From Acidobacteriota bacterium (lineage in GTDB: Bacteria; Acidobacteriota; Terriglobia; Acidiferrales; UBA7541), in the NCBI GenBank assembly GCA_003225315.1, contig QHZD01000019.1, forward strand, positions 324,311 to 388,310: a stretch of DNA of 64,000 bases, written 5' to 3'. The position numbers were made by a program, and so were the translations under genes. Under the pieces are notes generated by a model that saw only the letters and a program-made list of their open reading frames with translations, searched no databases and was not told the origin of the DNA. Position 1 is the stretch's first letter. Every line of letters begins with the position of its first letter. This document shows, in pieces, positions 1-64,000 of the stretch.

Positions 1-1
1 C

Positions 2-1222
2 ACGGGATTTTTCGTTGACGCTAAAGGGCTCATCTTGACCAATCAGCACGTCGTGGCCAATTCGGAGTATTTGGCCGTCCAGTTTGATCGCACGCACAAA
101 GTCGTGGCCAAGCTGATTGCCGCCGATCCCCAGAAGGACGTCGCGTTGCTCTCCGTCAACATGGCCGCTTTGCCAAACGCTTCACCCGCGCCGCTGTATC
201 GGCCCGGGGCTGGCAGGACTCCTGTCCAGGAAGGCGAGCGCGTGTTTACCATCGGCAGCCCGCTCAGCCTCGATAAGATCATCACCACCGGCATCGTCAG
301 CAAGGTCGAGCCGCACACCGTCATGTCGGACATCAACATTAACCCGGGAAACTCTGGCGGGCCGCTCTTCAACGCTGCGGGCCAAGTCATCGGGTTGACT
401 ACCTTCGGCACACGCGGAGAAGGCGGGCCGGGCGTCTCCGGTATCGTGCGCATTGAAGAGGCGCTCGCGCTTCTCGATCAGAATCGCGCAAGCGCCAAGG
501 GTACACCGCCGCCGGGCGCGCTCCTTCCCGTCGAGCCTCTCACCCCTTATCCGATCGAAGGGCTCAAGGAAGCGTTGCGCGCGGAAAAATACGATTCGCG
601 CCCCTACTATTTCGCCGCCGGAGATTTCAATATCGCTCTTTCCACACCTCCCTTGGATTACCGCGAGCAGGAGGAGAAGCGGCTGCAAGCCGAGCGCGAG
701 CATAAGAAGCGCAACAAGAAACAACAAACCGCCGGCGAAAATACGGGCGATTCCGACGCGCCCAAGGACTGGGAACAGGAAGCCGGCGCGCATCCCGCGA
801 TATTCGCCATCTACGTGATGCCCAAGGCCAAGGAAGGCCTCGGATCGGCGTTCGGCCGCTCGTTCAGCCTGAATTCGGCGGCGAAGCTCAAGTTCAAGAC
901 CGATTTCCAGGCCATGAAACTGTTTTGTGGAAATAAGGAAGTGCTCCCGATCCATCCTGGCAAGGTTCCCGTAACCGTGTCGATCCAAAACCGGTTGGTA
1001 AAGATGGACGACTCTACCTACAAAGGAATTTACGTGTATTCGCCGGACTCCGTGAATCCGGACTGCGGCCAGGTGAAGCTGGAGATTTATTCCTCAAAGG
1101 GCGCGGAGCCTACTATCAGGGCTTTCGACGAGAAGACTGTTCAGCATGTCTGGGCGGATTTCGACGCCTTCCGCAAGGCCCAGGCCGCAGGCACTCAGTC
1201 AGCCTCCGCCGCAAAACCCTAG
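2..1222 (+). CDS. Trypsin-like (HtrA/S1C-type) serine protease, 5' end outside window
   Basis: Frame is open from the window edge (TGFFVDAKGLILTNQHVV...); NPGNSGGPLFNAAGQVIGLTTF contains the GNSGGP catalytic Ser motif. Confidence 0.85.
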   Translation, partial: TGFFVDAKGLILTNQHVVANSEYLAVQFDRTHKVVAKLIAADPQKDVALLSVNMAALPNASPAPLYRPGAGRTPVQEGERVFTIGSPLSLDKIITTGIVSKVEPHTVMSDININPGNSGGPLFNAAGQVIGLTTFGTRGEGGPGVSGIVRIEEALALLDQNRASAKGTPPPGALLPVEPLTPYPIEGLKEALRAEKYDSRPYYFAAGDFNIALSTPPLDYREQEEKRLQAEREHKKRNKKQQTAGENTGDSDAPKDWEQEAGAHPAIFAIYVMPKAKEGLGSAFGRSFSLNSAAKLKFKTDFQAMKLFCGNKEVLPIHPGKVPVTVSIQNRLVKMDDSTYKGIYVYSPDSVNPDCGQVKLEIYSSKGAEPTIRAFDEKTVQHVWADFDAFRKAQAAGTQSASAAKP

Positions 1223-1234
1223 GCTCATCTTCCT

Positions 1235-1260
1235 GTAGGGGCACGATACATCGTGCCCTT
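1235..1260 (+). repeat. GTAG-headed REP-like palindrome (GTAGGGGCACGATACATCGTGCCC)
   Basis: GTAG head plus GGGCACGAT-AC-ATCGTGCCC (9+2+9 palindrome). Confidence 0.85.
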
Positions 1261-1275
1261 CTTGGTCCCTTCCCC

Positions 1276-1302
1276 GTAGAGGCACGATACATCGTACCTC
1301 CT
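1276..1302 (+). repeat. Degenerate GTAG-headed REP-like palindrome
   Basis: GTAGAGGCACGATACATCGTACCTC, diverged copy of the 1235 element. Confidence 0.75.
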
Positions 1303-1869
1303 TCACTCGAATCTACTCGGCTTGATTCTTCCCTCTGGGTTTTCCCTGTCCCACTCCCATCGCTGGGGATTTTCGAGAATGTATCGGCTCGCGTCCGCGT
1401 ATTCTTTTCCATCCCTTAGCACCCGTTCAAAATAGTTTCGTTGCCAGATGTCATTGCTGCTGATTCCCAATTCTTTTTTTGCTCGGCGCGCAACCGCTGC
1501 CTTGAACGTCCGGACAACCGTCGGTATGGAGCCTTTCACCGGCTTTTGAAATTTTTCCGGAGTTCTCGCCTCCCGATCGAAGGGCACGATGTATCGTGCC
1601 CCTACGGTCAATCCAAGGATTCCGTGCATGTGATTCGGCATCACCACGAATTGGTCCGCCGATGCTCTTGGAAAATGTTCAGGAATCTCGATCCAACACG
1701 CTCGAACGATTTCTCCAAGTGGGCTCAAAATAATTCGTTCCTTGTCAATTTTGCCGAAAATACTCCTGCGTTCCGCGGCGCAAATCGTAATGAAATACGC
1801 CCCCGGTTCCGAATAGTCCGCTCCTCCCAATCGGATTGACCTACGATGAAGTTTCCGCTCTTCAGACAA
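1303..1869 (-). mobile_element. REP-associated tyrosine transposase (RAYT; IS200-like Y1 transposase family)
   Basis: Y1_Tnp hallmarks: YFITICAAERRSIFG, FVVMPNHMHGI (HUH), IWQRNYFERVLRDGKEYADASRYILENPQRW; flanked by REP palindromes. Confidence 0.9.
1581..1605 (-). repeat. REP-like palindrome inside the RAYT coding sequence
   Basis: Reverse complement reads GTAGGGGCACGATACATCGTGCCCT; translated in frame as VGARYIVP. Confidence 0.9.
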
Positions 1870-1974
1870 GCCAATTCACGCGCACTCTACCCATACTTTG
1901 CGATTTTACTCTCCCCGTACGGGCACGACACAACTTGCCCCGGCCGGCCGGTATCGTTCCATCCGTTTCTTCCC

Positions 1975-2400
1975 GTAGGGGCACGATACATCGTGCCCTT
2001 CTTAATCTCCGTGGCAACTCGGAACTTATCCCGACTGGGTCGGGATCGTTCCCTTCTTTAATCCCTGCCGTAGGGGCACGATACATCGTGCCCTTCTTAA
2101 TCTCCATGGCAACTCGGAACTTATCCCCACTGGGTCGGGATCGTTCCCTTCTTTAATCCCTGCCGTAGGGGCACGATACATCGTGCCCTTCTTAATCTCC
2201 GTGGCAACTCGGAACTTATCCCCACCGGGTCGGGATCGTTCCCTTCTTTAATCCCTGCCGTAGGGGCACGATACATCGTGCCCTTCTTCGTCTGCATGGC
2301 AACTCGGAATTTGTCCCTACTGGTCGGGATTATGCCCTTCTTTAATCCCTTCCCGTAGGGGCACGATACATCGTGCCCTTCTTCGTCTCCGTGGCAAATC
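1975..2400 (+). repeat. REP/BIME-like tandem array, five GTAG-headed palindromes with 95-bp period
   Basis: GTAGGGGCACGATACATCGTGCCCTTCTT starts at 1975, 2070, 2165, 2260 and 2355; a second hairpin (CCCGACTGGGTCGGG type) lies between copies. Confidence 0.92.
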
Positions 2401-2723
2401 CCGCTCATCGTCGGCCGTATAGGCGCCGGACGGCCGTCCTCAATTCCTTTGCTTCCAGGCGTCCTCCGATTTGCTCGTTGGGAAATGCCATAACTTCTTT
2501 GGTGGCGGCAAAACGCTCTTCGCTCGCGGTCAGCGAGCCATGAATGAAGTCGTCTCGCGGTAAGCGCGCATTCTGCGCCCCCGCACGCTTCGCCGGGGCG
2601 AGCCCTGAAAAATCGAAGGTCCCGGCCTTGTCGGGAAGACCCGCTCTTTTCTTTTCCCCCCGTTCTGTTTATCAATACTTCATTCCACTCCACCCAGCGC
2701 TCTAAATCACGAGATTCCTAGCC

Positions 2724-3812
2724 CTAGACTTTAGGCCGTGGCTTACCTGCCTTCGATGATCGCAAAGGTATTCCCACTGCACCAGCCAGCCGTTGCCGGA
2801 ACTCTTCCCAATCTCTACCTTTGCGTTCGAGCAGCTCCGTAACGTCAAACCATTCTGTTGTGGTCTGCGATTCCTGCTCTAGCTTGCGCATTTCCAAGCC
2901 CGTCTTTGAGATGATTGTCCAAAAATCCTTGAAGCCTTTTTGTCTTGCTTTCAAGTGTGACTTCTCCGCTTCACCCGCACGATTGTGAGCGTTACTAACA
3001 TCTGTTCCGCCCTTCACTTCGATAGCGACCTTGCTGTGAATGTGGTCCTCAACTTTTTCCTGCACGCTAACATCAGGGTCGTGCGAGAGACTAACGAAAA
3101 CCGTCCGGTCGGACGCATTTTTCAACGTTAGCCGATTCGGTTCTTTCTTCGTTAGGGCCTTTTCAAGGATTTCAGTGATGGCAAGGAAGATTTCTTGCAT
3201 CGCTTTCTTGCCAATCTGCGTATTGTTAGAACCTTGTAACTGCGAGCCGAACGTGAGCAGAGGCAGTTCACGTAAGTCTCTGTCAGTGAAGTTAGGGATC
3301 TGGCGAACGAGATGAGCGAGCGGGTCGGCCATTGCAGCGCAAAAATCTGGAATGTGGGTTTGCTGTTTCTTGGACATCGCGCCCATCTCTTCCATGCGCT
3401 TGAAGAGTCCCATGCCTGTTGCTCCTTTATAAAAGCATTTCTGAGGGGCTCCAAGAAGAAGACGGTAGTAGCCAATCAGAGTAGGCTTGGTTTCTATAAC
3501 GCAAGGCACAGGAAACACATATTCATCACGCAGACCGGCTGCCGCGAGCAACTTCCGCACATCGGCTGGCACGTAGTCAGCAATTTGATTCTTGACTCTG
3601 TTTTGGTCGAGATTCCTCAGCGCTTCAGAAAGCGCATCCATGAAATACTTTTTGCGTGCCGCAACCAGTAGCTGATGGAATCCTAGCTGACGGGACGCAC
3701 CAGGAGGTTTGAAAAAACGTTTAGTTTCAGCACTTGACGCCGACTTGGCTGGCTTGGAATTCACAATGTTCGGTACTACTCGCACTTTTTGGATTTGCGA
3801 AACACAAGCCAA
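2724..3812 (-). CDS. Type II restriction endonuclease, XcyI/Cfr9I-like (PD-(D/E)XK)
   Basis: Overlaps and follows a methyltransferase gene; VAIEVKGGTD looks like a PD-(D/E)XK core; DYVPADVRKLLAAAGLRDEYVFPVPCVIETKPTLIGYYRLLLG resembles recalled XcyI-family sequence (recall only). Confidence 0.6.
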   Translation of the reverse strand: MACVSQIQKVRVVPNIVNSKPAKSASSAETKRFFKPPGASRQLGFHQLLVAARKKYFMDALSEALRNLDQNRVKNQIADYVPADVRKLLAAAGLRDEYVFPVPCVIETKPTLIGYYRLLLGAPQKCFYKGATGMGLFKRMEEMGAMSKKQQTHIPDFCAAMADPLAHLVRQIPNFTDRDLRELPLLTFGSQLQGSNNTQIGKKAMQEIFLAITEILEKALTKKEPNRLTLKNASDRTVFVSLSHDPDVSVQEKVEDHIHSKVAIEVKGGTDVSNAHNRAGEAEKSHLKARQKGFKDFWTIISKTGLEMRKLEQESQTTTEWFDVTELLERKGRDWEEFRQRLAGAVGIPLRSSKAGKPRPKV

Positions 3813-4504
3813 TAGCAGTGCTGCCTTCTGCTATGGTGCGCATTTTTCCATTTTGGGTCGATGATTGGACCTTTGCGAATTTTTATAATGCAGTCGCAGG
3901 CAGTCAGACCTGCTTCACGAGCGGAGTTTATGAAATCAAGGTGTGCCCACTGGTAGCGATGGTGATGAACGTAGTCAGCTATCTTACAGAGTAGAATGCC
4001 TTCTGTCCTCAATACACGGCAGGTTTCTTTCAAGAAAGGCGGAAACGTGTGAGAGAAAGTGTAGTTATTTTCTTTCGACGAATTCAGCACTAGACCAAAC
4101 CGCGTGTTGAAGTCCTTCGACTTGTCTTTTCCCTGATTAGGAATATGTGGTGGATCATAGACCACGACGTCAAAACAGGCATCACGGAACGGCATCCTAG
4201 AATTGTCAGCAATAATCGCGGGGCGGTGACGCGGGTCGATGTCTATGCCAATAACTGGCCGCTTGCTGCCTCTCCAAAACCTGCCCCCATTGACGGTAGC
4301 GTCCAGAATTCTACGTGGTCTCTTTCGGGGATAGAACGCAAGCAGGCGTTCGATCAGTTCTGCGTCCTCTCCGTACCACACTGACGCCAGTGGGACGTAA
4401 CCGGAGTCTTTTTCCGTTGAGGCCGGGGTCTTTCGCTTGGTGAGTGGAAATAATGTAAGAGCTGTCGCCATCTCTTTCGTGATTAACCTACACGCCGGCG
4501 TCAC
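3776..4504 (-). CDS. DNA methyltransferase (modification partner), SAM-dependent
   Basis: ILDATVNGGRFW (motif I region), VVVYDPPHIPN (DPPY-like motif IV); stop overlaps the start of the nuclease ORF by 37 bp. Confidence 0.75.
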   Translation of the reverse strand: MTPACRLITKEMATALTLFPLTKRKTPASTEKDSGYVPLASVWYGEDAELIERLLAFYPRKRPRRILDATVNGGRFWRGSKRPVIGIDIDPRHRPAIIADNSRMPFRDACFDVVVYDPPHIPNQGKDKSKDFNTRFGLVLNSSKENNYTFSHTFPPFLKETCRVLRTEGILLCKIADYVHHHRYQWAHLDFINSAREAGLTACDCIIKIRKGPIIDPKWKNAHHSRRQHCYWLVFRKSKKCE

Positions 4505-4780
4505 GATGACGCAACTGAGAAACGATACAGCCTGTGGATTTCTAAATCACAAATCACAACAAACCGCATTCTACACCAAATGGCGAACAAATAACGAAAA
4601 TATTACGGTAGATTACGGGTTAGGGATGCCCTGCGCAACAGGCCTCCTAGGACCACTATTGTCGCCAGCAATATTTCAGGGTCTTTGGCTTACGATGCGG
4701 GACCACGGACGGAGCGAACGAATGTGCAAGAATCATGCTACATGCTACGCCACAGCATCCAAACCACTTACAAGTAATTC

Positions 4781-4808
4781 TTGACAAACGGTACCAATAT
4801 GCTATAAT
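4781..4808 (+). promoter_or_regulatory. Consensus sigma70-type promoter
   Basis: TTGACA (4781-4786), 16-nt spacer, TATAAT (4803-4808). Confidence 0.7.
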
Positions 4809-4814
4809 GGCTTG

Positions 4815-5060
4815 GTTGATTTGGCACGATCTTCCCGCCTGTCCGCCACAGCTCCGGCGATCGTAAGATCCCAACCTTGTGCAAAGGAAATGCCCTGCGA
4901 ACCATGTGCGTCTTTCGTGCGCCATTCCCATCCCCCATGCAACTGTTGGGCATCCCGGTTTCCGTACCGGGGCTTGCCCTTAAGGCGGTCCTTCTCACTG
5001 CCTCAACAGTAGATCCTCGCCTCTCCCACGTTGCACAATTCTTGTGCAACGTAAGCCCCT
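4815..5060 (+). ncRNA. Candidate structured RNA / long leader downstream of consensus promoter
   Basis: No convincing ORF; several hairpins (GATCTT/AAGATC, GGGCATCCCGG/CCGGGGCTTGCCC, ACGTTGCACAA-TTC-TTGTGCAACGT). Confidence 0.3.
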
Positions 5061-5446
5061 TTAGGATCAACACTTCCAAAAATGTATCAAAACAATCGAC
5101 TTTAACTCCGTTTAAAATGAACACTTATGAAAAATCGGCCGGGTGGGGGAGGATGCATTTCCTCCTTCCTCCAATCGTTCACGCGGCACGTGCCAAGAGA
5201 CTCAACTCCTTTCCCTTTATACAGTTGCGCACTCTCTTGCCGTTTTTTGCACCAGCTCAAAACTCAACCCTTTTATTTTCAAGCAATTCCGCACTCTTTC
5301 GCAAAAACACATGGGGTGGGGTGTCTCAACTTTTCGCAATGAACCTCTCGCCATGCGCCTTGCCTTTTCCCTGCGGATGTATTCTATTTATGCCGCGCTC
5401 GGCAGCTGGGTTCAGCAGCAGGCCGCCAGCCGCTTCCAAGACAGGC

Positions 5447-7150
5447 ATGTCCACGGACGACAGCAACACAAATCAACCGGAAACGCCACACAACGGCTTC
5501 CTGTCCCGCTACGCCTTCAGCACCGATCACAAAACCATCGGCCTCAACTATTTGTGGCTTGCTTTGTTCAGCGTTTTTCTCGGCATGGCCATGTCGCTGC
5601 TCATGCGCATCCATCTGGCTTGGCCGGGAGTGCATCTCCCGTTCCTCTCCAGCCTCGGCAATTTGCCGGATCGCTTTGCCGCACTCACTACGCTTCATGG
5701 TTCGCTGATGGTTTTTCTGGTGCTCACCGCCGCGCCCCAAGCTGGCTTCGGAAACTATTTCCTGCCCCTGCAGATCGGCGCGCGCGAAATGGCTTTCCCC
5801 ACGCTGAACCTTCTCGCGTTCTGGCTCACAGTAGCCTCGCTCTTTGGCATGACCGCGACGTTCTTCCTTTCTCCGCAATCCGCCATCACGCTTTGGATCG
5901 TCAGCGTCGCCATCTTTTGCGCCGCCTCTCTCCTCAACGCGCTCAATTTCACCGTTACGACGATCGATCTCCGCGCCCCTGGCATGACGCTGCCGCGGCT
6001 TCCACTCACCGTCTGGGCCTGGTTCATCAACGCCATTCTCGGCGCGTTAATTTTCAGCATTCTCCTGGCGGTCTGTGTTTGCCTGCTCTCCGATCGCGTC
6101 TTCAGCACACACTTTTTTCCCCTACTGAATTTCGTTGCCAATCAACGGTCGGGCGTCATCCCCAACGCCGTCCCCGTGCTTTGGCAGCGCCTGTTCTGGT
6201 TTTTCGCGCAAGCCGAAGTCTACGTCGCCATGCTTCCATGCTTCGGCTTAACGACGCATCTGATTTCCACGTTTTCCCGCAAGCCGGTTTGGAAAGAGCG
6301 CCTCGTGGTTCTGGCGCTGTGCGGCGTGGGCCTCTTCGGTTTTTGTGTTTGGGGTCAGCATATGTTTTCCAGCGGTATGAACCCCTTTTCGCCGCTGGTT
6401 TTTTCGCTGCTGGCTTCTTCGCTTGGTCTGCCTGCCACGATCCTCGTCGTCTGTTGGTTCGGCACACTATGGAACGCGCGCCTCCAGCTCAACACCGCCA
6501 TGCTTTTCGCGCTCGGTTTCATTTCGCTTTTTCTCTCCGGCGGGCTCTCCGGAATTTTCCTGGCGCGCCACGATCTCGCCGCCGCTGCCGCCGTCAGCGA
6601 CGATTTCGTCACCGGCCATTTCCATCTGGTCATGGGCGTCGCCGCGACGTTCGCCATTCTTGGCGCGCTGTTTTTCTGGTTTCCCAAACTTTTTGGCCGC
6701 CGCCTGAACGAGCCGCTCGGCAAACTTCATTTCTGGCTGACCTTCGCTGGCGTCTACTGCGTTTTCATGCCGATGCACTGGCTCGGTCTCATCGCCCATT
6801 CGCGCGTTTCACCGAACGGGGATACGACTTCCATCGCCGCGCCCGGCTCTTCGATCCACACGTTCATCACGGTCGCAATTCTCCTCACTGTTTTCGCGCA
6901 AGGGCTGTTCCTCATCAATTTTCTGTGGAGTCTCTTCCGCGGCGAAAAAGTTGTGGAATGCAATCCGTGGCGTGCCACCACGCTCGAATGGAGCGTCTCT
7001 TCACCGCCGCCCGCCGACGATTTTGGCGCGACCGACCCAGTGGTGTATCGTGGGGCTTACGAGTTCAGCGCGCCGGATGCGGCCGACGATTTCGTGCCCC
7101 AACATCTTGCGCCAGAGCAAGTGGTCAAGGCACGCAAGGCTGGAGAGTAG
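5447..7150 (+). CDS. Heme-copper oxidase subunit I homologue (COX1-like), Cu_B site altered
   Basis: LFWFFAQAEVYVAMLP, FCVWGQHMFSSGMNP, DDFVTGHFHLVMGVAA, TTLHGSLMVFLV align to COX1 motifs; start chosen at MSTDDSNTNQPETPHNGFLSRYAFSTDHKTIG. Confidence 0.85.
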   Translation: MSTDDSNTNQPETPHNGFLSRYAFSTDHKTIGLNYLWLALFSVFLGMAMSLLMRIHLAWPGVHLPFLSSLGNLPDRFAALTTLHGSLMVFLVLTAAPQAGFGNYFLPLQIGAREMAFPTLNLLAFWLTVASLFGMTATFFLSPQSAITLWIVSVAIFCAASLLNALNFTVTTIDLRAPGMTLPRLPLTVWAWFINAILGALIFSILLAVCVCLLSDRVFSTHFFPLLNFVANQRSGVIPNAVPVLWQRLFWFFAQAEVYVAMLPCFGLTTHLISTFSRKPVWKERLVVLALCGVGLFGFCVWGQHMFSSGMNPFSPLVFSLLASSLGLPATILVVCWFGTLWNARLQLNTAMLFALGFISLFLSGGLSGIFLARHDLAAAAAVSDDFVTGHFHLVMGVAATFAILGALFFWFPKLFGRRLNEPLGKLHFWLTFAGVYCVFMPMHWLGLIAHSRVSPNGDTTSIAAPGSSIHTFITVAILLTVFAQGLFLINFLWSLFRGEKVVECNPWRATTLEWSVSSPPPADDFGATDPVVYRGAYEFSAPDAADDFVPQHLAPEQVVKARKAGE

Positions 7151-7177
7151 ACTTCCGGGAGTAAAGAAAGTTTTGCC

Positions 7178-7861
7178 ATGCCGGGCACAACCGCAGTTCC
7201 GGAAATTGAAGCCATCGTCGAAGACATCGGCGGTGGCGGCGGCGGCCCACTCCTACCTCCAGACGGAGGTGATGACGGCGATGGAGGCGGCGACGATCAC
7301 AATCGCCGCCGCAGGTGGTCCCCTTCGCCGAAACGTTACTCGACTGCGATTACGATTGGCATCGTTTCGATTTTGATGTTTTTTATGGCCCTGTCCAGCG
7401 CTTTCATCGTTTTGCGCCGCGGCAGCGACCTGTGGATGACTGTCCACCTTCCGCGCATTCTCTGGGCCAACACCTGCGTTCTCCTCGCGAGCAGTTTCAC
7501 TCTGGAATCCGCGCGCCAGCGGCTCTATCTTGCAGATGCTTCCGGCTTCCGCAAGTTTTGGTTAGCGACCACGGTGCTTGGTTTTCTTTTTGTGGCCGGG
7601 CAACTCGTTGCGTGGCGCCAGCTTGTTGCGCAAGGTGTATACATCGCCAGCAACCAGGCCAGCAGCTTCTTCTATATTTTCACCGGCGCTCACGCAGTTC
7701 ACCTGCTGGGGGGCGTCGGGGCTCTGCTTTTTGTTGCGTTCCGCAAATTTGAAAAGACAAAGATTTCGCTTCCGGCAGCAGCGGAAATCACTTCTTACTA
7801 CTGGCATTTTATGGATGGACTTTGGATTTTCCTGCTAGCTCTTCTTTATCTTGGAAAATGA
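7178..7861 (+). CDS. Cytochrome c oxidase subunit III-like
   Basis: FYIFTGAHAVHLLGGVGALLF and SYYWHFMDGLWIFLLALLYL are COX3 signatures. Confidence 0.85.
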   Translation: MPGTTAVPEIEAIVEDIGGGGGGPLLPPDGGDDGDGGGDDHNRRRRWSPSPKRYSTAITIGIVSILMFFMALSSAFIVLRRGSDLWMTVHLPRILWANTCVLLASSFTLESARQRLYLADASGFRKFWLATTVLGFLFVAGQLVAWRQLVAQGVYIASNQASSFFYIFTGAHAVHLLGGVGALLFVAFRKFEKTKISLPAAAEITSYYWHFMDGLWIFLLALLYLGK

Positions 7862-7891
7862 ATCTGTGATTTTCGAAAACATTTCAGAAAT

Positions 7892-9031
7892 TCAACACTT
7901 CAGAAATTCGGCGACTGTTTCCACCACTCGCGCGATCTGCTCTTTTCGCAATTCCGGATACATCGGCAGCGAAAGGACTTCCTGCGCCGCCCTTTCCGCG
8001 TGCGGAAAGTCACCAGCCTTGTGGCCGAGCGACGCGTAGAGCGGCTGCAGATGCAGCGGGTAAGGATAGTAGACGGTGCTGCCGATTTTTCTCTCGCTCA
8101 AAAATTTCTGGAGTGCGTCGCGCCGCTCCACGCGAATCGTATATTGGTGGTAGACGTGGTCGAATCCCTCCGGCGCGAGCGGCGGCATGACGCCGGGAAT
8201 TTGCGAGAAAAGGCGGTTGTATTCGGCGGCGTGCGCTTGGCGGGCGCGCTGCCAATTCGAGAGATGCCTCAACTTTACGCGCAGAATCGCCGCCTGGATT
8301 TCGTCGAGGCGGCTGTTCCAGCCAGGTTCCGTGCTGCGATATTTTTCTGACTGGCCGTGATTGCGGAGCGTTCGGATGCGCTCGGCGAGTTTCGCTGAGT
8401 TCGTTACCACCATTCCCGCGTCGCCGTATGCGCCAAGATTTTTCGTGGGATAAAAACTAACGCACGCTGCGTCGCCGAGCGAGCCCGTCCGGCGCCCTTT
8501 GTACGACGCGCCGATAGCCTGCGCATTGTCCTCGATGACCGGCAATTTGCGCGCCTTTGCGAACGCCAGGATGGGATCCATGTCCGCCGCGAGGCCGTAG
8601 AGATGGACGACGACGATGGCTCGCGTGCGCGGAGTGACGCGGCGTTCGAATTCGGCGGAATCAATGTTGTAAATGTCCGGGCGAATGTCCGCGAAAATCG
8701 GCTTCGCGCCGAGAGCGCTGACGGCGCTTCCCGTAGCCACAAATGTAAACGGTGGCACGAGCACTTCGTCGCCCGCCTGAACACCGCACGCGCGCAAAGC
8801 CAGAATCAGAGCGTCCGTTCCGGAAGCAACGCCGACGCCGTGAGTGACTCCGCAGAGCTTGGCGATTTCGTCTTCCAGCGCGGCCCCTTCGCGGCCCAGC
8901 ACGAATTGCTGCGAGGCCATCACCCGCTCCACGGCCATTCGAATCTCGGCGCCAATCGCGGCGTACTGCGCCGAGAGATCGAGCTGCGGCACTGGTTCGA
9001 GCGGAGAACTGATTTGAGGCTGCGCGGTCAT
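7892..9031 (-). CDS. DegT/DnrJ/EryC1/StrS family aminotransferase
   Basis: [79 protein letters not shown]. Confidence 0.92.
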
Positions 9032-9130
9032 GGCTTTGCGGCGCGTCCAGTATACGTCAATCTGGTTTTGGCTTCGGGCAAGGCAGGATTTGCAAACTAG
9101 CCCGGTACGCGCCCCTGCGAAGAAAAGCAC

Positions 9131-9153
9131 GGGTCTGAAGACCCGCCACTACA
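9131..9153 (-). repeat. GTAG-headed REP-like palindrome variant (TGTAGTGGCGGGTCTTCAGACCC)
   Basis: GGGTCTGAAGACCC palindrome followed by GCCACTACA. Confidence 0.55.
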
Positions 9154-9190
9154 AACAGCGCGGCTCCCCTATAATGATGCGGCTTCGAAA

Positions 9191-10348
9191 ATGTTTGCAA
9201 AACGAACCAATTGGAATTTGACGCCGAACCGGCTGAGCGAAGCGCTGGCGGCGCATCGCGCGGCGGGGAAACCATTGCTGGATTTGACGGTTTCGAATCC
9301 GACCGAATGCGGATTCGAATACGACAGCGGCGCGATTCTGGACGCTTTGCGCAATCCGGCGGCGCTCTCGTATGAACCGAATCCGAGGGGGCTGGAATGG
9401 GCGCGCAGGGCGGTTGCCGGCTACTACGCGGATCGTGGCGAGGCTGTTCCAGCCGACGATATTTTCCTCACGACCAGCACCAGCGAAGCGTATTCCTACA
9501 TATTTCGAACGCTGTGCGATCCGGGCGATGAGCTTCTGATTCCTTCGCCGAGTTATCCGCTGTTTGATTTTCTGGCGGAGATACAAGACGTCAACCTAGT
9601 GCGCTATCCACTCGTTTACGACGATGGCTGGCAGATCGATTTTCATGCGTTGGAGCAGGCCATCACGCCGCGCACTCGCGGAATCATCGTCGTAAACCCC
9701 AACAACCCGACGGGGCACTTTGCAAAACGCGCGGAAATCATGAAGCTGAATTCCATTTGTTCCGCGCGAGAGATGGCGATCATCGCCGATGAAGTGTTCC
9801 TTGATTTCGCGCTTGAGGGCGAACGGCCAGCGAGCTTCGCGGCGAATCGCGGCGCGCCGACATTTACGTTGAGCGGGCTATCAAAGATTTGTGGGCTGCC
9901 GCAGATGAAAGCCGCCTGGTTGATTGCCAGCGGGCCGCAAGAATGGAAACGCGAAGCGCTCGCGCGCCTGGAAGTCATTGCCGATACCTATCTCTCCGTG
10001 AACGCGCCGGTGCAACTGGCAATACCGAAATTTCTTGAACTGCGGCACGCTTTCCAAAAGCAAGTCATCGAACGCGTGCGCCGGAATCTTGGGGAGCTTG
10101 ACCGGCAGTTGGCCACGCAAAAGTCCGTCTCCCGGTTAAGGGTAGAAGGTGGCTGGTGCGCGGTGCTAAGAGTCCCTGTGACACGCTCAGACGAGGAACT
10201 GACGATCGAGCTTCTGACGACGCAAGGAGTTTCCGTGCATCCGGGCCACTTCTACGATTTTCCGTCCGATGGCCACGTGGTCCTCAGCCTCCTCACACCT
10301 AGCGAAGGATTCGCCGAGGGAACGAAGCGCCTGCTCGTGGCGGTCTGA
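9191..10348 (+). CDS. PLP-dependent aminotransferase class I/II
   Basis: PNNPTGHFAKRAEIMKLNSICSAREMAIIADEVFLDF; FTLSGLSKICGLPQMKAAWLI (PLP Lys region). Confidence 0.9.
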   Translation: MFAKRTNWNLTPNRLSEALAAHRAAGKPLLDLTVSNPTECGFEYDSGAILDALRNPAALSYEPNPRGLEWARRAVAGYYADRGEAVPADDIFLTTSTSEAYSYIFRTLCDPGDELLIPSPSYPLFDFLAEIQDVNLVRYPLVYDDGWQIDFHALEQAITPRTRGIIVVNPNNPTGHFAKRAEIMKLNSICSAREMAIIADEVFLDFALEGERPASFAANRGAPTFTLSGLSKICGLPQMKAAWLIASGPQEWKREALARLEVIADTYLSVNAPVQLAIPKFLELRHAFQKQVIERVRRNLGELDRQLATQKSVSRLRVEGGWCAVLRVPVTRSDEELTIELLTTQGVSVHPGHFYDFPSDGHVVLSLLTPSEGFAEGTKRLLVAV

Positions 10349-10731
10349 CTCGGCAACAGAAGTGAGTCCTCTTTGGTTCGCAGCTTCCCCCGCGTGAGAA
10401 GGCGGAATCAGATGGTACTAGAACTTATTTCCAAGATAAGCTTGGTTGAAGACTGTGAGGAACTGACCTGGCCGGGACTATCTCCTGAATTCCATAGGCT
10501 ATACATTTCATGGTATCGAACGAATATAAATTTCGAATAAAGAGAGGACACGAAAGTGCATAAGTTACAGATAAACCAAGCATTAGCCGTGCATATCCTT
10601 ATGTCAAGAGTCGAGTATATTTGGAATTTAGATTGCACTTATACGGCTATCTTCAGTTGCAACATTAGTGTGCAAAGTGTCCGTTTTGACAAAGTTTTTG
10701 TGAGTTTTTCTGTGAATTTAGGGAGGATTAA

Positions 10732-13700
10732 GTGAATAAGGGATATCGCAGATTTTGGACATTGCTTGGCCTCACCGTTCTTGCGCTGGGGACGATCCTA
10801 CCGACGCAGCTACGCGCTCAAGCCATCAGTGGCGATGTTGTTGGGACCGTTCTCGACAAGACGGGCGGGGCCGTGCCGGGCGCGGCGGTCGAAGCAGTGA
10901 GCACGACAACGGGCGTAAAATACACGACGAAAGCGAATGACAACGGGGAGTACCGGTTCACGAACCTGCCGGTAGGCACTTATAACCTTTCGGCCTCGGC
11001 GGCCAATTTTGGGACCACGACGATTCACGATTTCAAGGTGGACTTGAACAGGACAGTCACGCAGAACATTACGCTGGAAATCAAGGGTGCGATAACCTCC
11101 ATTGAGGTCTCCGGCGAAGCGCCGGCTCTGGACGCAACCACACCAACGATTTCGACCACGTTCGAACTGAAGCAGCTGGAGCTGCCGAGCACCAACGCCA
11201 ACGGCGGAAGCGGAGTCCTTAATCTTTCGCTGTTGACGGCGGGTGTAGCGAACGCAGGAGCGCTCGGTGCGGGATCCGGCCCGGCCATTGGCGGGCAGCG
11301 TCCGCGCAACAATAACTTCACGGTTGAAGGTATCGATAACAACAGCAAGGGTGTGACGGGACCTCTCGTTCCAGTGCCATCCGATTCCATCGCGGAATTC
11401 ACAGTGTTGCAGAATGAGTACTCGCCGGAATTTGGCCACTCGAACGGCGGGCAGTTCAACTACGTTCTGAAGAGCGGAACGAACCAGTTCCACGGGCTGG
11501 CGTACGAGTACTTTCAGAACCGCGATCTGAACGCCATCGACGCGATTGTGGCACGCAACACACTGCCAGGTGATACTCCGAAGAATCCGCGTTTCGATAA
11601 CAACCGCTTCGGCGGCAATATCGGCGGCCCGATCCTGAAGAACAAGCTCTTCTTCTTCGGCAGCGCGCAGTATAACCCGGTCGGGCAAGCCACTTTGCCG
11701 GGTTCTGTGGTGTGCACACCCACGGCCGCCGGCTATACGACGATCGGCGGTATAACAGGACTTTCGCAGAATAACTTAACGCAGTTTAAAACGTATGCCA
11801 CGCCCGCAGCTGCAGCCGGCAATTGCCCGTCTGTGCCTGATTTTGACCCGGCGGGGAATGCCAATACTCAAAAACAAGTTGCTAAGGGGTTTCTGCCCTC
11901 GCCAGCATGTCCGCAACTTAATTGCGTCTACATAACTAATTCCGCAGCCGCGCTGGGATTTACTGGCGTGGACGTAGGTGTCTTGCCGGTGGTCGCCCCC
12001 AACTACATCAATAATTTGACTTGGCTGGGCAAGCTTGATTACGACATTTCAGCGTCGGATCAGCTTCGTGGCGCCATTATTTTTAATGACACCAAATTTA
12101 TCGACAACGCGGCTACTTTGCCGGTCTTTTACCAGCTCGTTCCGGGGAACATCAACCGGCTGGTCACCGTCAACGAGTATCATACGTTTACGCCTTCGGT
12201 GAGCAACGAATTGCGGTTCGGCTTTAACCGCTCGTACCTTAACTTCACGACAGGCAACTTCACGTTTCCTGGTTTGGACGCTTTTCCGAACCTGAGTTAT
12301 GACGAACTCGGCCTAAACATAGGGCCAGATCCGAACGCGCCGCAGTATTCGTACCAGAACCTTTACACGCTGGGTGATAACCTGACGTGGGCGAAGGGCC
12401 GCCACACGCTGAAGTTTGGCGTCGAGGGCCGCAAGTACATCTCGCCGCAATTCTTCACACAGCGCGCCCGTGGAGATTATGAATGGGCGACACTCGATGG
12501 TTATCTGCATGACATTACCCCTGAAACGTTTGCCGAGCGCAGCTCCGGGACTACCGTGTACTACGGCGACCAGTCCGCCATTTATTGGTACGCGAATGAC
12601 AGCTGGCACATCCGCTCGAACCTCACGATTAACCTAGGCGTCCGCTACGAATACACGACGATTCAGTCGGGAGAGCGAGCGCAAAAGCTGAATATTGCTG
12701 CCAGCGTACCGGGCCTTATCAGCTTCGAGGAACCAAGAGCTCCCAAAAACAATTGGGGCCCACGCATTGGCATCGCGTATTCGCCCGGCTCCAGCGGAAA
12801 TACTTCCGTCCGCGCCGGCTTTGCCATCGGCTATGACGTGCTATACGACAACATAGGATCGCTATCCCTGCCTCCACAGCAGAGCGGCACCGCCGACTGC
12901 CCGGGTAACCCGAGCTGCCCCCCCAGCAATGCTTTCCTTGCGAATGGCGGGATTCCCTCGACCACTCCGGTATTCTCCACCATCGCGGAACAGCGCGCCG
13001 CAACGGCCAGTCAAATCCGTGTGGATCAAATTGATCCGCAGTCCATTACCTGGACTCTCGGAGTGCAGCACTCTTTCCCGAAGAACTTCACAGCGGAAGT
13101 TCGCTATGTGGGGACGAGTGGCGTCCACTTGGACGGTCAGAAGCGCCTCAACGCGGCTACCTTGATTAACGACACGGTTTTTCTGCCGACGTACATCACA
13201 GCGCCAAGCCAGGCAACATTGGATGCGCTGCCGTACACCCGTGCGGGAATTGCCAGTGGCGCCTATTCAACCCCCGCCAACGGTTTACCCATCGGTGGAG
13301 ATACGCTTGTTCCGGCCTATGACAATGCCGGATTCAATGGGTCGTACATAGTTTCTTTCCAGCCGAACGGTCACTCGACCTATCACGGACTGGCAACGCA
13401 GGTCACAAAGCGCATGTCAAATGGCCTGCAGTTCACCGCGGCGCATACATGGAGCCGCACCATTGACGACTCCACGGCAGACTTTTTCTCCACGATTCTG
13501 ACGCCGCGCCGCCCGCAGGACTTCCAGAACCTGGCGGCGGATCGTGCCAACTCGGCGCTGGACCACCGGCACCGGTTTACACTTGCGTTGATCTATGACC
13601 TGCCGTTTTTCAAACACGGAAACTGGATGGAGAAGAATCTAATTGGGAACTGGCAATTCTCACCCATCTATACCTACCAGACGGCGCAGTGGATGACGGT

Positions 13701-14181
13701 CCAGTCCGCCACCGATGCCAATGGGAACGGAGACAGCGCGGGTGATCGAGCAATCTTCAACCCAGCAGGCGCGCCCGGCACAGGCACAGGCGTGACCGCG
13801 TTAACCAATTCCGCCGGAGCCGTCGTAGCATATAGGGCGATTAATCCCAATGCGCAGTACATTCGTCTTGGGCTTTTCGCCAAGTCAAACGTTGCCCGGA
13901 ACACGCTCAAAGGGCAAGCCATCAATGACTGGGACTTCTCGGTCTCCAAGAAGTTCAACTTTACCGAAAGCCTTGGACTACAATTCAGCGCGTCGGCGTA
14001 CAACCTATTCAACCACGCGCAATTCAATCCAGGGTTCTTGAACGATGTAGCGTCCATCGGCTTCACGAACGGAAACGTGCGCACGTTCCTAAATCCGGCC
14101 GGGGGGACCTTTAACGACATTCAGAGCGTATTCCCGAGCAATGCCCGAACCATGCAGCTCGGAGTAAGATTTACGTTCTAA
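10732..14181 (+). CDS. TonB-dependent receptor with N-terminal carboxypeptidase-regulatory-like domain (Oar-like)
   Basis: GTVLDKTGGAVPGAAVEAVSTTTGVKYTTKANDNGEYRFTNLPVGTYNL, plug NNFTVEGIDNNSKGV, terminal aromatic MQLGVRFTF; signal peptide. Confidence 0.93.
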   Translation: MNKGYRRFWTLLGLTVLALGTILPTQLRAQAISGDVVGTVLDKTGGAVPGAAVEAVSTTTGVKYTTKANDNGEYRFTNLPVGTYNLSASAANFGTTTIHDFKVDLNRTVTQNITLEIKGAITSIEVSGEAPALDATTPTISTTFELKQLELPSTNANGGSGVLNLSLLTAGVANAGALGAGSGPAIGGQRPRNNNFTVEGIDNNSKGVTGPLVPVPSDSIAEFTVLQNEYSPEFGHSNGGQFNYVLKSGTNQFHGLAYEYFQNRDLNAIDAIVARNTLPGDTPKNPRFDNNRFGGNIGGPILKNKLFFFGSAQYNPVGQATLPGSVVCTPTAAGYTTIGGITGLSQNNLTQFKTYATPAAAAGNCPSVPDFDPAGNANTQKQVAKGFLPSPACPQLNCVYITNSAAALGFTGVDVGVLPVVAPNYINNLTWLGKLDYDISASDQLRGAIIFNDTKFIDNAATLPVFYQLVPGNINRLVTVNEYHTFTPSVSNELRFGFNRSYLNFTTGNFTFPGLDAFPNLSYDELGLNIGPDPNAPQYSYQNLYTLGDNLTWAKGRHTLKFGVEGRKYISPQFFTQRARGDYEWATLDGYLHDITPETFAERSSGTTVYYGDQSAIYWYANDSWHIRSNLTINLGVRYEYTTIQSGERAQKLNIAASVPGLISFEEPRAPKNNWGPRIGIAYSPGSSGNTSVRAGFAIGYDVLYDNIGSLSLPPQQSGTADCPGNPSCPPSNAFLANGGIPSTTPVFSTIAEQRAATASQIRVDQIDPQSITWTLGVQHSFPKNFTAEVRYVGTSGVHLDGQKRLNAATLINDTVFLPTYITAPSQATLDALPYTRAGIASGAYSTPANGLPIGGDTLVPAYDNAGFNGSYIVSFQPNGHSTYHGLATQVTKRMSNGLQFTAAHTWSRTIDDSTADFFSTILTPRRPQDFQNLAADRANSALDHRHRFTLALIYDLPFFKHGNWMEKNLIGNWQFSPIYTYQTAQWMTVQSATDANGNGDSAGDRAIFNPAGAPGTGTGVTALTNSAGAVVAYRAINPNAQYIRLGLFAKSNVARNTLKGQAINDWDFSVSKKFNFTESLGLQFSASAYNLFNHAQFNPGFLNDVASIGFTNGNVRTFLNPAGGTFNDIQSVFPSNARTMQLGVRFTF

Positions 14182-14223
14182 ACCAGGTTAACGGTACCGC
14201 TTGCTTGAGCAGGCGGGAATTCT

Positions 14224-14257
14224 GGAAGGGCGTCCCGGTAAGCCGGGACGCCCTTCC
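14224..14257. terminator. Strong hairpin after TonB receptor (terminator- or REP-like)
   Basis: GGAAGGGCGTCCCGG-TAAG-CCGGGACGCCCTTCC: 15-bp perfect stem, 4-nt loop; weak T tract. Confidence 0.55.
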
Positions 14258-14410
14258 ACTTTCTGGGGATCTCACTTGAACTATTTCGACAACCTCACTT
14301 CTGAAGAGTGGTCAGGAGTCGTTTCTGAAATTTACGGGCTCCCTGAACAATATTTGCGCGAGACATTGGCTGTCCACAATAGTGAAAGCGCTGAATGCTA
14401 AGGATACGGG

Positions 14411-14668
14411 CTAGCGCAAGCGACCGGGGGGATCAGCAGGGGAGGGCATGGCGGCAGACTTGCGGCTCCCTGGGGTGTTTGCGGAGACTTTCGCCGGGGC
14501 TGGAAGCGGGATGCCCACGCCGGCGTTTAGGTCAATGTGGTCTTTTCCGCAAGCAGGGCAGTAGCCCTTGCCGGTATCTTCATCGCGCAGGCTGGCAAGT
14601 TCGTAGCATCCGCAGATACAATCGCAATAGCCTGTTTCGGAAGCGGTCTTGATGGGGATCAGTGCCAT
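14411..14668 (-). CDS. Small Cys-rich (zinc-ribbon-like) protein
   Basis: CDCICGCYELASLRDEDTGKGYCPACGK; 85 aa. Confidence 0.4.
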   Translation of the reverse strand: MALIPIKTASETGYCDCICGCYELASLRDEDTGKGYCPACGKDHIDLNAGVGIPLPAPAKVSANTPGSRKSAAMPSPADPPGRLR

Positions 14669-14843
14669 TGCAAGGGAATACTACGCATTCTCGCGATACC
14701 TTGCAAGCGAGGCATGAGGACGCCAAGGCATTCAAAGTGGTAGGCAACATCGGCAAGCGCTACACTAGGAGCCCGAGAGAGAGTGAGGGGCAACCGTGCT
14801 GAGCGTTCTTTTCCCACGTCCAGCTTTTCAAAAGTGGCCAGCC

Positions 14844-16754
14844 ATGTCTTCGAGAACAAAAATCCAATGGTTTACTTACGCCCTGCTCGCTGTGTCTTCT
14901 TTTTCTGTGTCCTGTCCGGCACCTGCAATGGCGCAAGATGACCCAACCCGGCCGGGAGACCCCAATTTCCTCGCTTCCGCGTTCGCTGCGGCGTTTACCG
15001 GCCCGGCTGCAAATGTTTACGTGAGTGTGCGCGAATCAACTGGCCTGCCAGTGAACACGGCTGCTCTAGTAAGGCTTTCGTGCCCACTGTCCGGCGTGGA
15101 TGCCCGCGGAGCCACACAAGGCACAAACGCCCAATTCCAATTCAAGAACGTCCCTGTGGGAGATTGCAATATAGAAGTCAGCGCCCCTGGCTACAAAACG
15201 GCCAAAGATCGCACCGAAGTCACTCAATCGGTGACCTCGCGCAATCAGTACGTGTTCATCTATATGCACCCGGAGTCGGAGAGCGCGGAGGCAGCCACGC
15301 GGCCTCCCGTCGTTCCGCTCGGCCTTATTAAAGAGATGGACAAGGCCATGGAGGCCATGCAAAAGAAGCGCGATGCGGACGCGCGCAAGCACTTGGACAA
15401 GGCCGCCAAGATAGCTCCGACAAACCCCGACGTCGCATACCTGCAAGGCATGCTGGAATTGGACAACCACAACTTGCCCGTCGCCGAACAATTTTTCCAG
15501 AAGGCAGCGGGTGCTTCGCGAGCGCAAGAGCGCGCCTTGCTCGGACTGGGCTACGTTCAACTGCAACTGAATCAGGCTGCGGCAGCGGCGCAAACGCTTG
15601 AGAAAGCTCTGCAACTGAATTCCTCCTCGGAGCGCGGGCATTTGCTGCTGGCCAATGCGTACGCGCAATTGCGGGAGTATCCCAAGGCGCAGGAACATGC
15701 ACAGCGCGCGGCTGCTTTCCATTCTGAAGATTCGGCTTCTGCGAAAACGTTGCTAGGCCAAATCCTGGCGGTGCAGGGGAATCGAGAAGGCGCCAAGCTG
15801 GAATTGGAAGGAGTGCTGCGCGAGTATCCAAAATCACCTTCGGCTGCGGTGGCTAAGGATATTCTCGCCAGCCTGACAAAGGCGACACCTGAGGGCGCAG
15901 CGGCGCCGCTCGGAAGCATGAACGCGGCTCTCCTGCCCACTGTTTCTGCCGTTTCCGTCACGGCATGGGCGCCGCCCAACGTGGACAGTGCGGTGCCTGG
16001 AGTGGCTCCGGACGTTTCCTGCTCCGCGGATGACATTGTCGAACACACAAGTAAGACCACAGACAGGCAACTTGAAAACCTGGAAAAGTTCCTGGCTACC
16101 GAGCACATTCAGCATGAAGAGGTCAATGGCCGCGGGGAAGTCTCGCAAATCCGCGACAAGAGTTTTTCTTACATGGTTTTCATCGAGCATGCTAAAGACG
16201 GCCTGGTATTCCTCGATGAGAAACGCGATGGAGGCACAGGCACCGATTCATTTCCAACTTCCTTGGCCACCGTCGGGCTAGTAAGTCTCGGCGTGGATGT
16301 TTTTCATCCCGGCTTCGCCAAAGCGCTGAACTTCAAGTGCGAGGGCCTCGGCCAGTGGCGCGGCAAGGCCGCGTGGATACTCCGCTTCGAGCAAAAGGCC
16401 GGTGTGAAGTCTTTCCTTCGGCTTTGGGAGACGAAAACCAAGACGGTCGAGATTCCGCTCAAGGGCCGGGTGTGGGTAGCGGCCAGCAGTTACAACGTCT
16501 TGCACGTGGAATCCGACCTGCGCGAGCCCATGAAGGATTTGGGCCTGATGCGTGATCACCTGGCGATCGATTACGGGCAGGTGAATTTCCAGAATGGAAA
16601 AACCGAACTCTGGCTGCCCTGGTATGCCGACATGTACCTTGAACTGCACGGCAAGCGCTATCATCACAGCCATACGCTGAGCAACTTCAGCCTTTTCGCC
16701 GTCGACACGAGCGACAAGATTAGTCTTCCAAAGGATGCTCCTCCTCCAGACTAG
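14844..16754 (+). CDS. TPR-repeat secreted protein with carboxypeptidase-regulatory-like N-terminus
   Basis: Signal peptide from MSSRTKIQWFTYALLAV; TPR-type repeats (RKHLDKAAKIAPTNPDVAYLQGMLELDN..., AAQTLEKALQLNSSSERGHLLLANAYAQL). Confidence 0.8.
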   Translation: MSSRTKIQWFTYALLAVSSFSVSCPAPAMAQDDPTRPGDPNFLASAFAAAFTGPAANVYVSVRESTGLPVNTAALVRLSCPLSGVDARGATQGTNAQFQFKNVPVGDCNIEVSAPGYKTAKDRTEVTQSVTSRNQYVFIYMHPESESAEAATRPPVVPLGLIKEMDKAMEAMQKKRDADARKHLDKAAKIAPTNPDVAYLQGMLELDNHNLPVAEQFFQKAAGASRAQERALLGLGYVQLQLNQAAAAAQTLEKALQLNSSSERGHLLLANAYAQLREYPKAQEHAQRAAAFHSEDSASAKTLLGQILAVQGNREGAKLELEGVLREYPKSPSAAVAKDILASLTKATPEGAAAPLGSMNAALLPTVSAVSVTAWAPPNVDSAVPGVAPDVSCSADDIVEHTSKTTDRQLENLEKFLATEHIQHEEVNGRGEVSQIRDKSFSYMVFIEHAKDGLVFLDEKRDGGTGTDSFPTSLATVGLVSLGVDVFHPGFAKALNFKCEGLGQWRGKAAWILRFEQKAGVKSFLRLWETKTKTVEIPLKGRVWVAASSYNVLHVESDLREPMKDLGLMRDHLAIDYGQVNFQNGKTELWLPWYADMYLELHGKRYHHSHTLSNFSLFAVDTSDKISLPKDAPPPD

Positions 16755-16821
16755 AATCCGAAGCAACTTTCGCTTTAGGTGAATGCCGTAGATTCGACGC
16801 GAGTTGGGATCGCTAGTATGT

Positions 16822-17901
16822 CTAGAGGTTCTTCAGATGCGCGAGACGGAAGGGCGAGCCGAGGTGTTCGCGCAGGTCCAGCCAGTGCTGTTCCGGAATG
16901 GTCATGAACACGTCGACGACCGCGGGGTCAAACTGGCTGCCGGAGCAGCGCTTAATCTCTTCGCGGGCGTGGGACATCGGCAAGGCCCGGCGATAGGGAC
17001 GGTCGCTGATCATGGCATCGAGCGAATCCGCGATGGTAAAGATTCGCGCTCCCAGAGGAATTTGTTCTCCCTTTAGCCCGCGAGGGTAACCCGAGCCGTC
17101 AAAAAATTCCTGGTGTGCGAGCACAATCTCCGCCGCATCGCGCAAAAACGGAATGCGAATCAGCATGTTGTAGCCGATTTCGCAATGCTCGCGCATTTTC
17201 TTTTTTTCGGCGTCGTCCAGCGGACCAGGCTTGCGAAGAATACTGTCTGGAATAGCCATCTTGCCGATATCATGAAGGAAAGCAGCGCGCGCCAGGATGG
17301 GCAAATACGGGTCCGGCACGGGCATGGACCTGGCGATGGATATACAAAACGCGGTGACCCGCTGGCAATGCCCTTCAGTTTCAGCGTCCTTTAAGTCGAG
17401 CGCGCTTCCGAGGGCTTCGAGGGTGTCGTCGTAGGACTGCTCGAGCTCCACGTGCTTGGCGGTGAGCTGTGCCGTGCGCTCCTCGACAAGCTGCTCCAAA
17501 TTACGCTGATAATTGCGGTTTTCGATGATTAGCCGGCGATGTTGGAGGGCCCGTCCAACGCCGAGGAAAAGCTGATCTTTTTCAAATGGCTTGAGGATGT
17601 AGTCGTAGGCTCCGCGGCGAATGGCTTCCAGGGCTGTGGAAATGTCGTGGATGGCCGTGACCATGATCACCGGCACTTCCGGGTCGTACTGCCGCATCCA
17701 TTCCAGCAGCCGGATTCCGTCCATCTCCGGCATGATCATGTCGCTCAAAACCAGGTCGGGCGTTACCTTCTTAACTTGGTCCTGCGCAACGCGGCCGTTC
17801 TGCACTGCTGTGCAGCGATAGCCCTTGGACTCGAGCATGGTCGAGACGACCTCTCGAATCGCCTCCTCATCGTCCACGACGAGTATGTTTTCCATCTCCA
17901 C
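16822..17901 (-). CDS. Response regulator with HD-GYP domain (putative c-di-GMP phosphodiesterase)
   Basis: Receiver DLVLSDMIMPEMDGIRLLEWMR; HDIGKMAIPDSIL; HQEFFDGSGYPRGLKGEQIPLGARIFTIADSLDAM. Confidence 0.92.
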   Translation of the reverse strand: MEMENILVVDDEEAIREVVSTMLESKGYRCTAVQNGRVAQDQVKKVTPDLVLSDMIMPEMDGIRLLEWMRQYDPEVPVIMVTAIHDISTALEAIRRGAYDYILKPFEKDQLFLGVGRALQHRRLIIENRNYQRNLEQLVEERTAQLTAKHVELEQSYDDTLEALGSALDLKDAETEGHCQRVTAFCISIARSMPVPDPYLPILARAAFLHDIGKMAIPDSILRKPGPLDDAEKKKMREHCEIGYNMLIRIPFLRDAAEIVLAHQEFFDGSGYPRGLKGEQIPLGARIFTIADSLDAMISDRPYRRALPMSHAREEIKRCSGSQFDPAVVDVFMTIPEQHWLDLREHLGSPFRLAHLKNL

Positions 17902-17977
17902 GTTGGTGTGCTCCCCGTAGGCATTATATGTGACGGCACAGACAAACGGGGACCTGCTTGCCTAGTAAGAAAATAGC

Positions 17978-20900
17978 GTGTTAGCGTCACTAGAGGATCA
18001 CTCCTCAGAGCTTCTCGCCGTCCACAGCAAGCTTCGCGGCAGCACCATCACCGCAGCGACGGCATTACCGGCCGGGAGGCGGGTCACGGTGTTGGCGAAT
18101 CAAGGCTTGCTTGGGATCGCGTTCTTCGAAGCCACTGCCTCGATCATCCTGCTGGTTCTGTTTCTTCTTTTCCGCCGCGATAACCATTCGAGCTATTTTC
18201 GTTTTTGGCTTGGCGGGTGGTGGTGCTTCACGTTCTCGTCCTTTTGCGAACTGGCGCTGCTGATTCGCCAGCTTCCAGGGCTAAATCTTGCAAGCATCCT
18301 GGGGAAAGCTGCCGCCCTGATTCTCTTCCTGATCTCCGTGGTGCATTGCTCGGTAGGTTCAGAGCGGCGATTCTTGTCTGCCGTTCCGCTGTTCGGTTTG
18401 ATCCTGGCGGCTATCTACTACATCGAACGCCGAGGGCCCCGGCAGGTTGCGTCTCTCCACTGGGAAACGTCCATTTTCGAGACGGTCATTTGCCTGCTCG
18501 CCGGTTGGGTGATGTGGAGATCGCAGATGGCGCGCCGCAGTCACGGGGCCCAACTCCTAGCAGGAATATTCCTGTTGAGCGGCCTGCATGGCCTGGACCG
18601 GCCGCTTTGGCCGGCTAACCCGCTCTTTCTGTTGCGCGTGGCCTTCGACCATTTTCTGGGAGTGGCCGTGGGCATCGCCATGGTCGTAGTTGTCCTGGAG
18701 AGCGCGCGCACCAGAAGCGAAGAACTCAATGATAAAATGCGCCGGCTCACGCTCTTGACAGCCGCAAGCACGCAAACTCTTTCGATCCAGGAAGTGATTA
18801 ACCAGGTGCTGTCGCATCTCGTGAAGAGCCTTGGCGCCACACACGGCATTGTTCGCCTGAAAGAAGGCGAAGGAAACTCGGCGCAGCTTGTGGCGCGGGC
18901 ATCGGTGGGATTCGACCAGTCGTACCTGACTCGCTACGCCAAACTTTCACCCACGCAGCCCTGGGCGCAGCATGTGTTGAAAGAGGAGTGCCAATTCCTG
19001 GAGTCCTGCGAAGAGTGGGATCCCGCCGCTTTGAAGAGGGTGGAAGAGGCTGGATTGAAAACGCTCGTCACTCTGCCTCTCCCCGGCAAGAAGGAGCCCT
19101 TGGGAGTCATCGCCGTTGGTTCGACCCGCCAGGGACGTTTTCAGGCGGACGAGCTATCGTATCTCGTCAACATCGCGAATCTGCTCGGACTGACGCTTCA
19201 GAACGTTAACTTGTTTGAACAAGTCACTGCCGTACAACGTCAGTGGGAATATACTTTTGATTCTATCGGCGACCCGATATTGGTCCACGACCGCGCCGGG
19301 CGCATTCTGCGCAGCAACCATCGACTGAGCCAACTCTTGGGACGTCAAGGGAGCGCGCTTGTCGGCCGCAGCGTCACAGAGCTTCTTCCCGTTCAAAACG
19401 CCGGCTATAAGAGTTGCCCATACTGTGAAGGAATCGCCGGGGAAGGCGACGACCCCGACCCCTGGCTGCCCGGTTATTTCCTGGCCTCTAACTCCACGTT
19501 TGCCGATCCGAGCGGACTACAACTCGGAACTGTTCACGTTTTGAAGGACATCACTGATCGCAAGCGTGCGGAGGAAAAATACCGTTCGCTGGTATCCAGC
19601 GTTCAGGAAGGTGTCTTTATCTCCACGCCGCAGGGCCGCTTCCTGGATTTCAACGATGCGCTTCTTCGAATGACTGGATTTGAAAGCCGCGAGGAACTGT
19701 TGGCGCTGGACATTCCCACAACTTTTTACGCCAACAGCTCCGACCGCGAGAGGCTCAAGAAGCTCTTGGATCAGCACGGCAGCGTCGCCGATTTCGAATT
19801 CGAAATGCGCCGCAAGGACGGCGAAATACGCATAATGCAGGAATCTTCCATTGCCGTCAGAGATGCCGACGGGAACGTCACCGCTTATCAGGGGTTCTTG
19901 CTCGACATTACGGAGCGAAAGCGAGCTGAATCCGAAATTCGCCGCCGCAATCGCGAGCTCATGGTGCTAAATTCCATCGCTAAGACGCTGACGGAATCAC
20001 TGGACCTGACCGATTCGCTGCACCGCACGCTTGGCCAAATGGCAGAACTTTTTAACCTGGATGCCACTTCGCTCTATTTGTTTGAGGAAGACGGCACGCA
20101 ATTGCGGCGCGTCGCGGCGGTCGGCCATCGCTCGGAATTTTCCAGGCGCTTTCCTCCGGTCTCGGTGAGGACGGAGCTGATGCAGCACATCAAGGCTGTC
20201 CACGCGACGTTTCTGTCGGCACGAGGCTTGCCCCTGCCTCAGGTTTTCCGCGACGCGCAGGCAAGAGAAGAGATTGTTGACGCCTATATTGTGGTTCTGT
20301 GGTCCAAGGACCGCGTGATCGGCGGTCTGGTCGTGGGTAGCCGCACGCCTCGAGAATTCGCTCCGGCCGATGTGAACCTGCTCATTGCCGTCGGCAGCCA
20401 GATTTCCAGCGCCATCGAGCGCTCGATTCTCTATGAGGAAACTCGCCAGGCCTACGAGAATCTTCGCCGCACCCAGGAACAATTACTCCACAGCGAGAAG
20501 TTGGCGGCTGTCGGCCAGTTGATCTCCGGCGTCGCGCACGAATTGAACAACCCCCTCACAGCCATCCTCGGCTACAGCCAGTTGCTGACATCCAGTGAGC
20601 AGATGGGCCAGCAGGGAATCGAGTATTCCGATAAACTCTACAAGCAGGCGCAGCGCACCCATCGCATCGTGCAGAACCTTCTTAGTTTCGCCCGCCAGCA
20701 TAAGCCCGAGCGCATGCAAGTGCAGATTAACCAGGCCCTCGAAGAGACGCTGGCCTTGCGCGACTATGACTTGCGCATGCACAACATCCGCGTCCACTTG
20801 AATCTCGCTGAGAGTCTTCCCATGACGTTTGCTGATCCGCACCAGCTCCAACAGGTTTTCCTCAACATGGTGAACAACGCGGTTGACGCCATCCTGGAAC

Positions 20901-21607
20901 ATTCCACAGACGGCGATCTGTGGGTACGCACCAGTCTCAATGGCGACCGGCTGTGCATTGAGTTCACGGATAGCGGACCCGGGGTCAAAGATGCTTCCAA
21001 GGTATTCGATCCCTTCTACACCACGAAGCCCGTCGGCAAGGGAACTGGCCTGGGCTTAAGCATTTGCTATGGAATCATCACGGAACACGGCGGGACTATT
21101 CGCGTAAGTAACGTACCGGCGCGCGGCGCCTCGTTTCTCATCGAGTTGCCTCAACAATCCGTACCCTCTTCCACCATCTCCACGTCCGATCAAAAGGCCA
21201 CCGCAGGAAGAAATGGACGGATACTCCTAGTGGATCGCGACGATTCCGTGTTGGAAGCTGTCGGCACCATCCTGCGTTCCCGCAATCATCTGGTGAACTC
21301 AGCGAGAGACGTGCGTGAAGCGCAAGTCCTTCTGGAAAAAGAGAGTTTCGATCTGATTGTCGCCGACCTGCATGTTTCTGACGGGGTTAACGGGGGCGGC
21401 TTCTGCGAATGGCTGGTCCAACACAAGCCTGCCCTCAGCAACAAATTAATCTGGATGTGCGCCGTCGCACCAGCGGAAGACACAGGCGAGCACATTGTTG
21501 TGAAAGGCCGTCACATTCTCCAAAAGCCGTTCAAGGCGACCGATTTATTGGCAGCAGTGGATGAGCTGCTGCTAAACAGCGCTCAAGCCGCCGCGATTCA
21601 TCGGTGA
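17978..21607 (+). CDS. Multi-domain (membrane-GAF-PAS-PAS-GAF) hybrid histidine kinase with C-terminal receiver
   Basis: H-box VAHELNNPLTAILGYSQLL; GTGLGLSICYGIITEHGG; receiver FDLIVADLHVSD...HILQKPF. Confidence 0.93.
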   Translation: MLASLEDHSSELLAVHSKLRGSTITAATALPAGRRVTVLANQGLLGIAFFEATASIILLVLFLLFRRDNHSSYFRFWLGGWWCFTFSSFCELALLIRQLPGLNLASILGKAAALILFLISVVHCSVGSERRFLSAVPLFGLILAAIYYIERRGPRQVASLHWETSIFETVICLLAGWVMWRSQMARRSHGAQLLAGIFLLSGLHGLDRPLWPANPLFLLRVAFDHFLGVAVGIAMVVVVLESARTRSEELNDKMRRLTLLTAASTQTLSIQEVINQVLSHLVKSLGATHGIVRLKEGEGNSAQLVARASVGFDQSYLTRYAKLSPTQPWAQHVLKEECQFLESCEEWDPAALKRVEEAGLKTLVTLPLPGKKEPLGVIAVGSTRQGRFQADELSYLVNIANLLGLTLQNVNLFEQVTAVQRQWEYTFDSIGDPILVHDRAGRILRSNHRLSQLLGRQGSALVGRSVTELLPVQNAGYKSCPYCEGIAGEGDDPDPWLPGYFLASNSTFADPSGLQLGTVHVLKDITDRKRAEEKYRSLVSSVQEGVFISTPQGRFLDFNDALLRMTGFESREELLALDIPTTFYANSSDRERLKKLLDQHGSVADFEFEMRRKDGEIRIMQESSIAVRDADGNVTAYQGFLLDITERKRAESEIRRRNRELMVLNSIAKTLTESLDLTDSLHRTLGQMAELFNLDATSLYLFEEDGTQLRRVAAVGHRSEFSRRFPPVSVRTELMQHIKAVHATFLSARGLPLPQVFRDAQAREEIVDAYIVVLWSKDRVIGGLVVGSRTPREFAPADVNLLIAVGSQISSAIERSILYEETRQAYENLRRTQEQLLHSEKLAAVGQLISGVAHELNNPLTAILGYSQLLTSSEQMGQQGIEYSDKLYKQAQRTHRIVQNLLSFARQHKPERMQVQINQALEETLALRDYDLRMHNIRVHLNLAESLPMTFADPHQLQQVFLNMVNNAVDAILEHSTDGDLWVRTSLNGDRLCIEFTDSGPGVKDASKVFDPFYTTKPVGKGTGLGLSICYGIITEHGGTIRVSNVPARGASFLIELPQQSVPSSTISTSDQKATAGRNGRILLVDRDDSVLEAVGTILRSRNHLVNSARDVREAQVLLEKESFDLIVADLHVSDGVNGGGFCEWLVQHKPALSNKLIWMCAVAPAEDTGEHIVVKGRHILQKPFKATDLLAAVDELLLNSAQAAAIHR

Positions 21608-22147
21608 AGCCAGCTCTGCCGTAAGGGCGGCGCGCTCCCCGAGCTCTTTGAGCGCCGCTTCCATTCGAACGCTCAACCCGCTGACCAGCGCACTCAGTCC
21701 GTCGAGTTGCGGCAACGGCGCGAAGCCCGCCATCAGCTTCCATCGAATCATCTGGTATTGCCAGGCAAACTTTGTGGTGAGGCGCAGCCTCTCAAACTCA
21801 TGCGCCGCAGCCACTTCCGGCGATAGCACGGCGATCACGCTCGCCATACACAGGAGGTTCTGGAAGTCCCCCCGCAGGGCGGACAGGTAGGCCAGGGCGA
21901 TTCCCCGGCGGTCCCTGCGGACTCGCTGCAGCGCGCCACGAGAAACTCTCTTCGAGAGAAAATCGTAATCTGCCGCCGCCAACGCTTGGCGGATTTGCGG
22001 CAAGTAATCAACGTGGCGCTGGCCTTCTTCCAGCGCGTGCGGATCGGTCGGGAGATTCCTTGCGTTTCGGGGTTTCCGCAGCGCCCACCCTAACGCAAGG
22101 AGAAGGAGAGCTACGAACCCAAAGAACAAGATGAGCGTGAGATTCAA
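21572..22147 (-). CDS. Hypothetical membrane-anchored protein
   Basis: N-terminal TM; 4-bp start/stop overlap with the upstream same-strand gene. Confidence 0.65.
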   Translation of the reverse strand: MNLTLILFFGFVALLLLALGWALRKPRNARNLPTDPHALEEGQRHVDYLPQIRQALAAADYDFLSKRVSRGALQRVRRDRRGIALAYLSALRGDFQNLLCMASVIAVLSPEVAAAHEFERLRLTTKFAWQYQMIRWKLMAGFAPLPQLDGLSALVSGLSVRMEAALKELGERAALTAELASPMNRGGLSAV

Positions 22148-22935
22148 TTTCGTGTAGCCTCCGTCTTCCAGAATTGGACAAGCTGTTCATTGAGCAGGCG
22201 CAAACGCAGGTTGAATTGAGGCGCAAGCGTTTGGTAGACCCCGTAAGGCAAGAGAGTTTCTTTCGGACTTCCTTCAGTTTTCGGTTTGCAAAGAGCCCAG
22301 GTCCACAGGAGCATGCTTGCGAGAAACGCCAGCATTCCTAAAAAATTCCAGAGAGCCACATAACTGTCCAGAAAGCGCTCAAGTACCGTGTTGTTCAGCA
22401 CGCCAAAACACGAATAAAGGCAAAACCCCAGTGCCAGCGAGCGGTCCTCGCGTTTCGCTTCCACCTCGTAATAGCGAAGAAAAACGAAGACGCCAACGAT
22501 CACCACGGCGATTGCCAGCTCCAGGGCGCGCTCGGCTTTCGGCAGCACGAATCCCAACCCGTGTCTTGCTGCCAGGCCGGCGTACAGCATCACAAGAGAC
22601 GCGCTTCCGAGCAGAATGCGCCAGGCAAGCGCCCAGACGCCGCGGTAGTGCGAGAGGAGATGCTTGCATACCTCCATTATAGCCAGTCCACGAGCGCAAA
22701 GCACCAGCGCCTGCATTCCCCACGAGATACTCCAAGAAAGGTTAGAGAGAAATCCCCATCGACGGTAGACCAGGAATGCCAAAACACCGAGAATCAGATT
22801 CAGAAATACATAAATGGAGAATGCTGCATACGTGCGGTAGTTCTTGTGAACCGCAAGCAAGACCAGAAGAAAAACTCCTGCCACGATGTTTACGGCCCAG
22901 AGTATCTGCTGCGCTTGCGATATATCTCTCAACAC
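22144..22935 (-). CDS. Hypothetical polytopic membrane protein
   Basis: Multiple TM segments; coupled to downstream ORF. Confidence 0.7.
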   Translation of the reverse strand: MLRDISQAQQILWAVNIVAGVFLLVLLAVHKNYRTYAAFSIYVFLNLILGVLAFLVYRRWGFLSNLSWSISWGMQALVLCARGLAIMEVCKHLLSHYRGVWALAWRILLGSASLVMLYAGLAARHGLGFVLPKAERALELAIAVVIVGVFVFLRYYEVEAKREDRSLALGFCLYSCFGVLNNTVLERFLDSYVALWNFLGMLAFLASMLLWTWALCKPKTEGSPKETLLPYGVYQTLAPQFNLRLRLLNEQLVQFWKTEATRN

Positions 22936-23006
22936 GCGTGCATCTTAACACATGCGCACTTAGCAATTGAATGGGCGGAGTGGCCCTCCGCGATAGTTCA
23001 AGAGTA

Positions 23007-23034
23007 CTGGGCTGAATACCGTGATTCAGCCCAG
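23007..23034. terminator. Hairpin between genes
   Basis: CTGGGCTGAAT-ACCGTG-ATTCAGCCCAG, 11-bp stem. Confidence 0.4.
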
Positions 23035-23053
23035 CCGCACGATTAGAGAATTC

Positions 23054-23398
23054 TCATACAGTAACTTGTGGCTGGTTCAACGAAGGTGGTCCTGGGGGAA
23101 GCGGCCAGCCGTCGGCTACGAGAGTCGCATCCGTTCTCGGTGGTCCTGGGGGAAGCGGCCAGCCGTCGGCTACGAGAGTCGCATCCGTTCTCGGTGGTCC
23201 TGGGGGAAGTGGCCAACCATCGGCTACGAGCGTTGCGTTGGAATTGGGTGGTCCCGGGGGTAGAGGCCAGCCGTCAGCGGTTAATGTGCGATCGATTGTC
23301 GCCGGTTTACCGGCTGAAAGGTTGACGGACCGCATAACAGGCAGTACCATCGATACGGCCAAAGCAGCGACTGCCATCATCATTGCTCTTTTTTTCAA
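23054..23398 (-). CDS. Secreted repeat peptide: signal peptide plus 4 copies of TLVADGWPLPPGPP
   Basis: MKKRAMMMAVAALAVSMVLPV signal; repeat unit 18 aa / 54 bp, two middle copies near-identical at DNA level. Confidence 0.7.
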   Translation of the reverse strand: MKKRAMMMAVAALAVSMVLPVMRSVNLSAGKPATIDRTLTADGWPLPPGPPNSNATLVADGWPLPPGPPRTDATLVADGWPLPPGPPRTDATLVADGWPLPPGPPSLNQPQVTV

Positions 23399-23490
23399 GG
23401 TTGTATCCCTCCTGACTTACAGGGTGAGGAGGGACGCTTTTGGAGAAGAGCTTTTGTGAAAGATGTTCCGATTGCGGAACACAGGGCGGT

Positions 23491-23940
23491 ATGAGAACGC
23501 TTACTCAGTTCCAGCAAAACCGTAAAGTCATTCAGGACTTCACGCTGACAACTCTTGCGGGCATTCCCGGGCAATTTGCCCGGCTAACCTACCTAGCTTC
23601 CTTGCGGGATCTTTCCAGCGGCAGGTATGAACATGCCGGGCTTGCCGCGCTTTATCCAGACGCATCTATCCAGCAGGCTTTACAGCTTTGCCATGAACAG
23701 ATTTTCGAGCGGATATTGGAAGAGCCACTCGCCGTCCAGGAGGAAGATTTGCGAGCTTGCTTAGCGGCCATGGAAGGCGGGATGTCTGTGGCCGTTTCTC
23801 ACTGGCGCCGCAACGAAGCCTATCGCGTCCTTGTGCCGGAACAGGCCCCGGATTATCTCAAGGACCTTTTCTGCTCAAATCTCCGAACTATTCTGGAAAT
23901 TCTCGATGAGGAACGCTCTCCGGCCCGTTCAGGCGCGTAA
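23491..23940 (+). CDS. Conserved hypothetical protein
   Basis: MRTLTQFQQNRKVIQDFTLTTLAGIPGQFARLTYLASLRDLSSGRYEHAGL...; coding-like, convergent with the XRE/S24 gene. Confidence 0.65.
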   Translation: MRTLTQFQQNRKVIQDFTLTTLAGIPGQFARLTYLASLRDLSSGRYEHAGLAALYPDASIQQALQLCHEQIFERILEEPLAVQEEDLRACLAAMEGGMSVAVSHWRRNEAYRVLVPEQAPDYLKDLFCSNLRTILEILDEERSPARSGA

Positions 23941-24661
23941 CCACTCCCGTCACGCGTCCCACGATCTCTGCCTCATCCGGCACGCGCCACGTTTCCGGTA
24001 AACAATGCGAGAGCGGATGGGGCTGCATCACCAGCCGCGAGCCTTCCTGATGGAACCATCCACAACGATACCCATCGCGCACTTCGACAAAGTACATCGG
24101 ACGGTCATGCTCCGTAATCCAATTGCCATCATCGATTTTGTTTACCGAACCATCCACCAGCACGATGCTTCCGGGGCGCAGCAACGGCATCATTCGCCGG
24201 TCCGACGTTCCGATATAGCCATAGAAGTAATGGCTGTGGCCGTTCGTGAGCACGCCTTCAAAGTTCCCCCATTTCTCCACCATTCGCGACAGGAATTCCG
24301 TTCGCTGGGGATCGAACGCCGGATCAAATTTCATCGGTATCCGCAACGAGGTCGGCGCCGCCATCAGATGTGTTTGCGGCACCGCGAACGCCGCGCCATC
24401 ATGAAAACACTCTTCGATGGGCACGTCGTACCAGCGGAAAATTTCCACTGGGTTCAGCCGGTAAATGGCTGCCAGCGAGTATAATTTGTGTAGGCCCGGC
24501 ACTACGCCGCGGTTTTCAATGTCCGCCAGCCTGCTGATGTGGACGATGAAGTCGGGACGTCCGCGGCGCGCGGCCAATTCGTAACTGGCGCGCTCCACAT
24601 CTCGATAGGTTAATCCGAGTCGCTCGCGGGCCTGCCGCAGACGAAAACCGGGAAGCATCAA
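23888..24661 (-). CDS. XRE-type HTH transcriptional regulator with S24/LexA-like C-terminal domain
   Basis: LRQARERLGLTYRDVERASYELAARRG... HTH; GTSDRRMMPLLRPGSIVLVDGSVNKIDDGNW S24-like. Confidence 0.8.
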   Translation of the reverse strand: MMLPGFRLRQARERLGLTYRDVERASYELAARRGRPDFIVHISRLADIENRGVVPGLHKLYSLAAIYRLNPVEIFRWYDVPIEECFHDGAAFAVPQTHLMAAPTSLRIPMKFDPAFDPQRTEFLSRMVEKWGNFEGVLTNGHSHYFYGYIGTSDRRMMPLLRPGSIVLVDGSVNKIDDGNWITEHDRPMYFVEVRDGYRCGWFHQEGSRLVMQPHPLSHCLPETWRVPDEAEIVGRVTGVVTRLNGPESVPHREFPE

Positions 24662-24804
24662 TCCCTCGGGGGCTGAGTGAATCCCTGTACGCAGAGTACA
24701 ACAGAATTACCACATTGTTAAGTTTTCAGAACAAGTTTGCAGTTGTTTCAATTTGGAACTGTCCATTTCCTGACAGGGACTGACTCGGCTCGCGACACTC
24801 ATTC

Positions 24805-25938
24805 CTATTGCATCCACGCCAGACCGTCAGGTTGCCTCCCAGTGGATACGTATCCAGTGACCTCCAAACTTTTCAAATCTACGACAGCGACTTTGTCCTT
24901 CGCACTGACGGCTACGTACGCACGGGAACCATCGGGAACAATTAAGATCCCCGCCGCACCGCCTCCAAGATCGACAGTCTTTAGCTCCTTCCGAGTAGTC
25001 GAGTCCAGAACCACAAGATTGGCCCCCGCTCCTGCACCCAGGCCCGATGACAGCACGCGCTTGCCATCCGGCGTGAATTTCAGGCGGTTGGCTCCCTTCA
25101 CTGGAATGGGAACCGTTTGTGTGACGCGTTTGCTGGCCACATCAATGATGGTCACGGTGGCGTCCTGCGCATTGGCCGCCCAAATCTCCTTGGCGTCGGG
25201 CGACACATCAAAACCTTCGGCTCCCCGTCCAGCTGCGACATTTGTCACGCGCCACGTTCTCCTAGGGAGGCCGGTTGGCGAGCCCATACCCGATGGAGGC
25301 CCATCCGCAGGAGAAGCAGAACCCGCCACAAAAGTGGGCCCTGCCGTCCCCGGCTGAAGGACCGAAGGGCCCATTGGCAAAGAAACTTGCTCGATGATGC
25401 TGATCGTTCCGGAGCTAACATTCGAAGTCACGATCCGGTCGAGACTTTCGTTGACCGCTACCATGTGCGTTCTGTCCTGCCCCGTGCCGAGAACCAAATC
25501 CACGCTTTGCGTTGCAGGATCGTAACGGCCCACGATCTTGTTCGTCTCCGCTGTGAAATACAGCTTGCCGCCCGCGAACGCCAATCCATGCGCGGAACGT
25601 AGCGGCCCGAGATTGATCGGAGCCAACGCCTTCCGTGCAGCCACATCGACTACCGAGATGGTGTTGAGCGTGCTGTCGGAACCGCCATAGTTCGAAATGT
25701 AGGCAAGCTTGCCATTCGGCGATGCCACAATCTCATGCGGATCCGGGCCCGCGGGAACGCGCGCCACGATCTGCAAGTTCGTCGGATCCACAATCGCCAA
25801 CATGTTGTCGCTCTTTTCCAGGACTAGCAATGCTGGAGAAGGCGTTTGCGCCTCCGCAAGATTCGCGGCCACCAAGAAAACGCCAAGCACGGACGCGCCC
25901 CAAATCGAGACTCGTCTTTTTTTATTGATGTATCGCAT
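24805..25938 (-). CDS. YncE-like beta-propeller (YVTN-repeat) secreted protein
   Basis: NMLAIVDPTNLQIVARVPAGPDPHEIVASPNGKLAYISNYG; KDKVAVVDLKSLEVTGYVSTGRQPDGLAW. Confidence 0.88.
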   Translation of the reverse strand: MRYINKKRRVSIWGASVLGVFLVAANLAEAQTPSPALLVLEKSDNMLAIVDPTNLQIVARVPAGPDPHEIVASPNGKLAYISNYGGSDSTLNTISVVDVAARKALAPINLGPLRSAHGLAFAGGKLYFTAETNKIVGRYDPATQSVDLVLGTGQDRTHMVAVNESLDRIVTSNVSSGTISIIEQVSLPMGPSVLQPGTAGPTFVAGSASPADGPPSGMGSPTGLPRRTWRVTNVAAGRGAEGFDVSPDAKEIWAANAQDATVTIIDVASKRVTQTVPIPVKGANRLKFTPDGKRVLSSGLGAGAGANLVVLDSTTRKELKTVDLGGGAAGILIVPDGSRAYVAVSAKDKVAVVDLKSLEVTGYVSTGRQPDGLAWMQ

Positions 25939-26104
25939 GGTTCTTTTTCCTTTCCTCCAGCGAGATTCTCGGCGCAAATTCTACACCACGTCTCTCTAAG
26001 CTGTATCGCCGGCTCTTCATGTCCTGGGGAGAGCCGGGATAGCGGTGGGCGCAAAGCTGGCCGCACAAACGTTACCGTCGCGATTCTGCTATCCTGAAAA
26101 TGAT

Positions 26105-27529
26105 ATGACCTCTCACCAGAAACACGCTTGTTTCGGGCTGCGCGCTCTTTTCTTGAGTCTTGCCTTGCTGCTTGGTGTCGCCGTCCCTGCGCAGGAAGCG
26201 TCCGTCACTCCTCCCCCTGCCGATTCCAAGCCTGCAACGGATGCCGACTTCATTGCCGCTGCCGATGAAGTCCTTGGCCAGATGAGCCAAATCACCGGCC
26301 TGAAACTCGTTACCCCGCTGAAAAAATCGCTGCGTTCGCGGGAGGAAATCCGGGCCTACGTCATCACGCAGATGAACGAAGAAAAGAATGCCGCCGAACG
26401 CTACGCCGACCAGCGCAGCGCGGAAGCCTTTGGACTTCTCCCCAAGGGCTTCGACCTGGATTCCTTCATGGTCAATGTGCTCACCGAGCAGGTCGAGGGG
26501 CTTTACGATCCCAAGGCCCGCGAGTTTTACATCGCGGACTGGAGCCCGTTGGGCGACCAGCGCATGGTCATGGCGCATGAATTGACGCACGCACTCGAAG
26601 ACCAGCACTTCCAGATCGAGGCGTGGTTAAGGGCTGCCCGCCCCAATGAAGATGCCGAGCTGGCGCGCGACGCCGTGCTCGAGGGCAGCGCGATGGCCGC
26701 CATGGTCGACTACCTGATGCTTGGGACAGGGCGCTCTTTGAAGGATCTGCCGGACTTCGATCCCAGCATGCTGATCGGCGATCTAGGCAGCACACCGACG
26801 CTGGAAAAGGCTCCGCCGTTCCTCAAGGACGCGCTAATCTTTCCCTATATTGGCGGACTGAATTTTTCGGCCGCCGTCATGAGAAACGTTGGATGGTCTG
26901 CTCTGTCGGGAGTGTTCGAGAAGCCGCCGGTTTCCACGCAGCAAATTCTCCATCCGGCGCTCTATCGGTCCGGCAAGACACCCGCAAATGTCGCTCTTCC
27001 ACAGCTTGAGAAAGTGCTCGGCAACAACTGGTCGAAGCTCGATGAAAATATCATGGGTGAGTTCGGCTGGAAGGAAGTCCTGAAGCAATTCCTGGACAGC
27101 GAACGCGCGAAGAATTTGGCGGCCGCTTGGGAGGGCGATCGCTACGCCGTCTTCGAACACAAACAAACGAAGAAGCCCATTCTGGTAGCGCGCCTGCACC
27201 TCGACAGCGAAGTGCACGCGGCGCGATTCTTCGGCCAGTATTCGGAAGCGCTCGAGAAAAAACATGCGGAGCGCTCGAACTTGCTTCGCCGCCCAAATTT
27301 TTTTTCGTTTGACACGCCTGATGGCGGCGTGTTCCTGGATTGTCTGGGACTTGAGTGCGTCACTCTCGAAGGCACGACGCGAGACAAATTCGACGCCTTC
27401 ATCAAAGCTCTGGATTGGCCGTTGGCGCCTCAACTGCCAGAAAAACCAGGGTCCGTTCCCGCTAAGACCGCGATGATCCCGGCGTCTGGGGAAAACATCG
27501 TTTCGGCGACGTTTGCAGGTCTAAGCTAA
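26105..27529 (+). CDS. Putative secreted zinc metallopeptidase-like protein (HExxH)
   Basis: Signal peptide; MVMAHELTHALEDQHFQIE. Confidence 0.75.
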   Translation: MTSHQKHACFGLRALFLSLALLLGVAVPAQEASVTPPPADSKPATDADFIAAADEVLGQMSQITGLKLVTPLKKSLRSREEIRAYVITQMNEEKNAAERYADQRSAEAFGLLPKGFDLDSFMVNVLTEQVEGLYDPKAREFYIADWSPLGDQRMVMAHELTHALEDQHFQIEAWLRAARPNEDAELARDAVLEGSAMAAMVDYLMLGTGRSLKDLPDFDPSMLIGDLGSTPTLEKAPPFLKDALIFPYIGGLNFSAAVMRNVGWSALSGVFEKPPVSTQQILHPALYRSGKTPANVALPQLEKVLGNNWSKLDENIMGEFGWKEVLKQFLDSERAKNLAAAWEGDRYAVFEHKQTKKPILVARLHLDSEVHAARFFGQYSEALEKKHAERSNLLRRPNFFSFDTPDGGVFLDCLGLECVTLEGTTRDKFDAFIKALDWPLAPQLPEKPGSVPAKTAMIPASGENIVSATFAGLS

Positions 27530-27555
27530 CAGCCTCCTTGCGATTCGGGACGTTC

Positions 27556-28578
27556 CTACTCCGCGCGTTGAACTGCTAGAAGCGTTAAATCGTCCGGTTG
27601 CTTCACACCCTCCGCAAAACTCTGCAGATCTTCTAGGCATTTGGAGATCAATCCCGCAGGCTCTATCCCTGTGTGTCGCGCCGCCAACGTCTGGATTCGG
27701 TGGAGACCATACTCCGTGCCTGCGCGATTCCGCGCTTCCGTTAATCCATCGGTATATAGGAGCAGCGTGTCACCGTGAGCCAATGAAAGCCGATGAACAG
27801 GAAAGCGCGTGTTACAGAACATTCCCAGAGGCACTCCCGTGGAATCCTTTGGCGTTGCTCCGTCACGTTCGATGTGAAGCACGGGAAGGTGCCCCGCGCT
27901 GACAAACTCTACCGAGCCATCGTGGGCTGCCCGTCCCACGACGAGAGTCGCGAATTGTCCGGCGAGCGTGCTCTCGCAGAAAATGCGATTGGCGTCTTCC
28001 ACCATGCGATCGAGCTGCAGACCGGCTTCGGCGAGGCTGCGAAACGTTGCATGAAGATGGCTCATGAGCATCGACGCGGCAACGCCTTTGCCTGAAACAT
28101 CCCCCAGCATAAAGAGCAGGCCACGGTCGGTTTCAAAAAGATCGCAATAGTCGCCGCTCACCATGCCTGCGGGTTGATAGTGGTAACGCACGTCCCACCC
28201 GACTGGCGCCACTCCCGGTTTCGGCAAAAGAGCGCGCTGGATGTTCGCAGCCATGGAAAGATCGCTCTCCAAGGCGCGTTGTTCGGCGCTCGTAAGATGG
28301 TCCAGACAGAAACGCACCAACGGATCGGCCAGCAGGCGTTCCGCTTCAATGGTATCGTGGCACGTCTCGCAGAGCCCGAATGTCCCTTGGTCGATACGGC
28401 TCAGCGCGGTGTCCACAGCCGTCAACAATTCAGAAAGAGAAGCGTCGGCTCCAGGCGAATGCAAAGCCTCGTGAAGGCGCGTGCGGCGCTGTTCCAGTTC
28501 CGTGCGCAAATATTTTTGTTCGGCAGTGATCACATTGGCTCCTGCCATAGATTGCTGTTTTGCGGCTGAACTTTCCAT
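27556..28578 (-). CDS. DksA/TraR-type zinc finger fused to SpoIIE/RsbU-type PP2C phosphatase
   Basis: FGLCETCHDTIEAERLLADPLVRFCLDHL (DksA-like); GDYCDLFETDRGLLFMLGDVSGKGVAASMLMSHLHA, LLLYTDGLTEARN (SpoIIE). Confidence 0.88.
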   Translation of the reverse strand: MESSAAKQQSMAGANVITAEQKYLRTELEQRRTRLHEALHSPGADASLSELLTAVDTALSRIDQGTFGLCETCHDTIEAERLLADPLVRFCLDHLTSAEQRALESDLSMAANIQRALLPKPGVAPVGWDVRYHYQPAGMVSGDYCDLFETDRGLLFMLGDVSGKGVAASMLMSHLHATFRSLAEAGLQLDRMVEDANRIFCESTLAGQFATLVVGRAAHDGSVEFVSAGHLPVLHIERDGATPKDSTGVPLGMFCNTRFPVHRLSLAHGDTLLLYTDGLTEARNRAGTEYGLHRIQTLAARHTGIEPAGLISKCLEDLQSFAEGVKQPDDLTLLAVQRAE

Positions 28579-28612
28579 CCGATTTCCTCCTTTGAATTGA
28601 GGAACGGGAGAA

Positions 28613-29968
28613 TTACTTTGACGCCGTGCGTATCGGCTCTCCGCCTATGATTCGCCGCCGGAGCGTGAAAGAGCAAGCGATCCCGCCAAGCGCTTTCATT
28701 TGATGCTGCAGGCGTGCCAGGCGGTGCAGGAATTTTTGTTCCAGCCGGATACATCTCGCGGTGAAATTGGGGTCGCGTGAGGAATTGCGCTGGCGCCGGA
28801 GTTTCGCCAGCGCCAATTGCGCGAATTCCGCGGCACGGTAGAAATCTTTATAGCGATGTTCGTAATAGATTGCCAATTGTTCGCACGCATGAATGCCGTC
28901 GTTCGCATCGGCAACGATCTCGAGCCAGATCTCCGCCGCGCGCGCGTGCTCGCCGCGCCGCTTGGCCATCTGCGCCAGGGCGCGGCATGCCCTCGGGCGG
29001 AATTCTGCCGGCAGTCCAATTTCCAGCGCCTGCGTGCAGGCGGAGTGCGCGCGATCGTTCTCTCCACGGCGTTGGAAAAATCGCGATAGCCCGAAAAGAT
29101 CGAGGCTTTCGATTTCCACCGCGGCGTCTGTTTGCTGAGAAAGTAATGCGTTGATTTTTCCGAAAAGAGCTGCGAGGCCCCGCAAATCCATCTGATTGTG
29201 ACGGACTACCGCCGCAAGAGGCTCGACGGGTCCGCCGCGCAAGTAGTCAAAATAAAATTGCGGGATGAGTGCGGAAGAAACATCGTTGTCACGTTGCCAG
29301 CCGAGGCGCGGCGCGTCGAGGACATGGCGTTCGAGTTCCACCAGCCGCACCGAACCAAGGCGCAGCTTCCATAACGCGCGCGCGGGATGTAGCAAATCCA
29401 GATGCGCCGCCAGTTTCGGTACGGCGATGGACCGCGTCATCGTGAAACGGTTTTCGAGTAGCGGCCAGTCAAATGATTTTCCATTGAACGTAACGAGAAC
29501 CGGCCGCTCCTTGAGCCGCCGGGATAATTCCTGCAGCAGGGAATGTTCTTCCGCAAAGTCGCGCATAAAGAATTGCTCGACCTGCAGCCCGCCCGCATCC
29601 CACCACGCGAGACCAATCAGAAAAGCGTACGTGCCCGTGCCTCCCGCGAGGCCAGTGGTTTCCGTATCCAGAAAAAGCCATTTCTCCGGATCTTCGAGCT
29701 CGGCGCGCGTTTTGCAGGAAACGGATTCGTCGCGCGTGCGCGAAAGCAGTTCAAGTGTCGTGCAAGCGGGTTCCGCAAATTCCGGAGTGGAGAACCAGTT
29801 TCGAATCGCCAGGTGTTCGCCGAAATGATTCGTAGCGATGCCTGCTCCGAGGAGCCGGCCGAGCGTGTCATCTTCACCGGGCGTTCGAATCGCCGCCGGC
29901 CGCGCTGGCATGGGTTGCGCGGGTTTCAGCGCAGCAAGTCTTGCGAATTTGTCGGCAACGGCAGCCAT
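28613..29968 (-). CDS. mrfB: RNase H-like exonuclease with TPR C-terminus, MrfB/YprB-like
   Basis: WLFLDTETTGLAGGTGTYAFLIGLAWW; FNGKSFDWPLLENRFTM; directly follows the MrfA-like helicase. Confidence 0.75.
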   Translation of the reverse strand: MAAVADKFARLAALKPAQPMPARPAAIRTPGEDDTLGRLLGAGIATNHFGEHLAIRNWFSTPEFAEPACTTLELLSRTRDESVSCKTRAELEDPEKWLFLDTETTGLAGGTGTYAFLIGLAWWDAGGLQVEQFFMRDFAEEHSLLQELSRRLKERPVLVTFNGKSFDWPLLENRFTMTRSIAVPKLAAHLDLLHPARALWKLRLGSVRLVELERHVLDAPRLGWQRDNDVSSALIPQFYFDYLRGGPVEPLAAVVRHNQMDLRGLAALFGKINALLSQQTDAAVEIESLDLFGLSRFFQRRGENDRAHSACTQALEIGLPAEFRPRACRALAQMAKRRGEHARAAEIWLEIVADANDGIHACEQLAIYYEHRYKDFYRAAEFAQLALAKLRRQRNSSRDPNFTARCIRLEQKFLHRLARLQHQMKALGGIACSFTLRRRIIGGEPIRTASK

Positions 29969-32416
29969 CTACGCGCACAACCTGTCGAGGATGGCCAGTG
30001 CAGCTTCCTTTGCGCGCGGTGCGAGATCGCCCGCGGGACCCACGCAGGAGGGACAACCCTGTTCGCAGGGGCACGCGGCGATGAGTTCGCGCGTTTTTTG
30101 CACTAGGAGATCATGCGTTCGAAACAGCGGTTCGGAAAAGCCGATGCCGCCGGGATAAGCGTCGTACAGGTACAGGTTTGGTTCGAAAAATTCCCTGACG
30201 TTGGTAGAGGTTGCGTCTTCCAAGGGGGACGGATCGAAATTCTCCGTTGTGCCTTGCAGGGGCGCAGCACGCTGCGCCGCTTCAACGTCAGACGCACATT
30301 CGCAATCGGTAGCGGGAGGACGTTCGCCGATGGCTGTTCCAAGGTCGCGGCGGTCGCACATCAAGAGAAGCGTGGCCACAGATTCAAGCGCATGCAGCAG
30401 GCCGAACATTCCGCTTTGCCGTTCGCTTACGGTGAAAGGAAGCGATTCGAGCAGTGGGCGTTCCAGCGTGATCCAGTAAGCGGTCGTGTGCATTTCGTTT
30501 TCAGGGAGTTCAAGCTTCCCGTCGCCGACATTTTCGTGCGTGAAGAATTTGATTTTCTTGAAGCCCACGACTTGCGAGCGCACCAGGACATCGCCGTGCG
30601 AATGAAGATGCGCGGAAGCCTCTTTGCCAGCCCGCTGTTCAGTCGCGGCAATTTCCAGGACGCGGACTTGCGTATACCGGACGGCGTCGGTGTAGTAGTT
30701 GACGTCGACGCGTTTCACGTAAGCTTTGCGTTCCTTGAAGTCGAGGTGTTCAACGTGGTGCTGCTGGCCGCCGTGAATGTAAATGGCTTTTTCGTGCAGG
30801 AAAACAAGTGCGCTAGGGAAATCTACTTCGCCAATAACGGTCGGCGCGCCGGTGACATCGATGATTACGAAATTGTCGCTGGAGACCGAGCGCAGGCTGA
30901 TGGTATCAGCCGGATAGGCTTCCTGCGTCCAGTGATAATTTTCTCCGGTGAGATGAAGAAATCCTGCCGCCGCGAGCCGCGCGCACAAGTCAGGTAGGTC
31001 AACATCACCGAATTTATCGCTCGGAGATATCGGCAATTCGAACGCCGCGCATTTCAGGTGATTTATCAGGATTTCCAAATTGTCCGGCTGGATAAAAGCG
31101 TGCTCCGGCGTGTTGCCGAAGAAATAATCCGGATGGCGCACGATGAATTGATCGAGCGGCGACGAAGACGCCACCAGCACGGCGCAAGAACTCCCGCTGC
31201 GGCGCCCGGCGCGGCCGGCGCGCTGCCAGGTGGCGGCGATCGTGCCGGGATATCCGGCCATGACGACGGTGTCCAGCGATCCGACATCGATGCCAAGTTC
31301 GAGAGCGCTGGTAGAAACCACGCCGCGAATTTTTCCGTCGCGCAAGCCGCGCTCGATTTCGCGACGCTCGTTCGGCAAGTAGCCGCCGCGATAGCCGCGA
31401 ATCGTTTCCTGTTTTCCTGGCAACTGCGGATTAGCCTGTTGCAAATAGGTGAGAAGAATTTCCGTCTGCAGGCGCGAATTGGCGAAGATGATGGTTTGCA
31501 AATCGTGCTTCAGAAATTCCTGCGCCACACGCGAGGATTCATTGATGTAGCTGCGTCGAATGCCCAGCGCGCGATTCACGACCGGCGGATTGTAAAAGAC
31601 AAAAGTTTTCTCGGCTGCGGGAGCGCCGTTGGAGTTGAGAACTTCGACTTCGGTTTCGAGAAGGCGTGAAGCGAGCTCCCCGGGATTGGCGATCGTCGCG
31701 GAGCAACAAATAAACAGCGGATCGCGCCCGTAAAATCGCGCGATACGGCGAAGACGGCGCAACACGTTGCAAAGATGGCTGCCGAAGACGCCGCGGTAGG
31801 TGTGCAATTCATCGAGAACAATGTAGCGAAGGTTTTCGAAGAGGCGCGTCCAGCGCGTGTGATGCGGCAAAATTCCTGTGTGCAGCATGTCCGGATTGGT
31901 CAAGATAATGTGGCCTTTTTCGCGAATGGAACGGCGCGCGTCAGCGGGAGTATCACCGTCGTAAGTGAAAATGCCGAAGCGATTTTCCAAGCGCTGGTTG
32001 AGGTCGTGAAGTTCGGCAAGTTGGTCTTGCGCGAGAGCTTTGGTCGGGAAGAGATACAGCGCGCGACAGTCGGAATTTTCGAGCGTCGCGTTCAATACCG
32101 GCAAGTTGTAGCAGAGCGTCTTTCCGGAAGCCGTCGGCGTGACAATGACAACATTTTTTCCAGCGTGAACGGCTTCGATCGCTTCGGCCTGGTGCGTGTA
32201 AAGTCGGCGAATGCCTTTGGCGGCGTAGGCGGCAGTGAGATCGGCGTTCGCCCATGCGGGGAAATTCGCCCACTGGGCTTCGCGCGCCGGAAAGTGTCGG
32301 ACCGCAGTGAGCATATCTCCGTTGTGGTCGCGGGCGGCAAAGGCGTCCAGCACTTCGTGGACGCGAGTGATCGCGGTCGACGTTTCTGCCCTGCGAACTG
32401 CCAGCGATTCCGGCAT
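29969..32416 (-). CDS. mrfA: DEAD/DEAH-box helicase with C-terminal Cys cluster (DUF1998), MrfA/YprA-like
   Basis: VIVTPTASGKTLCYNLPVL, LDELHTYRGVFGSHL, AGYPGTIAATWQRAGRAGRR, CPCEQGCPSCVGP. Confidence 0.85.
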   Translation of the reverse strand: MPESLAVRRAETSTAITRVHEVLDAFAARDHNGDMLTAVRHFPAREAQWANFPAWANADLTAAYAAKGIRRLYTHQAEAIEAVHAGKNVVIVTPTASGKTLCYNLPVLNATLENSDCRALYLFPTKALAQDQLAELHDLNQRLENRFGIFTYDGDTPADARRSIREKGHIILTNPDMLHTGILPHHTRWTRLFENLRYIVLDELHTYRGVFGSHLCNVLRRLRRIARFYGRDPLFICCSATIANPGELASRLLETEVEVLNSNGAPAAEKTFVFYNPPVVNRALGIRRSYINESSRVAQEFLKHDLQTIIFANSRLQTEILLTYLQQANPQLPGKQETIRGYRGGYLPNERREIERGLRDGKIRGVVSTSALELGIDVGSLDTVVMAGYPGTIAATWQRAGRAGRRSGSSCAVLVASSSPLDQFIVRHPDYFFGNTPEHAFIQPDNLEILINHLKCAAFELPISPSDKFGDVDLPDLCARLAAAGFLHLTGENYHWTQEAYPADTISLRSVSSDNFVIIDVTGAPTVIGEVDFPSALVFLHEKAIYIHGGQQHHVEHLDFKERKAYVKRVDVNYYTDAVRYTQVRVLEIAATEQRAGKEASAHLHSHGDVLVRSQVVGFKKIKFFTHENVGDGKLELPENEMHTTAYWITLERPLLESLPFTVSERQSGMFGLLHALESVATLLLMCDRRDLGTAIGERPPATDCECASDVEAAQRAAPLQGTTENFDPSPLEDATSTNVREFFEPNLYLYDAYPGGIGFSEPLFRTHDLLVQKTRELIAACPCEQGCPSCVGPAGDLAPRAKEAALAILDRLCA
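30254..30281 (-). repeat. REP-like palindrome inside helicase coding sequence
   Basis: TTGCAGGGGCGCAGCACGCTGCGCCGCT; matches 48346 element apart from substitutions; encodes AAQRAAPLQ. Confidence 0.45.
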
Positions 32417-32470
32417 GGAAAGCCCCTTCTGTAATTCGCCTTTTGTTCGCTAACGCTAGCACGGGGCGTT

Positions 32471-32758
32471 TTGCTACGCAACATGGAAAATGCCGGACTT
32501 CGTCCAGAGAAGCTGAAGCCGGCGGCAAAGCCCGAAGATGTGATGGCCCTTGTAGACACGCTTGGGCCGATCAAGCTCGTACCGATCGATGGAGATGTCG
32601 TGCTCCGTGCCGTGCAGGTCCGTGCTCAATACGGTGTGCACTTTTACGACGGAATGATCGTTGCCGCCGAGCGCGGCGGCTGTCAGAAAATCTGGTCGGA
32701 AGACTTGAATGCGGGCCAGAAGTATTTTGGCATCGCGGTCGAAAACCCTTTTGTTTGA
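32471..32758 (+). pseudogene. PIN-domain (VapC-like) toxin remnant, N-terminus missing
   Basis: VRAQYGVHFYDGMIVAAERGGCQKIWSEDLNAGQKYFGIAVENPF is a PIN C-terminal half; no N-terminal Asp block or antitoxin upstream. Confidence 0.65.
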
Positions 32759-33976
32759 CTAAGCGGAACGGCCCGCTTCACCCGGCGTTCGAAGGCGAAG
32801 GATGAGAAGGGCACCGGCGAAAAAGAGGATGGCGGAGGCGGTGAAGGCGGTCTGGACGTTGAAGGCGCTCCAGAGGAATCCGACGAGAAGGCTGGAGAGA
32901 AAATCGCCGACGGCGTTGACGGCGGCGAGCGTGCCGAAGGCCATGCCGTGTTGTTCCTTGGGGACAATCTCGGCGGAGAGGGAGTCTTCGAGGGCTTCTT
33001 CCGTGCCGATGTACAGACCCGCAAGAATGAAAATAACCACGAGCAGCGAAAGAGAACTTGTTCCTGTGCAAAGAAGAATCGCCGTGACACCCGCGAGGGA
33101 GTAGCCAGCAACCAGTATCGCTTTGCGATGCGGGACATGATCGCTGAGCCAGCCGCTCGCGTAAGCGGATCCGGCGTAAAAGACGTTATGAAGAGTGTAA
33201 AGGCCGACAGCGAGGCTGGCGGCGCGGGCGAGGCCGTGAGCGGGCGTCAGCGCGCGGGTGGCGTAGAGAATCAGAAGAGAGTGGGAGAAATCTCCGGCGC
33301 CGAAGACGCCTACGCCGAGAAGCAGACGCCGGAATGATGGCGGCAATGCTTTTAAGCCGATAAGAAAAGATCGCTGAGGACGCGCCTCCATTGGGCGTTC
33401 CCGCACCAGAAGCCAGAAAGCCGCGACGGCGATCATCCCGGGCAACAGCGTCCACAGAAAAACTTTGCGGAACGAATGGCCGGTGGCTTCGAGAAGCCAC
33501 AGCGCCGTCAGCGGCCCGCCGATGGCGCCGAGGGTGTCCATCAGCCGTTCGAGGCCGAAGGCGCGGCCGTATGCATTTGGCGGAACGTCGGCGGCGAGCA
33601 AGGCTTTCTTCGCCGGTGAGCGGACACCGCGGCCAAGCCACGCAGCGGCACGTCCGAACAGCACATGATACGCATGCGTGGCGAACGCGAACGACGCCGT
33701 CGCGAGAGCGGTGAAGGCATAGCCAAAAACGGCGAGAGGCTTACGGCGCTTCAAGCGATCGGTGAAGTGGCCCGAGGCAAGCTTTGCGAAGCTGGAGAGT
33801 CCGTCGGCAATGCCTTCGATGGCGCCAAGCCACGCGGGACCCGCACCGATGGCGGCGAGAAACGCTGGGAGCATGGCGGTTGCGGTTTCATGGCTCCAGT
33901 CGCTGAACAGGCTTGTGAGGCCGACGCCGAGAACGGTGCGGTTGAGCCAGGATTGTTTGGACGCGGAATTTTGCAT
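32759..33976 (-). CDS. MFS transporter
   Basis: 12-TM pattern; GIADGLSSFAKLASGHFTDRLKRRKPLAVFGY. Confidence 0.88.
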   Translation of the reverse strand: MQNSASKQSWLNRTVLGVGLTSLFSDWSHETATAMLPAFLAAIGAGPAWLGAIEGIADGLSSFAKLASGHFTDRLKRRKPLAVFGYAFTALATASFAFATHAYHVLFGRAAAWLGRGVRSPAKKALLAADVPPNAYGRAFGLERLMDTLGAIGGPLTALWLLEATGHSFRKVFLWTLLPGMIAVAAFWLLVRERPMEARPQRSFLIGLKALPPSFRRLLLGVGVFGAGDFSHSLLILYATRALTPAHGLARAASLAVGLYTLHNVFYAGSAYASGWLSDHVPHRKAILVAGYSLAGVTAILLCTGTSSLSLLVVIFILAGLYIGTEEALEDSLSAEIVPKEQHGMAFGTLAAVNAVGDFLSSLLVGFLWSAFNVQTAFTASAILFFAGALLILRLRTPGEAGRSA

Positions 33977-34000
33977 GTTTGGGATGCTAAGGTCGTCCGC

Positions 34001-34348
34001 CTATTTCTTGGCGGGACGGTAGAGGATGACGCGAACTTTTTCCAGAGTGATGAGTCCCCCGTCAACCATTTCGTCGAGACGGGGAAGAATCTGTTCGATG
34101 CGCTCGGCGGACTCGATGACTTCGAGGATGATGGGGAGATCCTGCGAGAGGCGTAGCAGCTTGTCCGTGTGATAGACGCTCGAGCCGCCGTAGCCGCCGA
34201 CGCCGCGGAGCACTGTGGCGCCGGAGAAGCCGTCTTTGCGGAGCATTTCGACGATGGCTTCATGGAGAGGTTTGCCGTGCCATTTGTCGGATTCGCCGAT
34301 ATGGATGCGCATTAAAGTGCGCTCACCTTCGAATTTTTGGTGCGTCAT
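34001..34348 (-). CDS. DUF190 protein (often linked to CrcB)
   Basis: LMRIHIGESDKWHGKPLHEAIVEMLRKDGFSGATVLRGVGGYGGSS. Confidence 0.88.
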   Translation of the reverse strand: MTHQKFEGERTLMRIHIGESDKWHGKPLHEAIVEMLRKDGFSGATVLRGVGGYGGSSVYHTDKLLRLSQDLPIILEVIESAERIEQILPRLDEMVDGGLITLEKVRVILYRPAKK

Positions 34349-34466
34349 GGTGACTCCGTGGGCTCTGATTTGCCATTCGTGTTTGGCTAAATACCGAACA
34401 TTTCGTAAAGGTATAAAGGCTTACAGATATCGCGGCCCGAATTCCAATTTCTCTTCCAACCATTTC

Positions 34467-34494
34467 TTGACTTTTCCAAAATTTGTGATATACT
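34467..34494 (+). promoter_or_regulatory. Sigma70-type promoter
   Basis: TTGACT (34467-34472), 16-nt spacer, TATACT (34489-34494). Confidence 0.55.
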
Positions 34495-34500
34495 TGATTC

Positions 34501-34553
34501 TGTAGATAACTCTGCTTGGAAATGCGGGAGGTTGCTCCCGCTTTTTCTTTTTT
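34501..34553 (+). ncRNA. Candidate very short RNA ending in intrinsic terminator
   Basis: Starts right after the promoter; ends GCGGGAG-GTTG-CTCCCGC-TTTTTCTTTTTT (34524-34553). Confidence 0.4.
34524..34553 (+). terminator. Intrinsic terminator
   Basis: 7-bp GC stem, GTTG loop, T-rich run of 12. Confidence 0.8.
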
Positions 34554-34695
34554 CGGGCACTCATTTTTGCCTTTGCTCGTCGAAAACAACCAAAACCGCG
34601 TGCTTTAGAATCAACCACTTACGGAATGCTTTTTTTGTAACCCCTTTATTTTGACATTCATACAAATTGATAGGGGGGTGGGGGGCCTCCATTCC

Positions 34696-35091
34696 TCACA
34701 GCTGGTTTGCCAGACGGATACCAGCTACGCTTAGCAACAGTCCGGCAACGACACTCGACGCGACATACGCTGTGGCACGTAGCCACTCTCCGTCTTCCAG
34801 CATCTTCGCCGTTTCCCATCCGAAGCTCGAGAACGTGGTGTAGCCGCCAAAGAAGCCGACGGCAATAGCCACGCGCCAGTCTGGCGAGATGACCATGCGA
34901 TTCAAAGTGAACTGGCCGATCAGGCCGAGCAAAAAGCAGCCTGTCAAATTTATGAGCAACGTGCCATACGGAAAAGTGCTTGCCACACGAATCTGCACTA
35001 AGCCTTGCAGGCCGTAGCGTGCCAGCGTGCCAAACGCCCCGAAAATCGCAATCAACGCGAGACGCAATTCCTCTCCAATCTTGCAGGCCAC
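34696..35091 (-). CDS. crcB: Fluoride channel CrcB/Fluc
   Basis: FGAFGTLARYGLQ, FPYGTLLINLTGCFLLG, GFFGGYTTFSSFGWET; downstream of fluoride riboswitch. Confidence 0.95.
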   Translation of the reverse strand: MACKIGEELRLALIAIFGAFGTLARYGLQGLVQIRVASTFPYGTLLINLTGCFLLGLIGQFTLNRMVISPDWRVAIAVGFFGGYTTFSSFGWETAKMLEDGEWLRATAYVASSVVAGLLLSVAGIRLANQL

Positions 35092-35126
35092 GCGGGAGTG
35101 TCAACGGCTGCCCGGACATCTGTAAA

Positions 35127-35210
35127 CAAAAAACCCCTGGCGCGCGTCTGCCAGGAGTCATCAGACCCGGTGAACAGCGCCGGGACGGTTATGGCGAACT
35201 CCATCGCCTT
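35127..35210 (-). promoter_or_regulatory. Fluoride (crcB) riboswitch with terminator expression platform
   Basis: Minus strand: GGCGATGGAGTTCGCCATAACCGTCCCGG...TCTGATGACTCCTGGCAGACGCGCGCCAGGGGTTTTTTG. Confidence 0.93.
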
Positions 35211-35223
35211 CCGAAATCGTGCT

Positions 35224-35931
35224 TCAGTTTAGCATTTTCCCGCATTGGCGAAAGGCCAATTCAACAGCCTGATCCATGGCGGCGAGGGGAGACTCAATGG
35301 TTTTGCCGTGGCCGACCGCGAGACGCTCGGGCTTCAGACCGCGCAATTTCCGCGCGCTTTCGGCCGCGACTTCACGGTTCCACGAAAACAAAGCTGGAAA
35401 CGGAAAGAGAAGTTTGAATGTTCCGGCGGCAAGCACTCCAGTCTGCGTGGTAAAAGCATCTCCGGCAATGAGAGAGCCATCCCGCATATCCAGAAACGCA
35501 AAATGGCCCGGTGTGTGACCCGGTGAAAACACGGCTTGAAGCGAACCTATGCGATCACCATCATTCAAGAGTCTCGTCGGTTGAGATTTTGCGCCCGGAA
35601 AACCAACGAGCGTTTTGCCCGTTTCACCTGCATCGAGCGAAAAGTCCTTCTGCAAGAGTCTGGACTCGCGCTGCCCCACTGCAAATTCCATTCCTGGATA
35701 TTCACCTACGAGCGCGTCCAAGGACCCTACGTGATCAATGTGAGCATGCGTGATAAGGATACGCCGGATTGGCGCGCCCAAACTTTGTGCCGCCTTGCGG
35801 ATGCCGGGAGCCGACCCGGCAACGCCGGTATCGATCAGCGTGAATCCGTCGTCTTCCCTGACCAGGAAACAATTGACCATGCCGAAGCGCGTCAGGCGGA
35901 CAAGGTTTTTCGTCTCTGGGACAAGCTGCAC
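35224..35931 (-). CDS. MBL-fold metallohydrolase
   Basis: HAHIDHVGSLDALV; FSPGHTPGHFAFLD; LIAGDAF; LAVGHGKT. Confidence 0.92.
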   Translation of the reverse strand: MQLVPETKNLVRLTRFGMVNCFLVREDDGFTLIDTGVAGSAPGIRKAAQSLGAPIRRILITHAHIDHVGSLDALVGEYPGMEFAVGQRESRLLQKDFSLDAGETGKTLVGFPGAKSQPTRLLNDGDRIGSLQAVFSPGHTPGHFAFLDMRDGSLIAGDAFTTQTGVLAAGTFKLLFPFPALFSWNREVAAESARKLRGLKPERLAVGHGKTIESPLAAMDQAVELAFRQCGKMLN

Positions 35932-35948
35932 ATGGCTCCTCGGGAAAA

Positions 35949-36568
35949 TCAGTAATGGAAACGGTAGCGCAGTTGGACAAAAAGTTCCCGCGGATTCAAG
36001 TAGTGCGTGCCTCCAAAGGTGAAACGCCGTCGATCAGCCAGGTGACTTGATGGCCGCCGCGAATGTGCAACTGGTCATGGACGACGTACGAACCCGGAAC
36101 GAAGTCAGTAATCAGCGCCAGGCTGTTGCTTCGCGAAGCGCCGGGCGTGTCCCTGATTTCGAGCCGGTCGACGAGAGTAGTGGGCGTGATCGATTCGAGC
36201 TGCGCGGGCCCAGCGTCGGCGGAGACGGTGATGGATTCCGCTTGGGTGCTGAGCTTTAGCTCGAAGTGCAAAATGGGAGCGGTGCCCGAGAGCACAACGA
36301 TCGTTTGTTCTTCGCTGGCGAACAAAGCGGCGGAAGCTGTCACGTGATATTCGCCAAGAGGGACCGCATCAAAGTGAAATTCACCATTGGCATCCGTTTG
36401 TGAAGTTTGAGTGTAACTGGAAGTCCGGGCCTTCAAGGTGACGGTAACGTTCTGAACCGGCCGGTGCTGCGGATCATGGACGATGCCGCGAACCGTGCCG
36501 AAGACCGTGGCGAAAGCCGCGCCGGTGAACGGAAGAAATAAAAGTACGAACCACAAAACCCTGCGCAT
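35949..36568 (-). pseudogene. Internally deleted TonB-dependent receptor (N-terminal CarboxypepD_reg/plug fused out of frame to the C-terminal tail)
   Basis: N-term ORF ends VTWLIDGVSPLEARTT*; the alternative frame over the junction reads FTFGGTHYLNPRELFVQLRYRFHY*, a receptor C-terminus. Confidence 0.8.
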
Positions 36569-36657
36569 GAGAACTCTTTCTCCTGAAAAGGATGAATCGC
36601 GCGGCAGCCAAGCCGCCGCGTGAGTTGATCAGCAAATGTGAGAGAGACGGCGGCGCG

Positions 36658-37074
36658 TCAGGCAGCCGCGAAAACGAATCGAGGAGGAGGAGAGAGAGGT
36701 TCGATGGAACGGGGAAAATCCAAGGGCTTTGCCAATTCGCTTGGCGAACTGATCGTTGTTGACCGTGCCGCTGATACGCCGGCGGGCAGCACGAAAGCAA
36801 TCAAAATGAGTAGCGAACGCTCGGAATCATGGCAGCAGGACATGGCGCAGTCCATCATCCCGGGCATTTCGCGTCCGCAATCCATGTGATGTGAGGGCGT
36901 CGTGGGAGTTTTCTGATGGTGATGCGCAGGAACCTTGCATTGGCCGGACGTGCAGCAGACGGATTGATAGGAGGACCACGCGGCGCCGGCAAGAGGCGCG
37001 TACAACAAAACGACCATGAGCAAGCAGATGCTGGCCGCGACGGAACGACGGCGGTTTTGACGCGCAGTTTGCAT
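36658..37074 (-). CDS. Cys/His/Met-rich putative metal-binding protein
   Basis: VCCTSGQCKVPAHHHQKTPTTPSHHMDCGREMPGMMDCAMSCCHD flanked by hydrophobic segments. Confidence 0.65.
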   Translation of the reverse strand: MQTARQNRRRSVAASICLLMVVLLYAPLAGAAWSSYQSVCCTSGQCKVPAHHHQKTPTTPSHHMDCGREMPGMMDCAMSCCHDSERSLLILIAFVLPAGVSAARSTTISSPSELAKPLDFPRSIEPLSPPPRFVFAAA

Positions 37075-37279
37075 GTGGCACGCGAGCTGGTATATGTCGT
37101 CAGACACTATAGCGTGAACCGCCATAGTTTGCAAGCCTATTCGACGACGCGGCTCGCTTCCCTCACACTATACGCCAATCGCGCGAGTCTCTCACGCGCG
37201 GCACTGCTCTTGGGCATCGCATTACTTCTGCGGAACGCTCTAACTTGACTTGAATTCCAGAGCGTCGCAGACTCGAATT

Positions 37280-37750
37280 ATGGCACACAGTTACATACGA
37301 TTTGACTTTGGCACGGACGAGGACAAGGCGCAGCAAGCGCGGCACAAGCTGGACGGCTGGCGGCAGGCTTTTCGGCTCGACAAGAAATTGCAGTACAAGC
37401 TGGACCGTCCCGACAGCGCGGGTGTCGAAACTGTGAGCAAGCCCGAACCCGAACCTGAAGCAAAGGCGGCGCCAGTCAAGTCCAAAGGAAAATCAGCGGA
37501 AAAGGCCAAGGGCAAGGCGGCTTCCGCTAAATCGAGCGCACCTGCCGCGAAAAAATCAGCGGCAACAGTCAACGGGAGAGTCGGCTTGCTGGTGAGGCTG
37601 TATTTTTCTTCGCACGAAAAGCTTTCGGAACAGCGATGGCTGGACCGCATCCCGTCCGAGGAGCCGTTCAAGAGCGCATCGCCGAAAGTCATCCATCATG
37701 GCGACGCGGAATTTGAAACGACCGACAAGCAGTTCGAGACTTTGGCGTAA
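37280..37750 (+). CDS. Hypothetical protein with Lys/Ala/Pro-rich linker
   Basis: MAHSYIRFDFGTDEDKAQQARHKLDGWRQAFRL; low-complexity centre. Confidence 0.65.
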   Translation: MAHSYIRFDFGTDEDKAQQARHKLDGWRQAFRLDKKLQYKLDRPDSAGVETVSKPEPEPEAKAAPVKSKGKSAEKAKGKAASAKSSAPAAKKSAATVNGRVGLLVRLYFSSHEKLSEQRWLDRIPSEEPFKSASPKVIHHGDAEFETTDKQFETLA

Positions 37751-37920
37751 GCGCTTCTTAATCGGCCCTGCCGAAATCGCAACACGAGGCCAAATTGGCC
37801 CATAGGCCGAGTACAATGGATTCAGCCGAAATCGCCGATTTGGGCCGAGCATGAGGGAAATCCGGTATAATTGAATTCCGCGAAGGCACCATTCCGAACT
37901 CCAACTCGAGGGCAGAGCGA

Positions 37921-40077
37921 ATGGCGTTACAAACGCGCGTCAAATTGGCAAAGCTTGACGCCCCCAAGGTTCACGGCCTCGATCACGACACGCTGATTCG
38001 AATTTATCGCACGATGTTCCTTTCGCGCCGGCTGGACGACCGTGAGATTCAGCTCAAACGGCAAAACAAAATCTATTTTCAGATTTCCAGCGCGGGGCAC
38101 GAAGCCGTTTGCGCGGCCATGGGGCTATTCCTGCGGCCTGGGGTGGACTGGATTTATCCTTATTACCGTGACCGCGCGCTGTGCCTGATGCTTGGCATGA
38201 CGCCGGTGGAAATGCTTCTTGCGGCGGTAGGCGCGAAGGACGACCCAAGCTCGGGTGGGCGGCAGATGCCTTCGCATTGGGGGCAGCCCAAGCTCAACAT
38301 CGTGAGCAAGTCTTCGTGCACAGGCACGCAATTCGTGCAAGCCGTGGGCGGGGCCGAAGCGACGCTTTATTACGAAGGACGCCCCAAGGCGCTCGCGCAA
38401 GCGAAGAAGGCGCCCCTCGGCGAATATGTCAATCACGAGCACGACGAAATTGTTTACGTTTCCGGCGGAGATGGTGCGACTAGCGAAGGCGAGTTCTGGG
38501 AATCGCTGAACGTCGCGTGCGGGAAAAAACTTCCGCTGCTGTACCTCATCGAAGACAACGGCTACGCCATTTCCGTGCCGATTGAAGTGCAAACTGCCGG
38601 CGGGAGCATTTCGAAATTAGTGCGAGGATTTCCCGGGCTGCACGTGGCGGAATGCGACGGGACTGATCCGATCGAAAGCTATTCCGTATGCAAGGAAGCA
38701 GTGGAGTATTGCCGCGAGCGTCGCGGGCCGGCACTGATCCACGCGCACGTCACTCGCCCGTATTCGCATTCGCTTTCCGACGACGAAAAACTGTACAAGT
38801 CCCCCGAAGAGCGCGAGGAAGAGGCGCGCCGCGATCCAATTTCAAAATTCGCGCTTTTTCTGGTGCGCGAAGGCATCCTGGACCAGAAGCAGATCGAGAC
38901 CCTGGAAGCGGAAATCGACAATGAAGTGCGCGATGCGGCTGACCAGGCGCTGGCGGCGGAAGAGCCATCCATTGATTCGATTCGAGTGAACGTGTATTCG
39001 CTGGACGTCGATCCGACGTCCGCTGCATTTGAAGCGGAATCTCAATTGCGTGGCGCGCCGAAGACCATGGTCGAGATGGTTGCGCTGACGCTCTCCGACG
39101 AAATGGCGCGCGACGAGCGCATCACCGTTTTTGGCGAAGACGTGGCCGACGCCAGCCGCGAAGACAATCTGAAGCACGTAAAGGGGAAGGGCGGCGTCTT
39201 CAAAGCTACCGCGGGATTGCAGCGCAAGTACGGCCATGACCGAGTGTTTAATACGCCGCTCGCCGAAGCCAGCATCGTGGGACGGGCGGTGGGGATGGCT
39301 ACGCGCGGTTTGAAGCCCGTGGCGGAAATCCAGTTTTTCGATTACATCTGGCCGGCCATGATGCAGATTCGCGATGAACTTTGCGTCATGCGCTGGCGTT
39401 CGAATGGAGCGTTCAAGGCACCGGTGGTGCTTCGCGTGGCGATCGGCGGGTATTTAACCGGCGGCGGCGTGTATCACAGCCAGAGCGGCGAATCGATTTT
39501 CACGCACTGTCCAGGGCTTCGGGTGGTGATGCCTTCGACGGCGCTCGATGTAGCCGGTCTTTTGCGCACCGCGATCCGCTGCGACGACCCGGTGATGTTC
39601 CTCGAGCACAAACATCTATATCGCCAGCCGTACAACCGCTCGGAAAATCCCGGGCCGGATTTTACGATTCCGTTCGGCAAAGCGCGAATGGTGAAGGAAG
39701 GCGCCGACCTCAGCATCATTACCTATGGCGCGGTCGTACATCGAGCGGAAGTAGCTGCAGCGCAATTGGAGCGCGAGGGAATATCCGTTGAAATCATCGA
39801 CTTGCGTTCGCTATCGCCATACGACTGGGAAGCGATTGCCGCGACGGTCCGCAAGACGCACCGGGTCATCGTGGCTTACGAAGATATGCTGAGCTGGGGC
39901 TACGGCGCGGAAATCGCTGCGCGGGTTGCGGATGAACTTTTCGAGGACTTGGACGCTCCCGTGAAGCGCGTTGCCGCCGTGGATACCTTCTGCGCGTACC
40001 AGCCGAAGCTGGAGGACGTGATCCTGCCGCAGACAACCCACATTACGGCGGCCGTAAAGCAGCTTCTGGAGTATTGA
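37921..40077 (+). CDS. Fused alpha/beta 2-oxoacid dehydrogenase E1 component
   Basis: TPP motif [37 protein letters not shown]; beta part [31 protein letters not shown]...[17 protein letters not shown]. Confidence 0.94.
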
Positions 40078-40178
40078 GCCGTTTGGAATTAGACTATTGC
40101 CGCGAGGAAACTTTTTCGACTCATTTGCGTAATTAGGGACAGGGAAGCCATGAGAAATCGCTCTGTGGGGGTGACCCA

Positions 40179-40511
40179 ATGACTTGCGCAAACTGCCAGA
40201 AAGACATCGCTGTCGGTTCGCGGTTTTGCTACAACTGCGGGGCCAAGCAGCCGGAAACTCCCCCGCCCGGCTTGTCACCCGCAACGGGCGGCAAGAAAAA
40301 ACTGATGCGCTCGAGCACTGACAAAAAGATAGCGGGCGTGTGCGCCGGCCTCGCCGATTATTTTGATCTCGATCCCACGATCGTAAGAATCCTGTGGTTC
40401 CTGGCGGTATTCTTTGCCGGGACAGGCGGACTTGCTTACATCATTCTTTGGATTGTGCTGCCCGTGGCTCCGGCTGGAGTAATACCGACGTCGGCGACCG
40501 TGACTTCTTAG
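40179..40511 (+). CDS. Zinc-ribbon plus PspC domain protein
   Basis: [55 protein letters not shown]. Confidence 0.92.
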
Positions 40512-40593
40512 ACTACCTGCAAAAACCATGTCCGTGATGAATTCGGGGCGAATCGACGGAACTCGCTTCTGGATCGTCCGAGGTTTATTCCGC

Positions 40594-41349
40594 TCACCGG
40601 GCATGGGATAGGACCCAACTGGCAAAGGCACGCCACGCTGCTGTCTGGCCGATTGGCATTCTTATCTGTTGAACAAAGATGAGGAATGCGCCCGCCCAGA
40701 GCGTGGCGCGATAAACCTTACGCGTGGACCACAGGTCGTAGGCCACCAGGACGAGCAGGAAGAGATAAGAGAACAGCGCCGCCCTGATCGGATTTCTGTG
40801 AACCATGGCGAGGGGCCAACGCGCGATGGCGGCGATCATCAATGCAACCGTGGCGACGAGGATGAGGCGTTTGTGCGCAGGCGGATTGAAGCGGGCCCGG
40901 AAGGCGAAAAAGACCAGCGTCGCAAAAACCAGCATATCCGTGATGGGAATGATGTAAAAAACTTTCGGATCCATGTGTGGATTGCCGCCACTGCGAACGA
41001 GCGCATCGGTGGCCGCCAATACTCCAAGGATTACCATGAGACACGCCAGGAGGAAGCCTGCAATGCCGAGGCGGCGATGGATGTCCACGCGGCCGGCGGA
41101 AACCAGAGAGGCTTGCGTCACGAGCAAGAGGACCCAGCAGGAAAATGCCGCCCCGTGCAGGTGAATGATCAGGCTGGGCAGCGGCGCTTGGAACACTCCT
41201 GCGAGGTAGTAAGTGCGCGCAAAACCCACAAAAACCGTTGCCAGGATAAGCAAGGCCATGGCCGAAAAGAATAGATCGTCGTAACGGCGGCCTGCCAGAC
41301 CAACGGAAGGTTTCGCGGGATTACTCGGATGTGCTACGGCTGTGGCCAT
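40594..41349 (-). CDS. Polytopic membrane protein, hypothetical
   Basis: Several TM segments; LIIHLHGAAFSCWVLLLVTQASLV. Confidence 0.75.
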   Translation of the reverse strand: MATAVAHPSNPAKPSVGLAGRRYDDLFFSAMALLILATVFVGFARTYYLAGVFQAPLPSLIIHLHGAAFSCWVLLLVTQASLVSAGRVDIHRRLGIAGFLLACLMVILGVLAATDALVRSGGNPHMDPKVFYIIPITDMLVFATLVFFAFRARFNPPAHKRLILVATVALMIAAIARWPLAMVHRNPIRAALFSYLFLLVLVAYDLWSTRKVYRATLWAGAFLIFVQQIRMPIGQTAAWRAFASWVLSHAR

Positions 41350-41587
41350 GGTTCCTCTTTGACCGACTGTTTTGACCGAGATTTCTGGGAGCCCTGAGGG
41401 AATTGGCTGAAGTGTAGAACGAATTGATGTTGGATTTCCAGCGAAATCTGGTGTTTGGACGGGTGACAGAAATTACCGCCGCCAACACGTGTGGTTCGCA
41501 ACGGCGACTTTGCTAGATTTTCATTCAGAAACGACTGCACACTTACGACGGTGAAAGTATATTCGCTACTCGTACTTTTCCTAGACG

Positions 41588-41863
41588 CTAGGCGGTCGCA
41601 GCCCTGCTTTTGGCGCGCGTGTCGGACTGGTCCCTGAAATTCCAGCGCTTGTGATTGACGCTCACCGACGCCACGTCGTCGGGCGAAAAGGGGATCTCCT
41701 TGTACCCGCGGACCTCGATAATGCAGCCTTCGCTTATGACAACTTGCTCGAAAATTCTTGCATCTTTCAGTTGCACGGAAACAACCTGATAACCGAAACC
41801 GGTATCTTCCGCATTTTTCAGGTGTTCTGCACACCCACGGGGAATAGGCACCAAATGTTTCAT
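41588..41863 (-). CDS. Hypothetical small protein
   Basis: 91 aa, coding-like composition. Confidence 0.5.
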   Translation of the reverse strand: MKHLVPIPRGCAEHLKNAEDTGFGYQVVSVQLKDARIFEQVVISEGCIIEVRGYKEIPFSPDDVASVSVNHKRWNFRDQSDTRAKSRAATA

Positions 41864-42049
41864 TACAAACCTTCAGCCGAGTTGGAGTATCGGGGGAGTG
41901 GAATAGTACGATACGGCAAAGGGCCTGTCTACCTTCACCGGGGCGAAGAACAAGTGAACCTATTTGAGGTCCTCGGCGAGCCCGCAGCTAGTTGCATGAT
42001 TCACACAAAACCGATTTACTCTGCGAATCTCGAATTCTTTCCGAGGCCG

Positions 42050-42463
42050 CTACTTGCCTTTGCCTTCGAACAGGGGTTGATCAAGAGACAATCGCCCCGC
42101 GCCGACCGTGGCGAGCACGAAGCACGCGGCTAGTATCGCTAGGGGGAATTCGTAATTGTGCACCGCCAGATAGCCTCCCGCGCTGTGGACTTTCCAGATG
42201 GCCACTCCCATTTCGATGGCCAGCAGCAGCGCCACTACCCGCGTAAACACTCCCAAGGACAAAAGAACTGCGCCGAATACTTCCAACACTCCTGAAATGT
42301 AAACGAAATATCCCGGCAGGCCGTGCTCCACGAAGAAGGCCTGCATGCCTGGGACGGAGTGGGCCACCTTCGGGTAGCCGTGCGAGAAGAAAATCAGCGC
42401 GAGAACCAGTCGAAGGACCAGTAACCCTATTGGCTGAAGGGAATTGAGAAACTTCATTAGCAA
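42050..42463 (-). CDS. DoxX family membrane protein
   Basis: LLVLRLVLALIFFSHGYPKV; YFVYISGVLEVFGAVLLSLGVFTRVVALLLA. Confidence 0.88.
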   Translation of the reverse strand: MLMKFLNSLQPIGLLVLRLVLALIFFSHGYPKVAHSVPGMQAFFVEHGLPGYFVYISGVLEVFGAVLLSLGVFTRVVALLLAIEMGVAIWKVHSAGGYLAVHNYEFPLAILAACFVLATVGAGRLSLDQPLFEGKGK

Positions 42464-42655
42464 ATCCTCCGCGATTCGTGGCGAGAATTTGATTCGAATG
42501 CCTGAGGATTCTAGCAGAAAAGCAAAGCTGTCACGGTCACCCCTGAGGTTGCTCGCGTTTCAGGTACAATCTTTAGCGAACCACGAAGAGTGACGGGGAA
42601 TCATGTCAAAAGTTGAGACGAATAGTGTGCTTGGCGGCGGAGATAAGGGCCACAA

Positions 42656-43711
42656 ATGAAGAGGAAACTCCTGATTGCCGTGCCTCTGCTGGCGCTTGTG
42701 GCGCTGGCCGCCTGGATGCTCCGGCCGAAGCGCGAGAACCAGGGCGAAGCCTTTGTCAGCGAAAAAGTCGCGCCGCTCCTGAGCGGGATCGCGCAGGTCC
42801 GCGAACAGGTGGGAATGCTGCACTACGGCGAGCGCGTGGACGTGCTCGCCAAGCGCAATGACTACGCAAAAGTGCGAAACAACGCAGGCGCGGTTGGCTG
42901 GGTGGACAGCCGGCAGTTGATGGAACCGGCCCTGTGGCAGCGCAGCATCAAGCTGCTGGACCAAACGCGAGGAATGCCGGTGCAGGCGCGCGGGCGCACT
43001 AAAGTCTCCACCAATTTGCGGGTGCAGCCCGGGCGGACGGAGCCCCGGCTCTATCAATTCGCGCGAAACGTTCCCGTCGAGATTGTCGGGCGCTCCACGG
43101 CAGATTGGGCGCAAGCATCTGACGAAAGAGACAATTCAAATGAGCCGCAGGGAACGAAAAAAGAAGATTGGTTTCTGGTGCGTGGCGTGGCCACGCGCCC
43201 GCCCGGAGACCTCTCGACGCAATCTGCCGATCCCACAAATACAACCCAACCCGGCGACCAGACCGTGCCCATCGCCGGCTGGGTAATAGCCCGCTTTATC
43301 GAGATGGACCTGCCCGATCCGGTGCGCGAGGGAGCGGCTTCCGCAAATATCCGGCCGGTAGCGTGGTTCGAACTGAATCGCGTGAGCGACCCTTCGGGTG
43401 ACAAGCCACAGTATCTTTTGGCGGCGGCGCGCGGGCCGGAAGGCCAGGCCTGCGATTTTACGACTCTGCGCGTTTACACCTGGTATGCCAAAAGGGACCG
43501 GTACGAGACAGCATTCATCGAGAACAGGCTTTGCGGCCAGCTACCGATTGGGCTTGGCAAGGGTCCCAAGGACGAACCCGAATTTCGCTTCCATGTGATG
43601 GACGGGAATAAGCAAGAACGCGTCTACAGGCTGATCCAGACCGTTGTTCGACGTGTCCGCCAGCCAGGTGAAGCTTCCGGAAAGCATGGCTCGGCGAAAG
43701 TGACGCGATGA
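42656..43711 (+). CDS. Membrane-anchored bacterial SH3-domain protein
   Basis: N-terminal TM; LHYGERVDVLAKRNDYAKVRNNAGAVGWVDSRQL. Confidence 0.75.
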   Translation: MKRKLLIAVPLLALVALAAWMLRPKRENQGEAFVSEKVAPLLSGIAQVREQVGMLHYGERVDVLAKRNDYAKVRNNAGAVGWVDSRQLMEPALWQRSIKLLDQTRGMPVQARGRTKVSTNLRVQPGRTEPRLYQFARNVPVEIVGRSTADWAQASDERDNSNEPQGTKKEDWFLVRGVATRPPGDLSTQSADPTNTTQPGDQTVPIAGWVIARFIEMDLPDPVREGAASANIRPVAWFELNRVSDPSGDKPQYLLAAARGPEGQACDFTTLRVYTWYAKRDRYETAFIENRLCGQLPIGLGKGPKDEPEFRFHVMDGNKQERVYRLIQTVVRRVRQPGEASGKHGSAKVTR

Positions 43712-44685
43712 CCCTGCACATCAACGAGGCGGAAGTGCGGGCGGTGCTGACGATGCCGCAGACGCTCGAAGCGGTCGAAGACATTTCGCGCAAGCAGTCG
43801 ACGGGAGAAGTTGTGGTGCACCCTCGCCGGCGGTTCGAACTGCCCGGAGGAGGATTTTTTCACTACATGGCCGCGGCGGATTACTCGGCCGGCTTCGTTG
43901 CCATGAAGCAGTACACCTACGTTCGCGGCAAACTGCAATTTCTTGTTCCACTTTACGAGATGGCCACGGGCGGCCTGCTCGCGCAGATCGAAGCCGATTA
44001 CATGGGGCAGTTGAGGACCGGCGCGGCTTCCGGCGTAGCCACGAAATATCTGGCGCGCAAGGATTCTCGCATAGCCGCGATCATCGGCACCGGCGGCCAG
44101 GCAAGGACACAGCTCGAAGCGGTTGCCGTCGTTCGCAAGCTGAAATCGGCGCGCGCCTATGGCCGCGACTCCGCGAAGCGCGAGAAGTTCTGTGCCGAAA
44201 TGTCCAAACGAATTGGCATTCCCGTGCATCCTTGTTCATCCTCGGCAGAAGCTGTGCGCGGCGCCGACATTATTTCGACGGCCACAACTACCTCGCAGCC
44301 GGTCGTGCGCGGCGCGGATTTGGCGCCTGGAGTCCACATCAATGCCATCGGCGCGAACCACGCGCACAAGCGCGAGCTGGATGATGAAGCCGTCGCCAGC
44401 GCGGACGTGATCGTCGTGGATTCCGTCGAACAGTCGCGGCAGGAAGCAGGCGACCTGATCATCGCTTTTCATGGCGATGAGATTTGCTGGACCGGAGTCA
44501 AGAAACTTTCTGAGATCGTGGCGGGGAAAGCGAGCGGCAGAACCAGCGATTCGGAAGTCACACTCTTCAAATCGAACGGGATTGCGTCATGGGATCTCGC
44601 CGTGGCGATGCTGGTGTATGCAAAGGCGAAGGAGAAAGGACTTGGCAGGGAATTGCCGTTTTGGAGTGACGGCGCGAAAAGCTAA
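43708..44685 (+). CDS. Ornithine cyclodeaminase/mu-crystallin family protein
   Basis: MGQLRTGAASGVATKYLARKDSRIAAIIGTGGQARTQLEAV; 4-bp overlap with upstream gene. Confidence 0.92.
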   Translation: MTLHINEAEVRAVLTMPQTLEAVEDISRKQSTGEVVVHPRRRFELPGGGFFHYMAAADYSAGFVAMKQYTYVRGKLQFLVPLYEMATGGLLAQIEADYMGQLRTGAASGVATKYLARKDSRIAAIIGTGGQARTQLEAVAVVRKLKSARAYGRDSAKREKFCAEMSKRIGIPVHPCSSSAEAVRGADIISTATTTSQPVVRGADLAPGVHINAIGANHAHKRELDDEAVASADVIVVDSVEQSRQEAGDLIIAFHGDEICWTGVKKLSEIVAGKASGRTSDSEVTLFKSNGIASWDLAVAMLVYAKAKEKGLGRELPFWSDGAKS

Positions 44686-44694
44686 GACGGCGGC

Positions 44695-44934
44695 CTAATT
44701 GCTTTTTTCCTGGAGCTTGCGGTGCAGGGCATCATGCAGCCGGGACTTCACGTCGCCGGGCAATTCGATAGGTTTCGAATCGCAGAAAAGTTGCACGGTC
44801 ATCCTGGTTTGATCGACCACGATTTTGCACTCTTCACAGTGTTCGAGATGGCGCTCGAGTTCCTGCCTCACCGACAGATCGAGATCGCCGTCGATATAGT
44901 CCGAAATCTCGCGAATGACGTTTTTGCAGTTCAA
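44695..44934 (-). CDS. Anti-sigma factor with zinc-finger (zf-HC2)
   Basis: NCKNVIREISDYIDGDLDLSVRQELERHLEHCEECK; TTG start overlaps sigma stop. Confidence 0.85.
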   Translation of the reverse strand: MNCKNVIREISDYIDGDLDLSVRQELERHLEHCEECKIVVDQTRMTVQLFCDSKPIELPGDVKSRLHDALHRKLQEKSN

Positions 44935-45665
44935 TTTGCAACACCCTGGCGAAAATAGCGGTTCAGCTTCTGGCGGAGCTTGAGCCGGGCCCGCAACAGC
45001 CGTGATTTTACCGCAGGAACGGAGATTCCGAGCGCTTTGGCGGTTTCTTCCGTGGAAAGTTCTTCGACATCGCGCAGCACGAAAACAACGCGAAAGTCCG
45101 GCTCCAGCTTGTCGATCACGTCGGACAGAATCTCGTGCATTTCCGTCTGGGCAAATCGTTGTTCCGGGCTTGGCCCCCAATCCTCAATCTCCCGTGGCAT
45201 AAGGTCTTCGTCGCGTTCCACCGGCTCGTCGAGCGAAAACTGGTTCGGGCGGCGTTTGCGCAGGCGCATCAGCGCTTCGTTCGCGGCGATGCGCACCAGC
45301 CAGGTGTAAAAGCGGGAATCTTCCTGGAAATCCTTGAGGTGCGCGTAAGACTTAAGGAAGGCGTCCTGCATGGCGTCTTCGGCGTCTTCGCGATTTCGCG
45401 TGATGTTCATGGTGAGCCGGAAGATTTTCGCTTCGTAGCGGTTCACAAGCTCTTCGAAGGCACGCGCGTCGCCGCGCTTGGCGGCGGCCACCAGCAGGTG
45501 TTCGTCCTCGCGCGCAACCGTGGAGGGTAGTCGATGAGGGTTTGGTGCGTTCAATGGTATCGGCAGCCCGATCGGCGGCTGCATCCTCGCTTTCCCGTCA
45601 ATAAAGGTAGCACAGAGCATTGAACACTTCCTCAGTCCAAGTGTTTGGATGCCTTCGCTGGCCAT
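44931..45665 (-). CDS. ECF RNA polymerase sigma factor
   Basis: RLTMNITRNREDAEDAMQDAFLKSYAHL; VFVLRDVEELSTEETAKALGISVPAVKSRLLRARLKLR. Confidence 0.93.
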   Translation of the reverse strand: MASEGIQTLGLRKCSMLCATFIDGKARMQPPIGLPIPLNAPNPHRLPSTVAREDEHLLVAAAKRGDARAFEELVNRYEAKIFRLTMNITRNREDAEDAMQDAFLKSYAHLKDFQEDSRFYTWLVRIAANEALMRLRKRRPNQFSLDEPVERDEDLMPREIEDWGPSPEQRFAQTEMHEILSDVIDKLEPDFRVVFVLRDVEELSTEETAKALGISVPAVKSRLLRARLKLRQKLNRYFRQGVAN

Positions 45666-45844
45666 AGGATTCAGGAAATGGTGAAAAGTTACGTTGTTGG
45701 TATGCTCCGAGGGCCTCAGGGGAATAGCTAGAAGCTAGGCTCCATGTTCAAAGAGGGCAGTGATGACCTGGCGGCCTATGCCGAAAAGTGCGCTGGCCGG
45801 TTCGACGTTAAGTAGTAAAATCGAAGGCCACAGTCATCTTACAA

Positions 45845-46375
45845 ATGCGAACACTTCCCGACCACCTTCGAAAAGGTATGAAGCTTGTGATTGTCGGCTG
45901 CAATCCGAGCGAGTCCTCCGTCCGCGTAGGCCATTATTACGCCGGCCGCGGCAACGAATTCTGGCCCATGCTTTATGAAAGCGGTGTCGTACCGGAGCCT
46001 TTTGATTATCACGACGACAAGCGAGTGATCGAATTCGGCGTCGGGCTTACCGACCTGGTGAAGCGTCCCACCAAAGGTATCGAAGAACTGAAGCGCGAAG
46101 ACTACGCCGAAGGACGAATCGTTCTCTCGCAGAAGCTTGAGGAATTCGCTCCTCATGTTGTGGCATTTAATGGCAAACTGACCTACGAGCAGTTTGCGCA
46201 GCGAAAATGCAAATTTGGCATTCAGAAGGAGATGCTCTACGGAGCGCGCGTGTATGTTCTGCCTTCCACCAGCGGCGCGAACGCCACCGGCAGGAGCGAG
46301 AAGGTGCGGCACTTTAGAAAACTGGCGCAACTCGTTGCGCGCATCGGCAAAGAACACGAAACCAAGGCCCACTGA
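45845..46375 (+). CDS. mug: G/U mismatch-specific uracil-DNA glycosylase (MUG-like)
   Basis: VGCNPSESSVRVGHYYAGRGNEFWPMLYESG; GLTDLVKRPTKG; VLPSTSGANA. Confidence 0.9.
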   Translation: MRTLPDHLRKGMKLVIVGCNPSESSVRVGHYYAGRGNEFWPMLYESGVVPEPFDYHDDKRVIEFGVGLTDLVKRPTKGIEELKREDYAEGRIVLSQKLEEFAPHVVAFNGKLTYEQFAQRKCKFGIQKEMLYGARVYVLPSTSGANATGRSEKVRHFRKLAQLVARIGKEHETKAH

Positions 46376-46387
46376 ACGGAGTTCCCC

Positions 46388-47203
46388 GTGAGCAATCCTC
46401 CACAACCTGCGCAAGCCGGAGCGCTCATCCTTGAACAGAGGCACGAAGGCATTGCCGTACTGGTGATGAATCGCCCCGACCGGCTGAATGCGCTGAACAA
46501 CGAGCTAGCCTCGGCGCTCAATGAAGCGCTCGGACGAATCGCGAAAGATCCAAGCGTCAATGTGGTGGTGGTCACCGGAGCGGGACGCGCTTTTTGCGCG
46601 GGCGGCGACCTGGGCGCGCTGGGCAAGGGCCGCCAAACCGGCGCGACACATGAGTTGGAGCCGCTGCTGCGCGCCGGCATGCAAATGGTCCTCAAGATGC
46701 GCACCATGCCACAGCCAGTGATTGCCGCGGTGAACGGAGCTGCCGCCGGTGCGGGCATGAACATTGCGCTCGCTGCGGACATTCGCATCGCCGCGGAAGA
46801 AGCGACCTTCGGACAAAATTTTGCAAAGGTTGGATTGTTTCCTGATTACGGCGGAACTTATTTCCTGCCGCAACTTGTTGGACCAGCCAAAGCTGTCGAA
46901 CTTTTTTACACGGGTGACATGATCGATGCGAAAGCGGCGCTTGCGCTCGGCCTGGTAAATCAGGTCGTTCCAGCCGCCCAGCTCGAAACGGCTGTGAAAA
47001 CGTTGGCGCAGAAAATCGCGCAAGGGCCGTCTCTCCCCATCCGCGCGGTGAAGAAGGCGCTTTTTGCGAGCCAGGAGAAGGAACTTGCGCAGGCGCTCGA
47101 CAACGAAGTGCGCGAGCAGGTTCGTTGCTACCTGTCCGATGACTGCAATGAAGGAATTCGAGCGTTTTTCGAAAAGCGGCCACCGAAGTTTCAGGGGAAA
47201 TAG
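46388..47203 (+). CDS. Enoyl-CoA hydratase/isomerase
   Basis: VVVTGAGRAFCAGGDLGAL; QPVIAAVNGAAAGAGMNIALAADIRIAAEEATFGQNFAKVGLFPDYGGTYFLPQLVG. Confidence 0.93.
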   Translation: MSNPPQPAQAGALILEQRHEGIAVLVMNRPDRLNALNNELASALNEALGRIAKDPSVNVVVVTGAGRAFCAGGDLGALGKGRQTGATHELEPLLRAGMQMVLKMRTMPQPVIAAVNGAAAGAGMNIALAADIRIAAEEATFGQNFAKVGLFPDYGGTYFLPQLVGPAKAVELFYTGDMIDAKAALALGLVNQVVPAAQLETAVKTLAQKIAQGPSLPIRAVKKALFASQEKELAQALDNEVREQVRCYLSDDCNEGIRAFFEKRPPKFQGK

Positions 47204-47231
47204 CCTTCCTGATTCCAGTCCTTCGACAATC

Positions 47232-48002
47232 ATGACTAGCGGCCACGAAACGGTTCAGTTGCGGCTTGAAGATCGCACGGCGTGGATCACCCTCGACCGG
47301 CCGCCGCTGAATATTCTCGACACGGCGATGATGCGGGCGCTGGATGCGGCGCTGAAACGCGCTGTCCCTAAATGCGATTTCGTGATTTTTCAAGGCGCGG
47401 GCCAGAAGGCTTTTTCGGCGGGAGCGGAAATTGCCGATCATGCTCCCAAGCGCGTCAGTAAAATGCTCTCGGCGTTTCACGCTGTTTTTCGCAGGCTCGC
47501 TGCCGCGGACTGCGTGATCATCGCTGCAGTTCACGGGCACTGCCTTGGCGGCGGGATGGAACTCGCGAGCTTCTGCGATTTTGTGCTTGCTGCGAAATCC
47601 GCGGAGTTTGGCCAGCCGGAAATTAAACTGAGCTGTTTTCCTCCCTTGGCGATGGTCACGTTGCCGCAGCTTATCGGGATGCGCGCGGCGGCGCGTCTTA
47701 TTTTAACTGGAGAGCAAATCGACGCGGCGGAGGCCTACCGGCTCGGCATTGTTACACGCGTGGTTCCTGATGCGGAGTTGCCTGCTGCTGTGGACAGCTT
47801 GCTCGAGGAGCTGCGTAGGTTGAGTCCGAGCGTCCTCCGGCTAACGCGAAAGACACTCCATCGTCTCCATTTTGCGGATTTCGCGAAGCAACTCAAAGAA
47901 GCGGAACGCGTATACTTGTCTGTGCTGATGAAGAGCCATGATGCGCGGGAAGGCATTCTCGCTTTCCTCGAAAAGCGCAAACCGAATTGGAGAGGAAAGT
48001 AG
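47232..48002 (+). CDS. Enoyl-CoA hydratase/isomerase
   Basis: ITLDRPPLNILDTAMMRAL; VIIAAVHGHCLGGGMELASFCDFVLAAKSAEFGQPEIKL. Confidence 0.9.
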   Translation: MTSGHETVQLRLEDRTAWITLDRPPLNILDTAMMRALDAALKRAVPKCDFVIFQGAGQKAFSAGAEIADHAPKRVSKMLSAFHAVFRRLAAADCVIIAAVHGHCLGGGMELASFCDFVLAAKSAEFGQPEIKLSCFPPLAMVTLPQLIGMRAAARLILTGEQIDAAEAYRLGIVTRVVPDAELPAAVDSLLEELRRLSPSVLRLTRKTLHRLHFADFAKQLKEAERVYLSVLMKSHDAREGILAFLEKRKPNWRGK

Positions 48003-48326
48003 ATGGATGAATTGGAAATCACGCCAACGGATGTGAAAGCGCGGATGGATCGCGGAGAGCAATTGGTTCTCATTGATGTGCGCGAGCCCTGGGAGTATCA
48101 AGTTTGCCGGATTGAGGGCGCGAAACTGGTACCGCTTGGCTCGCTGGCGGCGAGCCTCCAGACGCTTCCGGACGTGGACGAAGTGATTTGCTATTGCCAT
48201 CACGGCATGCGCAGTCTAGACGCGGCGGCTTGGCTGCGGTTTCAGGGGATCGAAAAAGCGAAATCCTTGTCTGGCGGAATCGAGCGATGGTCTGTCGAGA
48301 TCGATCCGAAAGTGCCGAGATATTAG
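48003..48326 (+). CDS. Rhodanese-like domain protein
   Basis: LVLIDVREPWEYQVCRIEGAKLVPLGSL; VICYCHHGMRSLDAAAWL. Confidence 0.92.
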   Translation: MDELEITPTDVKARMDRGEQLVLIDVREPWEYQVCRIEGAKLVPLGSLAASLQTLPDVDEVICYCHHGMRSLDAAAWLRFQGIEKAKSLSGGIERWSVEIDPKVPRY

Positions 48327-48345
48327 GTACAACCTTGCTGAAGAG

Positions 48346-48370
48346 GGCGCAGCATGCTGCGCCACTACAA
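48346..48370 (-). repeat. GTAG-headed REP-like palindrome variant (TTGTAGTGGCGCAGCATGCTGCGCC)
   Basis: GGCGCAGCATGCTGCGCC palindrome followed by ACTACAA. Confidence 0.6.
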
Positions 48371-48411
48371 AGAACAAGAAAACGTGACTGGGAAAGAAAT
48401 CCTTGCCAAAG

Positions 48412-48756
48412 ATGAAAATTAAATTCCTGCAGAAGCCGACGTGAACGACTTGCCGAAAAGCAAGAGGTCTCTTGCTGGAAATGGGCGTGGAGTTCGAGTC
48501 ACGCGATTTGGATAAGGAGCGACTGAACGAAGCAGAGCTCGAAGAACTGATCGGCGACCGCGATTACAAAGAATTTCTGAATACGCGAAATGAGCTTTAC
48601 CGAGCACGGAATATGAAAGAACATCCGCCTTCGCGCGCGGAGGCTATTAAACTGATGGCGAAAGAGCCGAATCTCATTCGCAGGCCGATAGCGCTTCAGG
48701 GATCGCAGATGGTGCTCGGATTTGACGAAGCGGCTTACCGCAAAATCATAAAGTGA
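48412..48756 (+). CDS. ArsC/Spx-family protein with in-frame TGA: candidate selenoprotein (MKIKFLQKPT-U-TTCRKARGLLLEMGVEFE...)
   Basis: TGA at 48442-48444 falls at the first Cys of the CxxC motif; the frame continues to 48756 with RRPIALQGSQMVLGFDEAAYRKI; SECIS-like hairpin at 48459-48476. Confidence 0.75.
48459..48476 (+). promoter_or_regulatory. Putative bacterial SECIS hairpin
   Basis: AGCAAG-AGGTCT-CTTGCT; loop starts 20 nt after the TGA. Confidence 0.65.
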
Positions 48757-48845
48757 TTGTCCGTCGAAATGAGAACTGCGGCCCGCTTCCCCCGACCGAG
48801 TCGGGGTAAACTCCGGAGGGCCCTACGAGAGCAAAAGGCGAACGG

Positions 48846-49724
48846 ATGGATGTGAAGACGATTGCCGTGATCGGCGCGGGCACGATGGGGCGGGGAATTG
48901 CCTATGCCGCTGCTTTCGGTGGCTACAACACGGTTCTCGAAGACGTATCGCGTCACGTGCTAGAACAAGGCATTGCCTGGATTCGCCAATCCTACGAAGA
49001 AGGGGTGGCGCGCGGCAAGGTTGAAGCCGGAGTGCGCGATCGGGCGCTATCGCTGATTTCGACGGCGAACAACGTCGAGGACGCTATTCGCGACGCCGAA
49101 TTGATTATTGAGGCCGTTCCGGAAGAACTCGAGATGAAGCTGGAGCTTTTTACTATTTTCGACAAGTTTGCCAAGGCCGGCGCGATTTTTGCGAGCAACA
49201 CTTCGTCGCTTTCGATCACGGATTTTACGGACGTCACGGTTTCGCGCGATCGCTGCATCGGAATGCATTTCTTTAATCCGGTGCCAAAAATGAAGCTCAT
49301 CGAGATTGTGAAGACGCCGCACACGTCCGATGAAACCGTGGCTACTTGCCGCGAAGTCGCGCGGCGCATGGGCAAGGAAGTGGTGATCGTGAACGAGGCT
49401 CCCGGATTCATCACCACGCGCGTGAACGCGCTGATCGGCAACGAAGCGTTCAACATGCTCGAAGCGGGAATTGCCACCGCCGAAGATATCGACAAAGCGC
49501 TGAAGATGGGGCTGAATCATCCCATGGGGCCGTTCGAACTGGTTGATCTCGTGGGACTTGATGTGCGGCTGAAAATTCTCGAATATCTCCATCAAACGTT
49601 GGGCGAAAAGTACAGGCCCAATCCTTTACTGCGGCAATACGTGCGAGAAGGGCGGCTTGGCCGCAAGACGGGACGCGGCGTTTATGAATATCCGCAAGAA
49701 AAAGCCGCGGAGAAAAAAGCGTAA
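48846..49724 (+). CDS. 3-hydroxyacyl-CoA (3-hydroxybutyryl-CoA) dehydrogenase
   Basis: KTIAVIGAGTMGRGIAYAAAFGG; GMHFFNPVPKMKLIEIVKTPHTSDETV; GFITTRVNALIGNEAFNMLEAGIATAEDID. Confidence 0.95.
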   Translation: MDVKTIAVIGAGTMGRGIAYAAAFGGYNTVLEDVSRHVLEQGIAWIRQSYEEGVARGKVEAGVRDRALSLISTANNVEDAIRDAELIIEAVPEELEMKLELFTIFDKFAKAGAIFASNTSSLSITDFTDVTVSRDRCIGMHFFNPVPKMKLIEIVKTPHTSDETVATCREVARRMGKEVVIVNEAPGFITTRVNALIGNEAFNMLEAGIATAEDIDKALKMGLNHPMGPFELVDLVGLDVRLKILEYLHQTLGEKYRPNPLLRQYVREGRLGRKTGRGVYEYPQEKAAEKKA

Positions 49725-49754
49725 TCGCGCTGGAGAGAACGGATTGACTCCACG

Positions 49755-50312
49755 ATGAAAACACTCGCCGAGAGAATCGTCATCCAACAGGGCGACCTGA
49801 CGGAAATGGACACGGACGCCATCGTCAACGCGGCCAACAACGATTTGTTTTTGGGCGGAGGCGTAGCGGGAGCGATTCGCCGCAAAGGCGGCGAAGAAAT
49901 CCAGCGCGAATGCGACGCCATCGGAAGCATTCCGATCGGATACGCGGCCATCACCACGGGAGGAAAACTGAAGGCGCGATTCGTGATTCATGCCGCCAGC
50001 ATGGAGCTTGGCGGAAAGACGAACGCGGATTCGCTGCGGCGCTCCGCGGCGCACTCTCTGAAAATTGCCAATGAGCGCGGCCTGAAAACCATCGCGTTTC
50101 CCGCAGTTGGGACGGGCATCGCGGGATTTCCGCTGAAAGATTGCGCGGAGATCATGCTTCGCGAGGCGGCGCAGCATCTGCGAGGAGAAACCTCTCTCGA
50201 AACCGTTTACTTTGTGCTTTTTGACGAAGCGGCGCAGGGAATGTTTGAGCGGGCCTGGAAAAAAATCCAGGCGGAGCCCGCTTCCGGTTCAGCGGGAGCC
50301 AAAGGCGCGTGA
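49755..50312 (+). CDS. Macro domain protein
   Basis: DAIVNAANNDLFLGGGVAGAIRRKGG; TIAFPAVGTGIAGFPLKDCAEIML. Confidence 0.94.
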   Translation: MKTLAERIVIQQGDLTEMDTDAIVNAANNDLFLGGGVAGAIRRKGGEEIQRECDAIGSIPIGYAAITTGGKLKARFVIHAASMELGGKTNADSLRRSAAHSLKIANERGLKTIAFPAVGTGIAGFPLKDCAEIMLREAAQHLRGETSLETVYFVLFDEAAQGMFERAWKKIQAEPASGSAGAKGA

Positions 50313-51424
50313 CGCCGCTCGCTGAATTACTTGCCGACCGCATTCGCCGCTTCGGTCCCATTACGTTCGCGGATTACATGCGCGAATGCCTCTACCATCC
50401 GGTGCATGGGTACTACAGCAAAGCGGAGGTCAAACGCTTTGCCGATTATTACACCAGCGCCGATGTGCATCCCATCTTTGCTCGTCTTCTGGCGAGACAG
50501 TTTGCCGAGATGTGGGAAAGTCTTGGCCGCCCGGCGGAATTCATGCTGGTTGAGGCAGGCGCAGGCGTCGGACGGTTCGCTTCGCAAGTTCTCGATTTTT
50601 GCGAGGCAAAACTTCCGCCTTTTTATGATGCGCTGCGCTACATCGCGGTGGAGCGATCCGCTGCGCGGCGCGAACAGGCGACGATGCACGCGAAGCGGCA
50701 CGCGGCTGCCGGACACTTCGCGAGTTCGGCGGAAGTTCCGGCGCGCATCGCCGCGGGCTGCTTCTTTTCCAATGAACTGGTGGATGCGCTGCCGGTGCAT
50801 CGAGCGGTGATGGACAGCGGCGTAATGAAAGAAGTTTTCGTCGATTTCCACGAGGGGAAGTTCGCGGACCTTGTGGCGCCGGTCTCGACTTGCGCTATCT
50901 CCGAATATTTTGCAGCTCAAAACATTACTCTGCACGATAGCCAGCACGCCGAAGCGGGGCTGGAAGCGTGCGACTGGATCAGCGAAATCGGCCGGCGCCT
51001 CGAACGCGGTTACGTGCTTACGATTGACTACGGCCATCCCGCAGCGGATCTCTTTGACGATCACCACATGCGCGGGACGCTGCTTGCTTATCAGAACCAT
51101 CGTGCCGGCGAAGATTTCTATGCTTCGCCCGGGGAGCAGGATTTGACGGCGCACGTCAATTTCACGGCGCTCGAATTGTGGGGAAAACGATCAGGCCTTG
51201 AAACGGCGGGGTTCACTTCACAGACGGCCTTTCTGCTGGCGCTCGGCCAGGGAAATGAATTTGCCGACCTCTACGACGAAGGGCAATCCGACGCCGAGCG
51301 CACGAAAGCCCGGCTGCAACTCAAGACGCTGATCCATCCCGAAGGAATGGGGGAACGCTTCCAGGTGCTGGTGCAGCGAAAAGGGGTCAGCACCTCGCAA
51401 TTGACCGGTCTAGCGGGAATCTAG
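50309..51424 (+). CDS. MidA/NDUFAF7-family SAM-dependent methyltransferase
   Basis: GPITFADYMRECLYHPVHGYYSK; FMLVEAGAGVGRFASQVL; FFSNELVDALPVHR; 4-bp overlap with macro gene. Confidence 0.92.
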   Translation: MTPLAELLADRIRRFGPITFADYMRECLYHPVHGYYSKAEVKRFADYYTSADVHPIFARLLARQFAEMWESLGRPAEFMLVEAGAGVGRFASQVLDFCEAKLPPFYDALRYIAVERSAARREQATMHAKRHAAAGHFASSAEVPARIAAGCFFSNELVDALPVHRAVMDSGVMKEVFVDFHEGKFADLVAPVSTCAISEYFAAQNITLHDSQHAEAGLEACDWISEIGRRLERGYVLTIDYGHPAADLFDDHHMRGTLLAYQNHRAGEDFYASPGEQDLTAHVNFTALELWGKRSGLETAGFTSQTAFLLALGQGNEFADLYDEGQSDAERTKARLQLKTLIHPEGMGERFQVLVQRKGVSTSQLTGLAGI

Positions 51425-51463
51425 CTTCCGATTTAGAGTGCGCGCCGGCCGAAAGAGAGAAAC

Positions 51464-51488
51464 CTCACCCCTGAAGGGGTGAGCTACA
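51464..51488 (-). repeat. TGTAG-headed palindrome variant (TGTAGCTCACCCCTTCAGGGGTGAG)
   Basis: CTCACCCCTGAAGGGGTGAGCTACA; a second partial copy follows at about 51495-51510. Confidence 0.5.
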
Positions 51489-51570
51489 GTTCCTCAGGGT
51501 GAGCTACGGCAGCCTTTGGAGCGCTCCTCGGGTTTCTGGTTAACCATAATGACCCCACCCCCTGTGTTTT

Positions 51571-51670
51571 TTGTAAATGTTGCATCCAAAGAACTTAGGC
51601 GATGCGTAAGTCCTTTGGTTGCAACACATGCGGCGGCATCTTGTAAATGTTGCATCTAAAGGGGTTACGG
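51571..51670. repeat. Intergenic element: imperfect 20-bp inverted repeat plus direct repeat TTGTAAATGTTGCATCYAAAG
   Basis: TGTTGCATCCAAAGAACTTA-ggcgatgcg-TAAGTCCTTTGGTTGCAACA (51578-51626); direct copy of TTGTAAATGTTGCATC at 51641. Confidence 0.7.
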
Positions 51671-51957
51671 GTTGCATGATCATCGATAACGAAGCTGCTT
51701 TTTGCGAAAGCCGACCCTTCGGTTTCTATGCTGGTATTCAAGCCGCCGGACTCCAAAATGTCGCACCGGGCAGTCGCGGTCGGGCGGATTTACGGTGAGA
51801 ACGGCGAGCTGGAATTTGCGATGCCGCAAATAAATAAGGCGGCAGAAACGCTGCCGCAGTCGGAAAGAACCCACACTTTTACCTGACAATTAGGGTACCA
51901 GATAAGATATGGCGAGTCAACGTGATTTCGGATAATGGAAACTCCAAAGCCTATCAA

Positions 51958-52659
51958 TCAATTCTTCTCGACCGCGTCCAGAAGGAGCCGAGTATCGAGA
52001 AAAGCGTCGAACACGCCATAAGCCGTTAGATCCTTGGGGACCCCGAGGACCGCATGGATCAGGTGGGAGGCTCCTCGCCACTCTTCTTCGGACGCGGGGC
52101 CAAGCATGTCATCGGCGTTCAGAAAGTACAGGAAGACAAGAGTGCTCTTTATGCCGTTCATTTCTCTCAAGAAGTACTGATAAGCAAGGCGATTTGCGTA
52201 CTGATAAAAGAGGCTGCTCCAATCAGACGTTGCCCTAGGTGCGTAGAACCGCCTCGCCGCTTCCAGGCTCTGCTTAATTAACTTCAGAGATTCAGGCGAT
52301 GCCTTAGTCGCAGGTGATGCAGCTTCAGGAATATGCGCCTTGGCTTCTATGAACAGCGGGCTTTCCTCAGAGGTGATTCCGATGGCGTCCCACACTGGTC
52401 CGCGTGGCGGCCAAAACGAACGGAGCGGCTTCCTGAGCGCGGGTTCGGCAATGCCTGCCTTCTTCAACGCAACACTGTCTCTGTATTCCTGAAATGAGTC
52501 TGTCCCAAGCGGCGAGTGCCACGTCACTGAGGTTCGCTGCGCAATTGCGCCGCCGCGTCGAAGCGCGCCCAGAAGTAATTCCGGCTTCCGATTGATGGCA
52601 ACTTGTAGCCACCTCTGGCTTCCTCTACTGGCGAAATCTACCATTATGGCCTCCACCAC
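51958..52659 (-). CDS. Hypothetical protein, possible PD-(D/E)XK nuclease-like fold
   Basis: WDAIGITSEESPLFIEAKAHIPE resembles a D...ExK core. Confidence 0.6.
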   Translation of the reverse strand: MVEAIMVDFASRGSQRWLQVAINRKPELLLGALRRGGAIAQRTSVTWHSPLGTDSFQEYRDSVALKKAGIAEPALRKPLRSFWPPRGPVWDAIGITSEESPLFIEAKAHIPEAASPATKASPESLKLIKQSLEAARRFYAPRATSDWSSLFYQYANRLAYQYFLREMNGIKSTLVFLYFLNADDMLGPASEEEWRGASHLIHAVLGVPKDLTAYGVFDAFLDTRLLLDAVEKN

Positions 52660-52698
52660 ACTGTCTAGCGCAGTCTAGCTCTTATTGGCCAAACTCGC

Positions 52699-54855
52699 CT
52701 ATTGCGGGGTAGGGGTGGGCTTTTTGAGGACGGGCTTTTCGCCGGAGGCGGGGGTGGGAACCGTCATGGCGGGTTTTGCGGGTTCGTTGGTGGCAGGGGT
52801 GGCGATAGAGGTGCCGCCGCCTTCGGAGTAGGCTTTTTTCAGATAGCGTTCGGCCGTTGCTTGCGCGCTGCCGGTGTCGTCGTTAGTTTGCTTGGCTTTG
52901 CTGTATTCGTTGACGGCGCGCTCGCGCTGGCCCAGCAAATCAAAAATTTCTCCGAGATAGATGTGGCTCCAGACTTCCGTCCACTTTTCCGAGGGCTCGG
53001 GAACGGTCTGCAGGGCTTCGCGGAAGGCGTTGGCGGCGGCCTGATAGTTTTTCTGGTAGAAGAAGGCTTCACCCATGCGGAAATTCGCGAGCGGGCGGTT
53101 CGGCTGAATAGAAAGCGCCTTCTGGTACTGGCCGACCGCGTCGTAGAACTTTCCTTGTTCGGCCAAGTCCTCACCTCGGGCGATGGCGGCGCGAGCACGC
53201 AGCGAAGTGCTCCCCTTGAGGATGAGATTATTGGGATCGATCTTGATTCCGTTTGGTTTCGGGCGGCCGAACGTTTCGACGGTGAAACCCGATTCGGTTC
53301 CGATCACGTCGATGGTTTTCAACTCTGGATTTCCTTCCGTATCGATGCGCAATTCCACGGGCATGCGAAAAGTGTCCAGCGGCTGCTTGATCTTACCGTT
53401 GACGCGAAAGCCCTTGGGCGTGCGGTAGACGACGTATTCCAGGGTGAACTCCGGCACGCCCGTGGAATTCAGCCATTGAGCGAAAAACGCTTGCAGGTTG
53501 GGCGGGTCTTGCTGGGGCTTGGCGGTGGCTTGCACGCGGCGCTCAGCAATCTTTTCAAAATCGTCGATGCGCGCGCTCTTCTCCGCAAATTGAAAGTAGA
53601 AGTCGCGCAAGGCGGCTTTGAACGCCGCGTCGCCCATCTGCGCCCGCAACATGTGAAAAAGCAACGCCCCTTTGTTCATCACTACGGAACGGTAGTCGGG
53701 AGAGTAGGGAGCCAAACGCGCCGCTTGCGCGATCGGCGCCGCGTCCTCATACATCAGCGCGCCGACGGCAAATTCGTCCACGGCGCGGAGTCCCGCTTCC
53801 TTGCCGGCGTTTTGCTCCGCGTAGAGCGCTTCGGAATAGCGCGCAAGGCCGTCGCTAATCCAGACGTCGCCTGGCGTCGCGGGCAAAACCTGAACTCCCC
53901 ACCATTGCGAAGCCACCAGGCGCGAAATGGTTCGGTCGCTACCCTTGGGATCCCAGGCGCGCTGGCTCAGGAGCAAAACTCCGGGAGCCGCAAAATCGCG
54001 GAGAGTTCCGTCGGGAATCTGGATCAACGTGAAGGAGGGATCCGGAATAGGCCCAAACATGTCTGAAAAAATAATTGCCGAACGCGCGACACTGGCCGCA
54101 AATTCCGCGGCGTTCGCGGAGGATGCCTTTGGAGCATAGACCGCGACGTTGATGCCTTCAGCTTGCTTGGGATTGAGCTGAAGTTTGCCGACGACAAACG
54201 TGCCATGCGGCGCGGGATTCTTGCACTCGAAAGTGTAGAGAAGCCTGCCGCCTTCCACGGCATTCTTGCCGGCCATGGGCGATGGAGCGGAGGCTTTGCC
54301 GGTTCCCGCGACGGCGAAGGAATCTGGAACGTTCAGGCGAAAAGTTGCGGTGTAACGGTTCGAGGGAAAATTGGTGAGCGGGAACCACCTGGCCGGGAGC
54401 AGCAGATAAGCGCCATCTTTGTTGATCAGCGCGGCGCGTACACCCGGCACAGGGCTGTTCTCTTCGTTTACGAGCAAGCCGGAATACGTGTAGGTAAGGG
54501 TGACATGGCCGTCGGTGGCGACGGGCGTGGGCAACTGGACGATGACGACGAGGGGGTTCTGATTGTCGCGCTCGAAGGTCAACGGCTTGCCGTCGGCTCC
54601 CTTGACTTCTTTCACGATCAGATTGGGATGCAACTCCACGCGAACGCTGCTGGAGGCTTCGACGGCTTTAAAATCGATTTTTGCAGTCGCTGAAATGGAT
54701 TGCCCAATGGCGTCAAGCGACGCGGAGACGTCGTAGTGATCGGCAAGGAAATTCGCGGCCCGGTGAACCTGCGCGCGGAGAGGTGCGGCTGCAAAGCAGA
54801 GATACGTGAGCGTAAGGACGCAAAAAACGCTCGAAGGTAGTCGGCGAAGGGCCAT
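52699..54855 (-). CDS. M1-peptidase-like protein with C-terminal TPRs; zinc site not conserved
   Basis: SRLVASQWWGVQVLPATPGDVWISDGLARYSEALYAEQ aligns to HExxHQWWG...NEGFAxY but lacks HExxH; TPRs near the C-terminus. Confidence 0.8.
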   Translation of the reverse strand: MALRRLPSSVFCVLTLTYLCFAAAPLRAQVHRAANFLADHYDVSASLDAIGQSISATAKIDFKAVEASSSVRVELHPNLIVKEVKGADGKPLTFERDNQNPLVVIVQLPTPVATDGHVTLTYTYSGLLVNEENSPVPGVRAALINKDGAYLLLPARWFPLTNFPSNRYTATFRLNVPDSFAVAGTGKASAPSPMAGKNAVEGGRLLYTFECKNPAPHGTFVVGKLQLNPKQAEGINVAVYAPKASSANAAEFAASVARSAIIFSDMFGPIPDPSFTLIQIPDGTLRDFAAPGVLLLSQRAWDPKGSDRTISRLVASQWWGVQVLPATPGDVWISDGLARYSEALYAEQNAGKEAGLRAVDEFAVGALMYEDAAPIAQAARLAPYSPDYRSVVMNKGALLFHMLRAQMGDAAFKAALRDFYFQFAEKSARIDDFEKIAERRVQATAKPQQDPPNLQAFFAQWLNSTGVPEFTLEYVVYRTPKGFRVNGKIKQPLDTFRMPVELRIDTEGNPELKTIDVIGTESGFTVETFGRPKPNGIKIDPNNLILKGSTSLRARAAIARGEDLAEQGKFYDAVGQYQKALSIQPNRPLANFRMGEAFFYQKNYQAAANAFREALQTVPEPSEKWTEVWSHIYLGEIFDLLGQRERAVNEYSKAKQTNDDTGSAQATAERYLKKAYSEGGGTSIATPATNEPAKPAMTVPTPASGEKPVLKKPTPTPQ

Positions 54856-54916
54856 CGGACCCCTTTCAAATGTCTTCAATTTTGCACCAATGTCCACTAA
54901 TAGGATACCAAACCAC

Positions 54917-56098
54917 TCACTTCGCGTTGCTTTGGGCTGCGACAAGCAGCCTGGCAATCTCATCGGCCGCCCGTTCGACCGCTCCAGGCGGCCCGAGGCG
55001 GCGGCGCACGTCCGCTAAGCCGCGTGTCATTTCTTCGACTCGCCGTTGGCCTTCTTCGGAGGCGGAGAGCAGCTCTACCGCTTCCGCAGCGACCCGCTGG
55101 GGCGTGAAGTCGTGCTGGATTAGTTCGGGCACGACGGCGCGGCCAGCGATCAGATTGACCATGCCGAAAAACTTGGTGCGCACCAGCGACTTTGCGAGGC
55201 GCGCCGTCATCGGAGAGAGGCGATACACGACAATCATCGGTCTGCCGAGCAGCGCCGTTTCCACCGTGGCTGTGCCGCTGGAGACGATGGCCAAGTCCGC
55301 GGCGGACAAGGCGTTGTAAGTGTCGTCCTGGATGAAGCGCACATGCCAATCGGAAGGGAATTGCGCCTCCAGCCGAGCGGTATCCAGTCCGGGCGCAACG
55401 GCAATTACAATCTCGAGCGGGCTTGCCAGCTTTTGGCGAATCTCCGATAGAGCGTCAACCAACACCGGCAAATGGTGCGCGATTTCTCCTCGCCGGCTGC
55501 CCGGCAGAACGATCAATATTTTGCCTCGCTCTTCCAGACCGTATTTCTTGCAAAATAATTCCCGCGTCAGCGTGGCGTTTACGTTTCCCACCAGCGGATG
55601 GCCGATGAATTTCACGGGCACGCCTGCATCAGCGTAGAACTTTTCTTCAAAGGGAAAGATGCAGAGGGCGTAAGCGAACCGCCTGCGCACCAAATTCACG
55701 CGCCAGGGCCGCCATGCCCAGAACTGCGGGCAAATGTAATAAACGTTTCGAATGCCCCTGGGGCGCAGCTTGCGCGCGAGACGCAGGTGGAAGCCGGGGA
55801 AGTCCGTCAGGATGGCGAGGGGCGGGCGACGGCGCTCGGCTTCGTCAACGAGGCGACGCATGGCGCGGAACAACGAAGGCAAACGCTTGAGGACTTCGGT
55901 GATTCCGACCACGGCAACTTCTGTATAGTCCGTGATGATCTCGACGCCTGCGGCGCGCATTTGCGGCCCGCCCATGCCAAAAATCGCCACGTCCAGGCGC
56001 TGCTTCAGCGCTGTCGCGAGCCGCGCAGCGTACATGTCTCCGGAGGCTTCGCCGGCGGAAAGAAGGAGCGGTATGGGCGGCATGTGCGGATGGCGCAA
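54917..56098 (-). CDS. lpxB: Lipid-A-disaccharide synthase
   Basis: LLSAGEASGDMYAARL; MGGPQMRAAGVE; YICPQFWAWRPWRV; LPGSRRGEI; SSGTATVETALLGRPMIVVYRLS. Confidence 0.95.
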   Translation of the reverse strand: MRHPHMPPIPLLLSAGEASGDMYAARLATALKQRLDVAIFGMGGPQMRAAGVEIITDYTEVAVVGITEVLKRLPSLFRAMRRLVDEAERRRPPLAILTDFPGFHLRLARKLRPRGIRNVYYICPQFWAWRPWRVNLVRRRFAYALCIFPFEEKFYADAGVPVKFIGHPLVGNVNATLTRELFCKKYGLEERGKILIVLPGSRRGEIAHHLPVLVDALSEIRQKLASPLEIVIAVAPGLDTARLEAQFPSDWHVRFIQDDTYNALSAADLAIVSSGTATVETALLGRPMIVVYRLSPMTARLAKSLVRTKFFGMVNLIAGRAVVPELIQHDFTPQRVAAEAVELLSASEEGQRRVEEMTRGLADVRRRLGPPGAVERAADEIARLLVAAQSNAK

Positions 56099-56101
56099 GA
56101 A

Positions 56102-58018
56102 TCAGTCGCTGGCCGGTAATACGGAAGGCTCAGCCGAGCGGCTGGCTTCGATGGGAAGGTGCAGTTCCTGTTCCTTGTATTGCAACTGGTACAGCCGGTA
56201 GTAAATTCCGCGCTGCGAGAGGAGCTCTTGATGCGCGCCCTGTTCGCGCAAGCGCCCTTTGTGAAACACGAGGATGCGGTTGGCATGCTGGATGGTGCTG
56301 AGACGATGCGCGATGACCAGCGCGGTTCGGCCGGACAACAAGCGATTCAACGCTTCTCGAATGAGCAACTCGGTCTTGGTGTCCACGCTGGACGTGGCCT
56401 CATCGAGGATGAGGAAGCGCGGATTGTGGGCCAGCGCGCGCGCGAAATTGATGAGCTGGCGCTGGCCGACAGAAAGAGTGGAGCCGCGCTCGTTGACGTT
56501 GGCGGCGACGCCCTCCGGCAGGGAGCGAATGAATTCGCCGAGGCCGATTTCTTCGACAGCGTGCTCGACGGTGGCGCGGTCGATATTGGGAGTGCCGAGG
56601 CGGATGTTGGTTTCGATTGTGCCGGTGAAAAGGAATGGATCCTGAAGCACGATGCCGAATTGCCGCCGCAGATCTTGCAATTCGATGGTGCGAATGTCCT
56701 TGCCGTCAAGGAGAATTTGACCGCGCTGAATGTCGTAAAAGCGAAGCAGCAAGGAAATCAGAGTGGTCTTGCCCGCGCCCGTGTGGCCGACGATGGCGAT
56801 GGTTTGCCCAGGCTCCACTCGGAAAGAGACATCGCGCAGGACCCAATCTTCGTCGGCGGGCTCGGCGACATTGTTCATTTCAGGGTTTGTACTTACAAAC
56901 CCTGAATCCCGGCGGTAGCTGAACCAGACGTTGCGGAACTCGATTTCGCCGCGCGGATGGTCGAGCGGAATGGCGTTGGGATCGGACTCGACGAGCACCG
57001 GTTCGTCGAGGAGCTTGAAGATGCGCTCGGAAGCGGCCATTGCGGACTGGAGAATGTTGAATTTTTCGCTGAGGTCCTGAATCGGCCGGAAGAAGCGCTG
57101 CGCGAACATCGTGAACGCGGTGAGGATGCCGAGAGTAAGCCCGCCGGAGAGAATGCGGTTGCCGCCGGACCAATAAATCAGAGCGATGGTGGCGAAGCTG
57201 AGAAACTCGACCGCGGGATAGAAGAGAGCGTAAGCGAGAATGGCATCGCGCCAGGCCAGCATGTTGTCGCGATTGCGCTTCTCGAATTCATCCATGGCCT
57301 TGCGTTCGCGGTTGAAGAGCTGCACGACGCTCATGCCGGAAATGTATTCCTGGAGGAAAGCGTTGATGCGGGCGATGGCGGTGCGGATGCGGCGGTTGGC
57401 GTCGCGCACGAACTTGCGGAAGATCATGGTTACGATCAGGATGCCGGGGAGGACGGCGAGAGTGTCCAGGGCGAGGCGGCGGTCAATCTTGAAGAGGAGC
57501 ACGGCCATGACCACGAGGAGGAAGAAGTCGTTGATCATGGTAACGACGCCTGCGGCGAAAAGATCGTTGAGGGCGTCGACGTCCGTGGTTACGCGCGTGA
57601 CCAGCCGGCCGACGGGATTTCGGTCAAAATAGCTCATCGGCAAGCGCTGCATGTGGCCGAAAATTTCGCGGCGCATGTCGTACATGGTTTGCTGGCCGAC
57701 GCGCTGCATGATGCGGATCTGGATGTACTGGGCGAGGAAGTCGAACGTAAGGACAGCCAGCAAGAGAAGGCTAAGCCAGCCGATGCCCGACCAAGCGGAC
57801 GCTTCGGTGATCAGGCCCTTGAGCTCGGGAACAAAGTACTTGTCGATGCCTTTTTGAAAAACAAGGGGCGGTGCGAGTTCGAGCGGGGTGACGATGGCCA
57901 CCATCACGAGAGCGAGGGCCACGCGCCATTTGTACGGCTTCATGTACTGCAGAAGCCGGCGCATCAAGCGCGAATCGTACGCTTTGCCGAGGGCCTCTTC
58001 TTCGTGCAGATTGCTCAT
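56102..58018 (-). CDS. ABC exporter, permease-ATPase (half 2)
   Basis: GHTGAGKTTLISLLLRFYD; TLSVGQRQLINFARALAHNPRFLILDEATSSVD. Confidence 0.94.
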   Translation of the reverse strand: MSNLHEEEALGKAYDSRLMRRLLQYMKPYKWRVALALVMVAIVTPLELAPPLVFQKGIDKYFVPELKGLITEASAWSGIGWLSLLLLAVLTFDFLAQYIQIRIMQRVGQQTMYDMRREIFGHMQRLPMSYFDRNPVGRLVTRVTTDVDALNDLFAAGVVTMINDFFLLVVMAVLLFKIDRRLALDTLAVLPGILIVTMIFRKFVRDANRRIRTAIARINAFLQEYISGMSVVQLFNRERKAMDEFEKRNRDNMLAWRDAILAYALFYPAVEFLSFATIALIYWSGGNRILSGGLTLGILTAFTMFAQRFFRPIQDLSEKFNILQSAMAASERIFKLLDEPVLVESDPNAIPLDHPRGEIEFRNVWFSYRRDSGFVSTNPEMNNVAEPADEDWVLRDVSFRVEPGQTIAIVGHTGAGKTTLISLLLRFYDIQRGQILLDGKDIRTIELQDLRRQFGIVLQDPFLFTGTIETNIRLGTPNIDRATVEHAVEEIGLGEFIRSLPEGVAANVNERGSTLSVGQRQLINFARALAHNPRFLILDEATSSVDTKTELLIREALNRLLSGRTALVIAHRLSTIQHANRILVFHKGRLREQGAHQELLSQRGIYYRLYQLQYKEQELHLPIEASRSAEPSVLPASD

Positions 58019-59967
58019 GCGCGTTCGAGCTCTTCTTCCAGCAACTGTTTCTGATACAAGTCCGCGTAATAGCCGCCGCGAGCGAGCAGTTGGTCGTGTG
58101 TGCCGCACTCGGCGATGGCGCCTTCGACCAGTACCACGATTTGGTCGGCGTCGCGGACGGTTGAGGTGCGGTGCGAGATCAGAATCGTGGTGCGGCCTTG
58201 CATGATTCCGCGCAGGCCGTTGAGGATGCGCTCCTCGGTTTGGGTGTCGACGCTAGAGAGCGCGTCGTCGAGGATGAGAATGCGCGGATCGCGGACAACG
58301 GCGCGGGCGATGGCGGCGCGCTGCTTTTGCCCGCCGGAAAGAGTGATGCCGCGCTCGCCGACCATGGTTTCGTAGGATTTGCCGAAGTCCTGGACGTCGC
58401 CATGAAGACTGGCGATTTCGGACGCTTCGCGGACGCGCTGCTCGTCATATTCCGGCAGGCCGAAAGCGATATTGCCACCTACGGTTTCGCCAAACAAATA
58501 AGTGTCTTGCGGCACGAAACCGATCGATTGGCGCAAGGTGGTGAGAGGCCATTCGCGGATGGGACGGCCGTCGATCAGGACACAGTCATCGGGAGCCTCC
58601 CAGAGGCGTGCGATGAGAGCAGCGAGAGTGGTCTTGCCGCTGCCGGTGGGGCCGACAATCGCGAGGGTCGAGCCGGCAGGAACTTTGAAATGAATGTCGC
58701 GCAACACGGGATGAGAAGCGTTGCCGTTGGATTTGGAGGCGCCATTGGCTCCGGCTCCGGAAAGAGTCGTTGGATAAGTAAAGGTGAGATGGCGGAATTC
58801 GATTTCGCCGCGCGGCTTGGCGCCTTCCGGAACTTTCGCCTGGCGGTCATCGATATTGGGTTGGGCCGTGAGAATGTAATTGAGCCGGCCCATGGAAGCG
58901 GCGCCGCGCTGAAAGATGTTGGTGACCCAACCGAGAGCAATCATCGGCCAGACGAGCAAGGCGAGGTATCCGTTGAAGGCAATCAGCGCGCCGAGGGAAA
59001 TCTGGCCGCGGAAAAGCTGATGGCCGCCCTGCCACAGCACGATCAAGAAGGTCGTGCCGATGAGCGCCTGAAGGGACGGCATGAACATGCTCCAGGTGCG
59101 GATGAGCTTAATGTTGCGCGAGACGTATTCGCGGTTGGGCCCGTCAAAGCCGCGGATTTCTGATTCTTCCTGAGCGTAAGCGCGAACGACGCGCACGCCG
59201 GCAAGATTTTCCTGAACGCGCGCGGTGAGTGTGGCCAGTGCCGCCTGGATTTGTTCGTACAGGTCGTGAATGGTCTTGCCAAAGAACCACACAGCGACGG
59301 CCACGACCGGCGCGGGAAGCAGAACCCAGAGTGTCAGGGAAGGCGAGAGCGTGACCATCACCAGGATGGCCATGATCATGGTGATGATAGTCGTCGCGGT
59401 GTACATAATGCCCGGGCCAAGCACCATGCGGACAGCGTTCAGGTCGTTGGTGGCGCGGGACATCAGCTCGCCGGTGCGATTGCGCACGTAGAATTCGGGC
59501 TCGAGAATTAGGAGGCGCTTGAGGAGATCGTTGCGAATGTCGAACTCGATGTCGCGGGAGACGCCAATAAGCGTCCAGCGCGCTGAAAAAGAAAGAACGC
59601 CCTTGATTGCGACGCACAGAACGACGATGAGGCTATAGATCCCCAGCGTACGGCGGCTGCTTGGAGCGTAAAAGGGAATGAAATTGCTGAGCTTCGATGC
59701 GTTCATTCCGAGGGCAACCGGAGCGCCCGACTGTATGGAATGTTCAAAGGGAACCGCGTTGCCTGCGAGCGTATCAGTCATGACCCCGGTGGCCAGCGGG
59801 AGAATGTTGCCCACGACGCCCATTAGCACGACGGTGAGGAGACCGAAAACGATTCCGCCGGTGTAGCGCCGCAGATAGGGCATCAGCCCGCGCAAACCCT
59901 TACTGCGAGGAGCTTCGCGCGAGCTATCGGTTGCCCGATTACTTGCGGCTGACGGGGCAGCGCTCAT
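58015..59967 (-). CDS. ABC exporter, permease-ATPase (half 1)
   Basis: GPTGSGKTTLAALIARLWE; TLSGGQKQRAAIARAVVRDPRILILDDALSSVD; 4-bp overlap with half 2. Confidence 0.94.
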   Translation of the reverse strand: MSAAPSAASNRATDSSREAPRSKGLRGLMPYLRRYTGGIVFGLLTVVLMGVVGNILPLATGVMTDTLAGNAVPFEHSIQSGAPVALGMNASKLSNFIPFYAPSSRRTLGIYSLIVVLCVAIKGVLSFSARWTLIGVSRDIEFDIRNDLLKRLLILEPEFYVRNRTGELMSRATNDLNAVRMVLGPGIMYTATTIITMIMAILVMVTLSPSLTLWVLLPAPVVAVAVWFFGKTIHDLYEQIQAALATLTARVQENLAGVRVVRAYAQEESEIRGFDGPNREYVSRNIKLIRTWSMFMPSLQALIGTTFLIVLWQGGHQLFRGQISLGALIAFNGYLALLVWPMIALGWVTNIFQRGAASMGRLNYILTAQPNIDDRQAKVPEGAKPRGEIEFRHLTFTYPTTLSGAGANGASKSNGNASHPVLRDIHFKVPAGSTLAIVGPTGSGKTTLAALIARLWEAPDDCVLIDGRPIREWPLTTLRQSIGFVPQDTYLFGETVGGNIAFGLPEYDEQRVREASEIASLHGDVQDFGKSYETMVGERGITLSGGQKQRAAIARAVVRDPRILILDDALSSVDTQTEERILNGLRGIMQGRTTILISHRTSTVRDADQIVVLVEGAIAECGTHDQLLARGGYYADLYQKQLLEEELERA

Positions 59968-60665
59968 CGCAGCACGGACCTCGCATCCTGGATGGACGGT
60001 GATTCGAGCAGGAAATGCTCGTAGGCGCGGTCGAGAGACTGATAACGCTTTGTCGACGGGTTCCAACGTACGCCGATCGGCAAATTGTGCGAATCGGTAG
60101 TGCCTTTCAAAGGCGTGAAATAGAGTTGCAGGCCCTTTTCATCATTTTGTTCGTATTGCAGCCGCCAGCCGGTCACCGCAGCCAGTGGAGTCAAACCCAG
60201 AAATCCTTTTTGATTTTTCAAGTGTTCATCGCAGCGCAGCAGTTCCGCCCATTTCCCATCGGCGTTTTCCGCCACGACGACGCGGGTCACGATGGTTCCG
60301 GGCAAATTGTTGGTCGGTGTCTTCGGCACGACGTTCGCCGCCAGAAATTCCTGCTTCCCGTTCTTGGCGAGGTCTCCGAACACCAGCACTTGCGACTCGC
60401 TTCCCAGCAGGGATTCTGCCGCCTGTTGAATCTCTTCGGGTACAACTGGTTCCGCGGGCTTGGTCGCCGCCTGACTCGCAGACTTGGAGGCATCCGTACC
60501 ACCACATCCGCCCAGAAGAATGGCCAGGGACAGAAAACTCAGCGAAAAAATCAGGGGGATTCTCCACCTGCGGGCCGCGCCAACGCCAAGACCCACTCTA
60601 AGGAAGGACGGACTGATACCCGCCTCGTTAGCACACGAACAGTCGCCTTGTGAAGTTTTCTCCAT
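59964..60665 (-). CDS. Putative lipoprotein
   Basis: Signal with lipobox LAILLGGCGG; 4-bp overlap with ABC gene. Confidence 0.75.
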   Translation of the reverse strand: MEKTSQGDCSCANEAGISPSFLRVGLGVGAARRWRIPLIFSLSFLSLAILLGGCGGTDASKSASQAATKPAEPVVPEEIQQAAESLLGSESQVLVFGDLAKNGKQEFLAANVVPKTPTNNLPGTIVTRVVVAENADGKWAELLRCDEHLKNQKGFLGLTPLAAVTGWRLQYEQNDEKGLQLYFTPLKGTTDSHNLPIGVRWNPSTKRYQSLDRAYEHFLLESPSIQDARSVLR

Positions 60666-60861
60666 CGGAGATTTGCCGCTTTGGGCGCTAGTTCGAACGT
60701 TTGCCCAAGCTTCCTATCCTTCTCCGGCATGCTGGGCATTTCTATCAAATGCGGCACAGCCGGACCTGCTTCAACACAATGCTCGCTCTAGCAATTCTAA
60801 CTGCTGGCCACCCCCTGGGGGAAGGACTCCGCGAATCGGGATTGCCCAAGATGGGAATGAG

Positions 60862-61542
60862 CTAGCGCTGGGCCAGAATCGCATCCAAGCGCGCCTCAAA
60901 GTTTTCCTCTCCTTCAGACCAAAGCTCGCTGCGCTGCACGGGCAGCGCCCGCTCGATTGCTTCCACCCAATTGAACAATTGTTGGATGTTTTCGCGTGTC
61001 TTGGCGTGATATTCCTTCAAGTTGGCGCTCACCGCCATCCATTGCCGGAAGGTGTGCTCCATCGGATGATCCGACGAATTGAAAGGATTCGACGCCGCTC
61101 CCGGAGCAAGCAGCCCTCCATGCCCGGTGAAAAAGTGCTCGAAGCCCAAATCGGCCATGAAGTGACCGGCTGAGGATACAAGCCCACCGTCGTACTCCGG
61201 GCCGTGGCAGGTCAGCACCAGCGGCTCCGGCTTGAGCTGCCACCTCAGGGTCTCGATATCGAATCCCCACAAGTCCCATTTTGCGCTGACGATATACGCG
61301 GTGTCCGCGTTCAGGTGCTGCAACGCCAGCGCCGCAACCTCTGCAGGCCGGGCCTTCATCGGGCGTAAATCCCATTCCGCAGCAGGTGTTTCCGTCGCGT
61401 CCACAGCCTGAACGATCAGCTCGGTAAACGTAGGATGTTCGGCCGATAGGGGCGCGGTTGCGAGAAACCGGGCAAATTCGGCAATCATTGTTTCCAGCGA
61501 AAAATCGCGCGTCCACACACGCAGGTAAGCATGGTTGGCCAT
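60862..61542 (-). CDS. Conserved hypothetical protein
   Basis: 226-aa coding-like ORF, MANHAYLRVWTRDFSLETMIAEFARFLATAPL... Confidence 0.7.
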   Translation of the reverse strand: MANHAYLRVWTRDFSLETMIAEFARFLATAPLSAEHPTFTELIVQAVDATETPAAEWDLRPMKARPAEVAALALQHLNADTAYIVSAKWDLWGFDIETLRWQLKPEPLVLTCHGPEYDGGLVSSAGHFMADLGFEHFFTGHGGLLAPGAASNPFNSSDHPMEHTFRQWMAVSANLKEYHAKTRENIQQLFNWVEAIERALPVQRSELWSEGEENFEARLDAILAQR

Positions 61543-61626
61543 GGTGGTTGGAACCTTCGGGATTATACCGGGCTAAGCAGGGAAGTAGCGAATCAGCAGC
61601 CGGTTGATGTTGGGCAGCTTTGCGTT

Positions 61627-64000
61627 TCAGCTTCCCACGTTGGCGCTCTTGGCGCGCTCGGGCGGCTCCGTCGGCGGCGCAAAACCCTGCGCCATCTCTC
61701 GCAAACGTTCGCGCAGGGATTCTCCCACGCCTTCGAACACCTGGCCGCACGCTTCGCGAAGTTTTACTTCCGCCTTCGAGGCAATGTTCGAAATCATCTC
61801 CCGCGAACGGTGATCCAGAGAGGCCACGGTCGCCAGCATCCACTGGTTAGAAACATTATCCAGGCGGCCCTTGTATTGCTCCGCGGCTTGGTCACCCATC
61901 CGGTCGTAAATTCCACGCATCTCTTGCTGATGCGCAAGCGTCATCGCCTTCCAGGAATCCAGGAGCGGCCCAAATCCATCTGAAACTTTCTTCTGAGCTT
62001 CCGCCACGCCGGCGTCGAGCGCGCCGCTCATGGAGGATTGGAAGCGCCGCAGGAAGGCATCCTGTTCGGCGGTCGTTTGTTGCGCGAACTCCATGCGTGC
62101 CGCGTCCAGTTGCTGCCGCGCTCCGTCCGTGGAACGCCGAACCTCTTCGTTGTATCCCTTCAGCTCTTCACGGCCCGTGCGCTGAATTTCATCGGTGAAC
62201 GCCGCCACAGTGGTGTCCGCGGCTTCCCCGAAGAGAGAGCGCGCGCGGGCGAAGGAATCCCGCACCAACTCCTCCATCTGTGTCTGCGCGTGCCCTATGA
62301 AGCTGCGGCTCGAATGATCCAGCTCGCTTGTGAAGGCGCCGGAAACTTCGCCTGCTCTCTCTCTCAATCGGTTTTCAGCGTGCTCGACGGCTCTTTCCGT
62401 CAGGTTCTGAATCTGCGTTTGCGCCTTTTTCTCGTACCATTCCGCCGATTTGTGGAGCTCTTCGACCACCTGGTGCTTCAAATCACCGGCTTTTCCTTCC
62501 AGTTCCGTCAGGTTGCGATAGGTAATTGATTGCGAAGAATCCTGCAGGATCTGCTCGACACTCCCGAGATTCTCCCGGAAGCGCGCAAGCGATTCAGCGA
62601 AGGCTTCGTCGGCGGTATTGCGGATGCGGTCCTGCTGCATGGTAAGCGCGGCATCCAATAGCGAGCGGCTCCCTGCCAGTCGGTGGACCGCCTCTTCGGC
62701 GCTCGTCACCTGCGGCTGCACCACTTCCTTGATTTGCTGTTCAAATTGCGACACGGCCTGGCGGCTGGCCTCGTCGAACGTCGCGCGAATTTTCGAGTTG
62801 AGTTCCTCGGCGATCGCTTCGGAGCGGCGGTGCAATTCTTCGCGGTGCGGACTCAATACATTTTCGAGGTTTGATTGGAATCCGGCCAGCGCCTGCTGCT
62901 GCGCGTTTTCAAGTTGCGCGGAATGTTGTTCGAGACGCTGGCCCGTTTCTGCCGCGACCGCCAGCACGGACTCCAGCCGCTGCGTCTGCTCCTGCAGCGA
63001 GTCTCGTAGCGCAGTCAGCCGCTGCTCCGCCTCTATGGCGGCGTTTGATGCCGATTCGCGCGCTGCTTTGGCGTGCCGCGCTATCTCGTCCTGCAGCTGA
63101 TCCATCCAGCCGCGCGCGTGCTCATTCAGACCACCCGCCGCGCGATCCTGGGCCTCCGCGAGCGTGCTCTCGATGGCTGCCTGCCAGCGCGTTTGCGCCG
63201 CTTCCAATTCACTTGCAAGCTGCCCGTGCAAGGACGATTGCGTCGACGCCAGCGCGGCTGTTACCTGTTGCTGAATCTCCTGGGCCGCGGCGAGCAGCGC
63301 CTCACGCTGGGTAGACGCCGTTTCTTCCGTCCGCTTCGCCGTTTCCTCAAGCGCCTGTGTCGCCGACTCCACGCGCGCAACAATTGTTGCTTCCAACTGC
63401 TCCGTCTGAGCGTTCAACCGGGCGGCTGTTTCCTCTGCTTTCTGGCAAGCAGTTCCCAGAGCTTCCGATGAAGTTTCCAGCCGCTGCGCGTGTTCGCCGC
63501 GCTGGGCAGCACCTTCCCGCGAGAGACTCTCCGTCAAATCGCGTGTGAGTTGTTCAAGCTGTGGCGCGAGCCATCGCGGCAATTCCGTGCGCACCGCCTC
63601 GGCTGCCGCTGCATGAGCTGTGCGTGAATGCTCATCCGCTTCCTGCTGAAATTTTTCAATGGCCTGCGCAGTCTCATTCTCGATCACCGCGCGCCCTGCG
63701 GCGAACTTCTGCTCCCACTGCTCGAAGGACAGCCGGCGCTCCGCCGACACGGCTTGCGAAGCTGCCTCTCGCGTTGCCGCCTGAATTTGCTGCTTGGCAT
63801 CCGCCACCAGCCGCGCCACTTGCCGCGCCAACTGTAGCGACGCATCGGTCGCGCTCGCCGGAGCAGGGAACACTCGTAAATTATCCGCTTCATTGCCCGC
63901 TAGAAGGTCGGGTTCGTTCAAATGGGGCAAATGTGGCACCGCTTCCGCTTCATCCGCTTGAGGAGGCAACGGCGATGACTCCGGCGCTCCATCCAGCTTC
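61627..64000 (-). CDS. Long coiled-coil protein, 5' end outside window
   Basis: About 790 codons of Ala/Gln/Glu-rich heptads; frame still open at window edge (KLDGAPESSPLPPQADEAEAV). Confidence 0.8.
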   Translation of the reverse strand, partial: KLDGAPESSPLPPQADEAEAVPHLPHLNEPDLLAGNEADNLRVFPAPASATDASLQLARQVARLVADAKQQIQAATREAASQAVSAERRLSFEQWEQKFAAGRAVIENETAQAIEKFQQEADEHSRTAHAAAAEAVRTELPRWLAPQLEQLTRDLTESLSREGAAQRGEHAQRLETSSEALGTACQKAEETAARLNAQTEQLEATIVARVESATQALEETAKRTEETASTQREALLAAAQEIQQQVTAALASTQSSLHGQLASELEAAQTRWQAAIESTLAEAQDRAAGGLNEHARGWMDQLQDEIARHAKAARESASNAAIEAEQRLTALRDSLQEQTQRLESVLAVAAETGQRLEQHSAQLENAQQQALAGFQSNLENVLSPHREELHRRSEAIAEELNSKIRATFDEASRQAVSQFEQQIKEVVQPQVTSAEEAVHRLAGSRSLLDAALTMQQDRIRNTADEAFAESLARFRENLGSVEQILQDSSQSITYRNLTELEGKAGDLKHQVVEELHKSAEWYEKKAQTQIQNLTERAVEHAENRLRERAGEVSGAFTSELDHSSRSFIGHAQTQMEELVRDSFARARSLFGEAADTTVAAFTDEIQRTGREELKGYNEEVRRSTDGARQQLDAARMEFAQQTTAEQDAFLRRFQSSMSGALDAGVAEAQKKVSDGFGPLLDSWKAMTLAHQQEMRGIYDRMGDQAAEQYKGRLDNVSNQWMLATVASLDHRSREMISNIASKAEVKLREACGQVFEGVGESLRERLREMAQGFAPPTEPPERAKSANVGS

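What the first reader, a model, noticed from the sequence alone, without database searches (positions are those of the whole stretch)
5447..7150. COX1-like heme-copper oxidase subunit missing two of three Cu_B histidines and the K-channel lysine
Seen: canonical GHPEVY reads AQAEVY (CAA codon) and canonical AHHMF reads GQHMF (CAG codon), so Cu_B ligands equivalent to bovine H240 and H290 are both Gln. H291, the HFH heme ligands (H376/H378 equivalents), the TLHG heme ligand, E242 and Y244 equivalents are kept. The IPTGIKVFSW segment reads LPATILVVCW, so the K-channel Lys is gone. Intact hemes without a normal Cu_B site suggest an electron-transfer, NO-related or sensory role rather than O2 reduction.
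Basis: partly seen in the sequence, partly recalled or inferred. Interest (0 to 1): 0.78.

Follow-up and report, generated by a model that had tools for sequence, protein, structure and literature searches.

The report
Copper-stripped cytochrome oxidase in soil Acidobacteria
A group of soil bacteria keeps, alongside its normal oxygen-respiring enzyme, a second version that has lost the copper site, the copper-carrying partner subunit and one proton channel, yet is still maintained by natural selection, so it probably holds haem but cannot respire oxygen in the usual way and does some other, unknown job.

Summary
Window 5447-7150 encodes a full-length, A-type-derived COX1 in which two of three Cu_B His (bovine H240, H290) and the K-channel Lys are replaced. 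It is not a one-off or a simple pseudogene: orthologues occur in 27 of 36 genomes of the same acidobacterial genus (gp2 MAGs). In 25 full-length copies position 240 is Gln (24) or Leu (1), 290 is Gln/Glu/Tyr/Leu, 319 is always Leu; H291, all three haem axial His, E242, Y244 and W236 never vary. Further losses: no COX2/CuA gene at any such locus (present at every canonical locus compared); the periplasmic loop with bovine W126 is deleted; D364, H368 and R439 equivalents are gone. Erosion concentrates on the periplasmic COX2-docking face (9/44 ancestral invariants kept versus 107/167 elsewhere, p=3e-7). COX3 always stays next to it; dN/dS is 0.13-0.22 (canonical paralogue 0.02-0.08). I conclude: a copper-free COX1-COX3 membrane haem protein derived from an A-type oxidase, almost certainly not an O2 reductase and not a known NOR. 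Its actual activity (gas binding, slow redox chemistry, or scaffold) is inferred, not shown.

The parts
5447..7150 (+). COX1-like protein (P0001, 567 aa), 12 transmembrane helices, copper ligands lost
5696..5698 (+). H84, low-spin haem axial ligand (bovine H61), invariant 25/25
5864..5884 (+). site of deleted periplasmic loop III-IV (GWTxYxPL segment with bovine W126 absent in 25/25)
6209..6211 (+). Q255 (CAA) in place of Cu_B ligand bovine H240
6356..6358 (+). Q304 (CAG) in place of Cu_B ligand bovine H290; Q/E/Y/L in relatives
6359..6361 (+). H305, equivalent of the third Cu_B ligand H291, invariant 25/25
6443..6445 (+). L333 in place of K-channel Lys K319, Leu in 25/25
6563..6604 (+). periplasmic loop IX-X that lost D364, H368 and the neighbouring acid (Mg/propionate site)
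6617..6625 (+). H391-F-H393, high-spin and low-spin haem ligands (bovine H376/H378), both His invariant 25/25
6803..6808 (+). R453-V454 in place of the propionate Arg pair R438/R439 (R439 lost in 25/25)
7178..7861 (+). COX3-like protein (P0002, 227 aa), 27 nt downstream, retained next to every orthologue whose contig reaches that far

Best explanation
The locus encodes a copper-free, two-subunit (COX1+COX3) membrane protein that descends from an ordinary three-subunit A-type cytochrome c oxidase. Shown by sequence: Cu_B cannot be held in the usual way (two of three His lost clade-wide, replaced by unrelated residues), CuA is gone with COX2, the K channel is gone, the periplasmic docking and propionate face is eroded, while the three haem axial His, most of the D channel (N, Glu for Asp, N, terminal Glu), Tyr244 and His291 stay. 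Inferred: it still binds a bis-His low-spin haem and a five-coordinate high-spin haem, so the second haem binds O2, NO or CO (or reacts slowly with them or with peroxide) without four-electron O2 reduction. The likeliest use is as a membrane gas-binding / redox-buffering haem protein next to the canonical oxidase. Which ligand, which electron donor and which output are not known.
For: 25 full-length orthologues with the same losses and the same retained residues; monophyletic (UFBoot 96) on a long stem (0.85 subs/site), grouped with canonical copies of sister genera that keep all ligands and coxB (UFBoot 100); no coxB at any such locus versus coxB at every canonical locus compared; own genome has 3 COX1 and 3 COX3 loci but only 2 COX2; purifying selection, dN/dS 0.13-0.22 in close pairs, partner COX3 0.08-0.27 with 35/45 ancestral invariants kept; erosion focused on P-side loops, 9/44 versus 107/167, p=3e-7; clade-specific new invariants W37, P183, R248, C265, W282, E284, W445, which suggest a new constraint rather than mere decay; fold intact.
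Against: No biochemical evidence that haem is bound at all; propionate contacts are lost. Retention of the three haem His alone is not statistically striking (about 55% of ancestral invariants are kept, so about 0.17 for three). No sensor or signalling gene beside it. Selection is weaker than on the canonical paralogue; two of 28 copies carry lesions (L023/L050 in-frame stop, L058 frameshift; MAG errors possible); nine genomes of the genus lack it.
Confidence: 0.45

Rival explanations
1. Haem-free or redox-silent scaffold: the COX1-COX3 pair no longer works as a redox protein but helps assemble, stabilise or regulate the canonical aa3 oxidases or holds haem A in transit.
For: COX3 is retained and normally constrained; a canonical oxidase (COX2) is present in 36/36 genomes of the genus; the haem propionate contacts are lost.
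Against: The COX2-docking face is the most eroded part, so joining a canonical complex through COX2 is unlikely; all three haem His and most of the D channel are kept in practically all copies.
Confidence: 0.22
2. Electron-transfer or quinol/cytochrome-linked enzyme with another acceptor (for example peroxide), with electrons entering at the exposed low-spin haem.
For: Low-spin and high-spin haem ligands, E242, Y244 and most D-channel residues kept.
Against: No CuA subunit, no bo3-type Q-site residues R71/D75, no cytochrome c or quinol partner beside it: neighbours in relatives are gap-pgk-tpi-secG, a nucleoside hydrolase and aminotransferases.
Confidence: 0.15
3. Slowly decaying duplicate: copper and COX2 were lost first and the rest is drifting away.
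For: dN/dS about three times that of the canonical paralogue; 81 of 199 ancestral invariants eroded; two copies with lesions; absent from nine genomes of the genus.
Against: 26 of 28 copies keep an open full-length frame down to about 61% identity; dN/dS far below 1; new clade-specific invariants; COX3 co-retained.
Confidence: 0.13
4. A nitric oxide reductase or NO dismutase of a new type (Fe_B or other metal in place of Cu_B).
For: NORs are members of the same superfamily with changed active sites (PMC8756737).
Against: Described NORs replace the Tyr; here the Tyr is kept and two His are lost; position 290 is variable (Q/E/Y/L), so no substitute metal ligand is conserved there.
Confidence: 0.04

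Closest known systems
A-type haem-copper oxygen reductase subunit I (CtaD/CoxA, TIGR02891; Pfam PF00115)
   Same: fold, 12 helices, haem axial His, E242, Y244, H291, descent
   Different: two Cu_B His, K-channel Lys, W126 loop, D364/H368/R439 lost; NCBIfam score 415 bits against a cut-off of 671
Canonical coxBAC oxidase of the same genome (L002) and of sister genera (L031, L033, L034, L104)
   Same: closest homologues (48-57% identity) and same COX1-COX3 order
   Different: they have coxB and all ligands; L002 carries one in-frame TGA
eNOR / sNOR / gNOR / CuANOR
   Same: haem-copper superfamily proteins with altered active sites, often annotated as cytochrome c oxidase
   Different: they are recognised by a change at the active-site Tyr (Q, N, D), which is kept here (PMC8756737 Table A4)
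E. coli cytochrome bo3 subunit I (CyoB)
   Same: fold and core residues
   Different: quinol-site R71 and D75 absent here

Membership tests
Haem-copper oxygen reductase (A type) | six conserved His (three haem, three Cu_B), used as an inclusion filter by the HCO classifier (PMC3084760) | tested here: not met
   4 of 6 kept in 25/25 copies
Haem-copper oxygen reductase (A type) | helix VI Tyr (Y244) and D-channel Glu (E242) | tested here: met
   25/25, though the His partner of the Tyr cross-link is gone
Haem-copper oxygen reductase (A type) | K-channel Lys | tested here: not met
   Leu in 25/25
Haem-copper oxygen reductase (A type) | COX2 (CuA or cupredoxin) subunit in the operon | tested here: not met
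   no coxB within the fetched flanks of any orthologue, window included; own genome has two COX2, both in canonical operons
Haem-copper oxygen reductase (A type) | COX1 fold and common descent | tested here: met
Haem-copper oxygen reductase (A type) | binds two haems and reduces O2 | not testable with these tools
   needs purified protein
Nitric oxide reductase (cNOR/qNOR/eNOR/sNOR/gNOR) | active-site Tyr replaced by E, Q, N or D | tested here: not met
   Tyr kept 25/25
bo3-type quinol oxidase | Q-site residues R71, D75 (E. coli CyoB numbering) | tested here: not met
   L/V/A and M/L/I in 25/25; residue numbers from memory, positions confirmed in the CyoB sequence
Pseudogene | disrupted frame and dN/dS near 1 | tested here: not met
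   open frame in 26/28 copies, dN/dS 0.13-0.22

The most novel reading that the evidence does not exclude
A neofunctionalised, naturally copper-free branch of the haem-copper superfamily: a COX1-COX3 haem protein that keeps both haem sites and a D-type proton path but uses neither CuA nor Cu_B, acting as a membrane gas sensor/binder or as a new kind of haem-only redox protein.
Probability: 0.45. Interest if true: 0.8.

Novelty: new variant of a known kind. Interest (0 to 1): 0.6.

Why it matters
Papers describe members of this superfamily as all carrying the same haem-copper centre (PMC5829832 abstract), and the standard classifier discards sequences without the six His (PMC3084760), so natural copper-free members would be filtered out unseen. 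A conserved clade gives 25 natural variants in which CuA, Cu_B, the K channel and the propionate face went together while the haem His and most of the D channel stayed: a natural dissection of what those residues are for. It also warns that three COX1 genes in such a soil genome do not mean three oxygen-respiring enzymes.

Tried and rejected
Misalignment or His shifted elsewhere: rejected. Sequencing error or lone pseudogene: rejected, shared by 25 orthologues from several metagenome projects. COX2 missed nearby or unlinked: none. NOR: rejected. bo3-like quinol oxidase: Q-site residues absent. Neighbourhood partner: upstream genes in relatives are glycolytic (gap, pgk, tpi), secG and a nucleoside hydrolase, not redox. 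Cytochrome bd as alternative oxidase in this genome: none. Wider spread: profile searches of 399 class and 396 phylum genomes found nothing between the genus copies (881 bits and up) and canonical ones (743 bits and down); the six best phylum hits all have normal Cu_B ligands. First AlphaFold run on 25 sequences was poor (pLDDT 55). Literature searches for Cu_B-less natural homologues found none in the held library; subscription papers are not covered.

Full report
What is there. The frame 5447-7150 (+) encodes a 567-residue COX1 (Pfam PF00115, E 6e-97) and is followed after 27 nt by a 227-residue COX3 (7178-7861, PF00510).

Is it fixed in a clade? Yes. The window's genome (4.98 Mb, 97.6% complete) lies in an acidobacterial genus of which 36 genomes are held; 27 carry an orthologue at 61-92% identity, and the named relatives are mostly gp2 Acidobacteria MAGs from several projects. 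In 25 full-length copies: 240 = Q24/L1, 290 = Q16/E4/Y4/L1, 291 = H25, 319 = L25, E242 25, Y244 25, W236 25, the three haem His 25 each. The exact Gln/Gln pair is therefore not the conserved thing; loss of His is. Variability at 290 argues against a replacement metal ligand there.

What else is lost. COX2 is missing: tblastn with both coxB of this genome hits every canonical COX1 locus compared and none of the loci of this clade, and the genome has three COX1 and three COX3 loci but two COX2. Of canonical-invariant columns, P-side loops keep 9/44, N-side 30/50, membrane helices 77/117 (P loops versus rest p=3e-7; loop limits were set by hand from the known bovine topology). So the erosion tracks the side on which COX2 docks and the haem propionates point, while the helical core stays. 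This is a coherent picture of an oxidase that lost its CuA partner and its Cu_B.

Origin. A maximum-likelihood tree puts the 25 copies in one clade (UFBoot 96, stem 0.85 substitutions per site) grouped with canonical coxBAC oxidases of sister genera L031, L033, L034, L104 (UFBoot 100). Those have all ligands and coxB. The simplest reading is that the loss is derived and happened once on the stem of this genus's copy.

Selection. Pairwise Nei-Gojobori dN/dS in the 12 closest pairs is 0.13-0.22; for the canonical paralogue of the same genus 0.02-0.08. The protein is thus constrained, about three times less than a working oxidase. COX3 beside it shows 0.08-0.27, similar to canonical COX3 (0.08-0.15), and keeps 35 of 45 canonical-invariant columns. 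New invariants (W37, P183, R248 replacing an invariant His, C265, W282, E284, W445) point to a changed rather than merely relaxed constraint. Caveat: retention of the three haem His is not by itself significant, since just over half of all ancestral invariants are retained.

Structure. AlphaFold2 with 49 sequences gives pLDDT 77, pTM 0.83; Foldseek matches COX1 of Paracoccus, Rhodobacter and mitochondria along the whole chain (TM 0.77-0.79 on the query). The lowest confidence lies in the loop at 377-383 and near the two ends. Half of the alignment is canonical COX1, so the model partly reflects them.

Mechanism. Shown: no conserved way to hold Cu_B or CuA, no K channel; the classical reduction of O2 to water should be impossible. 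Inferred from retained axial ligands: a low-spin and a five-coordinate haem remain, so diatomic gases could bind at the second haem; the D path could bring protons to it. I consider gas binding/redox buffering the likeliest function, a scaffold the next. The full mechanism is given 0.45; that it is a copper-free non-oxidase I would put near 0.9.

Compared with what is known. It descends from A-type oxygen reductases but fails their defining six-His test (PMC3084760), COX2 and K-channel tests. The alternative NORs alter the Tyr (PMC8756737). No natural clade without Cu_B ligands was found in the searchable literature; the classifier's own filter would have discarded it.

Limits. All sequences are MAGs; expression is unknown; haem binding is unproved. 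Flanks upstream of the orthologues are 0.5 to 6 kb depending on contig. Profile searches sampled 399 class and 396 phylum genomes, not all.

Noticed in passing
L002 (G000:C14:45432-47105, minus strand): The second canonical coxA of the window's genome, which has coxB and coxC, carries one in-frame TGA where relatives have the second Gly of a VTGG motif; close relatives (L065, L066) have no stop there. Sequencing error or a recent loss.
   Followed up: partly
window 1229-2447: Eight to nine copies of a 39-nt repeat built on the near-palindrome GGGCACGATACATCGTGCCC, five in a 95-nt tandem array, around ORF 1303-1869 (-) that looks like a REP-associated tyrosine transposase (judged by eye; no Pfam hit).
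   Followed up: partly
window 2724-4504 (-): XcyI-type restriction endonuclease (PF09571, E 1e-89) next to a probable methyltransferase (3776-4504, judged by eye, no Pfam hit), upstream of COX1 where relatives have secG and a nucleoside hydrolase.
   Followed up: partly
L051: Record titled Betaproteobacteria holds a member of this acidobacterial clade with the same downstream neighbours; the matching genome (G032) is placed in the window's genus, so the title is probably a mislabel.
   Followed up: no
L056, L057, L112: Acidobacterial COX1 copies with all Cu_B His that nevertheless lack the K-channel Lys at the aligned position (for example TIPASIISLNW in L056).
   Followed up: no
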